A DNA stretch of 64,000 bases, from NCBI RefSeq assembly GCF_005405005.1, contig NZ_BJDH01000001.1, positions 310,001 to 374,000 on the forward strand, in the 5' to 3' direction. How positions within the stretch are numbered: the stretch's first letter is position 1; each line of letters opens with the position of its first letter. The notes beneath the pieces are model-generated. The model saw only the letters and a program-made list of their open reading frames with translations. It had not been told where the DNA came from and did not search any database. The translations under genes and the position numbers were made by a program. This DNA is from Lactiplantibacillus daoliensis (GTDB lineage: Bacteria > Bacillota > Bacilli > Lactobacillales > Lactobacillaceae). Shown in pieces: positions 1 to 64,000 of the stretch.

Positions 1-89
1 CTGTTCCGGGAGAGGATTAAGACCGCTCCTCAAGCTTGATCCGGTTCCACGATTGCTGCCGTCAGCGACAACCGGAGACACAATGCAAT
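1..89. other. unassigned flank downstream of smpB
   Basis: This edge stretch follows the smpB terminator. Short open frames exist on both strands but none has a start and ribosome-binding site inside the window. It resembles neither the 3' end of tmRNA nor a complete T-box. I see nothing here that I can name. Confidence 0.3.
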
Positions 90-130
90 AAAAAAACAGT
101 GTCCCCACTAACGTTCAGTGAGTGACGCTG
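90..130 (-). terminator. terminator of smpB
   Basis: On the minus strand a stem with arms CAGCGTCACTCACT and AGTGGGGACACTG, with a few mismatches, is followed by a run of seven T. It lies nine bases past the smpB stop codon and closes the secG-side operon. Confidence 0.85.
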
Positions 131-138
131 TTCAAGTG

Positions 139-609
139 CTAATAGTGTTTCATGACACGATCAATTTGACGCTGTTGTTCGCGCTTTTTAATATCTTGTC
201 GCTTATCGTATTCACGCTTCCCATGCGCGACTCCAATCAAGACCTTTGCAAAGCCGTGCTTGAGATACATCTTTAACGGAATAATGGTAACCCCTTTAGT
301 GGTGGTTGCCTCCCCGAGCTTCTTAATTTCTTTTTTATGGAGTAATAACTTACGATTACGCAATGGGTCAACGTTAAACCGATTACCCTCAGCAAAAGGA
401 CTAATGTGGACATTCATCATAATAGCTTCACCATTACGAATCTGTACATACCCATCCTTGATGTTCACACGCCGGTCACGCACTGACTTGATTTCCGTCC
501 CTGTTAAAGCAATTCCTGCTTCATAAGTCTCTTCGACGGCATAATCATGCCGAGCTTTCCGGTTTTGTGCGAGGGCGCTATCTTGATGCTTACCGTTTTG
601 TTTGGCCAT
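139..609 (-). CDS. smpB: SsrA-binding protein SmpB
   Basis: SmpB binds the tRNA-like part of tmRNA and delivers it to stalled ribosomes for trans-translation in the cytoplasm. The 156 residues match the usual family length. The OB-fold signature [18 protein letters not shown] is followed by NIKDGYVQI, and the C-terminal tail [16 protein letters not shown] is basic, as expected for the part that enters the decoding site. I start it at the ATG at 609 (MAKQNGKH) because AGGGGTGTGAGG precedes it; a GTG nine bases further upstream has no spaced site. It lies 30 bases downstream of rnr. Pairing of smpB with RNase R is common and both act in ribosome rescue. Confidence 0.97.
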
Positions 610-639
610 CAGCCTCACACCCCTAACGTCTAGCTAGTC

Positions 640-900
640 TTAGTGGCGATTGTTTGAACTGTTCGTCGACCGACGACTGCTATTGTTGTTACTATGATTA
701 TTATTACTACTGTGATTACGATTATTATTGTTGCCACGATAACCGCCGCCATTACTGCTACGATTACCGTTGCTACTGCCGTTTCGGTTGCCATTACGGT
801 TACTGCTGCCGTTATTGCCGCCATTCCGCTTATAGTTACCGTTACCACCGCGACGGTTGTTGCCGCGATAATTATCGTGGTGTTCCCGCTTTGGTAATAA
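640..900 (-). repeat. low-complexity Asn/Gly/Ser/Arg tail of RNase R
   Basis: The last roughly 86 codons of rnr encode almost only Asn, Gly, Ser, Arg and His, with short recurring units such as NRNGNRNG and SSNNNHSNNN. The DNA is a degenerate trinucleotide array, so spurious open frames appear on both strands. RNase R enzymes usually have a lysine-rich basic tail; this one is Asn/Gly/Arg-rich and resembles a disordered RNA-binding segment. Confidence 0.85.
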
Positions 901-3072
901 ATCAGTCTTAGGCGCTTCTTCAGGATTTAACAGTTTGAAGTCCACTTCACGCTGGTCCTTATCAACCCGCATCAATTGAACCTTAACTGGTTGTCCAATT
1001 CTAAATGTCCGATGGGTCTTGCGACCAACTAGTGCGAGTTGCTTTTCAACATATTCGTAATAGTCATCATCCATGACACTGATATGAACTAAACCTTCAA
1101 CCGTATTTTCCAATTCCACGAACAAACCGAACTTCATCACGGAATCAACGACAGCGTCAAACTTCTCGCCAACGTGATCAGCCATGTATTCTGCCTTCTT
1201 CATTGAATCAACATCGCGTTCGGTGTCAATCCCACGACGTTCATTTAATGAAGTCGTCTCCGCAATATTAGGCAAATTATCACGATATTTAGCGCGTGCC
1301 TCTTCACCAGTGCCGTTTTCGGCATAATGGCGAATCAAACGATGCACCATCATATCCGGATAACGACGGATTGGTGAGGTAAAGTGCGTGTAGTACGGTG
1401 CAGCCAAACCAAAGTGACCTAAGGATTGATCAGCATATCGTGCTTGCTTCATGCTCCGTAACATCATCACGGAAACCATTGCTTCTTCTGGTTTGCCAGC
1501 AACTTTCTTCAAAACATCTTGCAACATCTTAGGTTTAACATCTTTCGAAGAACCGGTAACGTTAACACCAAAAGTCGTGACGAATTCGAAGAAACTGAGC
1601 ATCCGATCAGCATCAGGCGTTTCGTGAACCCGATAAATAAATGGCACTTTAGCTAAACTGTAATGTTTGGCAACCGTTTCGTTGGCAGCCAACATGAAAC
1701 TTTCAATCATGCGTTCTGCTAAACCACGAACCCGCAATTGAATATCAATTGGATGACCGGTTTCGTCAACGATGATTTTAGCTTCGTTATCATCAAAGTC
1801 AATTGCACCACGATGACGACGGTTCTTATAAAGAATCCGATGTAACTCACCCATCGTATCGAACATATCAACTAAGTCCGCATATTTTTCACGCGTCTTA
1901 GGGTCATGAGCTTCCAAGATCTGGTTAACACCATCATAAGTCATCCGTGCATGTGACTTGATCACACTTTGGAAAATCTTATGGTTGATGATATGGCCTT
2001 CTTGGTCAATTTTCATTTCACAACTCATTGCCAACCGTTCAACATCTGGATTTAATGAACAGATGCCGTTTGACAAACGCCGTGGCAACATTGGAATCAC
2101 CCGGTCCGTCAAGTAGACAGAAGTGCCACGTTTAAAGGCTTCACGGTCTAATTCAGAGTTTTCAGTCACATAATGACTGACATCCGCAATATGCACACCC
2201 AAGTGGAAGTTTCCATTTGGTAACCGCCAAGCAACAACCGCGTCATCCAAGTCTTTTGATTCGGCGCCATCAATTGTCACTAATGGTTGATCAGTAATGT
2301 CTACTCGACCGGCTTTGTCTTCATCCGTCACATAATCCGGAATCCGGTTAGCTTCGTCAGTCACTTCTTCTGGGAAGACCGATGGCACGTCGTGTTGATA
2401 GACGACCTGCAAAACATCCATCCCAGGATCATCGACACTCCCGATAACTTGTTTGGCAATCCCAACAATCCGCGTTGGATGCTGAGCATCAGGATAAGCG
2501 GAAACTTCGGCGATAATGACTTCGCCTTCAGTTGGGTGAATCCCTTGTTCGGTGATTAAAAGTTCATATTTAGAAAGTTTCTTTTCTTTAATTTCAACTT
2601 TACCGATGAAACCGGCATTCTCCGTGCTGGGCACAAAGGCGCCGACGATTTGAGAATAATTCCGTTGGGTAATGCTGACGACTTTACCTTCTGGGCCTCG
2701 ATCTGAGCCTGGACGTGCTGGCCGAATAATTTCGACTTGAACATCATCACCGGTAAAAGCAAACATTGTGTTATCTGGATTAATATAAATATCTGGCAAA
2801 TCTGGATCGTAACGAACAAAACCAAACCCTTTATCGTTTCCGTGGAAAGAGCCGTCGACGAGTTTCGTTTCTTGAACCAGCTTAAACTGGTCATGGTCAT
2901 CCGTTGTGACCAACTTTTTGCGTTCCATATTGGCAAGTTCTTTCACTAAAAATGTGAACGCTGTTGCCCCTGAAAGATGCAATTCATCGCTTAACCGTTC
3001 TACGCTGTAGCTACGGTCGGGATGAGCTTGCAAAAAAGTCAGGAGTTGTTCTTGTAAGTTAGATTCTGACAT
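640..3072 (-). CDS. rnr: ribonuclease R
   Basis: This is a processive 3'-5' exoribonuclease of the RNB family that degrades structured RNA and, with SmpB and tmRNA, non-stop mRNA. The 810 residues read as an N-terminal winged-helix-like region (1-65), two cold-shock/OB domains (about 70-235), the RNB catalytic domain (about 250-600), an S1 domain (about 635-720, with GLFVELENTVEGLVHIS) and a low-complexity tail. The active-site aspartates are visible in DGAESKDLDDA at 268-278. The ATG at 3072 follows GAGG. The gene starts 16 bases after the esterase stop and reads on into smpB. Confidence 0.97.
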   Translation of the reverse strand: MSESNLQEQLLTFLQAHPDRSYSVERLSDELHLSGATAFTFLVKELANMERKKLVTTDDHDQFKLVQETKLVDGSFHGNDKGFGFVRYDPDLPDIYINPDNTMFAFTGDDVQVEIIRPARPGSDRGPEGKVVSITQRNYSQIVGAFVPSTENAGFIGKVEIKEKKLSKYELLITEQGIHPTEGEVIIAEVSAYPDAQHPTRIVGIAKQVIGSVDDPGMDVLQVVYQHDVPSVFPEEVTDEANRIPDYVTDEDKAGRVDITDQPLVTIDGAESKDLDDAVVAWRLPNGNFHLGVHIADVSHYVTENSELDREAFKRGTSVYLTDRVIPMLPRRLSNGICSLNPDVERLAMSCEMKIDQEGHIINHKIFQSVIKSHARMTYDGVNQILEAHDPKTREKYADLVDMFDTMGELHRILYKNRRHRGAIDFDDNEAKIIVDETGHPIDIQLRVRGLAERMIESFMLAANETVAKHYSLAKVPFIYRVHETPDADRMLSFFEFVTTFGVNVTGSSKDVKPKMLQDVLKKVAGKPEEAMVSVMMLRSMKQARYADQSLGHFGLAAPYYTHFTSPIRRYPDMMVHRLIRHYAENGTGEEARAKYRDNLPNIAETTSLNERRGIDTERDVDSMKKAEYMADHVGEKFDAVVDSVMKFGLFVELENTVEGLVHISVMDDDYYEYVEKQLALVGRKTHRTFRIGQPVKVQLMRVDKDQREVDFKLLNPEEAPKTDLLPKREHHDNYRGNNRRGGNGNYKRNGGNNGSSNRNGNRNGSSNGNRSSNGGGYRGNNNNRNHSSNNNHSNNNSSRRSTNSSNNRH

Positions 3073-3088
3073 GTTTTACCTCATTTTT

Positions 3089-3841
3089 TTAATAAATAGT
3101 TTTTAAATACGTTAAGACAGCTTGTTCTAATTCATGGTGAGCGCGATTAACCGTAATGACATGGCCAGCTGCTGCAAACCAATGATAATCTACCGCTAAC
3201 CCTTGGGCAGTCAACTGATCACGCAAGCGTGGCGCAACCATGGCGTCAATCAGCTCATCTTGACCCCCTTGACCAATAAAGAATGGGCGCGTTAATTGCG
3301 TCAAATGAGCTTGTACTTGGTTGGCTGTAAACCGCGTAATAGCAGCTAATTGCTCCTGTGACGCTGGTTGCAGTAACGCCAGTGCCCGTTGCTGTTCAAC
3401 CGTTGTTAAGCCTTGTTGTGCAAACTGACGCGCACTCAGGGTCATAAACATCGCTGGAACATTACTATGGGCGCTTGGCAAAATGGGTGAACTGAAAACA
3501 CCACCGCCAAGCAAGGCCGAGTCATTTTCCAAGGCCATGGTCGCAAAAATGCCACCAAGCGATAGCCCAAAGATACTAATTTTAGTATAGCCTTTTTGAC
3601 GTACAAATGATATTGCCTGTTGCGTATCTTGCCACCATTGTTCAGGTGAGCCGTCACGCAAAATATCACGCGGATCACCGGTGGCATGACCGCTAAATTG
3701 TGGCGCGTAAATACTATAATTTTCTCGTTCCAAGGCTCGTGCTAGCAAGCGCACATCATTGGCACTCCCAGAATAAGCATGCAACAAAATAACGGCATTG
3801 TCACCATGTTCAAAGAAAAAAGGTTCCGGTCGTTTTAACAC
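3089..3841 (-). CDS. alpha/beta-hydrolase, carboxylesterase Est-like
   Basis: A cytoplasmic serine hydrolase of the carboxylesterase/monoacylglycerol-lipase type, 250 residues, likely acting on short-chain esters. The nucleophile elbow is GLSLG with Ser94; Asp195 in GGQDELID and His227 in AAGHVI complete a triad at the expected places. HAYSGSANDV near residue 21 fits the oxyanion region. The start is GTG at 3841, with GAAGG seven bases upstream. It sits between the secG terminator and rnr, so it is expressed by read-through or from its own promoter. The substrate cannot be read from sequence. Confidence 0.88.
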   Translation of the reverse strand: MLKRPEPFFFEHGDNAVILLHAYSGSANDVRLLARALERENYSIYAPQFSGHATGDPRDILRDGSPEQWWQDTQQAISFVRQKGYTKISIFGLSLGGIFATMALENDSALLGGGVFSSPILPSAHSNVPAMFMTLSARQFAQQGLTTVEQQRALALLQPASQEQLAAITRFTANQVQAHLTQLTRPFFIGQGGQDELIDAMVAPRLRDQLTAQGLAVDYHWFAAAGHVITVNRAHHELEQAVLTYLKTIY

Positions 3842-3855
3842 AATTGCACCTTCTT

Positions 3856-3884
3856 AAAAAAAAACCTCCTGAAATCACAGGAGG
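3856..3884 (-). terminator. terminator between secG and the esterase gene
   Basis: On the minus strand CCTCCTG pairs with CAGGAGG across a six-base loop and is followed by nine T. It begins eight bases past the secG stop. The esterase ribosome-binding site lies just after the T run, so partial read-through is plausible. Confidence 0.85.
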
Positions 3885-3892
3885 ACAGTCAC

Positions 3893-4129
3893 TTACTTCG
3901 ATGAGTACCATGCTAATGCGAGCGCTGCAACAAAGAATACAATTCCCAGTACAACGGTTACTTTTTGCATGAAAGCTTCAAAACCACGTGGCTTTTGCTT
4001 GGCGAACAAATCGTCAGCACCACCAGTCAATGAAGACATGGCATCATTTGTTTTAGATGGTTGCATCATTACCGCAATAATAATCAGTACGGAAACGACC
4101 AATATTAACGTCATCAGTATATTATACAA
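3893..4129 (-). CDS. secG: Sec translocase subunit SecG
   Basis: SecG is the small subunit of the SecYEG membrane channel and assists SecA-driven export. The 78-residue protein has the expected two membrane helices (about 2-21 and 52-74) joined by a loop with MMQPSKTNDAMSSLTGG, which fits the family pattern. The start is TTG at 4129, because AGGAGG lies eight bases upstream; the ATG five codons later is too far from it. SecA is encoded 50 kb away in the same window. Confidence 0.93.
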   Translation of the reverse strand: MYNILMTLILVVSVLIIIAVMMQPSKTNDAMSSLTGGADDLFAKQKPRGFEAFMQKVTVVLGIVFFVAALALAWYSSK

Positions 4130-4229
4130 TTCAAGTGCCTCCTAAAGAGTCCGCTATGTCTATAACAATTTAACATATTTAGCGTCATTTTTCCAGTCAC
4201 GTGCGCAATTACTTACATTCTAAAGCAAA

Positions 4230-5780
4230 TCAGGTTGGGCTAACATTCAATTGATCAATTTGATGGCGAACCCAGGCACGATTGCTCCGATCGGTCAAAA
4301 TAATTAGCGTATCGCCCGCACGAATCAAGGTGTCCCCATGCGGAATCACTTGTCGCTCACCACGCCGAATCGCAATCAATAAAGATTCTTTAGGCCATTT
4401 GAAATCTCGAACCTGATGACCTTCAAATGCAGCACCCTCAAAAATTGGAATTTCCAGGCGATCCTGGACACCACTATGTTCAGGCAGCTTCGGCTGAGTC
4501 AATTTTTCCAGCAAGGCTTCATAGATTGGCGCCCCGCCCAGTAAATCAACTACCAGATACGCGGTCATTGAAACAACTGCAAGTGGCATCAAGTGGTGTA
4601 ACGTGCCGACCATCTCCGTGATCAATAAAATAGCCGTAAAAGGGGCTTTCCCAATACCGGCAAAATACCCAGCCATCGCAAAAATGATAAAGTTTGAGAC
4701 GAAACTTGCAGGCATCCAACCAATCGCAACCATTGATTGCGCGTAAATAGCACCTAGGATCGCCCCCAGCGATAGAATTGGCAAGAAAATCCCACCTGGT
4801 AGCCCTGAGCCATAAGAAAGTGTTGAAAAAACAAAGCGAAGGACAAAGATACCAATTAACGGTAACAGTGCTGGTGTAATGGCCGCAATGTTCAAAATAA
4901 CTGCATTCCCGCCGCCAAGCAGCTTCGGCCACAGTAGCCCAATCGGAATAATCAATAGAAACGGCACCACCCCATCCAACCAGCTAGGCAATCTTAATCT
5001 TGAATACCAACTGGGCATCGCCAGTGTCACATTTTGATATAGATAACCAAAGACCCCTAGAAAAACACCCAAACCAATCAAATTACCGTACTGACTCAAC
5101 GGTAAATTCGTGGCATACGGAATATGTAATACCGGGACTAGTCCGAAAAAGTTGAGTGAAACAAAGTTGGCTGCAATCGCACTAGCCAAAGCAGTGGTCC
5201 AAATAATCGGTGAAAAGTTATGATAAACCTCTTCCAATACAAATAAGGTACTGGCAATCGGCGCATTGAATGCGGCCGATAAACCGGCGGCAGCCCCACC
5301 AGCAATCAAGGAACGCCGGTCAGCGCCTGTTTGGTGGGTCGTTTCTGCAAAACCTTGCCCAATAGTTGCCCCTAACTGAATAGAGGGGCCTTCCCGTCCT
5401 AAAAACAGGCCAGAACCGATACCTAAAATCCCCCCAACAAATTTCCGCCACAGGACTGGCCACCAAGCATAGTCGAGTTCTCCCGCGAGTTGTCCTTCAA
5501 CTTGCGGAATCCCTGAACCTTTTATATCTGGGAGTTGCTTAACCAATAAGCCGATAAAAATAGCGACTGCCAAACTAATTACGAGCCATGGTAATACTAG
5601 CCAAGGAGTCTGCACAATTTGGCCGTATACCCATTGCACCAATTTCAGTCCTTTTTCAATACTGAATCTGAAAATACTGACCACGATACCAGAAAGGAGC
5701 CCAACTAACAATCCCCGACCAATCGCACCAAAGCGAGTAAAATCGAAATGGCGCTGTTTTGGTTGATGTTGGATTTTCAC
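4230..5780 (-). CDS. ClC-family chloride channel or H+/Cl- exchanger with C-terminal RCK_C domain
   Basis: A polytopic membrane protein of 516 residues. The ClC filter motifs are present: GSGIP (88-92) and GREGP (128-132), whose Glu130 corresponds to the gating glutamate, followed by further GxxxP-type segments. After the membrane core, residues about 430-512 form a TrkA-C/RCK_C-like regulatory domain with the GDTLIRAGDTLIILT pattern. It could support acid resistance or chloride balance; exchanger versus channel cannot be decided here. It starts three bases after the stop of the kinase-fold gene, so the two are co-transcribed. Confidence 0.93.
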   Translation of the reverse strand: MKIQHQPKQRHFDFTRFGAIGRGLLVGLLSGIVVSIFRFSIEKGLKLVQWVYGQIVQTPWLVLPWLVISLAVAIFIGLLVKQLPDIKGSGIPQVEGQLAGELDYAWWPVLWRKFVGGILGIGSGLFLGREGPSIQLGATIGQGFAETTHQTGADRRSLIAGGAAAGLSAAFNAPIASTLFVLEEVYHNFSPIIWTTALASAIAANFVSLNFFGLVPVLHIPYATNLPLSQYGNLIGLGVFLGVFGYLYQNVTLAMPSWYSRLRLPSWLDGVVPFLLIIPIGLLWPKLLGGGNAVILNIAAITPALLPLIGIFVLRFVFSTLSYGSGLPGGIFLPILSLGAILGAIYAQSMVAIGWMPASFVSNFIIFAMAGYFAGIGKAPFTAILLITEMVGTLHHLMPLAVVSMTAYLVVDLLGGAPIYEALLEKLTQPKLPEHSGVQDRLEIPIFEGAAFEGHQVRDFKWPKESLLIAIRRGERQVIPHGDTLIRAGDTLIILTDRSNRAWVRHQIDQLNVSPT

Positions 5781-5783
5781 GGA

Positions 5784-6686
5784 TTAACCCTCACTTTCAT
5801 GTTTGACCAGTTGTGTTAAACGTTGCGTCAAGGTCGTCAGTGTCACTTGATCAGCTCCCATGACCTGTTTAATTTGGGCCGGTCCATCAGCACGCCAGAA
5901 CAGGCCAATCAGTAATGACGAGACCAAATCTGGTAACTTCAAGGTTTCCTGTAAGCCAGCTAGACAATCTGAATCACCATCAAACGCTTGTAACACAAGC
6001 GGGACTAATTCTGTTTCAGCTGGTCCGACCATCGCAGTTTGAAACTGTCGAAAACCAACTTTTCCCGTCGTGACAATGATATTCTCACCGTTTAGTTGCC
6101 CATGGACAAAGCAAGACTTCGCTACTGGATGCGTTGCAAGGTATGACTCGCGTTCAGCAGCAAAGGTAGGTCCTAAATCCGACCATGCAGCTTGATTTGC
6201 CAATTCTGATACTTTGACGCGATTAAAGTCAGCCACCTCGCCATTAAGTTGACGCAATGCCGTCCCAATCTGACGACCCAAAGTTGATTTAGCTAAAGGC
6301 TCGGCAGTGTTGATAAATTCAGTTAATGAAATGCCAACTAATGGCCGATAAATCACATAATAAAATTGATAACGATCAAAAATGAAGCCAGCATGTAAAA
6401 GCGTTGGTCCCGTCAATTGTAAACGTGCTAGACGTGCCAGACTAAATTTCTCTGTCTGGTACCGGTCTCTAGTCTGCGCTGCCACCGACGTCGGTGGAAA
6501 AATAGCAATCTGAGTGGCTCCCACTGAAAAAGTTGCTGTAAATGCTGTCTCAACGAGTTCCGGCGTCTTAAATGGTTCATTTTCACTCCGATAAATTTGT
6601 TGAATTAAAGCTTCAAATGCTGCTGGTGTCGCTGCTGCCGCCTGCCAGTCTGCCCACTGGTCGATTTGCTGTTTGAAATAATCCAT
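5784..6686 (-). CDS. degenerate aminoglycoside-phosphotransferase-fold protein, possibly catalytically dead
   Basis: The 300-residue soluble protein looks like the APH/choline-kinase fold, judged from its C-terminal half: SCFVHGQLNGENIIV (191-205) aligns with the catalytic loop HGDxxxxN, and FRQFQTAMVGPAETELV (212-228) with the metal-binding IDWExA..G...DL segment. The catalytic Asp of HGD is Gln197 and the metal-binding Asp is Gln214, while Asn202 is kept. The fold assignment is therefore moderate and activity doubtful. It precedes the ClC gene by three bases, suggesting a regulatory or accessory role for the transporter. This is inference. Confidence 0.6.
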   Translation of the reverse strand: MDYFKQQIDQWADWQAAAATPAAFEALIQQIYRSENEPFKTPELVETAFTATFSVGATQIAIFPPTSVAAQTRDRYQTEKFSLARLARLQLTGPTLLHAGFIFDRYQFYYVIYRPLVGISLTEFINTAEPLAKSTLGRQIGTALRQLNGEVADFNRVKVSELANQAAWSDLGPTFAAERESYLATHPVAKSCFVHGQLNGENIIVTTGKVGFRQFQTAMVGPAETELVPLVLQAFDGDSDCLAGLQETLKLPDLVSSLLIGLFWRADGPAQIKQVMGADQVTLTTLTQRLTQLVKHESEG

Positions 6687-6780
6687 ACGTTTTCAATGGC
6701 TCCTTTAAAATACTCGTATCTTATTTTACCACGATAACTCACTCATTAACGGAATAAACCCGAGGCACTTCCGATTGGAC

Positions 6781-6810
6781 AAAAAAAGAGCCGCTCGAGA
6801 TGAGCGACTC
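6781..6810 (-). terminator. terminator of eno
   Basis: On the minus strand GAGTCGCTC and GAGCGGCTC form a nine-base stem with one G-T pair, followed by seven T. It closes the glycolytic gene cluster 22 bases past the enolase stop. Confidence 0.9.
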
Positions 6811-6831
6811 TTCACTTAGAACAATAACCTA

Positions 6832-8172
<1,341 letters not shown>

Positions 8173-8200
8173 TTAATTTTACTGTAATAGGTTCATCCCT

Positions 8201-8229
8201 ATTATAGAAAGTTGTGACTGAACTTGCAA
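8201..8229 (-). promoter_or_regulatory. promoter of eno
   Basis: On the minus strand TTGCAA (8229-8224) and TATAAT (8206-8201) are 17 bases apart. A 7-bp inverted repeat, TAATAGG/CCTATTA, starts inside the -10 element and covers the transcription start. Confidence 0.8.
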
Positions 8230-8235
8230 TAAATA

Positions 8236-10223
<1,988 letters not shown>

Positions 10224-10256
10224 TGTTAAAATCCTCCTAGAATTCGTGACTCGTAT

Positions 10257-10297
10257 AAAAAAACGGCAGAGAGAGTTTGCCTCCCCCCGCCGTTTTA
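10257..10297 (-). terminator. partial terminator or processing hairpin between gap and pgk
   Basis: On the minus strand AAAACGGC and GCCGTTTT close a stem whose interior contains GGGGGGAGGC facing CTCTCTCT, followed by a seven-T run. A second small hairpin, AAACCG/CGGTTT, lies between it and the gap stop at 10298-10313. The position suggests attenuation of read-through into pgk or protection of the gap mRNA end. Confidence 0.7.
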
Positions 10298-10337
10298 AAC
10301 CGTATGCGGTTTTAAAGTTCTAACAAACTAATTTATA

Positions 10338-11360
10338 TTAGAGAGTAGCGAACTTCAATAAAGTACGTACCATTTGGCAAGTGAAGCCGTATTCGTTATC
10401 GTACCAAGCAACAGTCTTAACCAATTGGCTTTCACCATCTGAAGTAACTTCAGTTTGGGTAGGATCGAAGATTGAGCCGAAAGTCGTACCGATAACGTCA
10501 GATGAAACGATTTCGTCTGCGTTGTAACCGAATGATTCGTTACCTTCAGTATGCTTCTTGATAGCAGCATTAACTTCGTCAGCAGTAACTTTCTTGTCTA
10601 AGATAGCAACTAATTCAGTTAATGAACCGTCAACAACACCAACACGTTGTGCATGGCCTTGTAATTTACCCTTCAATTCTGGGATAACTAAGCCAAGAGC
10701 TTTAGCAGCACCAGTTGAATGAGGAATAGTGTTTACACCGGCAGCACGTGCAGCACGGAAGTTACCGCCACGTACAGGGCCGTCTAACAACATTTGAGTT
10801 GAAGTGTAAGCATGGATAGTTGTCATAGTACCAACCTTGATACCGAATTCTTTGTTTTCAAAGAATGCAAGTGGTGCAAGGCAGTTAGTGGTACATGAAC
10901 CAGCAGAAACGATACGGTCATCTGAAGTTAAGATGTCATCGTTAACGTTGTAAACGATAGTCTTCAAGTCTGAACCAGCTGGTGCAGAAATTAAGACACG
11001 TTTTGCGCCGGCGTCCAAATGAGCTTGTGACTTTTCTTTGGATGTGTAGAAACCAGTACATTCGAGAACGAAGTCAACACCATCGTTCTTAACCCAAGGA
11101 ATATTTTGTGCTTTAGGTTCAGCATAAACACGGTAGTTCTTACCGTTTACGACGATTGAATCGTCAGTTGCTGAAACTTCAGCATCCAAAGTACCATGAG
11201 TTGAGTCATACTTCAAAAGATGAGCCAACAATGCAGGTGAAGTTAAATCGTTAATAGCAACAACTTCGATATCACTTGATTTTGCACCAAGTTCTAAGAT
11301 ACGACGGAATGCTAAACGACCGATACGTCCGAAACCATTAATACCAATTTTTACAGACAT
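10338..11360 (-). CDS. gap: glyceraldehyde-3-phosphate dehydrogenase (glycolytic)
   Basis: NAD-dependent oxidation and phosphorylation of glyceraldehyde 3-phosphate. The 340 residues begin with the Rossmann motif INGFGRIGR and contain the catalytic cysteine block SCTTNCLAP, followed by HAYTSTQ and the C-terminal [15 protein letters not shown]. The ATG at 11360 follows AAGGAGG. It lies 56 bases after cggR, whose product represses this type of operon in Bacillus subtilis. Confidence 0.98.
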
Positions 11361-11416
11361 ACTAGAATTTCCTCCTTGTGGAAATAAAAATATTTTTTAT
11401 TTTAAAAAGTAGAAAA

Positions 11417-12445
11417 CTACTTTTTTAAAATCAAGTTAGCAGCACCTTCGTCCGTGATCAAACACGTCCGTTTTGGTGCGATTTTCATATACGCCTCAAT
11501 TGCGGTGGCCTTTGAGGCCCCACCCGCAACTGCGAGTATAATCTCCATATTGGCCAGTTCTCCGATTTGCAAGCCAATTCGTGGAATCCGATAAACAACG
11601 TTACCATCTTTATCGAAGAAATAACCAAAAGCCTCACCAACAGCCTCACGCTGTCTTAAAACTTTGATTTGATCCTCAGACATGTTCCGTCGATGTGCCA
11701 TTGAGACTGCATCGCCGACGCTGTGAATCACCACGTTAGCTTGCCGAATGATGCCTAACACCTCTTGAATACTTGGTTCCTTGAGGAGCGGCTCATACGT
11801 TCGTTCACTGACCTGTTCTGGCACGAACAGTGACCGGAATTTACCACCGGTATGTTCCGCCATTTGCGACGCAATCGTGTTGGCCTGAATCGCAACCGAT
11901 TCACCAACACCACCTCGTGCCGGGACAAATAACAACTGACGCTTGCTAGCAAGTTTGTTAGTAAGGTTGTTTGCCACATGTTCCATGGTATGCCCACCCA
12001 TTACGGCAATAATGCTATCACCTTCAGGCAATAACCGCTGTAATAGTTGGTTCACTTCTTCGCCCATAGTCCCGATAACTTTTAACTGTCGGTCAGAATC
12101 GCCAGAAACAATGATGCAACGTTTAATATTAAAACGTTGTGCCAATTGTCGTTCTTTCTGACGGATTCCCATTAACTCATCCATGAACTGACTCAATCCA
12201 AGCAAAACATCCTTGCCCTGTTGAGTCACCTGCATGCCTGACTTGTTAGCACTAATTAAATCCAACTTGCGTAACGTATCCGTTTCGGTACGTAACGTTC
12301 GTTCACTAACATCCAGAGTTTGAGCTAATAACCTTCGTCCAACCGGGGCCATCCAATTAATGGTTCTTAATACCAAGTAACGACGACTCAGCATCTCAAC
12401 CATGTCTGGGGCAATTGCCTCAATCCATTGAATATCTGAATGCAT
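11417..12445 (-). CDS. cggR: central glycolytic genes regulator CggR
   Basis: SorC-family repressor of the gap operon; in B. subtilis fructose 1,6-bisphosphate releases it from DNA. The N-terminal helix-turn-helix lies at about residues 25-65 (RRLLAQTLDVSERTLRTE), followed by the sugar-phosphate-binding domain from about residue 85 with GDSDRQLKVIGTMG and the C-terminal DEGAANLIL. I choose the ATG at 12445, with AGCAGG nine bases upstream; a TTG at 12454 in the same frame is possible. The gene is first in the cluster and has a readable promoter and operator. Confidence 0.95.
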   Translation of the reverse strand: MHSDIQWIEAIAPDMVEMLSRRYLVLRTINWMAPVGRRLLAQTLDVSERTLRTETDTLRKLDLISANKSGMQVTQQGKDVLLGLSQFMDELMGIRQKERQLAQRFNIKRCIIVSGDSDRQLKVIGTMGEEVNQLLQRLLPEGDSIIAVMGGHTMEHVANNLTNKLASKRQLLFVPARGGVGESVAIQANTIASQMAEHTGGKFRSLFVPEQVSERTYEPLLKEPSIQEVLGIIRQANVVIHSVGDAVSMAHRRNMSEDQIKVLRQREAVGEAFGYFFDKDGNVVYRIPRIGLQIGELANMEIILAVAGGASKATAIEAYMKIAPKRTCLITDEGAANLILKK

Positions 12446-12466
12446 GGCATTCAACCTGCTCTCTAG

Positions 12467-12504
12467 TGGGACGGATTCAGTCCAGCTATGTCGAATAACG
12501 ACCC
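12467..12504 (-). promoter_or_regulatory. CggR operator
   Basis: On the minus strand, two adjacent imperfect palindromes GGGTCGTTATTCGACA and GGACTGAATCCGTCC are joined by TAGCT. Their order, sequence and spacing resemble the two half-operators that I recall for B. subtilis CggR. The site lies downstream of the promoter and upstream of cggR, as in B. subtilis, where bound CggR blocks elongating polymerase. Confidence 0.75.
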
Positions 12505-12582
12505 AAAGACTTCAAAAAACAAAGCACACAACCATAATTTACTACGAAATTGACGTTGCATACCTCTCTTACCACAACATGA

Positions 12583-12611
12583 ATTATAACAGGTTAATGG
12601 GGTCGTTGCAA
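12583..12611 (-). promoter_or_regulatory. promoter of the cggR-gap operon
   Basis: On the minus strand TTGCAA (12611-12606) is 17 bases from TATAAT (12588-12583). Transcription would start near 12576, giving a leader of about 130 bases that contains the CggR operator. Confidence 0.85.
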
Positions 12612-12661
12612 ATCAGAACAATACAGCTCCTATAACCGACTACTTAAAGTCACAGCTTTTA

Positions 12662-14002
12662 TTACTGTTCGGGTTTTAAATATTGTTTTCGCTTAGAAGA
12701 AGCTGGAATGTTAAGGTTCTCCCGATATTTGGCGACAGTTCGACGTGAAAGTTCGACATTTTCTGACTTAAGAATCTGAACAATTTTTTGGTCTGAAAGC
12801 GGTTTTTCTTTATTTTCGCCATCAATCAGGGCCACAATTCGATGTTGAACGCTATCAGCCGAGATTAATTTTCCAGTTTCGGTGGGACGTTTGTTGACCG
12901 CCTTGGTAAAGAAACGTTTCAGTTCAAACATGCCAAAATCAGTTTGAATATATTTGCCATTAATACTACGACTGATTGTTGACTCGTGCACTTTTAACTG
13001 TTGAGCAACATCTCTAAGCAACAATGGTTGCAATTCAGTTGAGTTTTCAAGAAAGAAATCGGCCTGACGATCAATAATAACCGTCCCCACCCTAAAGATG
13101 GTTGCTTCACGTTGTTGCAAACTGCTTGCAATCCAATCGTACTCAGATTTCTTTTCTTTTAAATATTCTGTAACCTCTTGATCATCATGCTGACTCATTT
13201 TTTGGTAGTAATTGCTTTTAAACTTAACCACCGGCTGAGCCATCGACGCCGTTTTCAATCCCAGCTGACCTTGCTGCGTCGTCACAATCAAGTCTGGGAA
13301 AATATAACCCGTTGTTTCTTGACCAATTGCGGCCCCCGGTGTGGGACTTAACGTTCGAACATAGTCGTACACACTTGAGATATCTGCTAAGTCAACTTGA
13401 TACTGTTTAGCCAGCGATGCCCACTGACGATTAACAAACGCATCAAAGTTTTCTTCTAATATAATGTAAGCTAAATTTGGCGCACTTTCATCATTCTCAG
13501 TTTGAAGCATTAATGCTTGTTGCAAACTACGGGCACCAACGCCAGGTGGATCAAGTTGTTGCAATAAGGTAATTGCATCTAATAATTCAACTGGCGTGGC
13601 GTTTGTCTCGGCCATAATCTGTTGATCATCTACTTTGAGATAGCCATTGACATCGACAAATTCAATCAGTGCCAACACAATTTTGCGTAATTTCGTGTCT
13701 CGCATCGTTAGATGAATCTGGTCTAATAAATATTCAAATAATGAATGCTGATTTGTGGTTGAGACCCGTTCGATAAAATCTGCATGGGTCGCCACATTTT
13801 TAGCAGCACTTAAGCTCGCATGATTCGCATTCCAATTCGTGTCAACATCAATCAATGGATTTTCGAGCGCTTTTTGGGTCAAAAAATCCCGTAATTCTTC
13901 AACATTAAACTGCAACATTTGAATCGATTGTTGTAGTCGTTGTGTCATGGCTAATTTCTGACTCTGGCGTTGTTGCTGTCGAAAGCCTTGTCCTAATGCC
14001 AT
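12662..14002 (-). CDS. rpoN: RNA polymerase sigma-54 factor RpoN
   Basis: Alternative sigma factor for -24/-12 promoters that needs an AAA+ activator; in lactobacilli and Listeria it usually serves mannose-type PTS operons. The 446 residues show the Gln-rich activator-interacting region I (MALGQGFRQQQRQSQKLAM and following), the core-binding middle with LLQQLDPPGVGARSLQ, the helix-turn-helix around LKVHESTISR, and the C-terminal RpoN box SRRTVAKYREN. The ATG at 14002 follows GGGAGG. No activator gene lies in the window. Confidence 0.97.
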   Translation of the reverse strand: MALGQGFRQQQRQSQKLAMTQRLQQSIQMLQFNVEELRDFLTQKALENPLIDVDTNWNANHASLSAAKNVATHADFIERVSTTNQHSLFEYLLDQIHLTMRDTKLRKIVLALIEFVDVNGYLKVDDQQIMAETNATPVELLDAITLLQQLDPPGVGARSLQQALMLQTENDESAPNLAYIILEENFDAFVNRQWASLAKQYQVDLADISSVYDYVRTLSPTPGAAIGQETTGYIFPDLIVTTQQGQLGLKTASMAQPVVKFKSNYYQKMSQHDDQEVTEYLKEKKSEYDWIASSLQQREATIFRVGTVIIDRQADFFLENSTELQPLLLRDVAQQLKVHESTISRSINGKYIQTDFGMFELKRFFTKAVNKRPTETGKLISADSVQHRIVALIDGENKEKPLSDQKIVQILKSENVELSRRTVAKYRENLNIPASSKRKQYLKPEQ

Positions 14003-14068
14003 CGCTCATTCCTCCCAAAAAACATTTTTATTAATAACCCTTGTGTTTTTATCTTGAATCCGCTAAAC

Positions 14069-14074
14069 TATAAT
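14069..14074 (+). promoter_or_regulatory. -10 element upstream of tRNA-Arg
   Basis: TATAAT lies 12 bases before the mature tRNA. No good -35 hexamer is visible at 16-18 bases, so the promoter is supported by the -10 and position only. Confidence 0.5.
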
Positions 14075-14085
14075 ATGTTGTTTAG

Positions 14086-14157
14086 GCGCCCGTAGTGTAA
14101 TGGATCGCACGTAAGATTCCGGTTCTTGAAATGGGGGTTCGATTCCCTCCGGGCGCA
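14086..14157 (+). tRNA. tRNA-Arg (anticodon CCG)
   Basis: A 72-base cloverleaf can be folded by eye. The acceptor arms GCGCCCG and CGGGCGC pair fully, the D arm contains AGTGTAATGGAT, the anticodon stem TAAGA/TCTTG encloses loop TTCCGGT with anticodon CCG (codon CGG), and the T arm is GGGGGTTCGATTCCCTC. The discriminator is A, and CCA is not encoded (TCA follows). The gene lies alone between divergent rpoN and clpP. Confidence 0.95.
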
Positions 14158-14163
14158 TCAGTT

Positions 14164-14189
14164 GCTGAGATTGATTCTCAGCTTTTTTT
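14164..14189 (+). terminator. terminator of tRNA-Arg
   Basis: GCTGAGA and TCTCAGC form a seven-base stem followed by seven T, six bases after the tRNA end. Confidence 0.9.
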
Positions 14190-14293
14190 ATACAAACTTT
14201 TAGTATACTTTCCAAATGTACCGCTTTCATCATAACACACTCTGCCTGGTCGCCAACAGTGTTCCCGGTGAGCCTGTCAACGAGTTTCGACCG

Positions 14294-14322
14294 AAAAAAA
14301 GAGATTGGGATTTCCCAATCTC
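14294..14322 (-). terminator. minus-strand terminator upstream of clpP, no gene assigned
   Basis: GAGATTGGGA pairs with TCCCAATCTC and is followed by seven T on the minus strand. No annotated minus-strand gene ends here. It faces any transcript that runs antisense out of the clpP promoter region; a TATACT at 14351-14346 could start one of about 45 bases. The rest of 14190-14395 holds nothing else I recognise. Confidence 0.7.
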
Positions 14323-14395
14323 AAGCCGTATATGATAGAAGCCTAAGTATACCACGGAACGGTCTAAAACGGAATTTTGTTTTTGAGGTTTTTCT

Positions 14396-14425
14396 TTTGA
14401 CCTTTACTGACCTTAGCGGTAAACT
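14396..14425 (+). promoter_or_regulatory. CtsR box and promoter of clpP
   Basis: TTTGACC, a three-base spacer and ACTGACC (14396-14412) match the CtsR heptad repeat (consensus, inverted: TTTGACC NNN TTTGACC), with two mismatches in the second heptad. TTGACC inside the first heptad can act as -35, with TAAACT 17 bases downstream (14420-14425), so bound CtsR would block polymerase. CtsR control of clpP is known in low-GC Gram-positives. Confidence 0.75.
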
Positions 14426-14483
14426 ACATTTATATTAGCAAGCAGCTAATTAATCTATTGAAACCTTAGGAGGCTAACAAGTT

Positions 14484-15074
14484 ATGTATCCAGTGCCGAC
14501 AGTTATCGAACAGTCATCACGTGGCGAACGTGCCTATGACATTTATTCTCGACTTTTAAAGGACCGTATCATCATGTTATCTGGTCCCATTGAAGACAAT
14601 ATGGCCAATGCAATCATTGCCCAATTACTCTTCTTGGATGCCCAAGATTCTGATAAAGACATCTACCTTTATATCAACTCACCCGGTGGGGTCGTTACCG
14701 CTGGTTTAGCCATCTATGACACCATGAACTTCATCAAATCTGATGTTCAAACGATTGTCATGGGGATGGCAGCTTCAATGGCCAGTGTCTTGGCATCATC
14801 CGGGACTAAGGGCAAGCGGTTTGCTTTACCTAACTCAGAAATCTTGATTCACCAACCATCTGGTGGTGCTCAAGGTCAACAAACTGAAATCGAAATTGTT
14901 GCGGAAGAAATTTTGAAGACCCGTAAAAAGATCAACCAAATTTTAGCAGACAACGCCGGTCAATCAGTTGAAAAACTGAACCACGATACTGAACGTGATA
15001 ACTACTTAACTGCACAAGAAGCTAAGGATTATGGTTTGATCGATGATATCATGGAAAACAACAGTTTAAAATAA
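14484..15074 (+). CDS. clpP: ATP-dependent Clp protease proteolytic subunit
   Basis: Serine protease that forms the tetradecameric barrel fed by ClpC, ClpE or ClpX. The 196 residues include the catalytic serine in [10 protein letters not shown], the histidine in LIHQPSGG, and the aspartate in the [11 protein letters not shown] region, all in canonical order. The ATG at 14484 follows TTAGGAGG. Upstream lies a CtsR box, so heat and misfolded protein should induce it. Confidence 0.98.
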
Positions 15075-15086
15075 GCTAGATGAATT

Positions 15087-15111
15087 GAGCTGACTTCGGT
15101 CGGCTCTTTTT
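15087..15111 (+). terminator. terminator of clpP
   Basis: GAGCTGAC and GTCGGCTC pair across a TTCG tetraloop and are followed by five T, twelve bases after the stop codon. An inverted repeat CTGGCG/CGCCAG follows shortly at 15118-15136. Confidence 0.88.
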
Positions 15112-15195
15112 ATTTGGCTGGCGTCAGATTCGCCAGACGTCACTGGTCTTGCGTATAATTAATGCTATTCCAATACTTTTTAAAGAGGTTTTCTC

Positions 15196-15675
15196 ATGTC
15201 TGCTAAGATTCTCTCCTCACCAATCATCCTGGTGATTGCACTCGTTTACGTCATTTTCGGGGGCTGCCGTTTAATCTGGTCGCTACCCTACACCCTCAAA
15301 CAATCAACCTTAACAATTCGGCAACGCAGTCGATTACGAAAACTGTACAATCAGCAACCCGGCACAACCAAACTACCGCAATACTTGGGGGTGACACTAT
15401 GCTTACTTATAATTTTAAGCCTCGTTATCCCCTTAAGTGGTTGGTCCGTCCCACAATTATGGCTCAGTTTTATTTGGCTTATCTGGCTCTTGATCGGCTG
15501 GTGGTCCGGTCGTCAGGGGCTTGATCGCCGTCGAAACTATTGGCAGGCACAACATGGTCAGCTGCCATTTAACTTAATTGACGATAAGCAATTCCAGACA
15601 CGTCGAATTCAGTTCAACCGCTTAGTTATCGCGGCAATTATTGCAATACTGGATTACGGCTGGCTATTTCACTAA
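15196..15675 (+). CDS. small membrane protein of unknown function
   Basis: I do not recognise this 159-residue protein. It has four hydrophobic segments (about 6-27, 63-84, 87-104 and 139-157) with a positively charged stretch between the first two (RQRSRLRKLYNQQ), so that part is probably cytoplasmic. The ATG at 15196 follows AAAGAGG with seven bases of spacing, and TATAAT lies at 15154-15159. It stands alone between the clpP terminator and a shared terminator. No catalytic motif is visible. Confidence 0.75.
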   Translation: MSAKILSSPIILVIALVYVIFGGCRLIWSLPYTLKQSTLTIRQRSRLRKLYNQQPGTTKLPQYLGVTLCLLIILSLVIPLSGWSVPQLWLSFIWLIWLLIGWWSGRQGLDRRRNYWQAQHGQLPFNLIDDKQFQTRRIQFNRLVIAAIIAILDYGWLFH

Positions 15676-15680
15676 ACTAC

Positions 15681-15711
15681 AAAAGCAGCGACCAAAAATG
15701 GCCGCTGCTTT
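15681..15711. terminator. terminator shared by the membrane protein gene and the peptide-binding protein gene
   Basis: AAAAGCAGCG and CGCTGCTTT pair with an inner ACC/GGC extension. Both sides are T-rich when read outward, so it can end the convergent transcripts on either strand. Confidence 0.8.
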
Positions 15712-15720
15712 ATTTTTGAA

Positions 15721-17373
15721 TTATTTTTCGATATAAGTGTACTTATAATTCCACTGCGTTCCAGCGGTGTTGTGAATAATCCCTTTGACTTTTGGATTAA
15801 CTAAGAACGAGTAGACCGTTTGATAGACGGGCGCAATTGCTTGGTCCTTCATCAAAACTTGTTCCGCATCAATCATATCTTGCCAACGCGCATCCGCATT
15901 ATTAGCATCTTGATTAGCCGCTTTATCCACTAAAGCATCGTATTTGGCACTGCTATATTTACCAAAGTTATAGCCACTATTTTTTTGGAAAATTTGTAAA
16001 TACGAGATGGGATCATTAAAGTCCGCTCCCCACATCCCCAGATACAGGTCAAAGTCACCAGATTCACGTCGTTGGGTCATTACTGACGCTGGAATGTTAG
16101 ACAGATCCACGGTTAGTCCGCTAAGTTGCTTTTCTAATTGGCCTTTATAATACTGTGAAACTGGCTTATTAGGTTCTTCATTCGACGAAACCATCCGCAA
16201 GGTCAGCTTCTTCAACCCAGTTTCTTTCAAACCTTTCGCCCACAGCTTTTTAGCCAGGGTTGGATTGTAATCCACGGTATTTTTCAAATAGGCTTGATCT
16301 GCAAAATCTTGGCCCGTTTTCGGATTATTAGCCAAGTCCTTAGCAACTAATCCCTTAGCCGTGCTAGAATCATCCCCGATAACCTTAGTCACTAATTGCT
16401 TCCGGTTAATGGCTAATGAAATGGCCTGGCGAATATCTTTATTGTTCAATGCTTTTTTAACAGTCGCATCCGACGCATTAAAGTTATAGGACAAGAATTG
16501 GGTGATTGAATATGGATATGTCTTATAATCCGCGTTGTGCTTCAAATTCTTGACTTGCTCACTGGATAGTTGCGTCAAGTCTAACTTTTTATCTTGGAAC
16601 AAATTAAGTGTCGTTGTTGTACTTTCATTAACGGTGTAATTAATTTTGGTTAAGTGCACGGATTTCTTATCCCAATATTGGTCATTTTTCACAAATTGCC
16701 AACGGTTATTCGTCCCAGTCCAACCGACTAATTTGAAGGGCCCACTATAGAGCATGTATTGTGCCTTGGTAGCATACTTGCTCCCCCACTTTTTAACGGC
16801 TGTTTCACTGACTGGTCCAAATAATGGATAAGTCATCAACTTCTTGAAATATTTGATTGGCGTCGAAAGCGTCACAACAAACGTGTGCTTTCCAACTGCC
16901 TTAACACCTAATGTACTTGGGTCCTTTTTACCGGCAACAATCCCATCCGCATTTTTTACGCCAGAGAACAGATATGCGTACTGTGACTTCGTTTTCGGCG
17001 TGACTGCTCGTTGCCAAGAATAAACAAAATCTTGAGCAGTAATTGCTGAGCCATCGCTCCATTTAGCATCACGAATTGTAAATTTGTAAGTTAGGCCATC
17101 CTTTGAAACACTAGTTTGACTCGCAAGTCCGGGCGTGACGCTCCCATTTTTGCCCAGTCGATATAAACTTTCAAAAATATTCCCAGTCGTCCCAAAACCA
17201 GATGACTTTGAAATATCGATCGAGTCTAATGTGCTTGGATATGATAAATTCAGCACTTGTTTGGCAGCATATTGACCATTACCACTTGTTTGGGACTGTT
17301 GCTTGCCACAAGCGGCCAATACCGTCACTAATAATAAACTAAAAATAACTGCTAACACTGATCGCTTTTTCAC
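15721..17373 (-). CDS. oligopeptide ABC transporter substrate-binding lipoprotein (OppA family)
   Basis: Extracellular solute-binding protein of family 5, anchored to the outer face of the membrane. The first 22 residues form a lipoprotein signal ending in the lipobox LAAC (Cys22). The mature part has family-5 features such as WSDGSAITAQDFVYSWQRAV and NKDIRQAISLAINR, and the 550-residue length is typical. The start is GTG at 17373, with AAGGGG upstream. It is an orphan: no permease or ATPase gene adjoins it, so it must share a transporter encoded elsewhere. It is preceded by a leader of about 270 bases with a Met/Cys-rich small ORF and terminator, which suggests a link to sulfur amino acid or cysteine-containing peptide supply. 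Confidence 0.93.
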   Translation of the reverse strand: MKKRSVLAVIFSLLLVTVLAACGKQQSQTSGNGQYAAKQVLNLSYPSTLDSIDISKSSGFGTTGNIFESLYRLGKNGSVTPGLASQTSVSKDGLTYKFTIRDAKWSDGSAITAQDFVYSWQRAVTPKTKSQYAYLFSGVKNADGIVAGKKDPSTLGVKAVGKHTFVVTLSTPIKYFKKLMTYPLFGPVSETAVKKWGSKYATKAQYMLYSGPFKLVGWTGTNNRWQFVKNDQYWDKKSVHLTKINYTVNESTTTTLNLFQDKKLDLTQLSSEQVKNLKHNADYKTYPYSITQFLSYNFNASDATVKKALNNKDIRQAISLAINRKQLVTKVIGDDSSTAKGLVAKDLANNPKTGQDFADQAYLKNTVDYNPTLAKKLWAKGLKETGLKKLTLRMVSSNEEPNKPVSQYYKGQLEKQLSGLTVDLSNIPASVMTQRRESGDFDLYLGMWGADFNDPISYLQIFQKNSGYNFGKYSSAKYDALVDKAANQDANNADARWQDMIDAEQVLMKDQAIAPVYQTVYSFLVNPKVKGIIHNTAGTQWNYKYTYIEK

Positions 17374-17431
17374 ACCTGTTCGCCCCTTTAATTTTCATCT
17401 TTTTTTATCACAACTTACCCCAACCGGAAAC

Positions 17432-17476
17432 AAAAAAAACGCCTGTCTAGAATCTCGTCAGATTCCAAGCAGGCGT
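17432..17476 (-). terminator. leader terminator (putative attenuator) upstream of the peptide-binding protein gene
   Basis: On the minus strand ACGCCTG pairs with CAGGCGT below an inner stem GAATCT/AGATTC, followed by eight T. It lies between the leader peptide ORF and the GTG of the transporter gene, which transcription must pass, so regulated read-through is likely. The segment AATCTGACGAG in its loop nearly repeats AATCTAACGAG at the end of the leader ORF. Confidence 0.85.
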
Positions 17477-17489
17477 GCGTTTCAAACAT

Positions 17490-17512
17490 AACGATTTGAG
17501 CTCAAACTCGTT
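17490..17512 (-). promoter_or_regulatory. leader hairpin overlapping the leader-peptide stop codon
   Basis: AACGAGTTTGAGCTCAAATCGTT is nearly a perfect palindrome that overlaps two bases of the TAA at 17513-17511. A ribosome terminating there would cover it. It sits between the first leader hairpin and the terminator. Confidence 0.55.
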
Positions 17513-17615
17513 AGATTTGTTGCACTAGAGATGCTTGTAATTCAACGCAAATAGCCATGTTGTTAGAGTCACAACATGGGCAGCACATCATCATTTGCGT
17601 CAAATTATTTTTCAT
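17511..17615 (-). CDS. Met/Cys-rich 34-residue putative leader peptide
   Basis: This small ORF starts at ATG 17615 with GGAGAG nine bases upstream and encodes MKNNLTQMMMCCPCCDSNNM followed by AICVELQASLVQQI. Five of 34 residues are Cys (11, 12, 14, 15, 23) and five are Met. It has no signal peptide and no recognised fold; CCPCC could bind metal but is short. The promoter at 17650-17679 transcribes it, and a terminator follows before the peptide-binding protein gene. A 9-bp stem (17555-17579) overlaps the CCA TGT TGT codons. The layout fits ribosome-mediated attenuation by cysteine or methionine supply; this is inference and no homolog search was possible. Confidence 0.7.
   Translation of the reverse strand: MKNNLTQMMMCCPCCDSNNMAICVELQASLVQQI
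17545..17600 (-). promoter_or_regulatory. two-part leader hairpin over the Cys codons
   Basis: The outer stem is ACGCAAAT/ATTTGCGT and the inner stem CCATGTTGT/ACAACATGG, both perfect (8 and 9 bp). The TGC TGC CCA TGT TGT codons lie inside it. A ribosome stalled there would open the structure. Confidence 0.65.
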
Positions 17616-17649
17616 AGCAAGCGTCTCTCCGATTTCATAAGATGGTTTC

Positions 17650-17679
17650 AGTATAGAGATGACCACTTACTTTTGTCAA
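17650..17679 (-). promoter_or_regulatory. promoter of the leader and peptide-binding protein gene
   Basis: A perfect TTGACA (17679-17674) is 18 bases from TATACT (17655-17650) on the minus strand. Transcription would start near 17643, about 28 bases before the leader ORF. Confidence 0.82.
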
Positions 17680-17785
17680 GTGATTATTTTGGACACAATT
17701 AAATTTATCTTGGCCAGGACATTTGAAATTCAACCCATATAACGATTAAACTAGGGATAAAGCATTACTCTAGGAGGAATAAAAG

Positions 17786-18457
17786 TTGGATAATATTGCC
17801 GAATCGATTTTCAAAAATCAGCGTGGTCGTACTGAAAAATTATTAAAGGCCGGCTTCCAAAAACGGGGACAACAATTTGTGAACCAAAGCTCATTTCTAG
17901 CGGATGCTTTCACGCTGACAATCACCGTCACACTCCCTCACACAGTCATCACAGAATTAATTGATAACGAAACGCAACAACCCTACACCCTCCATTTAAA
18001 TGCAAATAACACTGGGGACTTCGTGGCTCAGGTTCGAAAAGCCTATCTTGATACCCTTCAAAAACTCGCCGATCAGTGTTTTGATCAGGATGTCTTTCAA
18101 ACTGAGCAAGCCCATTTATTGATTCAAACGATCAAAAAAAATTATGGTGATGAACTGGAATTTCTTTGGAAAAAATTCCCTGACAATGCGATCTGGCGTC
18201 GATCCGACACTAAAAAATGGTATGCCCTGTTGATGAAAATCTCCAAACGCAAGCTGGGCCTAGATTCCGATGAAGTCGCCACAATTGTGGACTTTCGTTT
18301 AACAGCCAAACAGCACGATCAACTGATCGACAATCAAACTTATTTTCCTGGCTATCACATGAACAAACAACATTGGTTCACCATTCTTCTGGATGGTAGC
18401 GTCCCAGATGCCGACCTACTCAAACTGTTACAAACCAGCTACGAGCTCGCACAATAA
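17786..18457 (+). CDS. MmcQ/YjbR family protein
   Basis: A 223-residue cytoplasmic protein. Its C-terminal half (about 105-222) carries the MmcQ/YjbR signature: WYALLMKISKRKLG, then FPGYHMNKQHWFTILLDGSV and the terminal LLQTSYEL. The N-terminal half, with FLADAFTLTITVTLP, is less familiar. The family is structurally likened to DNA-binding folds but its role is unknown. The start is TTG at 17786, with AGGAGG eight bases upstream. It is transcribed away from the peptide-binding protein leader and stands alone. Confidence 0.85.
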   Translation: MDNIAESIFKNQRGRTEKLLKAGFQKRGQQFVNQSSFLADAFTLTITVTLPHTVITELIDNETQQPYTLHLNANNTGDFVAQVRKAYLDTLQKLADQCFDQDVFQTEQAHLLIQTIKKNYGDELEFLWKKFPDNAIWRRSDTKKWYALLMKISKRKLGLDSDEVATIVDFRLTAKQHDQLIDNQTYFPGYHMNKQHWFTILLDGSVPDADLLKLLQTSYELAQ

Positions 18458-18467
18458 TTGACAATAA

Positions 18468-18495
18468 AAAGCCCCGCAAAACGCGAGGCTTTTTT
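18468..18495. terminator. terminator between the MmcQ/YjbR gene and whiA
   Basis: AAAAGCCCCGC and GCGAGGCTTTT pair around an AAAAC loop with T-rich flanks on both strands, so it can serve both convergent transcripts. Confidence 0.85.
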
Positions 18496-18584
18496 GTGAC
18501 TCCTAATATTTATTGCCGAAACGTGTGACAAAAGACTGCTACCTCCGCTTAGCTACGAAACTCGTCTTTTTCCCCACGCTCTTT

Positions 18585-19517
18585 TTAGGCATCTTTTTGA
18601 AGTTGGGCCGCAAATTGGTTAATTTTACGGAGCCGATGGTTGATTCCTGATTTCGAAATCGGTCCACCGGGAACCAATGTCCCTAATTCCTTCAGACTGA
18701 CTTCACGGTGTTCCAGTCGTGCAATCGCCACTTCTTGTAACTTAATGGGCAATTGTTTTAGCCCGACCGTTTCGTCAATCAACATGATATTTTCAATCTG
18801 CTGACTTGAAGCATTCGCAACTTTGTCCATATTGGCATTTTCACAGTTGACTAACCGGTTGACCGAGTTGCGCATGTCCCGCATAATCCGAACATCCTCA
18901 AACTTCAACATTCCAGTCGTCGCACCAATCAATGACAAAAAGTCCGCAATCTTTTCGGCTTCCTTGATGTAGGTAATAAACCCACCACGTCGATCAGTGG
19001 TGCGGGAATTTAGCCCATATTGATTCATCATTTCAGAAATCATACGATTATGTTCTTCATACAGTGAATAAATTTCCAAATGATAACGCGAAGTTTCAGG
19101 ATTATTCACTGAGCCACCTGCTAAAAAGGCTCCTCTTAAATACGAGCGCACAGCCCCATCATCCGTTAGGACCTCTGTTGGGGCAACTTCAACGATTTGA
19201 AAATCTTTCAAAATTCCCAAATCTTCTAAGACCATATCTGTCCCAGTTTTCAGGCGCACGATATACAAGTTATTTTTATTCAACTTCATTTTTCGGCGAA
19301 CGATTAATTCACTCGCCACATCATAAAATTGCTTCAATAACCGGTAGATACGCCGCGCGATGGCCGGATTTTCGGTCTGAATATTCAAAATAAAATGGTG
19401 ATTAGACAAACTAATCGTCCCATTCATTCGAATCAAGGCCATCAGTTCGGCCTTCGCATTCTCGCGATGGACAGCGAGGTTGGTTAGTTCTTTCTTAACT
19501 TCACTGGCGTATGACAT
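18585..19517 (-). CDS. whiA: DNA-binding protein WhiA
   Basis: Conserved Gram-positive protein linked to cell division and, in Streptomyces, to sporulation gene control. The 310 residues comprise a LAGLIDADG-like N-terminal domain ([21 protein letters not shown] near residues 131-151) and a C-terminal helix-turn-helix ([21 protein letters not shown]). The ATG at 19517 lies 14 bases after the yvcK stop and is preceded by AGGAGG. It is the last gene of the rapZ-yvcK-whiA operon, which is the standard Firmicutes order. Confidence 0.96.
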
Positions 19518-19531
19518 CTATTAGCGTCCTC

Positions 19532-20533
19532 CTATCTTAAAACGTCGGAGTGACCCACTAAGTTCATCAGTTCTGTCACAACTTGGTCGCCATCATGGAA
19601 GGCACCGTTGTCCCGTAACTTCAAGAAATTAGCTGAGATCACCTTGCAACCTTGATCCCGTAACCCGCGGAAGTCATGACTGACTTGGCGAGAAACTTCG
19701 TTAAACTTATGAAAATCCATGTAATCATCCGGTACTTTTTCAGTATTGACCAGGACCGTATTGATGAATGTCTCACCTAAATGTCGATTCAAAACACGCA
19801 CGTGATCCGCATCTGAGAAATTATCCGTTTCACCTTTTTGCGTCATGATGTTACAAATATAGACCACTTCCGCGTCAGTTTCACAGACCGCCCGACCGAT
19901 ATTATCAATCGTCAAGTTCGGTAAAATACTCGTAAACAGACTCCCCGGACCTAAAACAATCTGGTCGGCTTGCATAATCGCGTCAATAACAGGTTGCACT
20001 GCTTCTGGTTTATTGCCGTCTTTATCAGTGACCCAAACACGATCTAGTGACTTGTGCGCCGCCGTGATCTCTGCTTCACCAACTAATTCAGAACCGTCTT
20101 TAAACTGCCCATGCAACGTTAAAGCCTCATTGGCAGCTGGATAGACATGACCATCAACTTGCATCATGTGTGACAATTCTTGCACCGCGTCAAAAACACC
20201 GGACTTCATTTCAGTCAACGCCGCAATAATCAAGTTACCAATGGCATGCCCAGCAAAGAACTGGTCATCCCCTTGGAAGCGATACTGGAAAATATCTTTG
20301 TAAATATCGGGTAAATTAGACAGTGCCACCATCACATTTCGAATATCACCAGGTGGCACGACGTTTACATAGTTACGTATAATCCCTGAAGAACCCCCAT
20401 CATCGGCCACCGTAACCACCGCCGTGATGTCAACGGCTTGCTTGCGCAAACCATTCAGGACAACTGGCAAACCAGTCCCCCCGCCAATCACGACGATCTT
20501 AGGCCGCTGGGTCTTAAACGTATATTTTCTCAT
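19532..20533 (-). CDS. yvcK: YvcK-type UDP-sugar-binding protein (CofD fold)
   Basis: Cytoplasmic protein needed for growth on gluconeogenic sources and for cell shape in B. subtilis, where it binds UDP-GlcNAc. The 333 residues start with the nucleotide-binding [17 protein letters not shown] and contain [11 protein letters not shown] and the [14 protein letters not shown] block. Its ATG overlaps the rapZ stop codon as ATGA, indicating translational coupling. Confidence 0.96.
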
Positions 20534-21414
20534 GAACGATTAACTGTTTCCTTCCGTTTTTCGATATCACGATGACTGATGTGCACCTTATACGTCTGAC
20601 CCAAGGCTTCACCAATGCGCTTCGTTAACGCAACGGAACGGTGTTGCCCACCAGTACAACCAATCGCAATCGTCAAACTAGTTTTGCCCTCGGCTTCATA
20701 ACCCGGCATAATACTTTCCAACATCCCAATAAACTGTTGATAAAACTTTTCAGTCGCTGGTTGTTGCATCACATAGTCATATACTGGCTTGTCTAACCCA
20801 GTCTGATGTTTTAATTCTGGAATATAATATGGATTTGGTAAGAACCGGACGTCCATCACAATATCTGCATCAATGGGCAGGCCGTATTTGAAACCAAATG
20901 ATAATACTTCAATGTGGAAAGTTTCATCCGCGCTCGTTTCAAATTTATCAAAAATCGATTCCCGCAATTCACGCGGTGTCAACGTGGTCGTATCGATCAA
21001 ATACGACGCACGATCTTTCAATGGTCCTAATAGCTCACGTTCTTTGCGAACACCATCCATAATACGCCCTTCCATCGCTAATGGGTGAGAGCGTCTGGTC
21101 TCCTTGTACCGAGAAACCAACTCTTCATTGGACGCATCTAAAAAGAGAATCTTAGTTGACACAAAATCGGTATTATCCAAATTTGCCAACATATCAATAA
21201 TTTCGTCGTAAAACGCGCGTGATCTTAAATCGATCACCAGCGCCACCTTTTTGATCTTACCAGATTCTTCTACGAGTTCAGAGAACTTTGGTAATAAGGC
21301 GGGCGGCATATTATCAATACAAAAATAACCTAAATCTTCAAAGCTCTGGACTGCGACCGTTTTGCCGGCCCCGCTCATACCAGACACAATGACTAATTGT
21401 AATGAATCTGCCAT
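20530..21414 (-). CDS. rapZ: RapZ/YvcJ nucleotide-binding protein
   Basis: P-loop protein; in E. coli RapZ steers decay of GlmZ RNA and senses glucosamine-6-phosphate, and in B. subtilis YvcJ hydrolyses GTP. The Walker A motif GMSGAGKT is near the N terminus, and the C-terminal half has [10 protein letters not shown] and [12 protein letters not shown], typical of the family. I use the ATG at 21414 (MADSLQL), with AAAGGAG eight bases upstream. The ATG at 21435 has no ribosome-binding site. Confidence 0.96.
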
Positions 21415-21493
21415 AACACTGCTCCTTTGGTCCATATTGTTGGTAGTATATCATACCGGGCGTGTCATTTCTACTAACACCCTCGGTTTGACC

Positions 21494-21533
21494 TTAAAAT
21501 AAAGCGGTTAGTCCCATTCCTGGTCCTAACCGC
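21494..21533 (-). terminator. terminator of the HdeD-like gene
   Basis: GCGGTTAG and CTAACCGC pair with an inner ACCA/TGGG part, followed by CTTTATTTT on the minus strand, 14 bases after the stop. Confidence 0.8.
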
Positions 21534-21547
21534 CCAATCATAATCAG

Positions 21548-22084
21548 TTAATTTCGACGGGCAAACGCAATCAAAATGGCGTTAATCCCGAAAATAGCAA
21601 AGTAAACACTAACCAAAACATTGAATGAGAAGGCCGCAACCATTGGATTAAAGATTAACATGATCCCAATGATTAGACTCAAGATATCCAAAATTAAGGA
21701 AAAGACGTAATAACCCATCCCGAAAACGCGTAAGTGAGACGCCACGACTAAGCGTTCGATGGAATCAATTAAGAACCAGAATGCAAAGACGTAACCTAAA
21801 ACGACGATACCAGTTGGTGAATGGAACAGGAAGAGTAACCCAACTAAAATATCAATTACCGCAAACACTAACGCAAAGTTAGCACGCAAACCGGTTTCAC
21901 GACGTAATTTAGTATAACCACCAATCGTGGTAATCCCACTAATAATTGCTGCAATCGCAAATAAGAAAACTAAACTAAGTAACGCGGCTTTGGGCTGTTT
22001 CATAACAAAATAGGATGCAATCAAGAACACGATCCCGGTCATGAATTCAGTCCAGTCAAAGCCCCAACGATGATCATTAAACAT
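21548..22084 (-). CDS. HdeD family (DUF308) membrane protein
   Basis: A small integral membrane protein with about six hydrophobic helices in three pairs, which is the DUF308/HdeD layout; in E. coli HdeD is linked to acid resistance at high density. The motif GYVFAFWFLIDSIERL is typical. The start is uncertain: TTG 22102, ATG 22096 and ATG 22084 are in frame. I use ATG 22084 (MFNDHRWGFDW) because GGAG lies upstream at usable distance and homologs start there. It stands alone. Confidence 0.85.
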   Translation of the reverse strand: MFNDHRWGFDWTEFMTGIVFLIASYFVMKQPKAALLSLVFLFAIAAIISGITTIGGYTKLRRETGLRANFALVFAVIDILVGLLFLFHSPTGIVVLGYVFAFWFLIDSIERLVVASHLRVFGMGYYVFSLILDILSLIIGIMLIFNPMVAAFSFNVLVSVYFAIFGINAILIAFARRN

Positions 22085-22235
22085 ATGACTTAACATCTCC
22101 AATATTCTTTAGTTCCATCATACCAGTTCATGAAAGAGTTTCCAATTCTTTGGCTACACTGGGTGCCCGCTCATCTAACTTACAGATACCCTATATACTT
22201 TCACTGTTACTGCCATGATGTTATTCCGGTTAAAA

Positions 22236-22562
22236 CTAGGCTTCTTTAAACTTGACGGCAGTGCCATACGCCGCCACGGATTGAATGTCTGTACCGATTG
22301 AACCCGAATCAAACCGCATCATCACAACCGCATCTGCGCCCAATTCGGTTGCATTCGTTCGCAACCGATCAACGGCAGCTTCACGTGCTTCATCCAACAT
22401 CTTGGTATAATCTTTGACTTCCCCACCAACAATATTTTTCATCGAGGCACCAATATTACGAAAAACATTCTTGGATTGTGTGGTGACCCCAAAAACTTCC
22501 CCAATAATTTCATAGGCTTGACCTGGAATTTGTTCGGTCGTCGTCACTAACATTTTCGTCAT
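22236..22562 (-). CDS. YbjQ/UPF0145 family protein
   Basis: A 108-residue cytoplasmic protein of the YbjQ (DUF74) family, a pentameric fold with unknown role. Characteristic pieces are [24 protein letters not shown]-like [15 protein letters not shown], and [14 protein letters not shown] start at ATG 22562, eight bases after AGGAG; the GTG at 22571 directly abuts the same site. Confidence 0.88.
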
Positions 22563-22643
22563 GATAATCACTCCTTCAGTGCTTTAAATATACCGGTAAT
22601 GACGTTCAGTTGCAATCGTTTCCATTCGTTTTCAACCAAAATG

Positions 22644-22675
22644 AAAAGGTCTGAGAAAAAATTCCCAGGCCTTTT
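22644..22675 (-). terminator. terminator of argGH
   Basis: AAAAGG.CTG.GAA pairs with TTC.CAG.CCTTTT, with three mismatched positions and T-rich tails, 31 bases downstream of the argH stop. Confidence 0.75.
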
Positions 22676-22706
22676 CGTTATCAATGGTCAAATTGATAAA
22701 CAAGTT

Positions 22707-24113
22707 TTAGTTATCGCTGTTGAGCGATTGGTACTGTGCGAGCTGTTCATTCGCACGTTTGAGTTCCGCCTTAATTTGATCAAAACCAGTACCACCCAAG
22801 GAATGACGTCGTTCAACCGCGACCTTGGCGTCTAAATCATGATAGACGTCTTCATCGATCAACGGTGAAATTTCCTTGTATTCCGCTAACGGAATATCTT
22901 GAAGCGGTCGATTCTTTTTCAAACCATCCAAGACCAGCTTTCCCACAATCGCATGGGCTTCACGGAACGGAATACCTTTGTTAGCCAAGTAATCAGCTAA
23001 TTCGGTTGCATTTGAGAAATCATTGGTGGTGGCATTTGCCATCCGTTCTTCATTAACAGTCAACGTTGCGAGCATCCCAGTAAACACATGCAAACTAGTC
23101 AAGATAGTGTTTACGGTATCAAAAGCGCCTTCCTTATCTTCTTGTAAATCTTTGTTGTAAGCTAGCGGGATGGCTTTCATCACGGTGAGTAACCCCATCA
23201 AATTGCCATAGACCCGACCAGACTTACCACGGATCAATTCAGCCATATCGGGATTCTTCTTTTGTGGCATGATTGAACTCCCGGTTGAAAATTGATCACT
23301 CAAGCTCAGATATTTGAATTCATAACTGCTCCAAGAAACAATTTCTTCACAGAAGCGTGAGAGATGCATCATCAAAATCGACGCATTACTCAAGAACTCT
23401 AACACAAAGTCCCGATCAGAAACGGCATCCAAACTATTATGATAGACGTCACTGAAGCCCAATAATTTGGCACTATATTCACGGTCGATTGGGAACGTTG
23501 TCCCTGCTAAGGCCGCGGCGCCCAGTGGCGAAATATCGGTATGCTTCATATTGAATTCAAACCGTTCCATGTCTCGCTTGAACATTTGATAATAGGCCAA
23601 CAAATAATGACCATACGAGATTGGCTGAGCATGTTGCAAATGCGTATAGCCTGGCATGATCGTTTCAACATTTTCACTCGCTTTTTCAACGAGGACGTTT
23701 TCCAAATCATGCAACCGATCCAAAATTTTCGGTAACTGATGTTTCATGTATAAATGAAAGTCAGTTGCCACTTGATCATTCCGGGATCGTGCCGTATGCA
23801 ATTTACCCGCAACAGGTCCGATCTCCTCCGTCAGCAAAGATTCAATATTCATGTGAATATCTTCGTTGACAGTTGAAAATTCGAGCTTGCCTTTTTGTAA
23901 CTGTTGTTCCAGTTTTTCCAGTCCAGCTACGATTTGATCGACATCAGCAGCATCGAGAATACCAGTTTTTTTGAGCATCTTAACGTGTGCCAGCGAACCA
24001 GTGATGTCTTCGGCAGCAAGTAACTGATCAAAACCGATCGACGCCCCAAATTCGTCAACATACTTGGCACCAGTTTCAGTAAACCGGCCACCCCATAGTT
24101 TCTTGGTACTCAT
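22707..24113 (-). CDS. argH: argininosuccinate lyase
   Basis: Last step of arginine synthesis: splits argininosuccinate into arginine and fumarate. The 468-residue protein carries the fumarase/aspartase superfamily signature [12 protein letters not shown] and [16 protein letters not shown]. Its ATG overlaps the argG stop by one base (TAATG), so translation is coupled. Ends at a terminator. Confidence 0.98.
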
Positions 24114-25348
24114 TAGGCATGTTCCTTAGTTGCTTTGGCTTCTGCTTGTGCCTTTGCTTGAACTTGGGCATTAACTTGCGTTGGGAGACCCCAAAGTTTG
24201 ATGAAGCCGACAGCTGCTTGTTGGTCAAATTCATCAGCGGCAGTGTAAGTAGCTAAGTTCTTGTCATATAAGGAATTTGGTGACTTCCGTCCTTCAGTAA
24301 TGACATTTCCTTTGAACAATTGAACCCGCACAACGCCATTAACAACTTGTTGAGTTTCTTTCAAGAAGGCCAACATAGCGTTCATGAGTGGTGAGAACCA
24401 AAGACCATTGTAGATGGTGTCCGCTAATTTTTGTTCAATGATTGGCTTGAAATGTGCTAATTCACGTTCAAAAGTTAAGTCTTCCAAATCCTTGTGTGCC
24501 TTGAGTAAAACCGTTGCGGCAGGTGCTTCGTAGACTTCACGTGACTTAATCCCGACTAACCGGTTTTCAATATGGTCAATCCGGCCAATCCCATGTTCGC
24601 CGGCAATCTTGTCCAATTTAACGATTAAATCAGCCAAATTCATAGCTTCGCCGTCCAAAGCAACGGGTACACCAGCTTCGAAAGTAATTTCGAGGACTGT
24701 TGGCTTGTCTGGCGTATCAGCTAATGCCTTGGTCCGATCAAAGGCATCCGCAGGGGCACCTTCCCAAGGATCTTCCAAAATCCCACATTCATTAGCCCGA
24801 CCCCAAAGGTTTTCATCGATGGAGTATGGGCTGTTTAATTTAATTGGCACAGGAATGTTATGTTTCTTTGCATAGTCAATTTCTTCTTCACGTGACCAGT
24901 GCCAGTCACGAACAGGCGCTTCGATCTTAATGTCTGGTGCCAAGGCATGAATGGCAACTTCGAAACGAACTTGGTCATTCCCTTTACCAGTACAGCCATG
25001 CGCAATAGCAACGGCATGTTCTTTCTTAGCTAAGGTAACCAATTTCTTAGCAATCAAGGGACGCGATAAAGCTGAAACCAATGGATATTCGCCTTCATAC
25101 AAGGTGTGACCCTGTAAAGCAATCAAAGCGTATTCTTCAGCGAATTCTTGTTTCGCATCGATCATGTATGAGGAAACGGCCCCGAGCTGGATTGCCTTGT
25201 CCTTAATCGCTGCCATGTCCTTGCCTTCACCAACATCAATACAGCAAGCAACAACATCGTAACCTTTGTCCTTCAACCAACTAATTGCGACTGATGTATC
25301 GAGACCACCTGAATAAGCGAGAATAATTTTATCATTTTGTTTGACCAT
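24113..25348 (-). CDS. argG: argininosuccinate synthase
   Basis: ATP-dependent condensation of citrulline and aspartate. The 411 residues start with the PP-loop AYSGGLDTS and contain [13 protein letters not shown] and [12 protein letters not shown]. The C-terminal tail is Ala/Gln/Lys-rich ([16 protein letters not shown]). The ATG at 25348 follows GGAGG. It heads the argGH operon with a good promoter; ArgR control is likely but the boxes are only approximate. Confidence 0.98.
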
Positions 25349-25393
25349 TGATTTGTACCTCCAAAAAGTTTATGTCTGTTTCTCAATGACAGT

Positions 25394-25422
25394 ATCGTAC
25401 CACCAGATTTAACTTTATGCAA
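25394..25422 (-). promoter_or_regulatory. promoter of argGH
   Basis: TTGCAT (25422-25417) and TACGAT (25399-25394) are 17 bases apart on the minus strand, with a leader of about 40 bases. Confidence 0.78.
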
Positions 25423-25429
25423 CGATTTT

Positions 25430-25492
25430 TATAAAATATTCGCTATTTTTCAAATATTCAGTAAAATTACGGATATTTATGCATTTATTCAT
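25430..25492 (-). promoter_or_regulatory. AT-rich region with possible ArgR half-sites
   Basis: Upstream of the argG promoter lie several TGAAT or GAATATTT elements: ATGAATAAATGCATA, ACTGAATATTTGAAA and GCGAATATTTTATAA. They recall the ARG box (TNTGAATWWWWATTCANW) but none is a full match. The remainder of 25493-25605 shows nothing recognisable. Confidence 0.35.
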
Positions 25493-25605
25493 TTTGTTAT
25501 GTATGAAGCGTCTCATTTTCCAGTCCAAATAAATAAGCCTTCTTAACTTTTAAGTGGTTATTATTAGTGCACTCCATCAGGTGACCCGTCGGCAAAAAAG
25601 AGCCT

Positions 25606-25637
25606 AAAAAAAAGAAGCTCCCTCGATTGGGAACTTC
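25606..25637 (-). terminator. terminator of luxS
   Basis: GAAGTTCCC and GGGAGCTTC pair across AATCGA and are followed by seven or more T on the minus strand, 21 bases after the luxS stop. Confidence 0.88.
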
Positions 25638-25658
25638 TCCTTTACATAGCAATCTAAC

Positions 25659-26135
25659 TTATTCAACGACCTTGCGAACAAATGGATCTGATGAAATACC
25701 TTGTGACAAGATCAATTTTGCCCATTCTTTAGCGGAGAATAAGGAATGATCCTTATAATTCCCACAACTGTCGATGGTCGTCCCTTGAACGTCTTTCCAT
25801 TCAGCGGGACCAGCGATGAATTCTAATGAGGACTTCAAAGCTTTAGCAACTTCTTCAGTGCTGTGTTCACCCCAAGTGATCAAATGGAAACCAGTCCGGC
25901 AACCGAATGGTGAACAGTCAATAACGCCGCTCATCCGGTCACGCAATAGGCCAGCTAACATATGTTCAATCGTGTGCAAGCCAGCGGTATCAATCGCCGT
26001 CTTGTTAGGTTGAACTAACCGTAAATCAAAGTTGGTGATTGCGTCACCTTTCTCGCCATGTTCTACGGTAATTTTACGCACATATGGTGCTAAAACTTTC
26101 GTATGATCTAATGTAAAACTTTCAACTTTAGCCAT
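25659..26135 (-). CDS. luxS: S-ribosylhomocysteine lyase LuxS
   Basis: Cleaves S-ribosylhomocysteine to homocysteine and DPD, the precursor of autoinducer-2, within the activated methyl cycle. The 158 residues include the metal site HTIEHMLAG and the catalytic cysteine segment [10 protein letters not shown]. The ATG at 26135 follows GGAG. It lies 60 bases after uvrA with a TACACT -10-like element in between, and has its own terminator. Confidence 0.97.
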
Positions 26136-26195
26136 ATCTAAAACACTCCTCTATTTAAATTCTCATAACAATCTTAGTGTAGCACAATCCAAGCG

Positions 26196-29051
26196 TTATT
26201 TGGCAGTCGCAGCAGCTTCACGAGCTTTATCGCGTGCCAATACTGGCTTCAAATATTGGCCAGTGTAGCTTTCTGGTACGGCGGCAATTTCTTCTGGAGT
26301 CCCAGTTGCAATCACTGTCCCACCACCAGCGCCACCTTCTGGACCAAGGTCAATCAAATGATCAGCCGACTTCACGACATCCAGATTATGTTCAATAATC
26401 AAGACTGTGTTGCCAGCGTCAACCAGTCGCTCCAAGACGCCAATCAAGCGGCGAATATCTTCTGTATGCAGTCCCGTGGTCGGTTCATCTAAAATATAGA
26501 AGTTCTTCCCCGATTGTTGTTTGTGCAATTCAGAAGCTAACTTCATCCGTTGCGCTTCACCACCGGAAAGCGTCGTAGCTGGTTGGCCAAGTTTAACATA
26601 GCCTAAACCAACGTCGACCAATGTTTGAAGCTTCCGACGAATCTTTGGAATGGGTTCAAAGAACTTAACTGCTTCGGAAGCCGTCATTTTGAGGACATCC
26701 GCAATGTTCTTGCCCTTGTATTCGACTTCCAGCGTTTCAGAATTATATTGTTGACCATGACAAACTTCACAAGGTACGAACACATCTGGCAAGAAGTTCA
26801 TTTCAATTTTCAAAATACCATCACCGTGACACGCTTCACAACGCCCACCCTTGATGTTAAAACTGAACCGCCCTTTTTGATATCCGCGGAGTTTGGCTTC
26901 ATTCGTTTGGGCAAATAAATCTCGAATATTGTCAAAAACACCCGTATACGTCGCTGGATTACTCCGTGGTGTCCGCCCAATCGGACTTTGGTCAATATTA
27001 ACTAAGCGTTCAATATTTTTCACGCCACTAATTGATTTATATTTACCAGGCTTTTCAGAATTATTATTTAACTTCTGTGCCAAGGCCCGCTTCAAAATAT
27101 CATTTACCAAGGTTGATTTACCGGAACCAGAAACCCCAGTCACCACGATAAACTCACCTAATGGAAAATCAACGTCAATTTGTTTGAGATTATTTTCGGC
27201 TGCACCGGTAATCCGAATCTTCTTACCATTGCCAGCCCGCCGCTCTGCTGGGACTGGAATAAATTTCTTCCCAGCAAGATACTGTCCAGTCAGTGATTTA
27301 CGTGACCGTGCCACTTGCTTCGGAGTACCAGCCGCCATGACTTCGCCACCATTTTCGCCGGCACCCGGACCAATATCAATGATATAATCCGCTGCCCGCA
27401 TGGTGTCTTCATCATGTTCGACAACAATCAAGGTATTACCCAGATCACGCATCTTTTTCAGAGAACTGATCAGCCGGTCATTGTCCCGTTGATGCAACCC
27501 AATCGAAGGTTCATCCAAGATATAAAGCACCCCTGATAGGTTAGAACCAATCTGCGTTGCTAATCGAATCCGTTGGGCTTCCCCACCAGACAATGTTCGC
27601 GCCGCACGACTCAACGTTAAGTAGGCTAACCCCACATTTTGTAAGAAGGTCAACCGATCCCGAATTTCTTTTAGAATTGGCTTGGCAATGACTAAGGATT
27701 GTTCCGATAATTTCAAGTCTTCAAAGAATGCCAGTTCATCACCAATCGCTTCATCGGAAACTGTCCCGATGTGTTCACCACCAACCTTAACGGATAAGGC
27801 CTTGCGATTCAAACGGAAGCCATGACAAGTTTGGCAAGTCAGTTCCGTCATGTATTTACGCATCACATCACGCGTAAAATCACTGCTAGTTTCACGATAA
27901 CGGCGATCAACGTTATTCATTACGCCTTCGAAAACGGCATCGACATCACGGACACCACCAAAGTCATTTTGATAATGAAAGTGGAATTCTTTACCATTCG
28001 AACCATACAATACCGTCTGTTGGTCTGCCTTGGATAAGTCTTCAAATGGCACGTTCATCGGAATATCGAGTTGTTCACAGGCTTGCTTCAACATTTCTGG
28101 ATAGTATTGTGAACTGATTGGATTCCAAGGCGCCAAGGCCCCTTCATCCAAGGTCAAACTCTTATCTGGTACGACCAAGTCTTCATCGACTTCCAGCTTA
28201 ACGCCTAAGCCTTCACAATCTGGGCAAGCGCCTTGGGGAGCATTAAACGAAAATAACCGTGGTTCCAGTTCGCCCACCGTAAAGCCACAAACCGGACAAG
28301 CATAGTGTTCAGAAAACAGAATTGGTTCCTCGCCAATCACATCCGCAATCGCATAGCCACCACTTAATCGCAGCGCGGCTTCAAATGAATCAAAGAGTCG
28401 TGAACGGTCGCCCGGTTTAACGACAATCCGATCAATAACAATTTGGATGGTATGTTTTTGATTCTTGTTTAAGTCAAAGGTTTCACTAATATCATGGGTT
28501 TCACCATCAACCCGAATCCGGACAAAGCCTTCACGTTTGATCTTCTCAAAAATCTTTTTATGTTCACCCTTCTTCTCACGTACAATCGGTGACAAGATTT
28601 GTAACTTCGTGCGTTCTGGTAACTTTTGGACTCGGTCAACCATTTGTTCAACGGTCTGACTCGCAATCGGTGTTCCATCATTAGGACAGATTGGGGTCCC
28701 TACTCGTGCCCACAATAATCGGAGATAATCATTAATTTCAGTGACCGTCCCAACCGTTGAACGCGGATTTTTTGAGGTCGTTTTCTGGTCAATTGAAATT
28801 GCGGGACTGAGCCCGTCAATTGAATCAACATCAGGTTTTTGCATTTGGCCTAAGAATTGACGTGCGTACGCTGACAAACTTTCAACGTAGCGCCGTTGAC
28901 CTTCAGCATAGAGCGTGTCAAAGGCCAAAGAACTCTTACCGGAACCAGACAGCCCGGTCACGACCACCAGTTTGTCGCGGGGAATCGTGACATCAATATT
29001 CTTTAAATTATGGGCGCGGGCGCCGTGAATAACGATCTTATCGTTTGCCAA
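26196..29051 (-). CDS. uvrA: excinuclease ABC subunit A
   Basis: Damage-recognition ATPase of nucleotide excision repair. The 951-residue protein has the tandem ABC layout: Walker [10 protein letters not shown] near residue 33 and GVSGSGKST in the second half, ABC signatures LSGGEAQR twice, and CxxC zinc modules such as CPVCGF, CETCHGF-like CQTCHGF and CEACHGD. The ATG at 29051 lies 12 bases after the uvrB stop and follows AGGAGG-like sequence, so the two form an operon. Confidence 0.98.
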
Positions 29052-29063
29052 AAAAAGGACCTC

Positions 29064-31067
29064 CTAGCTGATCTGTGCTTTCAATTCCATTACGGTGTCC
29101 CGTAAGGTTGCGGCTTGTTCGAAGTCAAGCTTCTTAGCCGCTGTCTTCATTTGTTCCTCTAATTTACTGATTAAATCTAACTGTTGTTCATGCGTCATAT
29201 CGTCAAAGTCGGTTTCCAAGAAATCGTCTTTCTTGCCAGCGTCTTCCGTATTCTTCGTTGACGCAATTAGCTCTGGAATCGCCTTCTTAATGGTCTTTGG
29301 CGTAATATGATGATCTTGATTGTATTTTTCTTGAATTCCACGACGCCGAGCGGTTTCATCAATCGCCGCTTGCATTGAATCCGTTGTCGAGTCCGCATAC
29401 ATAATCACGGCCCCATTTTCATTCCGGGCGGCCCGACCAATCGTTTGAATCAGTGACCGTTCATTCCGTAAGAAGCCTTCCTTATCCGCATCCAAAATTG
29501 CCACTAAGGACACTTCAGGAACATCAATCCCTTCACGTAAGAGGTTGATCCCGACCAGCACATCATACTTGCCCAAGCGCAAGTCACGGATAATCTTGGT
29601 CCGTTCCAAGGTCTTGATGTCACTGTGCAAGTAAGCAACTTTGATTCCCAAATCTTTCAGATAATCCGTTAAATCTTCGGACATCTTCTTCGTTAAGGTC
29701 GTAATAAAGACCCGTTCATCCCGATCAATCCGCTTGTTAATCTCGCCAACCAAATCATCAATCTGACCCATGATTGGCCGGACTTCAATCGTTGGATCCA
29801 ACAAACCAGTTGGCCGAATAATCTGTTGCACGACATGTTTCGTCCGATCCATTTCGTAAGGACCGGGTGTCGCAGACATATAAACGACTTGATTGATATG
29901 TTGTTCAACTTCTTCGAGCTTTAACGGCCGATTATCTAAGGCTGACGGTAACCGAAAACCATAGTCTACCAGCATCTGTTTCCGTGCGCGGTCACCATTA
30001 TACATTCCCCGAACCTGTGGCATCGTGACATGTGATTCATCAACGACCATCAAAAAGTCTTTCGGGAAAAAATCTAGTAACGTATAAGGCGGCTCGCCCG
30101 GTTTACGACCATCCATGAAACGTGAATAGTTTTCAATCCCACTGGTGTAGCCCATTTCACGCAACATTTCAATATCATAGGTGGTTCGTTGCTTTAAACG
30201 TTGTGCTTCCAATAATTTGCCGTCGTTATCAAGTTCCTTTAATCGCCCGTTCATCTCATCTTCAATCCCATTAATAGCATGTTCCATAATGGCATCATTC
30301 GTCATAAAATGGGTTGCCGGGAAAATTGCCACATGATCACGATCAGCAACAATTTCACCGGTCAACGCATCAATTTCACGAATCCGGTCAATTTCATCGC
30401 CGAAGAATTCAACCCGTAACGCGTGATCATCACGTGATGCTGGGAAAATTTCGACAACATCTCCGTGAACTCGGAACCGGCCCCGTTGAAAATCAATGTC
30501 GTTGCGATCAAATTGAATATCAATTAATTTTCGTAACAAGTCGTCCCGTGGAATTTCCATGCCAACCCGAAGTGAAACCACATGATCTTTATATTCATGC
30601 GGATCCCCCAAACCGAAGATACTAGAAACTGAAGCTACAACAATCACATCGTTACGTTCTAATAATGAACTCGTCGCAGAATGTCGTAACTTATCGATTT
30701 CATCATTAATAGCGGAATCCTTTTCGATATATGTGTCACTTGAAGGCACATAAGCTTCGGGTTGATAATAATCATAGTAACTGACAAAGTATTCCACAGC
30801 ATTATTCGGGAAAAACTTCTTGAATTCACCGTATAACTGACCCGCTAAAGTCTTATTATGAGACAAAATTAACGTTGGCCGATTTTCTTGCGCAATCACA
30901 TTTGAAATCGTGAATGTTTTACCGGTCCCGGTAGCTCCCAGCAAAATTTGTTCCTTTTCGCCAGCATCTAAACCCGCCGTTAATTTTTGAATAGCCTGGG
31001 GTTGGTCCCCCGTTGGCTGATAGTCTGAAACTAAGTCAAATTTGTTATCATCAACGCGATCAATCAA
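29064..31067 (-). CDS. uvrB: excinuclease ABC subunit B
   Basis: Helicase-like subunit that verifies damage and recruits UvrC. Visible are Walker [12 protein letters not shown], the beta-hairpin region [12 protein letters not shown], the DEAD-like VVDESHVT, helicase motif QTIGRAARN, and the C-terminal UVR domain after residue 620. I start it at TTG 31067 ([11 protein letters not shown], 667 residues), with GGAGGAG upstream; the longer frame from 31157 adds 30 residues without family similarity. An SOS-like box precedes it. Confidence 0.97.
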
Positions 31068-31173
31068 AAGCGACTCCTCCTTTAAAGGGTTTAATTTTAT
31101 TAACGTTTTCCGCTCTGAGCGGCATAAAAAATAGGCAAGCACCCGCTTCCCTATCAATTACAAATCGCTATTC

Positions 31174-31199
31174 ATTTTAGCACATCGAACATACTTTCG
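31174..31199 (-). promoter_or_regulatory. SOS (LexA/DinR) box and -10 element of uvrBA
   Basis: CGAAAGTATGTTCG at 31199-31186 matches the Gram-positive SOS box CGAACRNRYGTTYC except at the fifth and last bases. TAAAAT follows at 31179-31174. No convincing -35 hexamer is visible. Control of uvrBA by LexA is known in Firmicutes. Confidence 0.65.
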
Positions 31200-31202
31200 C
31201 TA

Positions 31203-31850
31203 TTAATTGGATTGCGTTGTGGCCGTTAATATTTCGGTAGTCAATGCTTGCAACTTGTCTTGGTTCGTAAACGACTCAGCCAACATTTCTGGCAACACAG
31301 CTTGCAAGAAATATTGCACACTGACAAGTTGCTTGAAGGATACGATGGTCTTTAAACTTTCCCGATAGATGTCCGTGAAAACTGGCTCTGGATTTCCTTT
31401 TTGAATCTCACCAAATGACTCGTATAGCAGATCAACTTTATCAGCAACCGATAAAATCTGGCCTTCTAGCGTTGCATCTTTTCCTTCCGATAACCGGCGA
31501 GAATAGGCCGCTTGAAATTCGGCTGGGATTTCATTTTGAACGAAGTTTTGTGAGAGCTTATGTTCCACATCCGCTAACATTTCGCGTAAGGTCGCCGTCG
31601 CATATTTGACTGGTGTCTTAATATCACCAATGAAGCGTTCGTTATAGTCATGATTCAACGCTTTCTCATATAGTGAACGCCAGTCAACTTGATGACCCGC
31701 ATTTTCTTCCACGTCACCTAAAAATTGGGCGATTTCTGCGACTTTAAATGAGTGCGCCGCTACCGAGTGATTTTGATACTTAAAGAACCCCGGCGCACGT
31801 TGAATTGTTTCCAAGTTACTCAAGCTTTGTAAATATTGATGCATTCCCAT
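31203..31850 (-). CDS. HD-domain hydrolase, YfbR-like
   Basis: A 215-residue cytoplasmic protein resembling the YfbR/HDDC2 5'-deoxynucleotidase group. The HD metal-binding pattern is visible as SVAAHSFKVA, ALNHDYNERFIGDIKTPVKY and a later aspartate in SVADKVDLLYE. The likely substrate is a nucleoside monophosphate, but this is family-level inference. I start at ATG 31850, eight bases after GGAAGG. It lies directly upstream of the uvrB SOS box. Confidence 0.8.
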   Translation of the reverse strand: MGMHQYLQSLSNLETIQRAPGFFKYQNHSVAAHSFKVAEIAQFLGDVEENAGHQVDWRSLYEKALNHDYNERFIGDIKTPVKYATATLREMLADVEHKLSQNFVQNEIPAEFQAAYSRRLSEGKDATLEGQILSVADKVDLLYESFGEIQKGNPEPVFTDIYRESLKTIVSFKQLVSVQYFLQAVLPEMLAESFTNQDKLQALTTEILTATTQSN

Positions 31851-31983
31851 CTCAATCACCTTCCTGAATTAAGTTAAATTGGACCTAGTGTACCAAAACC
31901 AACGATTTCGAGCAACTAAAAAGGCAACTCTGCTCTTGCAAAGTCACCATTGATGATTGCTATTTTAATTGGACAGCCATTAA

Positions 31984-33177
31984 TTAGGCTGCTTTCGCTT
32001 TGCTCCCCGGTTGACGCAACATAAATGCCATCAAGTAAGAGACGATCAGGAAGCCCGAAACGACGATATAAGGATAGTGCGTGTTCATGTCCAGTAGCAT
32101 TCCCGACATGATTGGTCCCACAATATTACCCACACTCGTCAAAGACATGTTCAGCCCGTTGATCAGCCCCTGATTAGACTCACTCGCTTTGGTCAATAAC
32201 GTTGTAATTGCGGGCCGTAATAAGTCGAAGGCAGAAAAGATAACCAGTGTGGCAATCATAACTTCCCACTTCGTATGGGCTTGCGTGATCCAAATCGTAC
32301 AAATTGCGGCTGATGCAAAACAAACCCGAATCACCCGACGCTCACCGAAACGTTGCACAAACGTATCAAACAAGGCGACTTGTAGGAACAACGAAATCAG
32401 ACCATTCAACGTCAAAACCAACGCAATGTTGTTCAAGCTAAAATGGAACACTTCATTCACATAAATACTATAAATGCTTTCAAATCCCTGTAATCCAAAG
32501 GAAGACACGAGAATCATCGTAAACAGGATAATAATTGGCACAGTCCAAAAAGCACGGGTCATTGGATGATGCGCTGGCTCAGTTGTCTCAACTGGTTCTA
32601 AGTCTGTTTTCGCTAAAGTCTCTGCATCACTTGGTAAGAGACTGATCAACACAATTGCTGAAATCAGCCCCAGCGTCCCAGCTACCCAGAATGGGGTCTT
32701 ATAGCTGATCCCAGCTAAAATGCCACCAATCCCAGGTCCCAAAATCAACCCGCCACTAAAAGCAGCTGATAACCAGCCGATAACCTTGGCCCGCTGACGT
32801 TTGGTCGTGATATCCGACGCCAATGCCATAGCAGTTGGCACAACCATCGCCGCGGATAGCCCACCAATCAACCGCGAAATATTGAACATCCAAAGGTGAT
32901 TGGTCAATGCAAATAGGAATTCCGAAACCATGTATAAGAACAAGCCGGCTGTTAACACTGGCTTACGTCCAATTCGATCAGACACGCGCCCGATAATCGG
33001 TGAAGCCACAAACTGTGCCAACGCAAACAAAGCATTCATTATCCCCATGTCAGTCGCTGTTAACTGAAGATCATTTTTAATAAACGGCATAACTGGTATG
33101 ACCAAACTGATCCCTAGACAGACTAAAAATTCACTAAAAACTAAAATAAAAATGGCACGTTTCGTTTGACGGCTCAT
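31984..33177 (-). CDS. MFS drug-efflux type transporter (DHA1-like)
   Basis: A 397-residue membrane protein with twelve predicted helices. The conserved loop motif GRVSDRIGRKPVL lies between helices 2 and 3, and GWLSAAFSGGLILGPGIGG is motif C, found in proton-driven antiporters. It resembles multidrug and tetracycline exporters of the TetA/NorA type; the substrate is unknown. I start at ATG 33177 (MSRQTKRAI), with GAGGTG six bases upstream. Confidence 0.9.
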   Translation of the reverse strand: MSRQTKRAIFILVFSEFLVCLGISLVIPVMPFIKNDLQLTATDMGIMNALFALAQFVASPIIGRVSDRIGRKPVLTAGLFLYMVSEFLFALTNHLWMFNISRLIGGLSAAMVVPTAMALASDITTKRQRAKVIGWLSAAFSGGLILGPGIGGILAGISYKTPFWVAGTLGLISAIVLISLLPSDAETLAKTDLEPVETTEPAHHPMTRAFWTVPIIILFTMILVSSFGLQGFESIYSIYVNEVFHFSLNNIALVLTLNGLISLFLQVALFDTFVQRFGERRVIRVCFASAAICTIWITQAHTKWEVMIATLVIFSAFDLLRPAITTLLTKASESNQGLINGLNMSLTSVGNIVGPIMSGMLLDMNTHYPYIVVSGFLIVSYLMAFMLRQPGSKAKAA

Positions 33178-33285
33178 TAGCTTCACCTCGGACTTTCTCT
33201 TTTCACACAATAACGTACATCATAACAAGCAATCATCATAATTGTCCACTTTTATAACCGTAATAATTGGTCTAATTCATCTCAA

Positions 33286-33314
33286 CGGACAAAACACTTG
33301 AAATTGCGTACAAT
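33286..33314 (+). promoter_or_regulatory. promoter of the D-Ala-D-Ala dipeptidase gene
   Basis: CGGACA and TACAAT are 17 bases apart; the leader is about 27 bases and contains GGGAGG. Confidence 0.6.
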
Positions 33315-33347
33315 AGAGCTAACTACCATAAGGGAGGTCTAGCAGTT

Positions 33348-33905
33348 ATGTCACCCGAATTAACCGGTTTCACTAATGTTCAAAAAATCGCCCCAACCAT
33401 TATTGTTGATCTACGTTATGCGACCACCAATAATTTTACCCACCAAGTGATTTACGACTTTACCACCGCAATTGTCCGCACTGGGACAGCACATAAATTG
33501 GCTGCCGCTAATCAGGCGCTGGCGACTCTAGGCTACCGTTTAAAAATCTGGGACGCCTATCGACCAGTCAGTGCACAGAAACGGCTCTTCAACGTTTATC
33601 CGGATCTCGAATTTGTCGCCAAGCCCAATCCTAATTTCAGCCATCAAAAAGGCGTCACCTTAGATTTAACGCTGACCGACCTCGCAGGTAACGAGTGCCC
33701 AATGCCGACCGCCTTTGACGACTTTAGCCCGCTAGCCCATCGTGATGCCCCACGAACCGCCATTCAAAATCACTACTATCAAATTTTAAACACTGCCATG
33801 ACTCAGGCCGGCTTTGTCGGTTATGAAAATGAGTGGTGGGATTATCGTGATACCGACATGGCTAGCTTTCAACCCTTGGCGGCTGACCCGAATGATTATC
33901 AATAA
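33348..33905 (+). CDS. D-alanyl-D-alanine dipeptidase, VanX/DdpX family
   Basis: Zinc dipeptidase that hydrolyses free D-Ala-D-Ala. In organisms that build peptidoglycan with D-Ala-D-Lac and resist vancomycin, such as L. plantarum, it removes the competing dipeptide. The 185 residues contain the catalytic arginine in WDAYRPVSAQ (Arg72), zinc ligands His99 and Asp106 in SHQKGVTLDL, and the catalytic glutamate Glu162 in ENEWWDY. The third zinc ligand, His in VanX EWWH, is Asp165 here. No signal peptide, so it acts in the cytoplasm. It has its own promoter. Confidence 0.92.
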   Translation: MSPELTGFTNVQKIAPTIIVDLRYATTNNFTHQVIYDFTTAIVRTGTAHKLAAANQALATLGYRLKIWDAYRPVSAQKRLFNVYPDLEFVAKPNPNFSHQKGVTLDLTLTDLAGNECPMPTAFDDFSPLAHRDAPRTAIQNHYYQILNTAMTQAGFVGYENEWWDYRDTDMASFQPLAADPNDYQ

Positions 33906-34139
33906 AGGTTGAAAGTTAAAAATTGCTGGTCTGATCGAGGACATCAACAATCAGGTCATGAAAACTAGTCGCTTACTGCTGCTTCCCGTTGTTACCGATA
34001 ACATCGTACTTTGACTAGCACCGTCCCCCACAGCGCACCAAGTTTGACTGACGGAGCGCTGACTATGGCGAGTCTACTTTACATGTAATGGTTACTGGTA
34101 CTGGGACAGTTGTGATGCTTTTGAGTCTTTCAACCTTTA
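33903..34139. other. 237-bp segment bounded by a 13-bp inverted repeat; possible structured RNA
   Basis: TAAAGGTTGAAAG at 33903-33915 is repeated inverted at 34127-34139. Inside are further pairs: CATCAACAA with TTGTGATG (one bulge), CTAGTC/GACTAG around 33965-34017 enclosing TGTTA/TAACA, and CAGCGC/GCGCTG near 34031-34060. No supported ORF exists. A terminator follows 23 bases later. It could be a non-coding RNA or an old miniature element; no target-site duplication is visible. Confidence 0.4.
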
Positions 34140-34161
34140 GCAGACACTTTAAAAAGCCACA

Positions 34162-34199
34162 AAAAAACTGGCCACCGAGAATTCGGCAACCAGTTTTTT
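34162..34199. terminator. bidirectional terminator between the dipeptidase gene and pgm
   Basis: AAAAAAACTGG pairs with CCAGTTTTTTT, with an inner CCGA/TCGG. It has T runs on both strands and ends the convergent transcripts. Confidence 0.9.
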
Positions 34200-34206
34200 T
34201 GCTTAA

Positions 34207-35934
34207 TTATTCTTTGATGAACGCTTGAATGGCTTGGTCAAATTGATCAAGCTTCGAGTTAGCTTCGTCTAGACTATCACCTAAAGTCCCAATATAGAAC
34301 TTGATTTTAGGTTCAGTCCCAGATGGGCGAATCGCGATCCAGGTGCCATCGTCGAGTTTGTACTTCAAGACATTCGCAGTTGGTAACGCAATCGGTGCCG
34401 TATGACCATCCGCAAAGGTTTCAGTTTGTGACGCAAAGTCTTCCGTCGACACTACTTTGTACCCAGCAAAATCAACGGGTGCTTCATTCCGGAATTTGGT
34501 CATCAGTGCTTTGATCTTATCGCCACCACCAACGCCATCGAATTCTTCTGAAGTTGTCTTTTCACGGAAATAACCGTATTCCGCAAACAAGTCTTGCAAC
34601 CCGTCATAAAGATTCTTGCCTTGTTGCTTATAGTAAGCAGCGACTTCGGCTAACAAGACAGTCGTTTGAATGGCATCTTTATCATGTACGAATGGTTTGA
34701 TCAAATAACCATAGCTTTCCTCAAAACCGAACATGTAAGTATGTTCGCCAGTCTCTTGGAAGTGCTCGATTTGTTCCGCAATGTACTTGAATCCAGTCAA
34801 AACGTTGATCATTTCAACATGGTATGACGCCGCAACTTTGGTGGCAAATTCACTAGAAACAATCGACTTAACCGCCGCAGCATTAGCAGGTAACGTCCCG
34901 GCATCTTTGTTTGCTTGTAAGATGTAGTGTAACAAGACAGCAGCGATTTGATTACCCGTGAGTAGAACGTAGTCGCCATTAGGTTGGCGGACAGCCGTTC
35001 CTAAACGATCAGCATCGGGGTCAACGGCGATTAAAACATCTGCGCCCTCTTTTTTACCCAAATCAATCGCCATTTTAAAGGCTTCTGGAAATTCTGGGTT
35101 TGGAAACTTAACCGTTGAAAATTCAGGGTCAGCAACAGCTTGTTCTTTAACCACACTGAAGTTTTTAAAACCGGCGTTCCGTAAGGCCTTCTCACCTAAC
35201 ATCCGCCCAGTACCGTGTAACGGTGTGAATACAAGCTTCATGTCCTTACCAACTTCATCGATCAACTTTTGGTTGATATTAACAGTTTTAACTTCTGCTA
35301 AATAGGCTTGGTCCACATCGTCGCCAATAATCGTCATCGTCTTATCCGCAAGTAATTGGGATTCATCTGCCACTTTAATGGCAAATAAGTCAGTCACTTT
35401 CCGAATATACGACGTAATTAAATCTGATTCCTTTGGTGGCATTTGACCGCCATCTTCACCATAAATCTTATAACCGTTGTATTGCTTAGGATTATGGCTA
35501 GCGGTAATCATGATACCGGCATAGGTGTGTAAATGCCGTACCGTAAAGGATAATTCTGGTGTTGGCCGTAAGCTTTCAAAGACAAACGACTTGATTCCGT
35601 GTTCGCCTAAAACCCGGGCAGATTCATGGGCGAAATCTTCTGAATGGTGCCGCGAGTCAAAACTAATCGCAACCCCGCGTTCCTTAACTTCAGCATCTAA
35701 CGTATCCATAAACGTCGCGAGACCTTCAGTCGCCTGCCGTACCGTATAGATATTCATCCGATTGATCCCAGGTCCGAGAACGCCACGCATTCCGGCGGTC
35801 CCGAATTCCATTGGTTGATAAAATGCATCTTCTAGTGTCGCGTCATCACCGGCGCTGGCTTTTAATTCTTGTTTAAGGCTTGATTCAAGTGTTGCTTGGT
35901 TTTTCCAAGTTTCATAAGTGTCTTTCCAACTCAA
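34207..35934 (-). CDS. pgm: phosphoglucomutase/phosphomannomutase
   Basis: Interconverts glucose 6-phosphate and glucose 1-phosphate, which GalU (also in this window) turns into UDP-glucose. The 575 residues show the phosphoserine loop ASHNPKQYNGYK, the metal site DPDADR, the sugar loop FEESYG and the phosphate site RPSGTEPK. I start at TTG 35934 (MSWKDTYETW), preceded by GGGGATGAT and matching the family start; an upstream TTG and ATG in frame lack spacing. Confidence 0.96.
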   Translation of the reverse strand: MSWKDTYETWKNQATLESSLKQELKASAGDDATLEDAFYQPMEFGTAGMRGVLGPGINRMNIYTVRQATEGLATFMDTLDAEVKERGVAISFDSRHHSEDFAHESARVLGEHGIKSFVFESLRPTPELSFTVRHLHTYAGIMITASHNPKQYNGYKIYGEDGGQMPPKESDLITSYIRKVTDLFAIKVADESQLLADKTMTIIGDDVDQAYLAEVKTVNINQKLIDEVGKDMKLVFTPLHGTGRMLGEKALRNAGFKNFSVVKEQAVADPEFSTVKFPNPEFPEAFKMAIDLGKKEGADVLIAVDPDADRLGTAVRQPNGDYVLLTGNQIAAVLLHYILQANKDAGTLPANAAAVKSIVSSEFATKVAASYHVEMINVLTGFKYIAEQIEHFQETGEHTYMFGFEESYGYLIKPFVHDKDAIQTTVLLAEVAAYYKQQGKNLYDGLQDLFAEYGYFREKTTSEEFDGVGGGDKIKALMTKFRNEAPVDFAGYKVVSTEDFASQTETFADGHTAPIALPTANVLKYKLDDGTWIAIRPSGTEPKIKFYIGTLGDSLDEANSKLDQFDQAIQAFIKE

Positions 35935-36125
35935 GTAGATCATCCCCAATTCTTATTGTTGTTAGTGCTTACAAAAATAGTATACAACAGACACGCCGTC
36001 CACATCCTAAAATTTGCTAAAAATCCCGTTAAAACGGCAGATTCCTGTCAACTTTATCTGCTCATTAATTGCTTGGCTTAACAATTTGTCAGTCGTAAAT
36101 TGCTTAACTAACCAACTGAAATTGG

Positions 36126-36131
36126 TATAAT
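36126..36131 (+). promoter_or_regulatory. extended -10 promoter of the DUF3290-DUF421 pair
   Basis: TTGGTATAAT gives a perfect -10 with the extended TG element; no strong -35 is needed or seen. The start codon follows 22 bases later. Confidence 0.7.
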
Positions 36132-36153
36132 TATGTTAATAAAGGAGGCAGTC

Positions 36154-36606
36154 ATGACTTTTTATTCATACGGCTATTTAACGCATCAAAACAGTAACCA
36201 CACACTATTTCAGTTGGCAGTCATCAGTATTATCATTTTAGTCATCGCCTTTGTGAGTTGGCTTTGGTATCGCCATAAAACTGACCTTAAATATCGTGAT
36301 TTGTTTATTATTATGGTGTTGCTCTTATTTTTATCAGTTGGCATTCAATTTAATGAGTGGCAAAGTCTCCAATCAAGCTTTTCACAAAAATCTCAAGTCA
36401 CCCAAATTATGCAACGGGTAGCTGACGAAAAAGGTGTCGCCCGTCAGAAAGTTTGGTCGAATACGTCAACAATCAGTAATGGCATGCTTATCAAGGTCAA
36501 CGGAAGAATCTACAATGTCACCGTTAATCCGGACGGCAATAGTTATACCTTAACCAAAGCAACACCCATCAATGGTCACTTAACTTATGTGCGGGAGGAC
36601 AAGTAA
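36154..36606 (+). CDS. DUF3290 membrane protein
   Basis: A 150-residue protein with two N-terminal membrane helices (about 17-40 and 50-67) and a soluble C-terminal domain with the pattern VNGRIYNVTVNPDGNSYTL. DUF3290 proteins occur next to DUF421 proteins in lactic acid bacteria; their role is unknown. I start at ATG 36154, five bases after AAGGAGG. The stop is adjacent to the start codon of the next gene. Confidence 0.88.
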   Translation: MTFYSYGYLTHQNSNHTLFQLAVISIIILVIAFVSWLWYRHKTDLKYRDLFIIMVLLLFLSVGIQFNEWQSLQSSFSQKSQVTQIMQRVADEKGVARQKVWSNTSTISNGMLIKVNGRIYNVTVNPDGNSYTLTKATPINGHLTYVREDK

Positions 36607-37239
36607 ATGTTTTCTTATTGGGATGTTTCCATCAAGCTAGCTTTAGGCTTATTAACCATCATTTTACAAATCAATTTATCTGGAAAAAGTAATCTCGCCC
36701 CCATCAGTGCACTGGATCAGGTGCAAAATTATGTTTTAGGGGCAATTGTCGGCGGGATGATTTATAGCACCAGTGTGACCGTCTTACAGTACATCCTCGT
36801 TTTACTCATTTGGACATTGCTGGTTTTGGCCCTGCGCTTTTTGACCCATCATAACCGCTATGTCAAGCAACTCATTGACGGCAAACCACAGCTGCTGATA
36901 AAAAATGGTGAACTACTCGTCGCCACCGCACTCAAAAATGGCATGAGTGCCAATGATCTCGCTTTCCGGTTACGGACTGAAGGCATCACCGATATCCGCT
37001 TCGTCAAACGGGCAGTACTGGAACAAAACGGCCAATTGACTATTACCCAGGTCGGTGACGATTCTATCAAATACCCAATCATTGTTGATGGCCAACTGAA
37101 TGCGGATGCACTTGAGACGAGCAATCATGATCTCAGCTGGCTACAAGCCCAATTAGCTGCCCAACACTATGAGATCAGTGATATTTATCTTGGGACTTAT
37201 ACCAACAAACAATTGTTACTCTTTCCCTATCAACACTAA
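36607..37239 (+). CDS. DUF421 (YetF-like) membrane protein
   Basis: A 210-residue protein with three N-terminal helices (about 8-25, 35-55, 60-80) followed by the DUF421 cytoplasmic domain, recognisable from KPQLLIKNGELLVATALKNG, LAFRLRTEGI and DIRFVKRAVLEQNGQLT. The family (YetF, YdfR, YrbG) is uncharacterised or linked to spore and envelope processes in Bacillus. It is translated immediately after the DUF3290 gene, suggesting a two-protein membrane complex. Confidence 0.9.
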   Translation: MFSYWDVSIKLALGLLTIILQINLSGKSNLAPISALDQVQNYVLGAIVGGMIYSTSVTVLQYILVLLIWTLLVLALRFLTHHNRYVKQLIDGKPQLLIKNGELLVATALKNGMSANDLAFRLRTEGITDIRFVKRAVLEQNGQLTITQVGDDSIKYPIIVDGQLNADALETSNHDLSWLQAQLAAQHYEISDIYLGTYTNKQLLLFPYQH

Positions 37240-37322
37240 AACCGCGTGAACACTGATTTAACTAACGGATATCCTACTAGTAACAGTTACATTGAAAATG
37301 GGCTCACCTACATTCAGGCAAA

Positions 37323-37364
37323 AAAACGAGGTTGAATTCATCGTTAAGAATTCAACCTCGTTTT
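37323..37364. terminator. bidirectional terminator between the DUF421 gene and trxB
   Basis: AAAACGAGGTTGAATTC and its exact complement form a 17-bp stem with an eight-base loop and T tracts both ways. Confidence 0.93.
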
Positions 37365-37379
37365 AAATTTAGTTTCAAT

Positions 37380-38318
37380 CTAGTTGTTAACTTTATCGCC
37401 CAATGCAGTGATGTAACTGTAGACTTGTTGTCCAGCAGTCCCACCTTCACCAACGGCAGTTGCTACTTGGCGGAGGTCTTTCTTACGAACATCACCAATA
37501 GCAAAGATCCCAGGAACTTTGGTTTCCATGTGATCGTTTGTTTCGATCCAACCATTTTCATCGGTAATGCCAAGATTACCGAATGGCTTGGTGATTGGGT
37601 TAATCCCAACGTAGATAAAGACCCCATCTACAGCCAATTCGCTGTTTTCACCGGTCTTATTATTGTTAATTTTAACACCAGTCACTTTTTTACCGTCACC
37701 GACGATTTCAGTCACGTTGCTATTCCAAACAAAATCCATCTTATCGTTACCAAAAGCTCGATCTTGCAGAATTTGTTGGGCACGGAGTTGATCGCGGCGA
37801 TGAATAACCGTCACTTTATCAGCGAGTTGTGTCAAATAACTGCCTTCTTCGATTGCTGAGTCGCCACCACCAATGACAACGACATGCTTGTTACGGAAAA
37901 AGGCCCCATCACAAACGGCACAGTAGGAGACACCCCGGCCACCATACGTGTCTTCACCAGGCACACCGAGCTTCCGGTATTCTGAGCCAGTCCCAATGAC
38001 TAATGCCTTAGTTTCAAACGTATCAGAATCGGTTTTGACGATTTTGACGTCGCCTTGATCTTCGACTGATTCAACACTCCCATAAGCATATTCTGCACCA
38101 AACTGGGTTGCTGATTCATACATGTCTTTCGCTAAATCTGGCCCTAAAATTGATTTAAAACCAGGATAGTTTTCGATTGCGGCGGTATTATTCATTTGGC
38201 CACCGTAGATACCGCGATCTAACAGTAACACTGATAAGTTGGCTCGTGAAGCATAGAGGGCCGCTGTCATCCCAGCAGGACCAGCACCAATAATAATCAC
38301 GTCGTAACTCTTTGCCAT
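37380..38318 (-). CDS. trxB: thioredoxin reductase
   Basis: NADPH-dependent flavoprotein that reduces thioredoxin. The 312 residues show the FAD motif IIGAGPAGMTAA, the redox pair Cys133-Ala-Val-Cys136 in SYCAVCDG, the NADPH motif VIGGGDSAIEE, and C-terminal GIFAIGDVR. The ATG at 38318 follows GGAAGGGG. It has its own promoter and a shared terminator downstream. Confidence 0.97.
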   Translation of the reverse strand: MAKSYDVIIIGAGPAGMTAALYASRANLSVLLLDRGIYGGQMNNTAAIENYPGFKSILGPDLAKDMYESATQFGAEYAYGSVESVEDQGDVKIVKTDSDTFETKALVIGTGSEYRKLGVPGEDTYGGRGVSYCAVCDGAFFRNKHVVVIGGGDSAIEEGSYLTQLADKVTVIHRRDQLRAQQILQDRAFGNDKMDFVWNSNVTEIVGDGKKVTGVKINNNKTGENSELAVDGVFIYVGINPITKPFGNLGITDENGWIETNDHMETKVPGIFAIGDVRKKDLRQVATAVGEGGTAGQQVYSYITALGDKVNN

Positions 38319-38356
38319 TTCAAAAGACCCCTTCCACTAAAAATACTATGTGGCTA

Positions 38357-38385
38357 AATATACCCCCAAAATTTACATTTGTCGA
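38357..38385 (-). promoter_or_regulatory. promoter of trxB
   Basis: TCGACA (38385-38380) and TATATT (38362-38357) are 17 bases apart on the minus strand. Confidence 0.72.
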
Positions 38386-38436
38386 CTAAGTTGTTTGTAC
38401 ACAACTGAAAAGATTGGTTTCGAGGGTAATCCAACT

Positions 38437-38473
38437 AAAAAACGTTATAACTGGCTTTCAGCTATAACGTTTT
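38437..38473 (-). terminator. terminator of the hprK-lgt-gpsA-galU operon
   Basis: AAAACGTTATA pairs with TATAACGTTTT, plus an inner CTG/CAG, with T-rich flank, seven bases after the galU stop. Confidence 0.85.
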
Positions 38474-38479
38474 AATCAC

Positions 38480-39391
38480 TTATTTCGTGTTTTTCTTAGT
38501 CGTGCTTGCGTCAGCCTTAGTCAGCTTAGCACCTAAATCTTTAATATAAGCCCGTAAATCATCCTTAACATCTGGATGTTCCAAACCATATTCAATAGTT
38601 GTCTTTAAATAACCAAACTTGTAGCCAACATCATGCCGAGTCCCTTTAAATTCATGTGCAAATACCCGTTGCGTTTTATTTAAAGTATCGATAGCATCTG
38701 TTAGTTGGATTTCATTACCCTTACCAGGCTTCTGATGTTCCAAAACATTAAAGATCTCTGGTGTTAATAAGTAACGACCGATGATTGCTAAGTCACTAGG
38801 TGCTTCTTCAGGACTTGGCTTTTCAACAAAGTTATTAACATTGTACAAGCCAGGTTCTTTTTCACTTTCAGGATTAATAACCCCATACTTAGAAACTTCT
38901 TCGTGAGGAACTTTCATCACGGCCAAAGTTGAGGCATGCGTCTTATCATAACTATCCATTAATTGTTTAGTTAACGGCACTTTGTCTTCCATCAAGTCAT
39001 CACCTAACATGACGACAAATGGTTCATCGCCAACGAAAGCCTTGGCAGTCAGAACTGCGTCGCCTAAGCCGCGAGGATGTGATTGACGAATAAAGTACAA
39101 GTTGACATCAGTCGTTTCTTGTACTAACTTCAACATTTCGTCCTTGTGCTTAGCCCGTAAATTATCTTCAAGTTCTGGGTTGGAATCGTAATAATCTTCA
39201 ATACTACGCTTGCTCTTCCCAGTCACAATAACAATGTCTTCAATCCCAGACTTGCGTGCTTCATCCACGATAAACTGGATAGTTGGCTTGTCAACTATTG
39301 GTAACATTTCCTTTGGCATTGCTTTAGTTGCAGGTAAAAAACGAGTTCCTAAACCGGCAGCTGGAATCACTGCTTTTTTAACTCTAGACAT
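38480..39391 (-). CDS. galU: UTP-glucose-1-phosphate uridylyltransferase
   Basis: Makes UDP-glucose for teichoic acid glycosylation, glycolipids and exopolysaccharide. The 303 residues contain the nucleotidyltransferase start [20 protein letters not shown], the metal aspartate in MLGDDLM, and the family block [20 protein letters not shown]. The ATG at 39391 follows AGGAGG. It is the last gene after gpsA, 37 bases downstream. Confidence 0.97.
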
Positions 39392-39428
39392 ATGATAATC
39401 CTCCTAAATAAAATGAAATTATGATAAC

Positions 39429-40445
39429 CTACTGGATTTCAGGCTTACCCTCTCGACGCATTAATTGTGGAATCACCTGTTTAATATCAGCACCATTATA
39501 TAAGACATCATAAATGGCACTCGTAATCGGCATGTCAATACCATGTTGTTGAGCCAGTTCATAGGCAGCCTTAGTTGATGGAATGCCTTCAATGACCATT
39601 CCCATCGTCTCAATCACTGTCTTCAAATCTTGACCCGCACCGAGCTCGTTACCAGCACGCCAGTTACGTGAATGGACACTTGTGGCTGTTACGATGAGAT
39701 CACCAACACCGGATAACCCGATGAAAGTTAGTGGTTCAGCCCCCAAAGCTACTCCTAAACGACTGATTTCCGCAAGTCCACGAGTCATCAATGCCGCTTT
39801 AGCATCATCACCATAGCCCAGACCATGTAAGGCCCCAGCACCTAACGCAATGATGTTTTTCAAAGCAGCCCCGAGTTCAACACCAATTACATCATGGTTC
39901 GTATAAATTCGGAAATAATCATTCATGAATAACTTTTGAACCAATTTAGCAGCCGCTTCATCAGCACTGGCTGCCGTAATTAAGGTAATATCTTTTTTAG
40001 CCACTTCTTCTGCATGGCTTGGGCCAGATAACACTACAATTGCTTGTCGCGAAGTCGCTGGAATCTCTTCCGCTAAAACTTGTGACAACCGTTTATGGGT
40101 TTCAAGTTCCAACCCCTTGCTGGCATGGATAATGATTGGTCGTTGTTGACTTTGTTGTAAAACGGCCGTGACTTGTTGCGCCACGGAACGGATTGCTTTG
40201 GTTGGAACAACAAATAAGATTGCCGCGACCCCATCCAAAGCAGCAGCTAAGTCCGTATAGGCCGTTAGTGATTCGGAATAATGAAAATCATGGACGTAGC
40301 GTTCATTCGTGTGCTGATCATTTAATTCTGCAACTTGTGCTGCGGAATTTGACCATAACCGCACTTCATTCCCATTTTCATCCAATAAATTCGCTAAGAT
40401 GCTGCCCCATGAGCCAGCACCTAAAACAGCAATTTTTTCTGTCAT
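39429..40445 (-). CDS. gpsA: glycerol-3-phosphate dehydrogenase [NAD(P)+]
   Basis: Reduces dihydroxyacetone phosphate to sn-glycerol 3-phosphate for phospholipids and teichoic acid. The 338 residues begin with the Rossmann motif [15 protein letters not shown] and contain the catalytic lysine in [15 protein letters not shown] and the signature [11 protein letters not shown]. The ATG at 40445 follows AGAGG. It is in the hprK operon, 17 bases after lgt. Confidence 0.97.
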
Positions 40446-40462
40446 CCAAATAAACCTCTTAT

Positions 40463-41311
40463 CTACTTATTTTCAGTGGCAATTTTTTGACCAGAACCAT
40501 CAAGATACCACCGATTCTGGGTCAGGTGGCGTCGGCGCCAAATAATCAGTCCGATACTCCCAACAAATAATACCACAGATAACGCTTGTGAAATTCGAAT
40601 TACATTAAATAGCATCAGCGAATCTGTCCGCATACCTTCCGTGAAAAAGCGTCCAAATGAATACCAAGCCACGTAAGCTAAGAAAACTTCGCCTTGTTTA
40701 TAAAGGCCATTTTTATGCCTAGTCGTCATCAAGACCACGAACCCCAACAAATCCCACACAGACTCATATAAGAATGTTGGTTGTCGATAAGCACCATTGA
40801 TGTTCATCTGCGAAATCAACCATTGTGGCAAGTGTAGACCTTGCAAGAAGCTCAAGCTAGTCACCCGGCCAAAGGCTTCTTGGTTCATGAAATTACCCCA
40901 ACGCCCAATACCTTGCCCCATAATGACGGTTGGTGCCGCCACATCGAGCATGAGCCAAACCGGGATAAAGCGATGCTGACAAAACAAGAAAACAACGATG
41001 GCCGCCCCAATTAAGCCACCGTAGATGGCAATTCCACCATCCCAGATTCGAATGATTTCACCAGGATTTTGACTGTAATATGACCACTGAAAGGCAACAT
41101 AATAAGTTCGCGCCGCAATCAATGTAAATGGTAAAGCCCATAAAATCATATCGTAAATATCATCCGGTCGAATACCACGTTGACGACCTTCACGCACTGC
41201 TAGTGCCACGGCAATCACAACCGCAGTCGCAATAATGACACCGTACCAATGTACCTCAATCGGCCCTAATCTTAAGGCGATTGGGTTTAATGCCCCCAAG
41301 ACAGTTTTCAC
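40463..41311 (-). CDS. lgt: prolipoprotein diacylglyceryl transferase
   Basis: Membrane enzyme that attaches diacylglycerol to the lipobox cysteine of lipoproteins such as the OppA- and PstS-type proteins in this window. About seven helices are visible in 282 residues. The signature [13 protein letters not shown] and the arginine-containing [13 protein letters not shown] are present. The segment IAIYGGLIG has Tyr where E. coli Lgt has His103, a change I believe is common in Gram-positives. It lies 15 bases after hprK. Confidence 0.96.
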
Positions 41312-41326
41312 GCTGCTGCCATCTCC

Positions 41327-42277
41327 TTAATGCTTGTGAGAATCATGACTCGAATTTTCTTTGATCAAGGAGTTCAAATTATCATCGAAGACTTTCGTGG
41401 CATCATAGCCCATACTCTCCGCCCGGAAATTCATGGCGGCGGCTTCAATAATAATTGCTAAGTTTCGCCCAGTTTTAACTGGAATTGAAATCTCAGGAAC
41501 CTCGACATCAAAGAACTTCCGTGACTGTTCTCCATTTCCTAGTCTATCAAATTGCTTATCAGGCGTCCAATTCTCTAAGTGGACGATGAGATCAATATCC
41601 GTGTCTTGACGAACCGCACCAGCACCAAATAAATTCATGACATCAATAATCCCAATCCCACGAATTTCTAGCAAATGGTTCAAAATCTTAGGTGCTTCGC
41701 CGACTAATGTTTGTTCATCTTGTTGATACACATCCACACGGTCATCAGCGATTAAGCGATGGCCACGTTTAACAAGTTCCAACGCGGTTTCACTTTTACC
41801 AACACCAGAGTCTCCGGTAATCAGTACCCCAAGGCCATAGATATCTACTAGGACCCCATGGACAGATTGACGTTCCGCGAGTTTACCTTCCAAGTAGTTC
41901 GTCATATTGCTTAAAACCCGTGATGATGTCATCTTAGTTCCTAAAATTGGCACCTTATTTTCTTCGCCAGCTTGAACCAGTTCTTCTGGTACTGGTAAGC
42001 CGGTTGAAATGACAAACGCTGGTGTCGTCAATTGACACATTTTGCGAAAAATCATTAAACGTTCATCATGGCTCATATTTTTTGAATAAGCGGTTTCAGT
42101 TTTACCTAAAAGTTGTACCCGTTCACGCGGATAATAATTAAAGTAACCAGTTAATGCTAACCCTGGTCGTGAAATATCACTAGTTGTGATAGCTTTGTCA
42201 GCTAAAAGTTCAGCGCCGTGATAAACGTCCAAACGGGTATTCTTTACTAAATCGGCAACTGTTACACTTCCTGCCAA
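41327..42277 (-). CDS. hprK: HPr kinase/phosphorylase
   Basis: Bifunctional sensor that phosphorylates or dephosphorylates Ser46 of HPr and so sets CcpA-mediated catabolite control. The 316 residues contain the P-loop GDSGVGKSE, the HprK signature EIRGIGIIDVMNLFG, and the C-terminal RNLAIIIEAAAMNFRA. I start at TTG 42277 (MAGSVTVADLV), preceded by GGGAGGG; a TTG five codons upstream is unlikely. It heads hprK-lgt-gpsA-galU. Confidence 0.97.
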   Translation of the reverse strand: MAGSVTVADLVKNTRLDVYHGAELLADKAITTSDISRPGLALTGYFNYYPRERVQLLGKTETAYSKNMSHDERLMIFRKMCQLTTPAFVISTGLPVPEELVQAGEENKVPILGTKMTSSRVLSNMTNYLEGKLAERQSVHGVLVDIYGLGVLITGDSGVGKSETALELVKRGHRLIADDRVDVYQQDEQTLVGEAPKILNHLLEIRGIGIIDVMNLFGAGAVRQDTDIDLIVHLENWTPDKQFDRLGNGEQSRKFFDVEVPEISIPVKTGRNLAIIIEAAAMNFRAESMGYDATKVFDDNLNSLIKENSSHDSHKH

Positions 42278-42303
42278 GTTAATCCCTCCCAAATCAATCA
42301 GTT

Positions 42304-42332
42304 ATTAAAAAAAGTGCGGCCGGCATTGTCCA
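42304..42332 (-). promoter_or_regulatory. possible hprK promoter embedded in the upstream terminator
   Basis: TGGACA and TTTAAT (42309-42304) are 17 bases apart on the minus strand and lie within the terminator arm and its T run. Transcription would begin near 42297, about 20 bases before the hprK start. Confidence 0.45.
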
Positions 42333-42374
42333 CGATTGCTATTGCAATCAACTTTCAAGCCTTCCACACTTTTT
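42307..42374 (-). terminator. long nested terminator of pspC-yvlD
   Basis: AAAAAGTGTGG...GGC pairs with GCC...CCGCACTTTTTTT, and an inner GATTGC/GCAATC hairpin caps it. It lies only 30 bases before the hprK start. Confidence 0.78.
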
Positions 42375-42436
42375 GGACCGAAAACGGATCATTCCTATCT
42401 GTTAATATTAGCACTTTAAAGCGCTTTATTCACCAA

Positions 42437-42793
42437 TTACTCAGTTGATTTGGCGAAAAAATTAGAAACAATCGCGTTGGCCAATGACATTAATACTGAG
42501 ACTAAGACAGCCATCCCAAAACTCGAGAAGCCAAAATTAGCTTTACCGACAAAATATGACGTCATTTGCAACATGAAACCATTGATAACAATGCTGAACA
42601 ACCCAATTGTGATTAATGTAATTGGCAACGTCAACAAGATCAAAATTGGCTTGACGGCAGCATTTAAAATTGCCAACACAAAACTCGCAATCAGCGCGAC
42701 CCAGATATTGGCCACATGGAAGCCACTTTGAAAAAAGCCGGCGATGGCAATAAACAACACTGTGTTAATTAAAATTCGTTTCCAAAAACCCAC
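42437..42793 (-). CDS. phage holin IV/YvlD family membrane protein
   Basis: A 118-residue protein with four hydrophobic helices and the family pattern FVLAILNAAVKPILILLTLPIT. YvlD in B. subtilis lies with yvlC and hprK and belongs to an envelope-stress operon; despite the domain name it is not a phage lysis gene. It starts 14 bases after pspC. Confidence 0.9.
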   Translation of the reverse strand: MGFWKRILINTVLFIAIAGFFQSGFHVANIWVALIASFVLAILNAAVKPILILLTLPITLITIGLFSIVINGFMLQMTSYFVGKANFGFSSFGMAVLVSVLMSLANAIVSNFFAKSTE

Positions 42794-42807
42794 TCACTAT
42801 CACTCCA

Positions 42808-43131
42808 TTAATCTTGGTGGCGAGGTTCATCTTCCTCATGAACGTTATGAATTTCTTTACGTCCTTCAGAATGCTGAGCCCGCGGCGTTTCACGTTGACC
42901 GGCCTGACGCATTTGTTCAAAGAAGCCTGCATTTTCAGGCTTGCTTGGAATAATCGTCATTAAGACAAGATACAATAGAATGCCAAAACCGTGCGATGCG
43001 ATCGTTAAAAGGACAAACAAAACACGTAACACGTTAGCATTCCATTGCAAGTATTCCGCAATACCACCAAGCACACCGGCAATGACGCGGTTATTAGATC
43101 TCGTTAGTTTACGATTAGTTTTAGTTTTCAT
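42808..43131 (-). CDS. PspC domain envelope-stress protein
   Basis: A 107-residue protein whose first 60 residues form a PspC domain: RSNNRVIAGVLGGIAEYLQWN followed by a membrane helix (VLFVLLTIASHGFGILLYLVLM). The hydrophilic C-terminal tail is charged (ARQEH-type, ending EEDEPRHQD). PspC proteins sense membrane stress. I start at ATG 43131, with GAGGTG seven bases upstream. TATAAT lies at 43165-43160 on the minus strand. Confidence 0.9.
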   Translation of the reverse strand: MKTKTNRKLTRSNNRVIAGVLGGIAEYLQWNANVLRVLFVLLTIASHGFGILLYLVLMTIIPSKPENAGFFEQMRQAGQRETPRAQHSEGRKEIHNVHEEDEPRHQD

Positions 43132-43231
43132 AATTAGACACCTCAATAAGTTTAGTCTAATTATATCTTACTAATCCTAAAAGCCAGTTGCAAACTTCAC
43201 GAACCAGCTTTAGGGATTATTTAGGTTTGCT

Positions 43232-43906
43232 TTAAACGAGATTCGAACTTTCGGGGTTCAATTCAATAATATTTCCAGTATTCAAATACACGATCCATTC
43301 GCCAACATTGGTGACTAAGGCCCCAATCCGCATTAAATAACTGGCCACATTTAAGTAGTCAGTCGACCCAATCACCGTTTCAGGATGACGTTCCATCTTT
43401 GAAATGCCCTTTTCATTAATTTTATCGAACATTTCGCCAACCTTAGCATCCTTTGCCGCAACTTTTCGAGCTGCCACATCGTCATTCTTCACATAGGCTG
43501 CTAACATTTCTTCAACCATTTCACGAACCCGATTACCCATTTCGGACAATTGGGCTTCAATTTCAGGCACGCGTACATGGCCCTTCACGCGAATAGTGGC
43601 GTGCGCAATATTACGAGCGTAGTCGGCCATCCGTTCAAGTTCAGAAACCGCCTTTAAAATAGTCACAATTTCTCGCAAATCAGAAGTCACAGGTTGATAG
43701 AGCGCAATCATTTCAAATGATTTTTGCTCGAGTTCAACTTCTCGTTCGTTTATTTTGGCATCATTGTCGATAATTTCTTGGGCTAACTCCCGATCATGAT
43801 CAATAAAAGCTTTGACCGCTTTTTCGATGGTCGCACTGACCATCATTCCCATTTCAGTAAAATTAGCATCGATATCATTTAACTCATCGTCGAATAGTCG
43901 TCGCAT
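43232..43906 (-). CDS. phoU: phosphate transport regulator PhoU
   Basis: Couples Pst transport to the PhoR kinase and restrains phosphate uptake. The 224 residues form two three-helix PhoU repeats; the metal-binding type motifs ELERMADYARNIAHA (about 90-104) and the second repeat near VGSTDYLNVASYLMRIG are visible. It is the last gene of the pst operon, 11 bases after pstB. Confidence 0.95.
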   Translation of the reverse strand: MRRLFDDELNDIDANFTEMGMMVSATIEKAVKAFIDHDRELAQEIIDNDAKINEREVELEQKSFEMIALYQPVTSDLREIVTILKAVSELERMADYARNIAHATIRVKGHVRVPEIEAQLSEMGNRVREMVEEMLAAYVKNDDVAARKVAAKDAKVGEMFDKINEKGISKMERHPETVIGSTDYLNVASYLMRIGALVTNVGEWIVYLNTGNIIELNPESSNLV

Positions 43907-43917
43907 GTTTTATCCTC

Positions 43918-44673
43918 CTAGCCAAATCGTCCTGAGATATAGTCATTGGTTTCTTGTTTTACTGGATTCATGAAAATCTGTTTGGTATCATTCACTTCAA
44001 TTAATTCACCATTTAAGAAGAATGCCGTCCGGTCAGAAATCCGCGAAGCCTGCTGCATATTATGCGTAACAGTTATGATAGTGTAATCATGCCGTAAATT
44101 CAAGAGGGTCATTTCGATCGTATGACTAGAGATAGGATCTAAGGCACTGGTCGCTTCATCCAATAAAATGATATCAGGTTCAACCGCCAACACCCGAGCA
44201 ATACAGACCCGTTGCTGCTGACCACCTGAAAGTGAGAGGGCATTCACATGTAAGCGATCCTTCACTTCATCCCAAATGGCAGCTTGTTTTAAACTCTTCT
44301 CAACCGCAGCATCCAAGGTTTCTTTATCTCGAACACCTGCCAATCGGAGTCCATAAACCACATTTTCGTAAATTGAAAATGGAAATGGATTCGGTTGTTG
44401 AAAAACCATTCCGATTTCCTTACGTAGCTTAACGGTATCCATCGTCGGCGCATAAATATTGCTTTGATTGAAATTAACTTCTCCAGTAATGGTCACGTTG
44501 GGAATCAAATCATTCATGCGGTTTAAGCACCGTAAAAACGTTGACTTGCCACAACCAGAAGGACCGATTAACGCGGTAATCCCCTTCTCGTCAAAGCTCA
44601 TGTTGACCCCTTTTAGGGCTTGTTTCTTACCATAATATAGTGATAAATTTTCAGTTGTTAAAATCGTACTCAT
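43918..44673 (-). CDS. pstB: phosphate ABC transporter ATPase PstB (copy 1)
   Basis: ATPase of the high-affinity phosphate importer. Walker [10 protein letters not shown], signature LSGGQQQR, Walker [13 protein letters not shown] and the H-loop TVTHNMQQ are intact in 251 residues. It lies 14 bases after the other pstB. Paired pstB genes are usual in Firmicutes. Confidence 0.97.
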
Positions 44674-44687
44674 CAGCGGCCCTCCTT

Positions 44688-45500
44688 TTAACCAAAATTA
44701 CCAGAAATATAGTCATTGGTCAGATCAACCTTTGGATTTGTAAAAATATCGCCAGTTTCAGCATATTCCAAGACTTTACCTAAGTTAAAGAATGCCGTAT
44801 AGTCACTAATCCGTGACGCTTGTTGCATATTATGCGTCACAATAATGATGGTATAGTTCTGTTTCAATTCTAATAGGGTATCTTCAATTTGACTGGTCGA
44901 AACTGGGTCCAAGGCACTTGCCGGTTCATCTAACAATAGAATATCCGGTTTGATTGCAATAGCTCGTGCAATACAGAGCCGTTGTTGTTGACCACCAGAA
45001 AGTGCAAGCGCACTCTTATTCAAATCATCTTTTACTTGATCCCACATAGCCGCTTGGCGTAGTGAACGTTCAACAATCTCGTCAAGATCTTGCTTCTTAT
45101 TCATGCCACGTTGGCGCAACGCAAACGCAATATTTTCATAGATTGACTTAGCAAATGGATTCGGTCGTTGAAAGACCATACCAATATGCCGCCGCATCTC
45201 ATAAACATCAATCGCATCACTATTAATATCTAGCCCACGATACATGATTTTACCTTTCACGGTCGCAATCCGGTCATTCATCCGATTTAATGAACGTAAA
45301 TAAGTTGATTTACCCGAACCAGACGGCCCAATCAACGCGCTGATCTTATATCGTTCAAATTGAAGGTCACCTTCTGAAATACCTTCAGTTTTACCATAAA
45401 ACACATGTAAATCTTCGGTCGAAAGCGCGATTTCATGGTCTTTTGGATCAAACTTCATAATATTGCGTTGGGACGTGGTTAAATTCGTGTTATCTGCCAT
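44688..45500 (-). CDS. pstB: phosphate ABC transporter ATPase PstB (copy 2)
   Basis: A second, intact PstB of 270 residues with Walker [30 protein letters not shown] and IVTHNMQQ. It has an N-terminal extension of about 20 residues compared with its neighbour ([20 protein letters not shown]). Divergence between the copies suggests a PstBB' heterodimer or use in different conditions. Confidence 0.97.
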
Positions 45501-45514
45501 AAAAAGGGCCTCCT

Positions 45515-46399
45515 TTATTCAGCGGTTAAATGTTTGTACAAGCGTTTTCCAAGCCAACGAGCCAAGAAGTTAAAGAGTAAAACGGCGATAATCAAGACCG
45601 CAGAAGCACCAGCAGAAACTGCTTTTGCATCGGGCATAATTCCCTCTGAATTAATCTTCCAAATATGCACTGCTAAAGTTTCGGCTGGGCGCATTGGACT
45701 CAACGGGCTACTGATATTGAACGGATTCCAATCGTGGAAATTCAAGGCAGGCGCTGATTGACCGGCAGTATAGATCAACGCTGCGGCTTCCCCAAAAATC
45801 CGTCCGGCACTTAGGACAACCCCAGTAATAATGCTAGGCAAAGCGGCCGGAACAACGATCTTCGTGACGGTTTCCCAACGTGATAGTCCTAAAGCATAAC
45901 CAGCTTCTCGTTGATCATTGGAAATATTGGCCAACGCTTCTTCAATACTCCGCGTTAAGATCGGCAAGTTAAAGACCGTTAACGCAAATGCCCCCGACAA
46001 AATCGAAAAGCCTAATTTGAATTGAACAACGAAGAACAAATAACCAAATAACCCCACGACTACTGATGGTAATGAACTCAAGATTTCAATCGTTGTTCGG
46101 ATCAACCCAGTAATCGTATTTTGAGGGGCATATTCATTTAAATAAATCCCGGCACCTAACGAAATCGGTAATGAAATCAATAACGCCAAGAAGAGTAAGT
46201 AGAAAGAATTGAACAATTGAATGCCAATCCCCCCACCCGCTTCAAATGATAATGCCGGCGAGGTTAAGAAATGCCAAGAAATTTCTGGCACCCCTTGCAC
46301 GAGGATATAACCAAGTAACGCCACCAAAATGATGACGACAAACGCTGCAATGGCGTAAAGCACGCCCGTTGCGATTTTATCAATTCGTTTAGCGTTCAT
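45515..46399 (-). CDS. pstA: phosphate ABC transporter permease PstA
   Basis: Membrane subunit with six helices and the cytoplasmic EAA-type loop AGYALGLSRWETVTKIVVPAA, which docks on PstB. The 294-residue length is normal. Its start codon overlaps the pstC end by 11 bases, so expression is coupled. Confidence 0.97.
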   Translation of the reverse strand: MNAKRIDKIATGVLYAIAAFVVIILVALLGYILVQGVPEISWHFLTSPALSFEAGGGIGIQLFNSFYLLFLALLISLPISLGAGIYLNEYAPQNTITGLIRTTIEILSSLPSVVVGLFGYLFFVVQFKLGFSILSGAFALTVFNLPILTRSIEEALANISNDQREAGYALGLSRWETVTKIVVPAALPSIITGVVLSAGRIFGEAAALIYTAGQSAPALNFHDWNPFNISSPLSPMRPAETLAVHIWKINSEGIMPDAKAVSAGASAVLIIAVLLFNFLARWLGKRLYKHLTAE

Positions 46400-47318
46400 T
46401 GTTTAATTTCCCCTTTCGACCGATATAGCGGATCACCATGTTGAAGACCAATGACATTAATAACAGAATCATAGCTAATGACCACAGCGCATTATTTTGC
46501 AATGACCCCATGACCGTATTCCCGATTCCCATGGTTAAGATACTCGTTAACGTTGAGGCTGGTGAAACTAAATTTTGTGGCAACAGTGTAGCATTCCCAA
46601 TCACCATCTGAACAGCCAAAGCTTCCCCAAAAGCTCGTGCCATCCCAAAGACGATAGCAGTTAACATCCCAGGGATTGCCGCCCGTAGCACAACTTTATA
46701 AATCGTTTGCCAACGAGTCGCGCCCAAGGCTAACGAGGCTTCCCGATAATAACGTGGAACCGCGTTTAAAGCATCTGCACTCATTGATGTCACGGTTGGT
46801 AAGATCATGACAAATAAAACAAAGGTCCCAGATAAAATACCGTAACCACTGCCCCCAAAAGTATTACGGACAAATGGCACAACCACTTGTAGCCCGATAA
46901 AACCATAAACAACTGATGGAATCCCAACCAGTAATTCTGTCACCGGCCGCAAGATTTGTGCACCCCGGCGTGGTGAAATCTCAGTCATAAAGACCGCCGT
47001 CCCGATGGCAAAAGGCGTTGCCACAAGTGCTGATAGAATCGTGATCAGAAATGATCCGACAATCATAGGTAACGCCCCAACTGCTGGCTGACCGTTCGTA
47101 CCAGTTGTCCCTGGATTCCATTGCGTGCCGCTTAGAAACTGCCAGAAATTAATATGATTTTGGAAAAATGTTGCTAACCCACGCGACGCCACAAAATAAA
47201 AGATTAAGAATACGACCAGAATAATTAATGCTAAACAGGTCAGACTAATAATCTTCCCGCGCCGCTCAATTTTGCTGGCAATTGATTTTTTTAATAAGCT
47301 TGCTCGAATTTTATCCAT
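46389..47318 (-). CDS. pstC: phosphate ABC transporter permease PstC
   Basis: Second membrane subunit, 309 residues, six helices, with the EAA-type loop ASLALGATRWQTIYKVVLRAA. The N-terminal segment of about 25 basic residues before the first helix is typical. It starts ten bases after pstS. Confidence 0.97.
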   Translation of the reverse strand: MDKIRASLLKKSIASKIERRGKIISLTCLALIILVVFLIFYFVASRGLATFFQNHINFWQFLSGTQWNPGTTGTNGQPAVGALPMIVGSFLITILSALVATPFAIGTAVFMTEISPRRGAQILRPVTELLVGIPSVVYGFIGLQVVVPFVRNTFGGSGYGILSGTFVLFVMILPTVTSMSADALNAVPRYYREASLALGATRWQTIYKVVLRAAIPGMLTAIVFGMARAFGEALAVQMVIGNATLLPQNLVSPASTLTSILTMGIGNTVMGSLQNNALWSLAMILLLMSLVFNMVIRYIGRKGKLNNER

Positions 47319-47328
47319 GCGGTCCCCC

Positions 47329-48204
47329 TCATTTCACTGTTGTAATCTTACCGGTCGCACTCCGCTGCACATGCATATCATGGACCGAAATATAACCTAA
47401 CTGTTTGACTAACTTTTCCTGAACAGCGGCTGATAAAATGTAATTAATAAATTTTTTTGTTAATGGATCTGGTTGTAAACTCGTATAAAGATGTTCATAA
47501 GACCAGATGTGCCAGCGATTAGTTTTAACATTGGCTTTGGTTGGCCGCACACCATTCACTTTTAATGCCGTCACTGAAGTATCTAGATATGAAAATGCCA
47601 CATAACTAATCGCGCCCGGCGTACTAGCGACAATAGAACGTGCCAATCCTGAGGAATCTTGTTCCTGCGAATCTGCACTCTTCTGTCCATTGAGCGCGTA
47701 GCTTTCAAACGTTTTCCGCGTTCCAGAGCCCTGGGCACGATTAATCAAAACAATCGGCAAATTGTGGCCACCCACGGCTTGCCAATTGTTGACTTTACCT
47801 GTAAAAATGGCCTTTAATTGCTGACTAGTCAAATTAGTAACGCCAGTTTTCTTATTAATAATTGGTGCAATTCCAACCACTGCAACTTGGTGATCTTTCA
47901 GCTTACTCGCATTGATTCCAGATTGCTCTTCTGCAAAAACGTCAGAATTACCAATCGCAACGGCTCCTGACTGAATTTGACTCAACCCAGTCCCTGAGCC
48001 ACCGCCTTGGACATTAATAAAAATACCGGTATGTTCGGAACTATACTGTTCACCCGCAGCTTCAACTAACGGTTGCAAAGCGGTGGAACCAACTGCGGTG
48101 ATTGACTCACTGGCATCGGTCGTTGCTCGCTGGCTGTATCCCAGTCCGACCAAAACACCAATTAAGATCAATCCTAGTAATTGGATGACCCGACTTTTTT
48201 TCAT
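47329..48204 (-). CDS. pstS: phosphate-binding protein PstS of the pst operon, without lipobox
   Basis: Binds phosphate outside the membrane and delivers it to PstCA. The phosphate-site motifs are present: GSTALQPLVEAAGEQY, GGGSGTGLSQI, NRAQGSGTRKTF and STPGAISYVAFSYL. I start at ATG 48204 (MKKSRVIQLLG), eight bases after AGGAGGG. The N-terminal hydrophobic segment (about 5-22) ends in LVGLGYSQRA with no cysteine, so it cannot be a lipoprotein; it is either cleaved by signal peptidase I or kept as a membrane anchor. It heads pstS-C-A-B-B-phoU. Confidence 0.95.
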   Translation of the reverse strand: MKKSRVIQLLGLILIGVLVGLGYSQRATTDASESITAVGSTALQPLVEAAGEQYSSEHTGIFINVQGGGSGTGLSQIQSGAVAIGNSDVFAEEQSGINASKLKDHQVAVVGIAPIINKKTGVTNLTSQQLKAIFTGKVNNWQAVGGHNLPIVLINRAQGSGTRKTFESYALNGQKSADSQEQDSSGLARSIVASTPGAISYVAFSYLDTSVTALKVNGVRPTKANVKTNRWHIWSYEHLYTSLQPDPLTKKFINYILSAAVQEKLVKQLGYISVHDMHVQRSATGKITTVK

Positions 48205-48237
48205 AACAAAAACCCTCCTACCCATTGCTCAATATTA

Positions 48238-48291
48238 ATAATACAAAGTTTGTGTAAAATCTTGATAGGCGTTTTGTAAAGATTGTGTAAA
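48238..48291 (-). promoter_or_regulatory. PhoP box array and -10 of the pst operon
   Basis: On the minus strand hexamers TTTACA, TTTACA, CCTATC, TTTACA and TTTGTA follow each other with exactly five bases between each (11-bp period, 48291-48242). This matches the Gram-positive PhoP recognition pattern TTNACA-N5. TATTAT at 48243-48238 overlaps the last box. There is no -35 hexamer, as expected for an activated promoter. Confidence 0.85.
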
Positions 48292-48554
48292 TGTCTGTTA
48301 CTGATTAACCAATTGAACTCACCGTGACTATACGCTACTGGAATGCCCTGGTAAACTAAAAGCATGGTCTAACGCGTCTGGACTTAGCTCAATTAACCAA
48401 CTATTTAAGGCCTGAAAGAACGTACACACCATTAATCAAATTAAAAGAGGTTTTTAAAGCAACTTAATCGCCAAATAGCTAACCATTGAAGTTCACAGGC
48501 AACCCGATTATAAATTATCAAAAAATAGTTTTGACACAGACTAAAAATTTACAA
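48292..48554. other. non-coding stretch between phoR and the pst promoter
   Basis: This AT-rich interval follows the phoR terminator. TTTATAAT near 48515 on the minus strand resembles a -10 but lacks a good -35, and no ORF with a ribosome-binding site is seen. Nothing else is recognisable. Confidence 0.3.
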
Positions 48555-48600
48555 CAAAAAAAAGACGATTTAAGGAGTTACATTTCCTAAATCGTCTTTT
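48555..48600 (-). terminator. terminator of the PDZ gene-phoP-phoR operon
   Basis: AAAAAGACGATTTA pairs with TAAATCGTCTT around GGA/TCC and is followed by eight T on the minus strand. It begins at the last base of the phoR stop codon. Confidence 0.9.
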
Positions 48601-49994
48601 TAATTTGTCGGTTTCAATGGTAGCGTGACAATCATCGTCGTCCCGACACCACGTTGGCTCGTCACGCCAATCTGACCTTGCATTGCATTCACTAATTCCT
48701 TGACGATCGCTAATCCTAAACCAGTTCCGCTGACCACTTGTTGTGACCTTGATGGACTAGCTCGATAGAAGCGCTCAAATATTCGTTGTTGATCATCCGC
48801 GCTAATGCCAATACCTGTATCCTTGACCGTTAAATACCAATGAGTGTCATCGGCACGGACAATGACTGTGACCGTCCCGTGCGGTCGATTATACTTAATT
48901 GCATTGGACAAAAGGTTCTTAATGATCTGACTCAACTTCTGAATGTCGGCCGTAACCGTTACAGCCGGATCAACTTCATCGGTCACCGTCAATTGTTGCC
49001 GTTGAATCGCTTGCTGTAACAAGGATAACTCTTGGTCAATTAATGGTTTTAGTTTGAGTTTTTGACTTGCTAAGCGTGTCGTACTCTGAGCACGAATACG
49101 CGATAGAGATAAGACATCTTGAATTAAATCGATCAACCGTTGACTCTCGTCGGCAATAATTTTTAAAAATTGATCCAAGGTTTCTGGATCATCCTTAGCC
49201 CCACTGAGTAGTGTCTCGGTAAAACCAGCAATTGCTGTAATCGGCGTCTTTAACTCATGGCTCGCATTACTGACAAAGTCATCTTGCATCTGTTCAATCA
49301 TATAAACTTCAGTAATATCATACAACATGAGCACAATCTGATAATGTGAACGGCTATTTTGAATATAAACCGTCGTCGCCTCCACGACTTGCGTATTCGG
49401 TGCCGGCGTCAAAGTGACGGTCGCCCGTTGATTGGCTTGCGTGGCAATAGTATCTTCAATCACCTTAGTCAACGCATACAATTGAATATCCTTAGTATAC
49501 AAATGTGCTACCGAATTAATCGATTGTTGTAACAGCTCACTCATAGCCGGATTCGACAATTGGACTTGCCGATGATGATCAATCACCATGACCCCTACCG
49601 GCAAATACCGCATAATCATCATTAATTCTTTTTCTTGCAGTTCAGCACGCCGCGTTTGATTACGTTGGTAGCTTTCCAACTGATTAACAGCCTGCGACAA
49701 ACTGTATAATGGATCATTTTGTGGCAATAGAATATGCGGTGGAAACTGTTGGCTACTCATCTGTCGCAATTTGGCTTCCATCCGATCAATCGTCTTTTGA
49801 CGCTCCCGTTGACGAAACCAAACAATGATGGCCTCAATTAATCCCAAGGCTAAAACGGCTAATCCCAACCAGAGAACCAGCGTTAACGACCAACGAATGA
49901 CCGAAAAGTGTTGCACAACGACTAAACCAAGTAGCAGCATCAAGACATTTTCCAATGTAAGCAAACGCCAAGTCTGCTGCCACCGGTCATGCAT
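48600..49994 (-). CDS. phoR: sensor histidine kinase, PhoR-like
   Basis: Membrane histidine kinase of the phosphate-starvation type. From residue 12 to 55 there are two hydrophobic helices with almost no extracellular loop, then a coiled linker, a PAS domain (about 105-200), the HisKA dimer with SHELKTPITAIAGF, and the ATPase domain with NLLSNAIKYN, VKDTGIGIS and GTGLGLAIVKELV. The minimal outer loop fits sensing through PhoU/Pst rather than a direct ligand. I start at ATG 49994, after AGGTGA; it overlaps phoP by eight bases. Confidence 0.95.
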   Translation of the reverse strand: MHDRWQQTWRLLTLENVLMLLLGLVVVQHFSVIRWSLTLVLWLGLAVLALGLIEAIIVWFRQRERQKTIDRMEAKLRQMSSQQFPPHILLPQNDPLYSLSQAVNQLESYQRNQTRRAELQEKELMMIMRYLPVGVMVIDHHRQVQLSNPAMSELLQQSINSVAHLYTKDIQLYALTKVIEDTIATQANQRATVTLTPAPNTQVVEATTVYIQNSRSHYQIVLMLYDITEVYMIEQMQDDFVSNASHELKTPITAIAGFTETLLSGAKDDPETLDQFLKIIADESQRLIDLIQDVLSLSRIRAQSTTRLASQKLKLKPLIDQELSLLQQAIQRQQLTVTDEVDPAVTVTADIQKLSQIIKNLLSNAIKYNRPHGTVTVIVRADDTHWYLTVKDTGIGISADDQQRIFERFYRASPSRSQQVVSGTGLGLAIVKELVNAMQGQIGVTSQRGVGTTMIVTLPLKPTN

Positions 49995-50706
49995 GATCTT
50001 CACCTACGAATTCGTAACCAAATCCACGTACAGTACGAATCAAGCGTGGATTTTTCGGATCAAGCTCAATTTTTTCTCGCAAATGTGAAATGTGAATATC
50101 GACGATCCGTGTTTCACTTGCGTAATCATAACCCCAAACATGATTCAAAATCGCATCTCGGCTAAGCACCCGGCCTTCACGTTCAATAAAGTAAACGAGT
50201 AGTTCGAACTCTTTCGGAGTCAAACTGACACTTTCACCATTGCGCGTAACACGATATTTATTCTGATCGATGCGTAAATCACCAATGACTGTAATCGCCC
50301 GATTGGGTGTGACCACTGGTGCCGGCGTCGTCTCGTCGACAGGTGTCATCCGGCGAATGACTGCTTTAATTCTTGCCAAAACTTCACGTGGCGAAAAAGG
50401 CTTCGTAATATAATCATCGGCACCTAATTCTAAGCCGAAAACCTTATCAAATTCATCATTTTTTGCGGTCACAATAATGATTGGCGTTCGAACCTTTTCC
50501 TGCCGTAACCGTTTCGTGACTTCCATACCATCCAATTTTGGCAACATTAAATCCAATAAGATACAAGTAAACGATTCTTCTAGACCTAATTCCAGCGCGG
50601 CTTCCCCATCCGTCGCTGTCACAACTTCATACCCTGCTTGTTTCAAATTATATGATAATAATGTGACGATTGCCGGTTCATCGTCGACTACTAAAATCTT
50701 ATCCAT
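49987..50706 (-). CDS. phoP: response regulator, PhoP-like (OmpR family)
   Basis: The 239 residues contain a receiver with acidic pocket VVDDEP, phospho-acceptor Asp52 in LLDLMLP and Lys in ITKPFSP, then an OmpR-type winged helix (about 140-237) with SLTPKEFELLVYFIE and VRGFGYEFVG. It probably binds the TTTACA-N5 arrays upstream of both pstS genes in this window. The ATG at 50706 follows AGGAGG inside the end of the upstream PDZ gene region. Confidence 0.95.
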   Translation of the reverse strand: MDKILVVDDEPAIVTLLSYNLKQAGYEVVTATDGEAALELGLEESFTCILLDLMLPKLDGMEVTKRLRQEKVRTPIIIVTAKNDEFDKVFGLELGADDYITKPFSPREVLARIKAVIRRMTPVDETTPAPVVTPNRAITVIGDLRIDQNKYRVTRNGESVSLTPKEFELLVYFIEREGRVLSRDAILNHVWGYDYASETRIVDIHISHLREKIELDPKNPRLIRTVRGFGYEFVGEDHA

Positions 50707-50711
50707 GGTCG

Positions 50712-51890
50712 TTAATCCTCCTGATCAGTGAATAACACAATCCCTAACTCGTGTGGTGCCCCATTATAAATCGCCGTTTCCGTAATAATCAATTCTTGTT
50801 GCACGTTCCGAACTTTCAAATGAACATAAGTCGGACTCTTCAATAAAGCCGCGTAAAACTGTGCTTCAGACTGTACCACTTGACGATTGCATTCTAGAAT
50901 AACATCGCCAATATGCAAGTCCAGCTTCGTCGCCGGCGTATTCGGTCGGATCCCAATCACCCGAACACCCTGATCGGTATCTGAAAACCAAAATTGTTGA
51001 TGACGATCATAATACCGATGACGTGCCAAGCTTATCCAGACCCCCAAGACCAACAAACCAATCAGTCCAATGAGCCAACGTGGACTCAAGGTTGTTACGC
51101 GTGCAATGACCGCCAAAACAATGCTTGCTGCTGCCAGCCACCAATAACTTTTTGACAGTCGCTGCCAAGCCTGCTGTGGCCGTTGCTTGTACACCTGCGC
51201 ACTAACGCCTACCAACAGTGGTAAGAGTAATATGCTGAATTTTTGTGACCCAACTTGAAAGACTGGCCACCAAGTAAGTGTCGTGTGCAGCCAATCGCCA
51301 GGAATCAGTACCCCTACTGGTAACACCAACAATTGTTGCCAACGATAACGGACAATTCGTTTTCCCCGTTGATCTGGTCGAATCTGTGGCGAATTTAGCT
51401 GTAAGCCACGCCGACGTAACAAAATGGCAGTCGCTGCCAAGCCGATGCCCAAAATCAAACAACCACTAATAATGACACCACTATTTAGTCCCAGCGTTGT
51501 CACGCCGTGGGTCTGTAATTGCGTGTTTAGTTGTGTTGTCAAACTGGGCTTTAAACCCCAATAAGCTAACCAGCTGAGGCCAAAGACGGTCGCGGGCATT
51601 AAAGCATTCGGCACAATCACTAAACTAACAACAGCTAACAATTCATAAATGACGACCCACACTGGCGAAACAATCAAGCCCAGGCCTAAACTGACAATCG
51701 TCGCTGCTAATCCCAATAATAGCCCGTCTTTAAAAAAGCTACGAACTTCAAGGTAGTGCGCATCAATGGCACTTTTATATTGATGTCGTTCATAGCGTAC
51801 TCGGTGCCGCGCTGCAAGATAGCAACGAATCAGGCCTACCCAGACGAGTGGTTGAATCAAAAACAATTCCAGTACTTTCAATACGTGCAT
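50712..51890 (-). CDS. PDZ-domain multi-spanning membrane protein, MinJ-like
   Basis: A 392-residue protein with about eight hydrophobic helices (residues 10-300) and a C-terminal PDZ domain (about 305-392) with VRVIGIRPNTPATKLDLHIGD. This resembles B. subtilis MinJ, which links DivIVA to MinD and lies near ftsEX-prfB-secA. Similarity is by layout and location, so the function is inferred. The ATG at 51890 follows AGGAG. It is five bases upstream of phoP and shares its promoter. Confidence 0.75.
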   Translation of the reverse strand: MHVLKVLELFLIQPLVWVGLIRCYLAARHRVRYERHQYKSAIDAHYLEVRSFFKDGLLLGLAATIVSLGLGLIVSPVWVVIYELLAVVSLVIVPNALMPATVFGLSWLAYWGLKPSLTTQLNTQLQTHGVTTLGLNSGVIISGCLILGIGLAATAILLRRRGLQLNSPQIRPDQRGKRIVRYRWQQLLVLPVGVLIPGDWLHTTLTWWPVFQVGSQKFSILLLPLLVGVSAQVYKQRPQQAWQRLSKSYWWLAAASIVLAVIARVTTLSPRWLIGLIGLLVLGVWISLARHRYYDRHQQFWFSDTDQGVRVIGIRPNTPATKLDLHIGDVILECNRQVVQSEAQFYAALLKSPTYVHLKVRNVQQELIITETAIYNGAPHELGIVLFTDQED

Positions 51891-51922
51891 GCGCGTTACT
51901 CCTAACGTTAAACTCTGAAGCT

Positions 51923-51951
51923 AGTATAGCATTTTTACTAAGTCACACCAA
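51923..51951 (-). promoter_or_regulatory. promoter of the PDZ gene-phoP-phoR operon
   Basis: TTGGTG (51951-51946) and TATACT (51928-51923) are 17 bases apart on the minus strand. Confidence 0.75.
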
Positions 51952-52018
51952 TGCTAGTCCAACGAGTTTCACCTTGATATCAAGGCTTTTATACTTCGTC
52001 ATTATAATGCTTATAAAC

Positions 52019-52062
52019 ACAAAAATACTAAGTTGACCCACCGATTGCTAAGTCAACTTAGT
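52019..52062 (-). terminator. terminator of prfB
   Basis: ATACTAAGTTGAC and GTCAACTTAGTAT form a long perfect stem around a 14-base loop, followed by TTTTTG on the minus strand. T residues also follow on the other strand. Confidence 0.88.
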
Positions 52063-52074
52063 ATGTTTTTTTAG

Positions 52075-53191
52075 CTATTGTGGATTACGCTGTGCTAATT
52101 TCCATTGTAAATAAGCATCCATAAATGGATCCAAGTCCCCGTCCATCACAGCTTGACCATCATGAGATTCATAGTTGGTCCGATGATCTTTTACCATCGT
52201 ATATGGATGGAAAACGTATGATCTAATCTGAGACCCCCAGCCAATATCGAGTTGTTCACCCTGAATCGCTGCTCGTTCCTTGGCCTTCTTTTCTTCTTCA
52301 CGTTCATACAACTTGGCACGTAACATATTCAACGCCGTTTGTCGATTTTGAAGTTGAGACCGCTGTGCCTGACTAGCAACCACAATTCCAGTTGGTAAAT
52401 GCGTAATTCGAACCGCGGATGACGTCTTATTAACGTGCTGACCACCGGCACCACTCGCCCGATAGACATCCACTTTCAAATCATCTGGTCGAATTTCGAC
52501 ATCGACACTATCATCTAATTCTGGCATGACGTCAACACTGGCAAATGAGGTATGGCGGCGTCCGGCAGCATCAAAAGGTGAGATCCGAACTAATCGGTGA
52601 ACCCCTTTTTCAGAGCGCAAGTATCCGTAGGCGTTATGTCCACTAATCAACAGCGTCACACTCTTAAGACCGGCCTCATCACCAGCCTGATAATCAACCG
52701 TTTCAACACTAAAGTGATGACTGGCTGCCCAACGCGAATACATCCGTAATAGCATGGCGCCCCAATCTTGGGATTCTGTCCCGCCCGCACCTGGATGAAT
52801 TTCAATAATCGCATTATTACGATCATAGGGGCCATCCAACAAAAGATTTAACCGATATTGCTGCAAGTCATGTTGTGCTTTGGTCAAATCCGTTTCAAAT
52901 TCAGCTTGCATCTCAGCATCTGGTTCCTCAGTTAGCAACTCGTAAGCAACCGCCAAGTCGCCAACTTCATCTGCCAGCTGTTGATAGGCGTCAAACTTGC
53001 CTTTTAACTCATTATTGTCATCGATCACCTTTTGGGCAGCATTTTGATCATCCCAAAAACCGGGTTCGGCCATGCGTGCTTCATTTTCCTGGATGCCTTC
53101 GTTTAAAGCATCTAAGTCAAAGCGACCCCCTAAAGTCGTCGACGGCACTTTGCATTTCTTCAACAAGATGTTTGGTTTCACTTAATTCCAC
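52075..53191 (-). CDS. prfB: peptide chain release factor 2, programmed +1 frameshift
   Basis: RF2 ends translation at UGA and UAA. The gene is split: frame one starts at GTG 53191 ([13 protein letters not shown]..., 24 codons) and reaches an in-frame TGA at 53119-53117; the main frame resumes at GAC 53118. The slip site CTTTGAC (53122-53116) is preceded by the Shine-Dalgarno-like AGGGGG three bases upstream, the classic RF2 autoregulatory signal. The joined protein is 371 residues with the stop-recognition region near [15 protein letters not shown] and the GGQ motif in [23 protein letters not shown] lies seven bases before the GTG. Confidence 0.97.
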
Positions 53192-53229
53192 AAAGAACCC
53201 TTCTTTCAACTTATTTTAAGTTATTTGGC

Positions 53230-53263
53230 AAAAAGCGTAGTTGGTTCATACCCAACTACGCTT
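53230..53263 (-). terminator. terminator of secA
   Basis: AAGCGTAGTTGG and CCAACTACGCTT pair exactly across a seven-base loop, followed by TTT on the minus strand, 19 bases after the secA stop. Confidence 0.85.
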
Positions 53264-53281
53264 CTCCCAATTCGTGTTTAA

Positions 53282-55645
53282 TTAACGTTGGATATTTTGA
53301 CGGATTTCAGACTTCATGAATAAGCGCGTTGTATCGTAATCGATATCCGCAACCATTTCTTCAAACATCCGATAACCATCACGTTGATATTCAACTAATG
53401 GGTTTAACTGACCGTAGCCACGCAGCCCAATTGATTGCCGTAATTGATCCATCGCATCAATATGATCCGTCCAATGAGCATCAACGACTCGTAAGATAAC
53501 GACTTTTTCAAATTCTAGCATCTGACCTTTATCATAAAGCTGTTTAGCTTTAGCTTCATAAACGTCAGCGACCCGTTGCATTAAGTAGTCTTCAATCTCA
53601 GTTTGTGACTTTCCTTTCAAGTCAGTCGCACTGATCGAATCTTCCTTAACCATTGCCCCGGTAGCAAAATCAATGATGGCATCCAAATCCCAAGTCTTTT
53701 GATCGCCTTGCGTGTGCAATTGAACGGTCCGTTCGACTGTCCGTTTGATCATTGGCATAATGACCGGCTTCAAAGTCTTATCTTCCATGATAACTTGTTG
53801 CCGTTCGCCATAAATAACTTCACGTTGCGCACGCATCACATCATCATATTGCAACACATTTTTACGTGAATCGTAGTTATTCCCTTCGACCCGTTTCTGC
53901 GCTGACTCAACTTGGCGCGTAATCATGCGTGATTGGATCACCGCATCATCATCTTCCACGTTCATCCGTTGCAAGAAGTTCTTGATTCGTTCAGAACCAA
54001 AACGCAACATCAAATCATCTTCCAATGACAGGTAGAATTGTGACATACCTGGATCACCTTGCCGACCAGCACGGCCACGAAGTTGGTTATCAATTCGCCG
54101 TGATTCATGCCGTTCAGTCCCAATGACTGCTAAGCCACCAAGTTCTTTGACCCCCGGTCCTAATTTAATATCAGTCCCACGACCAGCCATGTTGGTCGCA
54201 ATGGTGACTGCGCCCCGTTGACCAGCGTTAGCAACAATATCGGCTTCCTTCGCATGGTTCTTAGCGTTCAGAACCACATGCGGAATACCGGCTTCATCCA
54301 AACGTTGCGATAAATATTCAGATGTTTCCACGGCAACCGTCCCGATTAACATCGGTTGGCCTTTTTTATACAAGCCAGAAATTTCCTTCACAACCGCGTT
54401 AAACTTGCTCCGTAAGGTTGGATAGAGCAAATCTGAACGGTCATCACGAATCATTGGCCGGTTGGTTGGAATTGTAATAACTTCCATGTTATAAATTTCA
54501 CGGAATTCTTCTTGTTCCGTTTTAGCCGTCCCAGTCATCCCAGAAAGTTTTTTATACATCCGGAATAAGTTTTGATAGGTAATGTTAGCCATGGTCTTGG
54601 TTTCTTCTTGGATTTCAACATGTTCCTTCGCTTCAATGGCTTGATGCAACCCATCAGAGAAACGCCGACCATCCATGATCCGACCGGTAAATGAATCAAC
54701 GATCATTGCTTGGCCGTCCTGAATCACGTAATCTTTATCCTTCAACATGATGTAATTGGCACGTAAAGCTTCATCCAAGTAATGGTTTAAAGCGGTGTTA
54801 TCCGTGTCGTAGAGGTTTGATAAGCCAAAATACTTTTCAGCCTTTCGAATCCCTTCATCAAGTAAGGCAACCGTCTTTGATTCCAAATCAACCTTGTAGT
54901 CTTCATCTTTGGTCAAGGTCTTCGCAAAGCGGTCTGCCCGCTTATACATCCCAGTCGTCCCTTCGGATTGACCGGAAATGATCAGTGGCGTCCGCGCTTC
55001 ATCAATTAAAATTGAGTCAACTTCATCAATAATCGCAAAGTTTAATGGCCGTTGAACCATATCTTCACGATAAACAACCATGTTGTCTCGTAAGTAATCA
55101 AACCCAATTTCACCATTGGTCGAATAAGTAATGTCAGCATTGTAAGCCGCCCTTTTTTCCTCAGGCGTTTTATCAGCGCCATTAATGCCGACACTCATGC
55201 CCAACCAGTGATAGAGTTCACCCATTTCAGTCGCATCACGCGCTGATAAGTATTCATTAACGGTAACGACATGCACGCCGTCGCCAGAAATGGCATTCAA
55301 ATAAACCGGCATGGTGGCCGTTAAGGTCTTCCCTTCACCGGTCTTCATTTCAGCAATGTCACCTTCGTGTAACACAATCCCACCTAAAATTTGTACGTGG
55401 AATGGATATAACCCCAGTACCCGCTTGGCACCTTCACGAGCGGTCGCGAATGCTTCTGGTAACAAGTCATCCAGTGACTCGCCTTCTTTATATCGTTCAC
55501 GGAATTCTGGTGTTTTAGCTTGCAGGTCGGCATCACTTAGCTTGGCATATTCATCAGCGTAAGCTTCAACCTTGTTTGCAATTTTATCAAGACGCCGAAT
55601 GACGCGCTTGTCGCTTTCAACCCAGCGTTTTAAAATGTTGGCCAT
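53282..55645 (-). CDS. secA: preprotein translocase ATPase SecA
   Basis: Motor ATPase of the Sec pathway. The 787 residues have Walker [14 protein letters not shown] in [18 protein letters not shown], the helicase pair [13 protein letters not shown] and [11 protein letters not shown], and the helical scaffold. The C-terminal zinc-binding tail found in longer SecA proteins is absent; the protein ends just after [15 protein letters not shown], as in other lactobacilli. The ATG at 55645 follows GGAGAGG. Confidence 0.98.
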
Positions 55646-55797
55646 TTACGTATCCTCTCCAAATAATAATTCTTAAGTATCGATTCTTTATAGTCTATTT
55701 TCAAAATAAAATACCATCTGTAATTTTACCATCTTTTGGCGTTAATGGGAACTACACTCATTCAATGTAACCGATACCGAACGGGTTTATTTCAAAA

Positions 55798-55826
55798 ATA
55801 CTACCGCTGTTTAACACTATTTGCAA
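55798..55826 (-). promoter_or_regulatory. promoter of secA
   Basis: TTGCAA (55826-55821) and TAGTAT (55803-55798) are 17 bases apart on the minus strand, giving a leader of about 145 bases. A second -10-like TAAAAT lies nearer the gene. Confidence 0.62.
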
Positions 55827-55867
55827 CATTATTAACGATTAACATGCTTTAACTACGTTTTTTTGTA

Positions 55868-55899
55868 AATTAAAAGAACTGGTCAAAGACCAGTTCTTT
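55868..55899 (-). terminator. terminator of hpf
   Basis: AAAGAACTGGTC and GACCAGTTCTTT pair exactly across AAA and are followed by TTAATTT on the minus strand. Confidence 0.85.
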
Positions 55900-55916
55900 C
55901 TGATTGAACTTCGAAT

Positions 55917-56483
55917 TTATTGATCGTCGCCAGTTTCAATCAAACCGTAGCGACCATCGTTCCGCCGATAAACGATATTGATGGCATCCGTTTCCGCGTC
56001 TTCATAGATGAAGAAATCATGTCCAAGCATGTCCATTTGTAGGATTGCTTCTTCATTATCCATTGGTTTCAAAGAAACCCGCTTCGTACGTACAACATCC
56101 AACTTATCGTCCTGATCGTTATCAGCAGCTGCAACCGTTTCATCAGTCGCCGCAAAGTCAATGGCCTTAAAGCCCTTTTCACGGGACTTGCGATTGACTT
56201 TGGTCTTATACTTGCGGATTTGGCGTTCGAGCTTGTCGGTTACCAAATCAACGCTAGCATACATATCAGGAGAAGTTTCTTCTGCCCGGAGAACTAAATA
56301 GGGAAGTGGAATCGTTACTTCGACTTTAGCAGTCTTGTCTGGGTGAATCTTTAAGTTTACGTGGGCAATTGAGTCAACGTTATTGTCAAAGAATTTTTGT
56401 AACTTACCCACCCGTTTTTGAACATAGTCACGAATAGCTTGTGTCACTTCGATATTTTCACCGCGAATATTAAAATTTAGCAT
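55917..56483 (-). CDS. hpf: long-form ribosome hibernation promoting factor
   Basis: Binds 30S subunits and dimerises ribosomes into inactive 100S particles in stationary phase. The 188 residues have the S30AE domain at the N terminus (MLNFNIRGENIEVTQAI, KIHPDKTAKVEVTI) and the long-form dimerisation domain at about 130-185 (EEAILQMDMLGHDFFIYEDA, NIVYRRNDGRYGLIE). The ATG at 56483 follows AAGGGAGAG. It has its own promoter and a leader hairpin. Confidence 0.97.
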   Translation of the reverse strand: MLNFNIRGENIEVTQAIRDYVQKRVGKLQKFFDNNVDSIAHVNLKIHPDKTAKVEVTIPLPYLVLRAEETSPDMYASVDLVTDKLERQIRKYKTKVNRKSREKGFKAIDFAATDETVAAADNDQDDKLDVVRTKRVSLKPMDNEEAILQMDMLGHDFFIYEDAETDAINIVYRRNDGRYGLIETGDDQ

Positions 56484-56518
56484 AGATCTTCTCTCCCTTC
56501 ACACACATTACTGTGTAC

Positions 56519-56552
56519 CCAAAGTAACGAAAGGACCACTCTTTCATTACTT
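56519..56552 (-). promoter_or_regulatory. leader hairpin of hpf
   Basis: AAAGTAATGAAAG pairs with CTTTCGTTACTTT (13 bp with one T-G pair) in the hpf leader, between the promoter and start. No T run follows on the minus strand, so it is not a simple terminator. Confidence 0.6.
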
Positions 56553-56563
56553 TGCTTAAATTC

Positions 56564-56592
56564 ATTATAATAGAAAGCGCTATAATAAACAA
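56564..56592 (-). promoter_or_regulatory. promoter of hpf
   Basis: TTGTTT (56592-56587) and TATAAT (56569-56564) are 17 bases apart on the minus strand, shortly after the comFC end. Confidence 0.75.
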
Positions 56593-56616
56593 TCGAAATG
56601 CCGCTTTTCATCCGAT

Positions 56617-57294
56617 TTAACGTGCCAAAGTTATTCCTATGACTGACTTGGCACCGTTTTCCAAGATTAAGATCGCAGCGTGCCGGATGGTTCGACCAGT
56701 CGTATAGACATCATCAATTAAAAGCACTGTTTTTGTCCTCAGGTCTGGCGCATCCGGCGATAGCTCAAACGGTTGTGCCGTTAATAGCCGATCCTGGCGC
56801 GTTTTATGTGATTGGGGAATAGGCTTGGCGGCATCCGTAGTCCGCAACCAGCTTAGATTCTCACCATCGTTCAACCAACCGGTCACTTGATTAAATCCGC
56901 GGGTGATCATCGTATCGGGCGTAACTGGAATGGGGACTATAAAATCTGCTTGTATACTGACAAGCTTGGCGGTTAAAACTGCCCTAAAAACTTGTCGTAG
57001 TCGGTAATCCCCTTTAAATTTATATTGTTCAAAGTAGGCTTGCATGGCTTCGTTGTATGTAAACAACGCACGATTATCAAACGCCATTGGTGCCCAGCGT
57101 TGGCAATCATGACATAAAGACCGTTGCGTCTGTGCACGACCACAGCCAATGCACGCTTGACTTGAAAAAATTGGTGTAAAAGTTTCCCAACAAGCCTGAC
57201 AAACTACTGGTTGTTGCAATGGTTGCCAACTCAAAATCCATGGCAGACTTATTTTAGGCTCAGTCGAGCGGTGACACAACAGGCATGCTGGCAC
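56617..57294 (-). CDS. comFC: ComF-type phosphoribosyltransferase ComFC
   Basis: Late competence protein thought to assist ComFA in DNA uptake. The 225 residues start with zinc-binding cysteines (CLLCH, CQACW, CIGCGR, CHDCQRW) and end with a phosphoribosyltransferase domain bearing VLLIDDVYTTGRTI. The GTG at 57294 is preceded by AAAGGA ten bases upstream and overlaps the comFA end by 35 bases, so the two are translated as a unit. The enzyme activity is not established. Confidence 0.95.
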   Translation of the reverse strand: MPACLLCHRSTEPKISLPWILSWQPLQQPVVCQACWETFTPIFSSQACIGCGRAQTQRSLCHDCQRWAPMAFDNRALFTYNEAMQAYFEQYKFKGDYRLRQVFRAVLTAKLVSIQADFIVPIPVTPDTMITRGFNQVTGWLNDGENLSWLRTTDAAKPIPQSHKTRQDRLLTAQPFELSPDAPDLRTKTVLLIDDVYTTGRTIRHAAILILENGAKSVIGITLAR

Positions 57295-58606
57295 GTAATC
57301 GCCGTCCTTTCCGATTCACGAGTTTAATTTGTCGGATAGCACGTTTGACAGGCCGCGCATAACTCTGACAAATAAACCGCACTAAGCCAGTTGGCCGCTC
57401 GCTAGACCGGCCAACTCGTCCCGCAATTTGAACTAACGCTGCCGTTGAAAAAATCGGGTCATCGGCCCCTAAAACAATCACATCAATGCCGGGTAATGTG
57501 ACGCCACGTTCTAAAATCGTGGTCGTAATCAAATATTGGACGTTTGACGCTCGCATGGCTTGAACTTTTGCCAAACGTTCTGGATCAGTTGCATGGACTG
57601 TTAAACCCTTTAGCTCGGGGTAGGCCTGTTGAACTGCCGCTTGAACAACGGCTAATTGCGCAACTCTAGGAACAAAGATTAAAAAGCGTTGGCCACGGTT
57701 AGCATAATCGGCCAGCCAGCGGCGTAGCGGTCGTGGTAAACAACCCACCTTAAGCTTAGCCCACCAACGAGCTTGCAAAGTTACCTTAATTGTCGGCAAC
57801 AATTGTTGATGGAAGCGCAGTGGCAAATAACTTAAGCCAAGTTCATGGCGCCTGACCTGACGTAACAAGTCCTGACTAGGCGTTGCCGTCAGATACAACA
57901 ACGCACTTACAGGTTTCAGCGCCTGTTCAACTGCATGACCTAGCCGGGGATTAGCTGCAAACGGAAACGCATCCACTTCATCAACAATCAATACATCGAA
58001 AGCTTCTCGAAACCGAAGCAGTTGATGCGTCGTGCAGATGGTGAGTTGACAATAACGATATGGGTCAGTCTGATGACCATGCAATAAGGCAATCTCTAAA
58101 TTTGAAAAAGCGGCTTGCAACCGCGGATATAGCTCCAAACAGACATCGACCCGTGGTGACGCAATCGCCACTCGCCAGCCCTGCGCCAGTGCCCAGGCTA
58201 AACCCGGAAATAACATTTCTGTTTTTCCAGCACCAGTCACGGCCCACAGCAGTTGACGTTGATGTGCCTCAAATTGATGACGAATCATAGTAGCGCAAGC
58301 CGCTTGCTGTGCCGTTAATTGTCCTTGCCACGTTAGCTCACCCTTTTTTGGAAAATCATTTGGCTCTGAAATGTGATAAAGTGAAGTTAAGGTACTGACA
58401 CGGCCCAGCGTGATGCAAGCATAGCAATAAAATTGATGACGTGGTAATTGTGCCAATTGTCGGTCTAACAAGCTGCCGCAACGCTGACATTGTAGTTGCT
58501 GAGCTGTCACGTGCAAAGCCTCAAGTTTTTGAGTTTCCGCGGGTAATTCTTTTGCAGCGAGTGGTGTCAGCACCAGCTGGCGACCATATAACTCTGTTGC
58601 TTGCAT
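57260..58606 (-). CDS. comFA: DNA-uptake helicase ComFA
   Basis: Membrane-associated ATPase that pulls transforming DNA into the cell. The 448 residues show a Cys4 zinc site (CQRCGSLL and CYACIT near 38-83), Walker A AVTGAGKTEM, the DEAD-like IVDEVDAFP, and helicase C-terminal motifs TTTILERGVTLPG and QIAGRVGRS. The protein is intact, so this competence locus is not decayed. The ATG at 58606 follows AAAAGGGGGG. Confidence 0.96.
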   Translation of the reverse strand: MQATELYGRQLVLTPLAAKELPAETQKLEALHVTAQQLQCQRCGSLLDRQLAQLPRHQFYCYACITLGRVSTLTSLYHISEPNDFPKKGELTWQGQLTAQQAACATMIRHQFEAHQRQLLWAVTGAGKTEMLFPGLAWALAQGWRVAIASPRVDVCLELYPRLQAAFSNLEIALLHGHQTDPYRYCQLTICTTHQLLRFREAFDVLIVDEVDAFPFAANPRLGHAVEQALKPVSALLYLTATPSQDLLRQVRRHELGLSYLPLRFHQQLLPTIKVTLQARWWAKLKVGCLPRPLRRWLADYANRGQRFLIFVPRVAQLAVVQAAVQQAYPELKGLTVHATDPERLAKVQAMRASNVQYLITTTILERGVTLPGIDVIVLGADDPIFSTAALVQIAGRVGRSSERPTGLVRFICQSYARPVKRAIRQIKLVNRKGRRLRASMPVVSPLD

Positions 58607-58677
58607 ACGTTTGCCCCCCTTTTAACACTCAGTTACGAATTTTAGCCGGCATTAATTTAAAAAGGAGCTGATTGATT

Positions 58678-59319
58678 TTGACTGAGCCATACTATACTTT
58701 GGCAACAGAGATCACTTATGAACAAACCATCAAAAAGTCCCTCTTCATCGCTCACCTCTATCGAATCACCGATGAAACGGATGCACAAACAAAAATTGCC
58801 GCGATTCGGGCAACAGACCCTAAAGCCACTCACCACTGTTTTGGCTATATGCTCGGTGATGACGATCACATCCAACGAATGAGTGACGCTGGTGAACCTT
58901 CTGGGACTGCTGGCGTACCAATTTTAGAAGCCCTTAAATTGAATCAAATTCACGATGTTTTAGCCGTTGTCACCCGTTACTTCGGTGGCATTAAGCTAGG
59001 TGCCGGCGGCTTAATTCGGGCTTACAACAGCACCCCTGTTGAAGCGATTAAGCGTGCCGGTAAAGTCCAACGACTGTTGCAAACAAAGTTGGCCGTCACA
59101 ATTGATTACCGCAATATTGATGCCTTAACTTATTATTTGCAGCAAAAAAAAATAACCACCTTAGATACCAACTATGGCATCAAGGTGGCATTGATGATTG
59201 CGGTAGATGCCGAGACTGTCCCCACCGTTGAAGCGGCCATCAATAATTTGTTAAGTGGTCAAGTTGACTTTAAAGATCGGGGGCAGCAATACAACGAAGT
59301 CCCATTATCAACCAACTAA
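58678..59319 (+). CDS. yigZ: YigZ/YvyE IMPACT-family protein
   Basis: Cytoplasmic protein of the UPF0029/IMPACT family with an unresolved role in translation or peptide handling. The 213 residues carry the signature GEPSGTAGVPILEALK and TRYFGGIKLGAGGLIRAY, then a C-terminal ferredoxin-like domain (about 135-205). I start at TTG 58678 (MTEPYYTL), nine bases after AAAGGAGC; a TTG six bases upstream is a near alternative. Divergent placement next to comFA is also seen in streptococci. Confidence 0.92.
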   Translation: MTEPYYTLATEITYEQTIKKSLFIAHLYRITDETDAQTKIAAIRATDPKATHHCFGYMLGDDDHIQRMSDAGEPSGTAGVPILEALKLNQIHDVLAVVTRYFGGIKLGAGGLIRAYNSTPVEAIKRAGKVQRLLQTKLAVTIDYRNIDALTYYLQQKKITTLDTNYGIKVALMIAVDAETVPTVEAAINNLLSGQVDFKDRGQQYNEVPLSTN

Positions 59320-59360
59320 AAAGCATTTCAACGTCAAATTATGACATTGAAATGCTTTTT
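59318..59360. terminator. bidirectional terminator between yigZ and the second pstS
   Basis: AAAAAGCATTTCAA and TTGAAATGCTTTTT pair exactly, with inner GTC/GAC. It has T runs both ways and separates convergent genes. Confidence 0.92.
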
Positions 59361-59365
59361 AATAT

Positions 59366-60274
59366 TTATTTAAGTGTGGTAATTTTACCAGATACGCCAC
59401 GGTCAACTTTCATTGAAGTCAATGGAATATAGCCTAACTTCTTGACTAAGCTTCCTTGAACATCCTTAGAAGTCATGTAAGTTAAGAAGGTCTTTAACTC
59501 ACCAGTAGGAGCACCCTTAGTATACATGTGTTCGTATGCCCAGATCTTCCATTTGTTATTGGCAACATTCGCTTCTGTTGGCTTAACGTTATCGATTGAA
59601 AGTGGTTCTAGACCAGACTTGATGTATGAGAAGGCCAAGTAACTAATTGCCCCTGGTGTCGTTGAAACAATCTTTTTAACTGTCCCATTAGAATCTTGTT
59701 CTTGGCTAGTTGCAACCTTAGCGTTGTCTAAGCCCCACTTTTCAAAAGTGGCACGCGTCCCACTGCCTTGAGCACGATTGACCACGGTAATCTTTTCATT
59801 CTTCCCGCCAACTTCTTTCCAGTTGGTAATCTTACCTTGGAAGATTTTAACTAATTGATCTTTTGAAACATTGGTTACGCCAGCTTCTTTGTTGACCACG
59901 GGTGCCATCCCAACAACAGCAACTTTATGATCAACTAAGCCTTTAGCGTCTAACCCTTTTTGTTCTTCAGCAAACAAATCTGAGTTCCCGATATTAACTG
60001 AGCCTTTAGCAACTTGGCTCAAGCCGGCACCAGAACCGCCACCTTGGACATTAATCGTTACATTTGAATGTTCATTTTGGAAAGTTTGACCAGCTTGTTC
60101 AACTAATGGTTGTAACGCCGTTGATCCGGTTGCCACAATCTTAGTTGTCTTAGAAGTCTTGGCACTACTACTGCTACTAGTATTCTTCGTACTAGTTGCT
60201 GAGCTACTACCACAGCCAGCTAATAAAATGGTCATTGTTACGGCCAGCGCCCCTAATGTCACTGCTTTTTTCAT
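59366..60274 (-). CDS. pstS: orphan phosphate-binding lipoprotein PstS
   Basis: Second PstS in the window, 11 kb from the pst operon and with no permease beside it. The signal peptide ends in the lipobox LLAGC (Cys21), followed by a Ser/Thr-rich linker. Phosphate-site motifs match: GSTALQPLVEQAGQTF, GGGSGAGLSQV, NRAQGSGTRATF, STPGAISYLAFSYI. It is closely related to the operon copy, so a duplication is likely. The ATG at 60274 follows AAGGGGAG. A PhoP box array lies about 170 bases upstream. Confidence 0.96.
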   Translation of the reverse strand: MKKAVTLGALAVTMTILLAGCGSSSATSTKNTSSSSSAKTSKTTKIVATGSTALQPLVEQAGQTFQNEHSNVTINVQGGGSGAGLSQVAKGSVNIGNSDLFAEEQKGLDAKGLVDHKVAVVGMAPVVNKEAGVTNVSKDQLVKIFQGKITNWKEVGGKNEKITVVNRAQGSGTRATFEKWGLDNAKVATSQEQDSNGTVKKIVSTTPGAISYLAFSYIKSGLEPLSIDNVKPTEANVANNKWKIWAYEHMYTKGAPTGELKTFLTYMTSKDVQGSLVKKLGYIPLTSMKVDRGVSGKITTLK

Positions 60275-60329
60275 AATTGAAACTCCCCTTTTCCATTTTT
60301 ACGCTCATAATTAGAACAATCAATGGCGC

Positions 60330-60403
60330 TAACCTAAACTAGCTAACCTGGGTAGGAAGTGCTATTTCGTGATGCGAGCATGATCACTTTTTAGGTTAGA
60401 CGA
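60330..60403 (-). promoter_or_regulatory. structured leader of the orphan pstS
   Basis: CTAACCTAAA and TTTAGGTTAG, a perfect 10-bp inverted repeat, bracket about 54 bases that include the small hairpin GTGAT/ATCAC. The element lies in the transcribed leader between the PhoP boxes and the gene. No T run follows. Confidence 0.45.
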
Positions 60404-60446
60404 TTCATCGACTGTCATTGGAACAACTCTAATATTACTGGCCGTT

Positions 60447-60496
60447 TGTAAATTCAAAATGATGTTTGTGTAAAACCATTGTATAGTTTCCGTAAA
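60447..60496 (-). promoter_or_regulatory. PhoP box array of the orphan pstS
   Basis: On the minus strand hexamers TTTACG, TATACA, TTTACA, ATCATT and TTTACA are each separated by exactly five bases (11-bp period). This is the same arrangement as upstream of the pst operon. TAATAT at 60437-60432 may be the -10. Confidence 0.82.
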
Positions 60497-60528
60497 GACC
60501 ATCTAGATTAACCAAAAACTCTCCAGAC

Positions 60529-60571
60529 AAAAAAACAGGCCTGATAACTGAAAATCGTTATCAAGTCTGTT
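60529..60571 (-). terminator. terminator of tagO
   Basis: ACAG.C.TGATAAC pairs with GTTATCA.G.CTGT and is followed by seven T on the minus strand, 18 bases after the stop. Confidence 0.88.
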
Positions 60572-60588
60572 TCACTTTAGTGATTCAA

Positions 60589-61686
60589 TTAATGATTACT
60601 CTTGGAAGTGAACCTAGCGACCGTCCGCTTAATCCAATCCAATAACGGTTGCCGGTTATCGCCAGCCAAACCAATTGCTTCCACAAATAGTTCCAATCCG
60701 AATAACAAGCTGATGGTCAGCAAGATTGAGCCACCCAGCGATGAAATCGGATATAACAATGAGATGAACGAAAAGATAAGGGCAATCCCGTAAATCACCA
60801 TCACAGTCTGACGATGGGTCAGGCCCAACTGCATCAAGCGATGGTGCAAATGGTGTTTATCGGCTTGCGAGATTGGTTTCTTATTTAAAATTCGCCGAAT
60901 CATCGCGTAAATCGTATCGGTAATTGGGACCCCTAAAATCATCACTGGGATGATCACCGAGATTAAGGTAACATTTTTCAAACCGAACAACGAGAATACC
61001 GCGGTCATAAACCCGATAAATAAAGAACCGGTATCCCCTAGATAAATCCGGGCAGGAAAGAAATTATACGGTAAGAATCCTAGCATGGCAGCGACTAAGG
61101 TAAAAATCAGCAGCGAGACAAAGGTATTGGCATTTAAGAAGAATAGCCCAATAATTCCCATCGTACTCAGCGCGATGATTCCGACCCCGGTTGCTAGGCC
61201 ATCCAACCCGTCGATTAGATTAATGGCATTCGTAATTGCTAAAATCCACAGCAATGTAATCGGCAAGCTCAACCACTGAAAATGAATGAGCCCGATAAAT
61301 GGGAATGTGAGTGTCGTCATTCGAATCCCACCAATGAAGTAGACTTCTAAGGCCGCTAACGTAATTCCCAACATTTTTTGCCGCGGTTTCAATTCATAGA
61401 TATCATCAATGATCCCAGTCGCCAAAATGATTAGCTCACCGCCTAGTAACGCATAAAAGAGTCGCGTTGGAAACTGATGCATCAAATATAAGATTGTCGT
61501 GCCAATGGTGTAAGCAATAAAAATGGCTAGACCACCCATTGTCGGCATCGGAATCTTGTTCACCCGGCGAACATTCGGCTTATCAACGGCTCCGATTTTA
61601 AAGGCGAGATTTCGCACAAACGGCGTTAAAAGCGCGGATATCATCATGGTCGCAACTAAGCTGACTAAGATTTCAAATCTAATCAT
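60589..61686 (-). CDS. tagO: undecaprenyl-phosphate GlcNAc-1-phosphate transferase TagO/WecA family
   Basis: Integral membrane enzyme that starts wall teichoic acid or polysaccharide synthesis on undecaprenyl phosphate. About ten helices are visible in 365 residues. Family motifs are PTMGGLAIF, NAINLIDGLDGLATG, YLGDTGSLFIGF and the cytoplasmic histidine loop KHHLHHRLMQLGL. I start at ATG 61686 (MIRFEILVS), after GAGGAG; the longer frame adds 21 unrelated residues. It has its own terminator. Confidence 0.95.
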   Translation of the reverse strand: MIRFEILVSLVATMMISALLTPFVRNLAFKIGAVDKPNVRRVNKIPMPTMGGLAIFIAYTIGTTILYLMHQFPTRLFYALLGGELIILATGIIDDIYELKPRQKMLGITLAALEVYFIGGIRMTTLTFPFIGLIHFQWLSLPITLLWILAITNAINLIDGLDGLATGVGIIALSTMGIIGLFFLNANTFVSLLIFTLVAAMLGFLPYNFFPARIYLGDTGSLFIGFMTAVFSLFGLKNVTLISVIIPVMILGVPITDTIYAMIRRILNKKPISQADKHHLHHRLMQLGLTHRQTVMVIYGIALIFSFISLLYPISSLGGSILLTISLLFGLELFVEAIGLAGDNRQPLLDWIKRTVARFTSKSNH

Positions 61687-61802
61687 TTGTGCGTAACTCC
61701 TCTCTGAGATATTACTTATAATTATACAAACCTGAATCCAACTTGACAACTTGATTCAAGGAAACTTAGGAAAGGCAACACAATTCGGTCACAAATTAAA
61801 CT

Positions 61803-61843
61803 AAAAACGACGTGCAAGACAGCCAGTGCCATCTCCACGTCGT
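61803..61843 (-). terminator. terminator of the KimA-like gene
   Basis: ACGACGTG and CACGTCGT pair around a 21-base loop, followed by five T on the minus strand. Confidence 0.8.
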
Positions 61844-61849
61844 CTGCAA

Positions 61850-63685
61850 CTACTCTTTTAAATGATAATTATAAGTCGATACAATAATATTTTCACGTGA
61901 GTTTAAAACCGCCCGTAAGCGTAAACTCGTTTGGTTATGCAAAATATTTTGCCAAGGTTTCTTAGGCACGAACTGTGGTACCAAGACCGTGGTTGAGAAA
62001 TTCCGTTCCGCCGCTCGTTTGGCAATGACATCACAGAAACGCAGCGTTGGCGTTGCAATCGAACGATACGATGAATGAATATCCACAAACCGCACATCTG
62101 GGAACGTTGACTTAAATTCGGCCGCCGTCTTATGTTCTTTTTCTGGATTTTCATCAAATGACACGTGCATGGCAATGACATAATCACCGATGGAACGGGC
62201 ATAATTGACCGCTGCCGCCGTGACCCGCGTCACATTGGAAACCAGCACAATGACCGTGGCACCATCGTAGTCGTGTAACTCGGCTTTCTCCTGAGCAACC
62301 ACCCGCAACTGGGCTGCTACACGGTTGTAGTGCACATGAATGCGATAGAACATATAAAGCAAGAGTGGCATCACTACAAGGTAAGGCCAAACATTGCCGA
62401 AATGCAAGGCAAACAAGAAGACCACTAGGACTAATGAGATTAATGCCCCAAGTAAATTGACTGCGGCTTTAAGCCACCACCAACTGCCCCGTTCGCGCAA
62501 CCAGTGCACGATCATCCCAGATTGAGATAAGGTAAACGGTACAAAGACCCCAACCGCATACAGTGGAATTAATAACGTTGTCTTCCCATGGAAAATGAAG
62601 ATAAGCACAATCGCGCCAACAGCCAATGAGATAATCCCGTTAGAATAACCTAATCGATCACCACGATCCATGTAAGCGTGTGGTAAAAATTTATCTTTAG
62701 CTAAGTTGTAAGCTAGAATTGGGAACGCTGAGAACCCAGTATTCGCCGCAACCGCTAAAATCAAAGCCGTCGATAACTGTAACAAGTAGTAGAACAAACC
62801 ATGACCAAATACTGCCGTCGCAATTTGTGATAAGACAGTGTTATCAGCTTGTGGCTTGATGCCCAAGTAGTAACTCAAGTAAGTAATCCCACCAAAGAAA
62901 ACTGCCAGGACAATGGCCATGATTGCTAACGTATTAGCAGCATTTCGACGTTTAGGTCGTTTGAAATTAGGCACCGCATTACTGATAGCTTCGACCCCTG
63001 TCAGTGATGAAGACCCTGACGAGAAAGCCCGGAAGAACAGGACTAAGGTCATGCCTTGAACTGGTGCCCCCATTGCTGCGGAGGCATGGTAAGTTAAGTT
63101 ACCACTCGCAATATTCATAATCCCCCATAAAATCATCCCGATAATCATGAGGATAAAGAAGTAAACCGGAAAAGTTAAAAATGACGCTGATTCACGCATG
63201 CCTCGTAAATTTAAAGCCATGATTGCAATCACAATCAACACGGCAATCAACACCTGATAGTTCACTAAGGACGGTACGGCTGAAGTAATGGCTTCAGTCC
63301 CCGAGGTCACGGAAACGGCCACAGTCAACATATAGTCAACTAACAGTGACCCACCGGCAACCAGTCCAGCTGGCCGCCCCCAGTTAGTACTAGCAACCAC
63401 ATACGCGCCACCACCCGAAGGATAAGCACGAATAATTTGCCGGTACGACATCGTAATGGCAAATAATAGAATCAGAACTAAGGCAGCAACATATAATTGA
63501 TACATTAAAGCTGCTGCTGAAAGGGTAATCAATACCGTTGTGATCTGTTCAGTACCATAGGCCACTGACGAGAGCGCATCTGATGACAGCAGCGCCAGCG
63601 CCTTGAACTTGGTGAGTGCTTGCCCACCTTCATCCATGGTTTTTAACGGTTTCCCGATAACCAACCGTTTTAAATAACGCCACAT
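61850..63685 (-). CDS. APC-superfamily permease, KimA-like potassium importer
   Basis: A 611-residue membrane protein with about twelve helices and a C-terminal cytoplasmic domain (about 460-605) of universal-stress-like fold. The start MWRYLKRLVIGKPLKT and LALLSSDALSSVAYGTEQI closely resemble B. subtilis KimA, a high-affinity K+/H+ symporter controlled by c-di-AMP. An amino acid substrate is the alternative. The 180 bases upstream do not show a c-di-AMP riboswitch that I can recognise. The ATG at 63685 follows AAAGGAG. Confidence 0.85.
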   Translation of the reverse strand: MWRYLKRLVIGKPLKTMDEGGQALTKFKALALLSSDALSSVAYGTEQITTVLITLSAAALMYQLYVAALVLILLFAITMSYRQIIRAYPSGGGAYVVASTNWGRPAGLVAGGSLLVDYMLTVAVSVTSGTEAITSAVPSLVNYQVLIAVLIVIAIMALNLRGMRESASFLTFPVYFFILMIIGMILWGIMNIASGNLTYHASAAMGAPVQGMTLVLFFRAFSSGSSSLTGVEAISNAVPNFKRPKRRNAANTLAIMAIVLAVFFGGITYLSYYLGIKPQADNTVLSQIATAVFGHGLFYYLLQLSTALILAVAANTGFSAFPILAYNLAKDKFLPHAYMDRGDRLGYSNGIISLAVGAIVLIFIFHGKTTLLIPLYAVGVFVPFTLSQSGMIVHWLRERGSWWWLKAAVNLLGALISLVLVVFLFALHFGNVWPYLVVMPLLLYMFYRIHVHYNRVAAQLRVVAQEKAELHDYDGATVIVLVSNVTRVTAAAVNYARSIGDYVIAMHVSFDENPEKEHKTAAEFKSTFPDVRFVDIHSSYRSIATPTLRFCDVIAKRAAERNFSTTVLVPQFVPKKPWQNILHNQTSLRLRAVLNSRENIIVSTYNYHLKE

Positions 63686-63861
63686 GATAATAACTCCTTT
63701 ATTTCAAAAATAATTATTCCCAAGTAAGTGCTAAGTCAAAGTTGATTTTACTACTTTAAATTAGTAAATACTACACGTTTAACTGGAACGCACTAACTTT
63801 TTCAACCCGCATAGCCCCCTAGTTTACTCCTGACTTTCCCACTTGGCTACTTATTTTTGAC

Positions 63862-63892
63862 TAAAAAACACCCACTCAAATGAGCAGGTGTT
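63862..63892 (-). terminator. terminator of groEL
   Basis: AACACC and GGTGTT form the base of a stem with inner CTC/GAG, followed by six T on the minus strand, 20 bases after the groEL stop. Confidence 0.85.
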
Positions 63893-63911
63893 AAAAAGTG
63901 TTAACTTAAAC

Positions 63912-64000
63912 TTACATCATGCCGCCCATACCTGGGTTTGGCGCAGCTGGTGCAGCTGGTGCTTGTGGTTCTGGCTTTTCAGCAACAACCGCTTCAGTCG
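63912..64000 (-). CDS. groEL: 60 kDa chaperonin GroEL, C-terminal end only
   Basis: The last 28 codons before the window edge read as a Pro/Ala-rich linker followed by PNPGMGGMM and stop. The GGM-rich tail is the hallmark of GroEL, pointing into the folding cavity. The rest, and groES, lie beyond the window. Confidence 0.95.
   Translation of the reverse strand, partial: TEAVVAEKPEPQAPAAPAAPNPGMGGMM

Follow-up and report, generated by a model that had tools for sequence, protein, structure and literature searches.

The trp, his and leu attenuators of enteric bacteria combine a short open reading frame carrying a run of regulatory codons with a terminator and an exclusive antiterminator, the position of the ribosome setting which of the two forms. 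In Firmicutes, leader peptides for amino acids were described as new and exceptional in 2010, T-boxes usually serving in their stead, and histidine leader peptides that take the place of a T-box before hisS/hisZ have been described in bacilli (Naville and Gautheret 2010, PMC2965389). Mycobacteria have leaderless polycysteine short open reading frames, rich in cysteine codons and located upstream of genes, which are attenuators with a predicted cysteine response (PMC9094748, citing Canestrari et al. 2020), and in lactobacilli cysteine and methionine T-boxes precede sulfur genes and allow read-through upon binding uncharged tRNA (PMC6004538). These articles, like all others cited below by PMC number, were available only in part, and statements about their content extend no further than those parts.

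Here, we analysed a window of 64,000 nucleotides from Lactiplantibacillus daoliensis (contig NZ_BJDH01000001.1, positions 310,001 to 374,000), in which the minus-strand gene of an orphan OppA-type peptide-binding lipoprotein is preceded by a leader, all of whose features lie 5' of the gene on the same strand. In our judgement this leader is very likely to be a cysteine-responsive leader-peptide transcription attenuator, its cysteine response and the stalling of ribosomes on it being inferred. It has in common with the enteric attenuators an open reading frame with a codon run, a terminator and an exclusive antiterminator set by the ribosome; unlike them, it would read cysteine, occurs in a Gram-positive family before uptake and sulfur genes, and carries its antiterminator strand inside the upstream open reading frame (uORF), where it overlaps the sequence that sequesters the ribosome-binding site of the uORF itself. 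A short, cysteine-codon-rich open reading frame upstream of genes is also what it shares with the mycobacterial examples, which are leaderless (PMC9094748), whereas the oppA uORF does not meet that criterion, having a Shine-Dalgarno ribosome-binding site and a transcript start inferred from promoter placement to lie ~30 nt 5' of its start codon; it is further accompanied by an intrinsic terminator and an antiterminator, and we claim no kinship. As in bacilli, where this was called a notable finding, a leader peptide takes the place of a T-box in Firmicutes, although the peptides there concern histidine and hisS/hisZ, and no cysteine leader is described in the available part of that article (PMC2965389). 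Finally, the leader and the T-boxes of lactobacilli have the same class of sulfur genes and read-through in response to uncharged tRNA in common, but a T-box binds the tRNA directly (PMC6004538), whereas the oppA leader, which lacks an Rfam match, would act through a translating ribosome. Mechanisms of this kind are known; new to us are the amino acid and the phylum, the double role of a single uORF region against the ribosome-binding site and as antiterminator, and the spread over several sulfur genes. No paper describing this leader was apparent in the open-access literature, subscription literature lying outside the scope of our search.

A conserved leader in Lactiplantibacillus

Genes in the window were named by reading their open reading frames (ORFs). 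The order gap-pgk-tpi, clpP, oppA-type gene, argG, luxS corresponds to lp_0789 to lp_0791, lp_0786, lp_0775 and lp_0774 of L. plantarum, and because the gene order matches these locus tags, we equate the oppA-type gene with lp_0783 by synteny. No permease or ATPase genes were seen among its neighbouring ORFs, and the nearest solved sequence relatives of the lipoprotein are 5kzt, 6npo and PrgZ (4faj).

With the leader DNA as query, a search of 397 Lactobacillaceae genomes strongly matched each of the 21 genomes in the genus, amounting to 22 copies (two in genome G211), in every one of which the uORF, the helices and the terminator are kept. Such conservation, in 22/22 copies, argues that the leader is not due to chance; related species in these counts are not independent. 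Outside the genus no convincing relatives of the leader DNA were found, the other 337 of 358 matching genomes having E-values of 0.003 or worse. A peptide-profile search of genome contigs returned 13 loci, of which 12 carry species names, in every case Lactiplantibacillus, and one belongs to an uncultured Lactobacillus bin, and a search of plasmids with the uORF peptide returned nothing. The leader in the window has the following features:

17674-17679, minus strand: -35 box TTGACA of the leader promoter; CTTGACA kept in 22/22 genus copies
17650-17655, minus strand: -10 box TATACT; no change in the genus alignment
17622-17630, minus strand: ribosome-binding site of the uORF, GGAGAGACG, also the 5' arm of helix P1, which sequesters it; P1 paired in 95.2% of alignment cells
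17511-17615, minus strand: leader uORF MKNNLTQMMMCCPCCDSNNMAICVELQASLVQQI, including the stop codon; CCPCC, NM, ICV and LQAS in 22/22 copies
17571-17585, minus strand: putative cysteine-sensing codons TGC TGC CCA TGT TGT (CCPCC), 10-12 codons past the start in 22/22 copies
17555-17579, minus strand: P3, a 9-bp hairpin across the second cysteine pair; nine pairs with zero variation in 22 sequences
17532-17548, minus strand: switch strand GCGTTGAATTACAAGCA, the CVELQA codons, forming the antiterminator 5' arm and also facing the uORF start region; standard antiterminator pairs in 99.2% of cells, pairing with the ribosome-binding site and start in 90.4%
17527-17534, minus strand: 3' arm of P1, GCATCTCT, partner of the uORF ribosome-binding site by alignment pairing
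17483-17519, minus strand: P4, a hairpin across the uORF stop codon, nested within the antiterminator by alignment pairing
17456-17471, minus strand: TGCTTGGAATCTGACG, the terminator 5' arm and loop and also the antiterminator 3' arm; identical in 22/22 copies
17432-17475, minus strand: intrinsic terminator, a strong hairpin with eight T
15721-17373, minus strand: regulated gene, an orphan OppA-type peptide-binding lipoprotein (SBP_bac_5 by family match) with a GTG start

An initial annotation of this DNA had listed several of these elements, and we find them as it described: the promoter, the 34-amino-acid uORF with a ribosome-binding site (GGAGAG upstream), ten sulfur-containing residues within it (five cysteines and five methionines), the run MMMCCPCC, a perfect 9-bp stem (CCATGTTGT/ACAACATGG), a palindrome on the stop codon, which is present as a hairpin, and the terminator with its eight T. 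A further 8-bp stem exists in the window's species and is not kept as such in the folds of its relatives. Homologous leaders lacking a conserved cysteine-rich ORF would have refuted the annotation, and that ORF is kept.

The promoter matches the consensus at 11 of 12 positions; a promoter scan of the region gave two sites, against 2.0 expected by chance. A simple pattern scan for terminators found none in the region, leaving that of the leader unreported. Compared with shuffled sequences, the window leader folds with a z of -6.67, none of 200 shuffles being as good. No Rfam family matched the leader, the T-box covariance model RF00230 gave no match at 17200-17900 with E-values up to 1, and the single match in the window at the Rfam gathering score is a tRNA. 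The genome of the window contains 32 T-boxes, none at the position of the leader.

All 22 copies encode CCPCC followed by NM[AV]ICV.LQAS, with the first cysteine after 10, 11 or 12 codons. Separately, the spacer beside the -35 box (TTGACAAAAGTAAG, window positions 17656-17680) is kept in 21/22 genus copies beyond promoter needs and may be an operator. As a feature common to the whole family this putative operator was rejected, being confined to the genus, though a similar stretch, TTGACAAAAAGTAAGT, is present at an ABC operon in another genus (L056).

Competing helices and ribosome position

No convincing antiterminator had been apparent by eye in the initial annotation; one is nonetheless present and conserved. 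The CVELQA codons pair with TGCTTGGAATCTGACG, and 10 of the 12 pairs are invariant in the alignment of 22 leaders. All 16 bases of TGCTTGGAATCTGACG are fixed, loop included, while their partners on the 3' side of the terminator drift, mostly via G-U pairs, so that terminator pairs within the antiterminator zone vary on the 3' side only, as expected for a stretch with two partners. The region of the switch strand also pairs with the ribosome-binding site and start codon of the uORF, through 16 pairs, and P1 shows compensatory change: one of its pairs is found as AU, UA, CG, GC and UG and another as CG and UA. Since invariant pairs alone are weak evidence, we base the antiterminator on the drift pattern, on the folding test and on the other genera. 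The near-repeat AATCTAACGAG/AATCTGACGAG, to which the annotation had drawn attention at the end of the ORF and in the terminator loop, exists in just two of the 22 copies (L001 and L003); it is not a conserved element and was rejected as antiterminator.

For the 22 genus sequences, folding was calculated on RNA ending at the terminator loop, to mimic a transcript just made, with the bases under a ribosome held unpaired. The mean probability of the antiterminator was 0.04 without a ribosome and 0.06 with a ribosome at the stop codon, and it was 0.93 and 0.97 with a ribosome stalled at the first and the last cysteine, respectively, and the upstream sequence masked. Masking the stalled footprint alone brought the mean down to 0.14, though the window's own species gave 0.95-0.98, and the helix over the ribosome-binding site prevailed in most species of the genus, so that this site must be occupied or out of reach. 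Departures occurred in the stop state, in which the antiterminator reached 0.51 in L004, 0.37 in L006 and 0.32 in L008, and L004 also gave 0.16 when stalled at the first cysteine and 0.99 at the last. By the whole-arm measure, shuffles reached the observed value in 9, 0, 0, 4 and 0 of 25 cases for five genus leaders, the 9 being the window's own. In full-length RNA the terminator always prevailed, and the switch would consequently need to be kinetic. By calculation only, then, the antiterminator of oppA leaders is predicted to exclude the terminator and to depend on where the ribosome stands when the ribosome-binding site is masked.

Leaders and T-boxes across the Lactobacillaceae

Orthologues in other genera were taken as the best oppA-type match in 61 of the 62 other-genus Lactobacillaceae genomes with a match; the 62nd, G030 (50% identity), was placed among 20 paralogue controls, which were lower-ranking matches, chosen mostly in listed order and not all of those available. 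Under a strict rule (a start codon with Shine-Dalgarno-like bases, 12-60 codons and at least three cysteines in six residues, within 480 bases), a cysteine-cluster uORF is present in 43 of the 61 orthologue upstreams, against 0/20 paralogue upstreams and a mean of 0.8, with a maximum of 2 of 61, in 20 rounds of shuffling. Nor was any seen upstream of 20 homologues from outside the family; these share only 38-42% identity and are not orthologues. The strict leaders have a terminator in 41/43 cases, spread over ten other genera, and the two without one are doubtful (L120, and L126, which overlaps a tRNA region). A looser rule, requiring at least two cysteines in six residues and at least three overall, gives 47 leaders, 44 of them with a terminator, including the doubtful L111.

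For 26 of these 44 leaders, against 3.4 expected, the terminator arm did better in the stalled state than 24 or all of 25 shuffles; by a measure restricted to the base of the stem, 15/44 beat shuffles. The stalled state exceeded the no-ribosome state in 37/44, and it exceeded the state with the stop codon and the upstream sequence masked in 41/44, a comparison biased in favour because more of the sequence lies under the second mask. Most of the g25 leaders fail these folding tests.

These upstream regions weigh upon the idea that the transcript starts constitutively, that its terminator is of the ordinary kind and its ORF there by chance, and that a protein at the promoter regulates the gene through the conserved AAAAGTAAG beside the -35 box. 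Within the genus this idea can draw on TTGACAAAA(A)GTAAG, kept in 21/22 copies, but none of the 61 orthologue upstreams from other genera has the promoter element, and cysteine-cluster uORFs with terminators recur in ten other genera against zero in controls, which leaves the idea scarcely credible.

Across genera the spacing of the cysteines varies (CCPCC, CCMPCC, CCSMC, CCC, CCQC and others), and outside the cysteines the peptides are for the most part unrelated. That neither the spacing nor the remaining residues are kept counts against the uORF being a functional cysteine-rich small protein, or a metal- or redox-sensing nascent chain in which CCPCC would be a thiol site and binding would cause stalling. 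Such a role is suggested by the strong conservation of the peptide within the genus, where 17 aligned peptides, out of 19 distinct ones, have 15 invariant columns, by a value of 2.77 for lp_0783 in a cadmium-tolerance proteomics table (PMC5430759) and by the rise of lp_0783 with copA and copB in acid (PMC7645587). However, the residues conserved past the cysteine run in the genus are largely those with helix-forming codons, and the downstream genes are those of sulfur uptake and synthesis, not efflux; we regard a role of this kind as unlikely. In the acid table lp_0783 (2.61) goes up together with cblB, cbs and cysE (PMC7645587), and it is also up at 1 h with acyl-homoserine lactone (PMC6459948). 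The acid, cadmium and acyl-homoserine lactone data fit a sulfur signal, and none of them tests one; published expression data with and without cysteine for lp_0783 were not found.

Besides the cysteine-responsive attenuator that we favour, cysteine and methionine T-boxes were found before orthologues of the same genes. All 18 orthologues without a strict cysteine uORF were searched for T-boxes, and in six cases (L085, L097, L095, L100, L104 and L114) a T-box with AUG as its specifier was found, L097 alone reaching the Rfam gathering score and the other five lying below it. Weaker cysteine uORFs occur in 4/18 (L091, L098, L111 and L125), and 8/18 have neither a cysteine uORF nor a T-box, L135 having an ORF with scattered cysteines and no terminator. 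The loci with no cysteine-cluster leader or T-box found upstream are L127, L128, L130 and L132, of genus g26, and L116, L118, L135 and L136. To calibrate the position of the specifier, we used the T-boxes that precede cysS (GAAG-UGC), tyrS (GAAT-UAC), metA and metN (GAAG-AUG) and metE (GAAAA-AUG) in the window's genome; cysS and tyrS pass curated cut-offs, and the names of the Met genes rest on their best matches. Across the T-boxes of that genome, whose genes are partly named by reading, the spacer past GAA ranges from 0 to 2, so that the specifier assignments are likely, not certain.

In L. paracasei, cysK2-ctl1-cysE2 is induced without cysteine, with signs of premature termination at a palindrome, and the available part of the article calls its control 'yet to be discovered' (PMC6004538). 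We chose cysK2-type genes by their score against a cysK model, the set comprising 24 of 25 other-genus hits at 285-334 bits and all six genus hits; L. paracasei itself is not included, and L240, which has an internal stop and no cysteine uORF, was left out. Cysteine-cluster leaders precede 23 of these 30 genes (17/24 in other genera, 6/6 in the genus), against a mean of 0.3 in shuffles. Ordinary cysK genes, which score above the curated cut-off, have a cysteine cluster in 1/25, and genuine cysK genes were on this count excluded from the leader set. A Cys_Met_Meta_PP gene (ctl1) lies downstream of the cysK2-type gene in L241 and L243, the two loci inspected.

Upstream of the cysK2-type genes at L241-L264 and L265-L270 there are cysteine-rich uORFs and terminators, for example MTQLTSNALNNCCCRTARLLRCSAC in the genus. 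The terminators of L265-L270 have the form GGGCGCGA...TCGCGCC followed by T, with L267 a variant, which by eye is the form of the published palindrome; an exact search for the palindrome core in the first 264 loci, to which L265-L270 do not belong, found none. In antitermination tests of 26 cysK2 leaders (L254 was excluded, the scan having picked a different uORF), none reached the top ranks by the whole-arm measure and one did by the stem-base measure, against 2.0 expected in each case, and the stalled state exceeded that without a ribosome in 3/26. Pairing of CGCG codons past CCC with the base of the terminator, seen in folds of L265 and L268, was rejected as no better than in shuffles. As the antitermination test was negative, our claim for cysK2 genes is limited to a leader and a terminator.

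The second copy of the whole leader in G211 (L031, G211:C1:1272000-1281000) is intact and stands before an amino-acid ABC operon, as though the attenuator had been transferred in one piece, like a module. This operon has the order permease-permease-ATPase-binding protein and is of the polar amino-acid/cystine type, no curated substrate-family cut-off being reached. Its first gene has homologues in 23 out of 151 genomes; a search upstream of every one of these found T-boxes before 11, two above the gathering score. Five would read AUG (L049, L059, L060, L061 and L063), two UGC (L045 and L046) and four UGC or GUG (L051, L053, L054 and L058). In genus g21 one transporter is under a T-box read as UGC (L045, L046) or AUG (L049), possibly a switch of specificity. 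Cysteine-containing uORFs precede the ABC operon at L052, L056 and L057, independently and in two other genera, and one of their peptides ends ...MMACC at the stop. The L. paracasei operon glnP2-glnM2-artM2-glnH4, which has a cysteine T-box, was higher without cysteine than without methionine (PMC6004538); its homology to the L031 operon is not established.

The AUG reading of the T-boxes found in place of the oppA leader, together with a methionine share of 12.1% in the genus peptides, could be taken to mean that the leader senses methionine through MMM, or a general slowdown of translation, and not cysteine. However, the methionine run (ATGATGATG, in 18/22 copies) is not invariant, MMM being absent in L013, L016, L021 and L031, and the methionine share of 12.1% falls to 6.0% and 1.8% in the other leader sets, the last being that of the cysK2 leaders. 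The methionine figure is the informative one here, because choosing peptides for cysteine raises the cysteine percentages of both the other-genus and the cysK2 set. With MMM not fixed and the methionine share dropping across leader sets, methionine sensing was rejected, and we hold the explanation as a whole to be very unlikely. The initial annotation had left the choice between cysteine and methionine attenuation open: the cysteine part is strongly supported by comparison, CCPCC being present in 22/22 copies, and the methionine part is not supported, MMM missing in 4/22.

Proposed mechanism and implications

Conserved parts, competing pairings, a dependence on ribosome position in folding calculations and family-wide cysteine-cluster uORFs are the observations from which we propose a cysteine-responsive attenuator, in which the cysteine response, ribosome stalling, a second ribosome and the cargo of OppA are inferred, without experiment. 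RNA polymerase would start ~30 nt before the short ORF, and a ribosome would load on the uORF. With ample Cys-tRNA, this ribosome would pass CCPCC and reach the stop codon, after which the switch strand would be covered or re-paired with the ribosome-binding site and start region; the terminator would form and oppA would remain untranscribed. When Cys-tRNA is scarce, the ribosome would stall at the cysteine codons and the next ribosome could hold the ribosome-binding site. The freed CVELQA strand would then reach past the stop-codon hairpin, enclosing it, to pair with the 5' arm and loop of the terminator, and with the antiterminator formed, polymerase would read into oppA.

A wider reading, which we offer only tentatively, is that of a Lactobacillaceae leader-peptide cysteine regulon comprising oppA, cysK2-ctl1 and, in a subset of genomes, a sulfur amino-acid ABC operon, exchangeable over evolution with cysteine and methionine T-boxes, with the oppA switch gated by two ribosomes. 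In such a gate, the conserved distance of 10-12 codons from the start to the cysteines would let an initiating ribosome hold the ribosome-binding site behind the stalled one, and occupation of this site by the second ribosome would be the only way in which the switch strand is freed to antiterminate.

The analysis identifies a candidate leader family in Lactiplantibacillus and ten other Lactobacillaceae genera. It offers a testable answer to the question of how cysK2-ctl1-cysE2 is controlled, left open in the available part of the published work (PMC6004538), and suggests that the published upstream palindrome is the terminator of an attenuator. It also points to cysteine- or sulfur-containing peptides as the cargo of the orphan binding protein, by inference, and the exchange of leader peptides and T-boxes before one gene provides a model for replacement among sensing RNAs.
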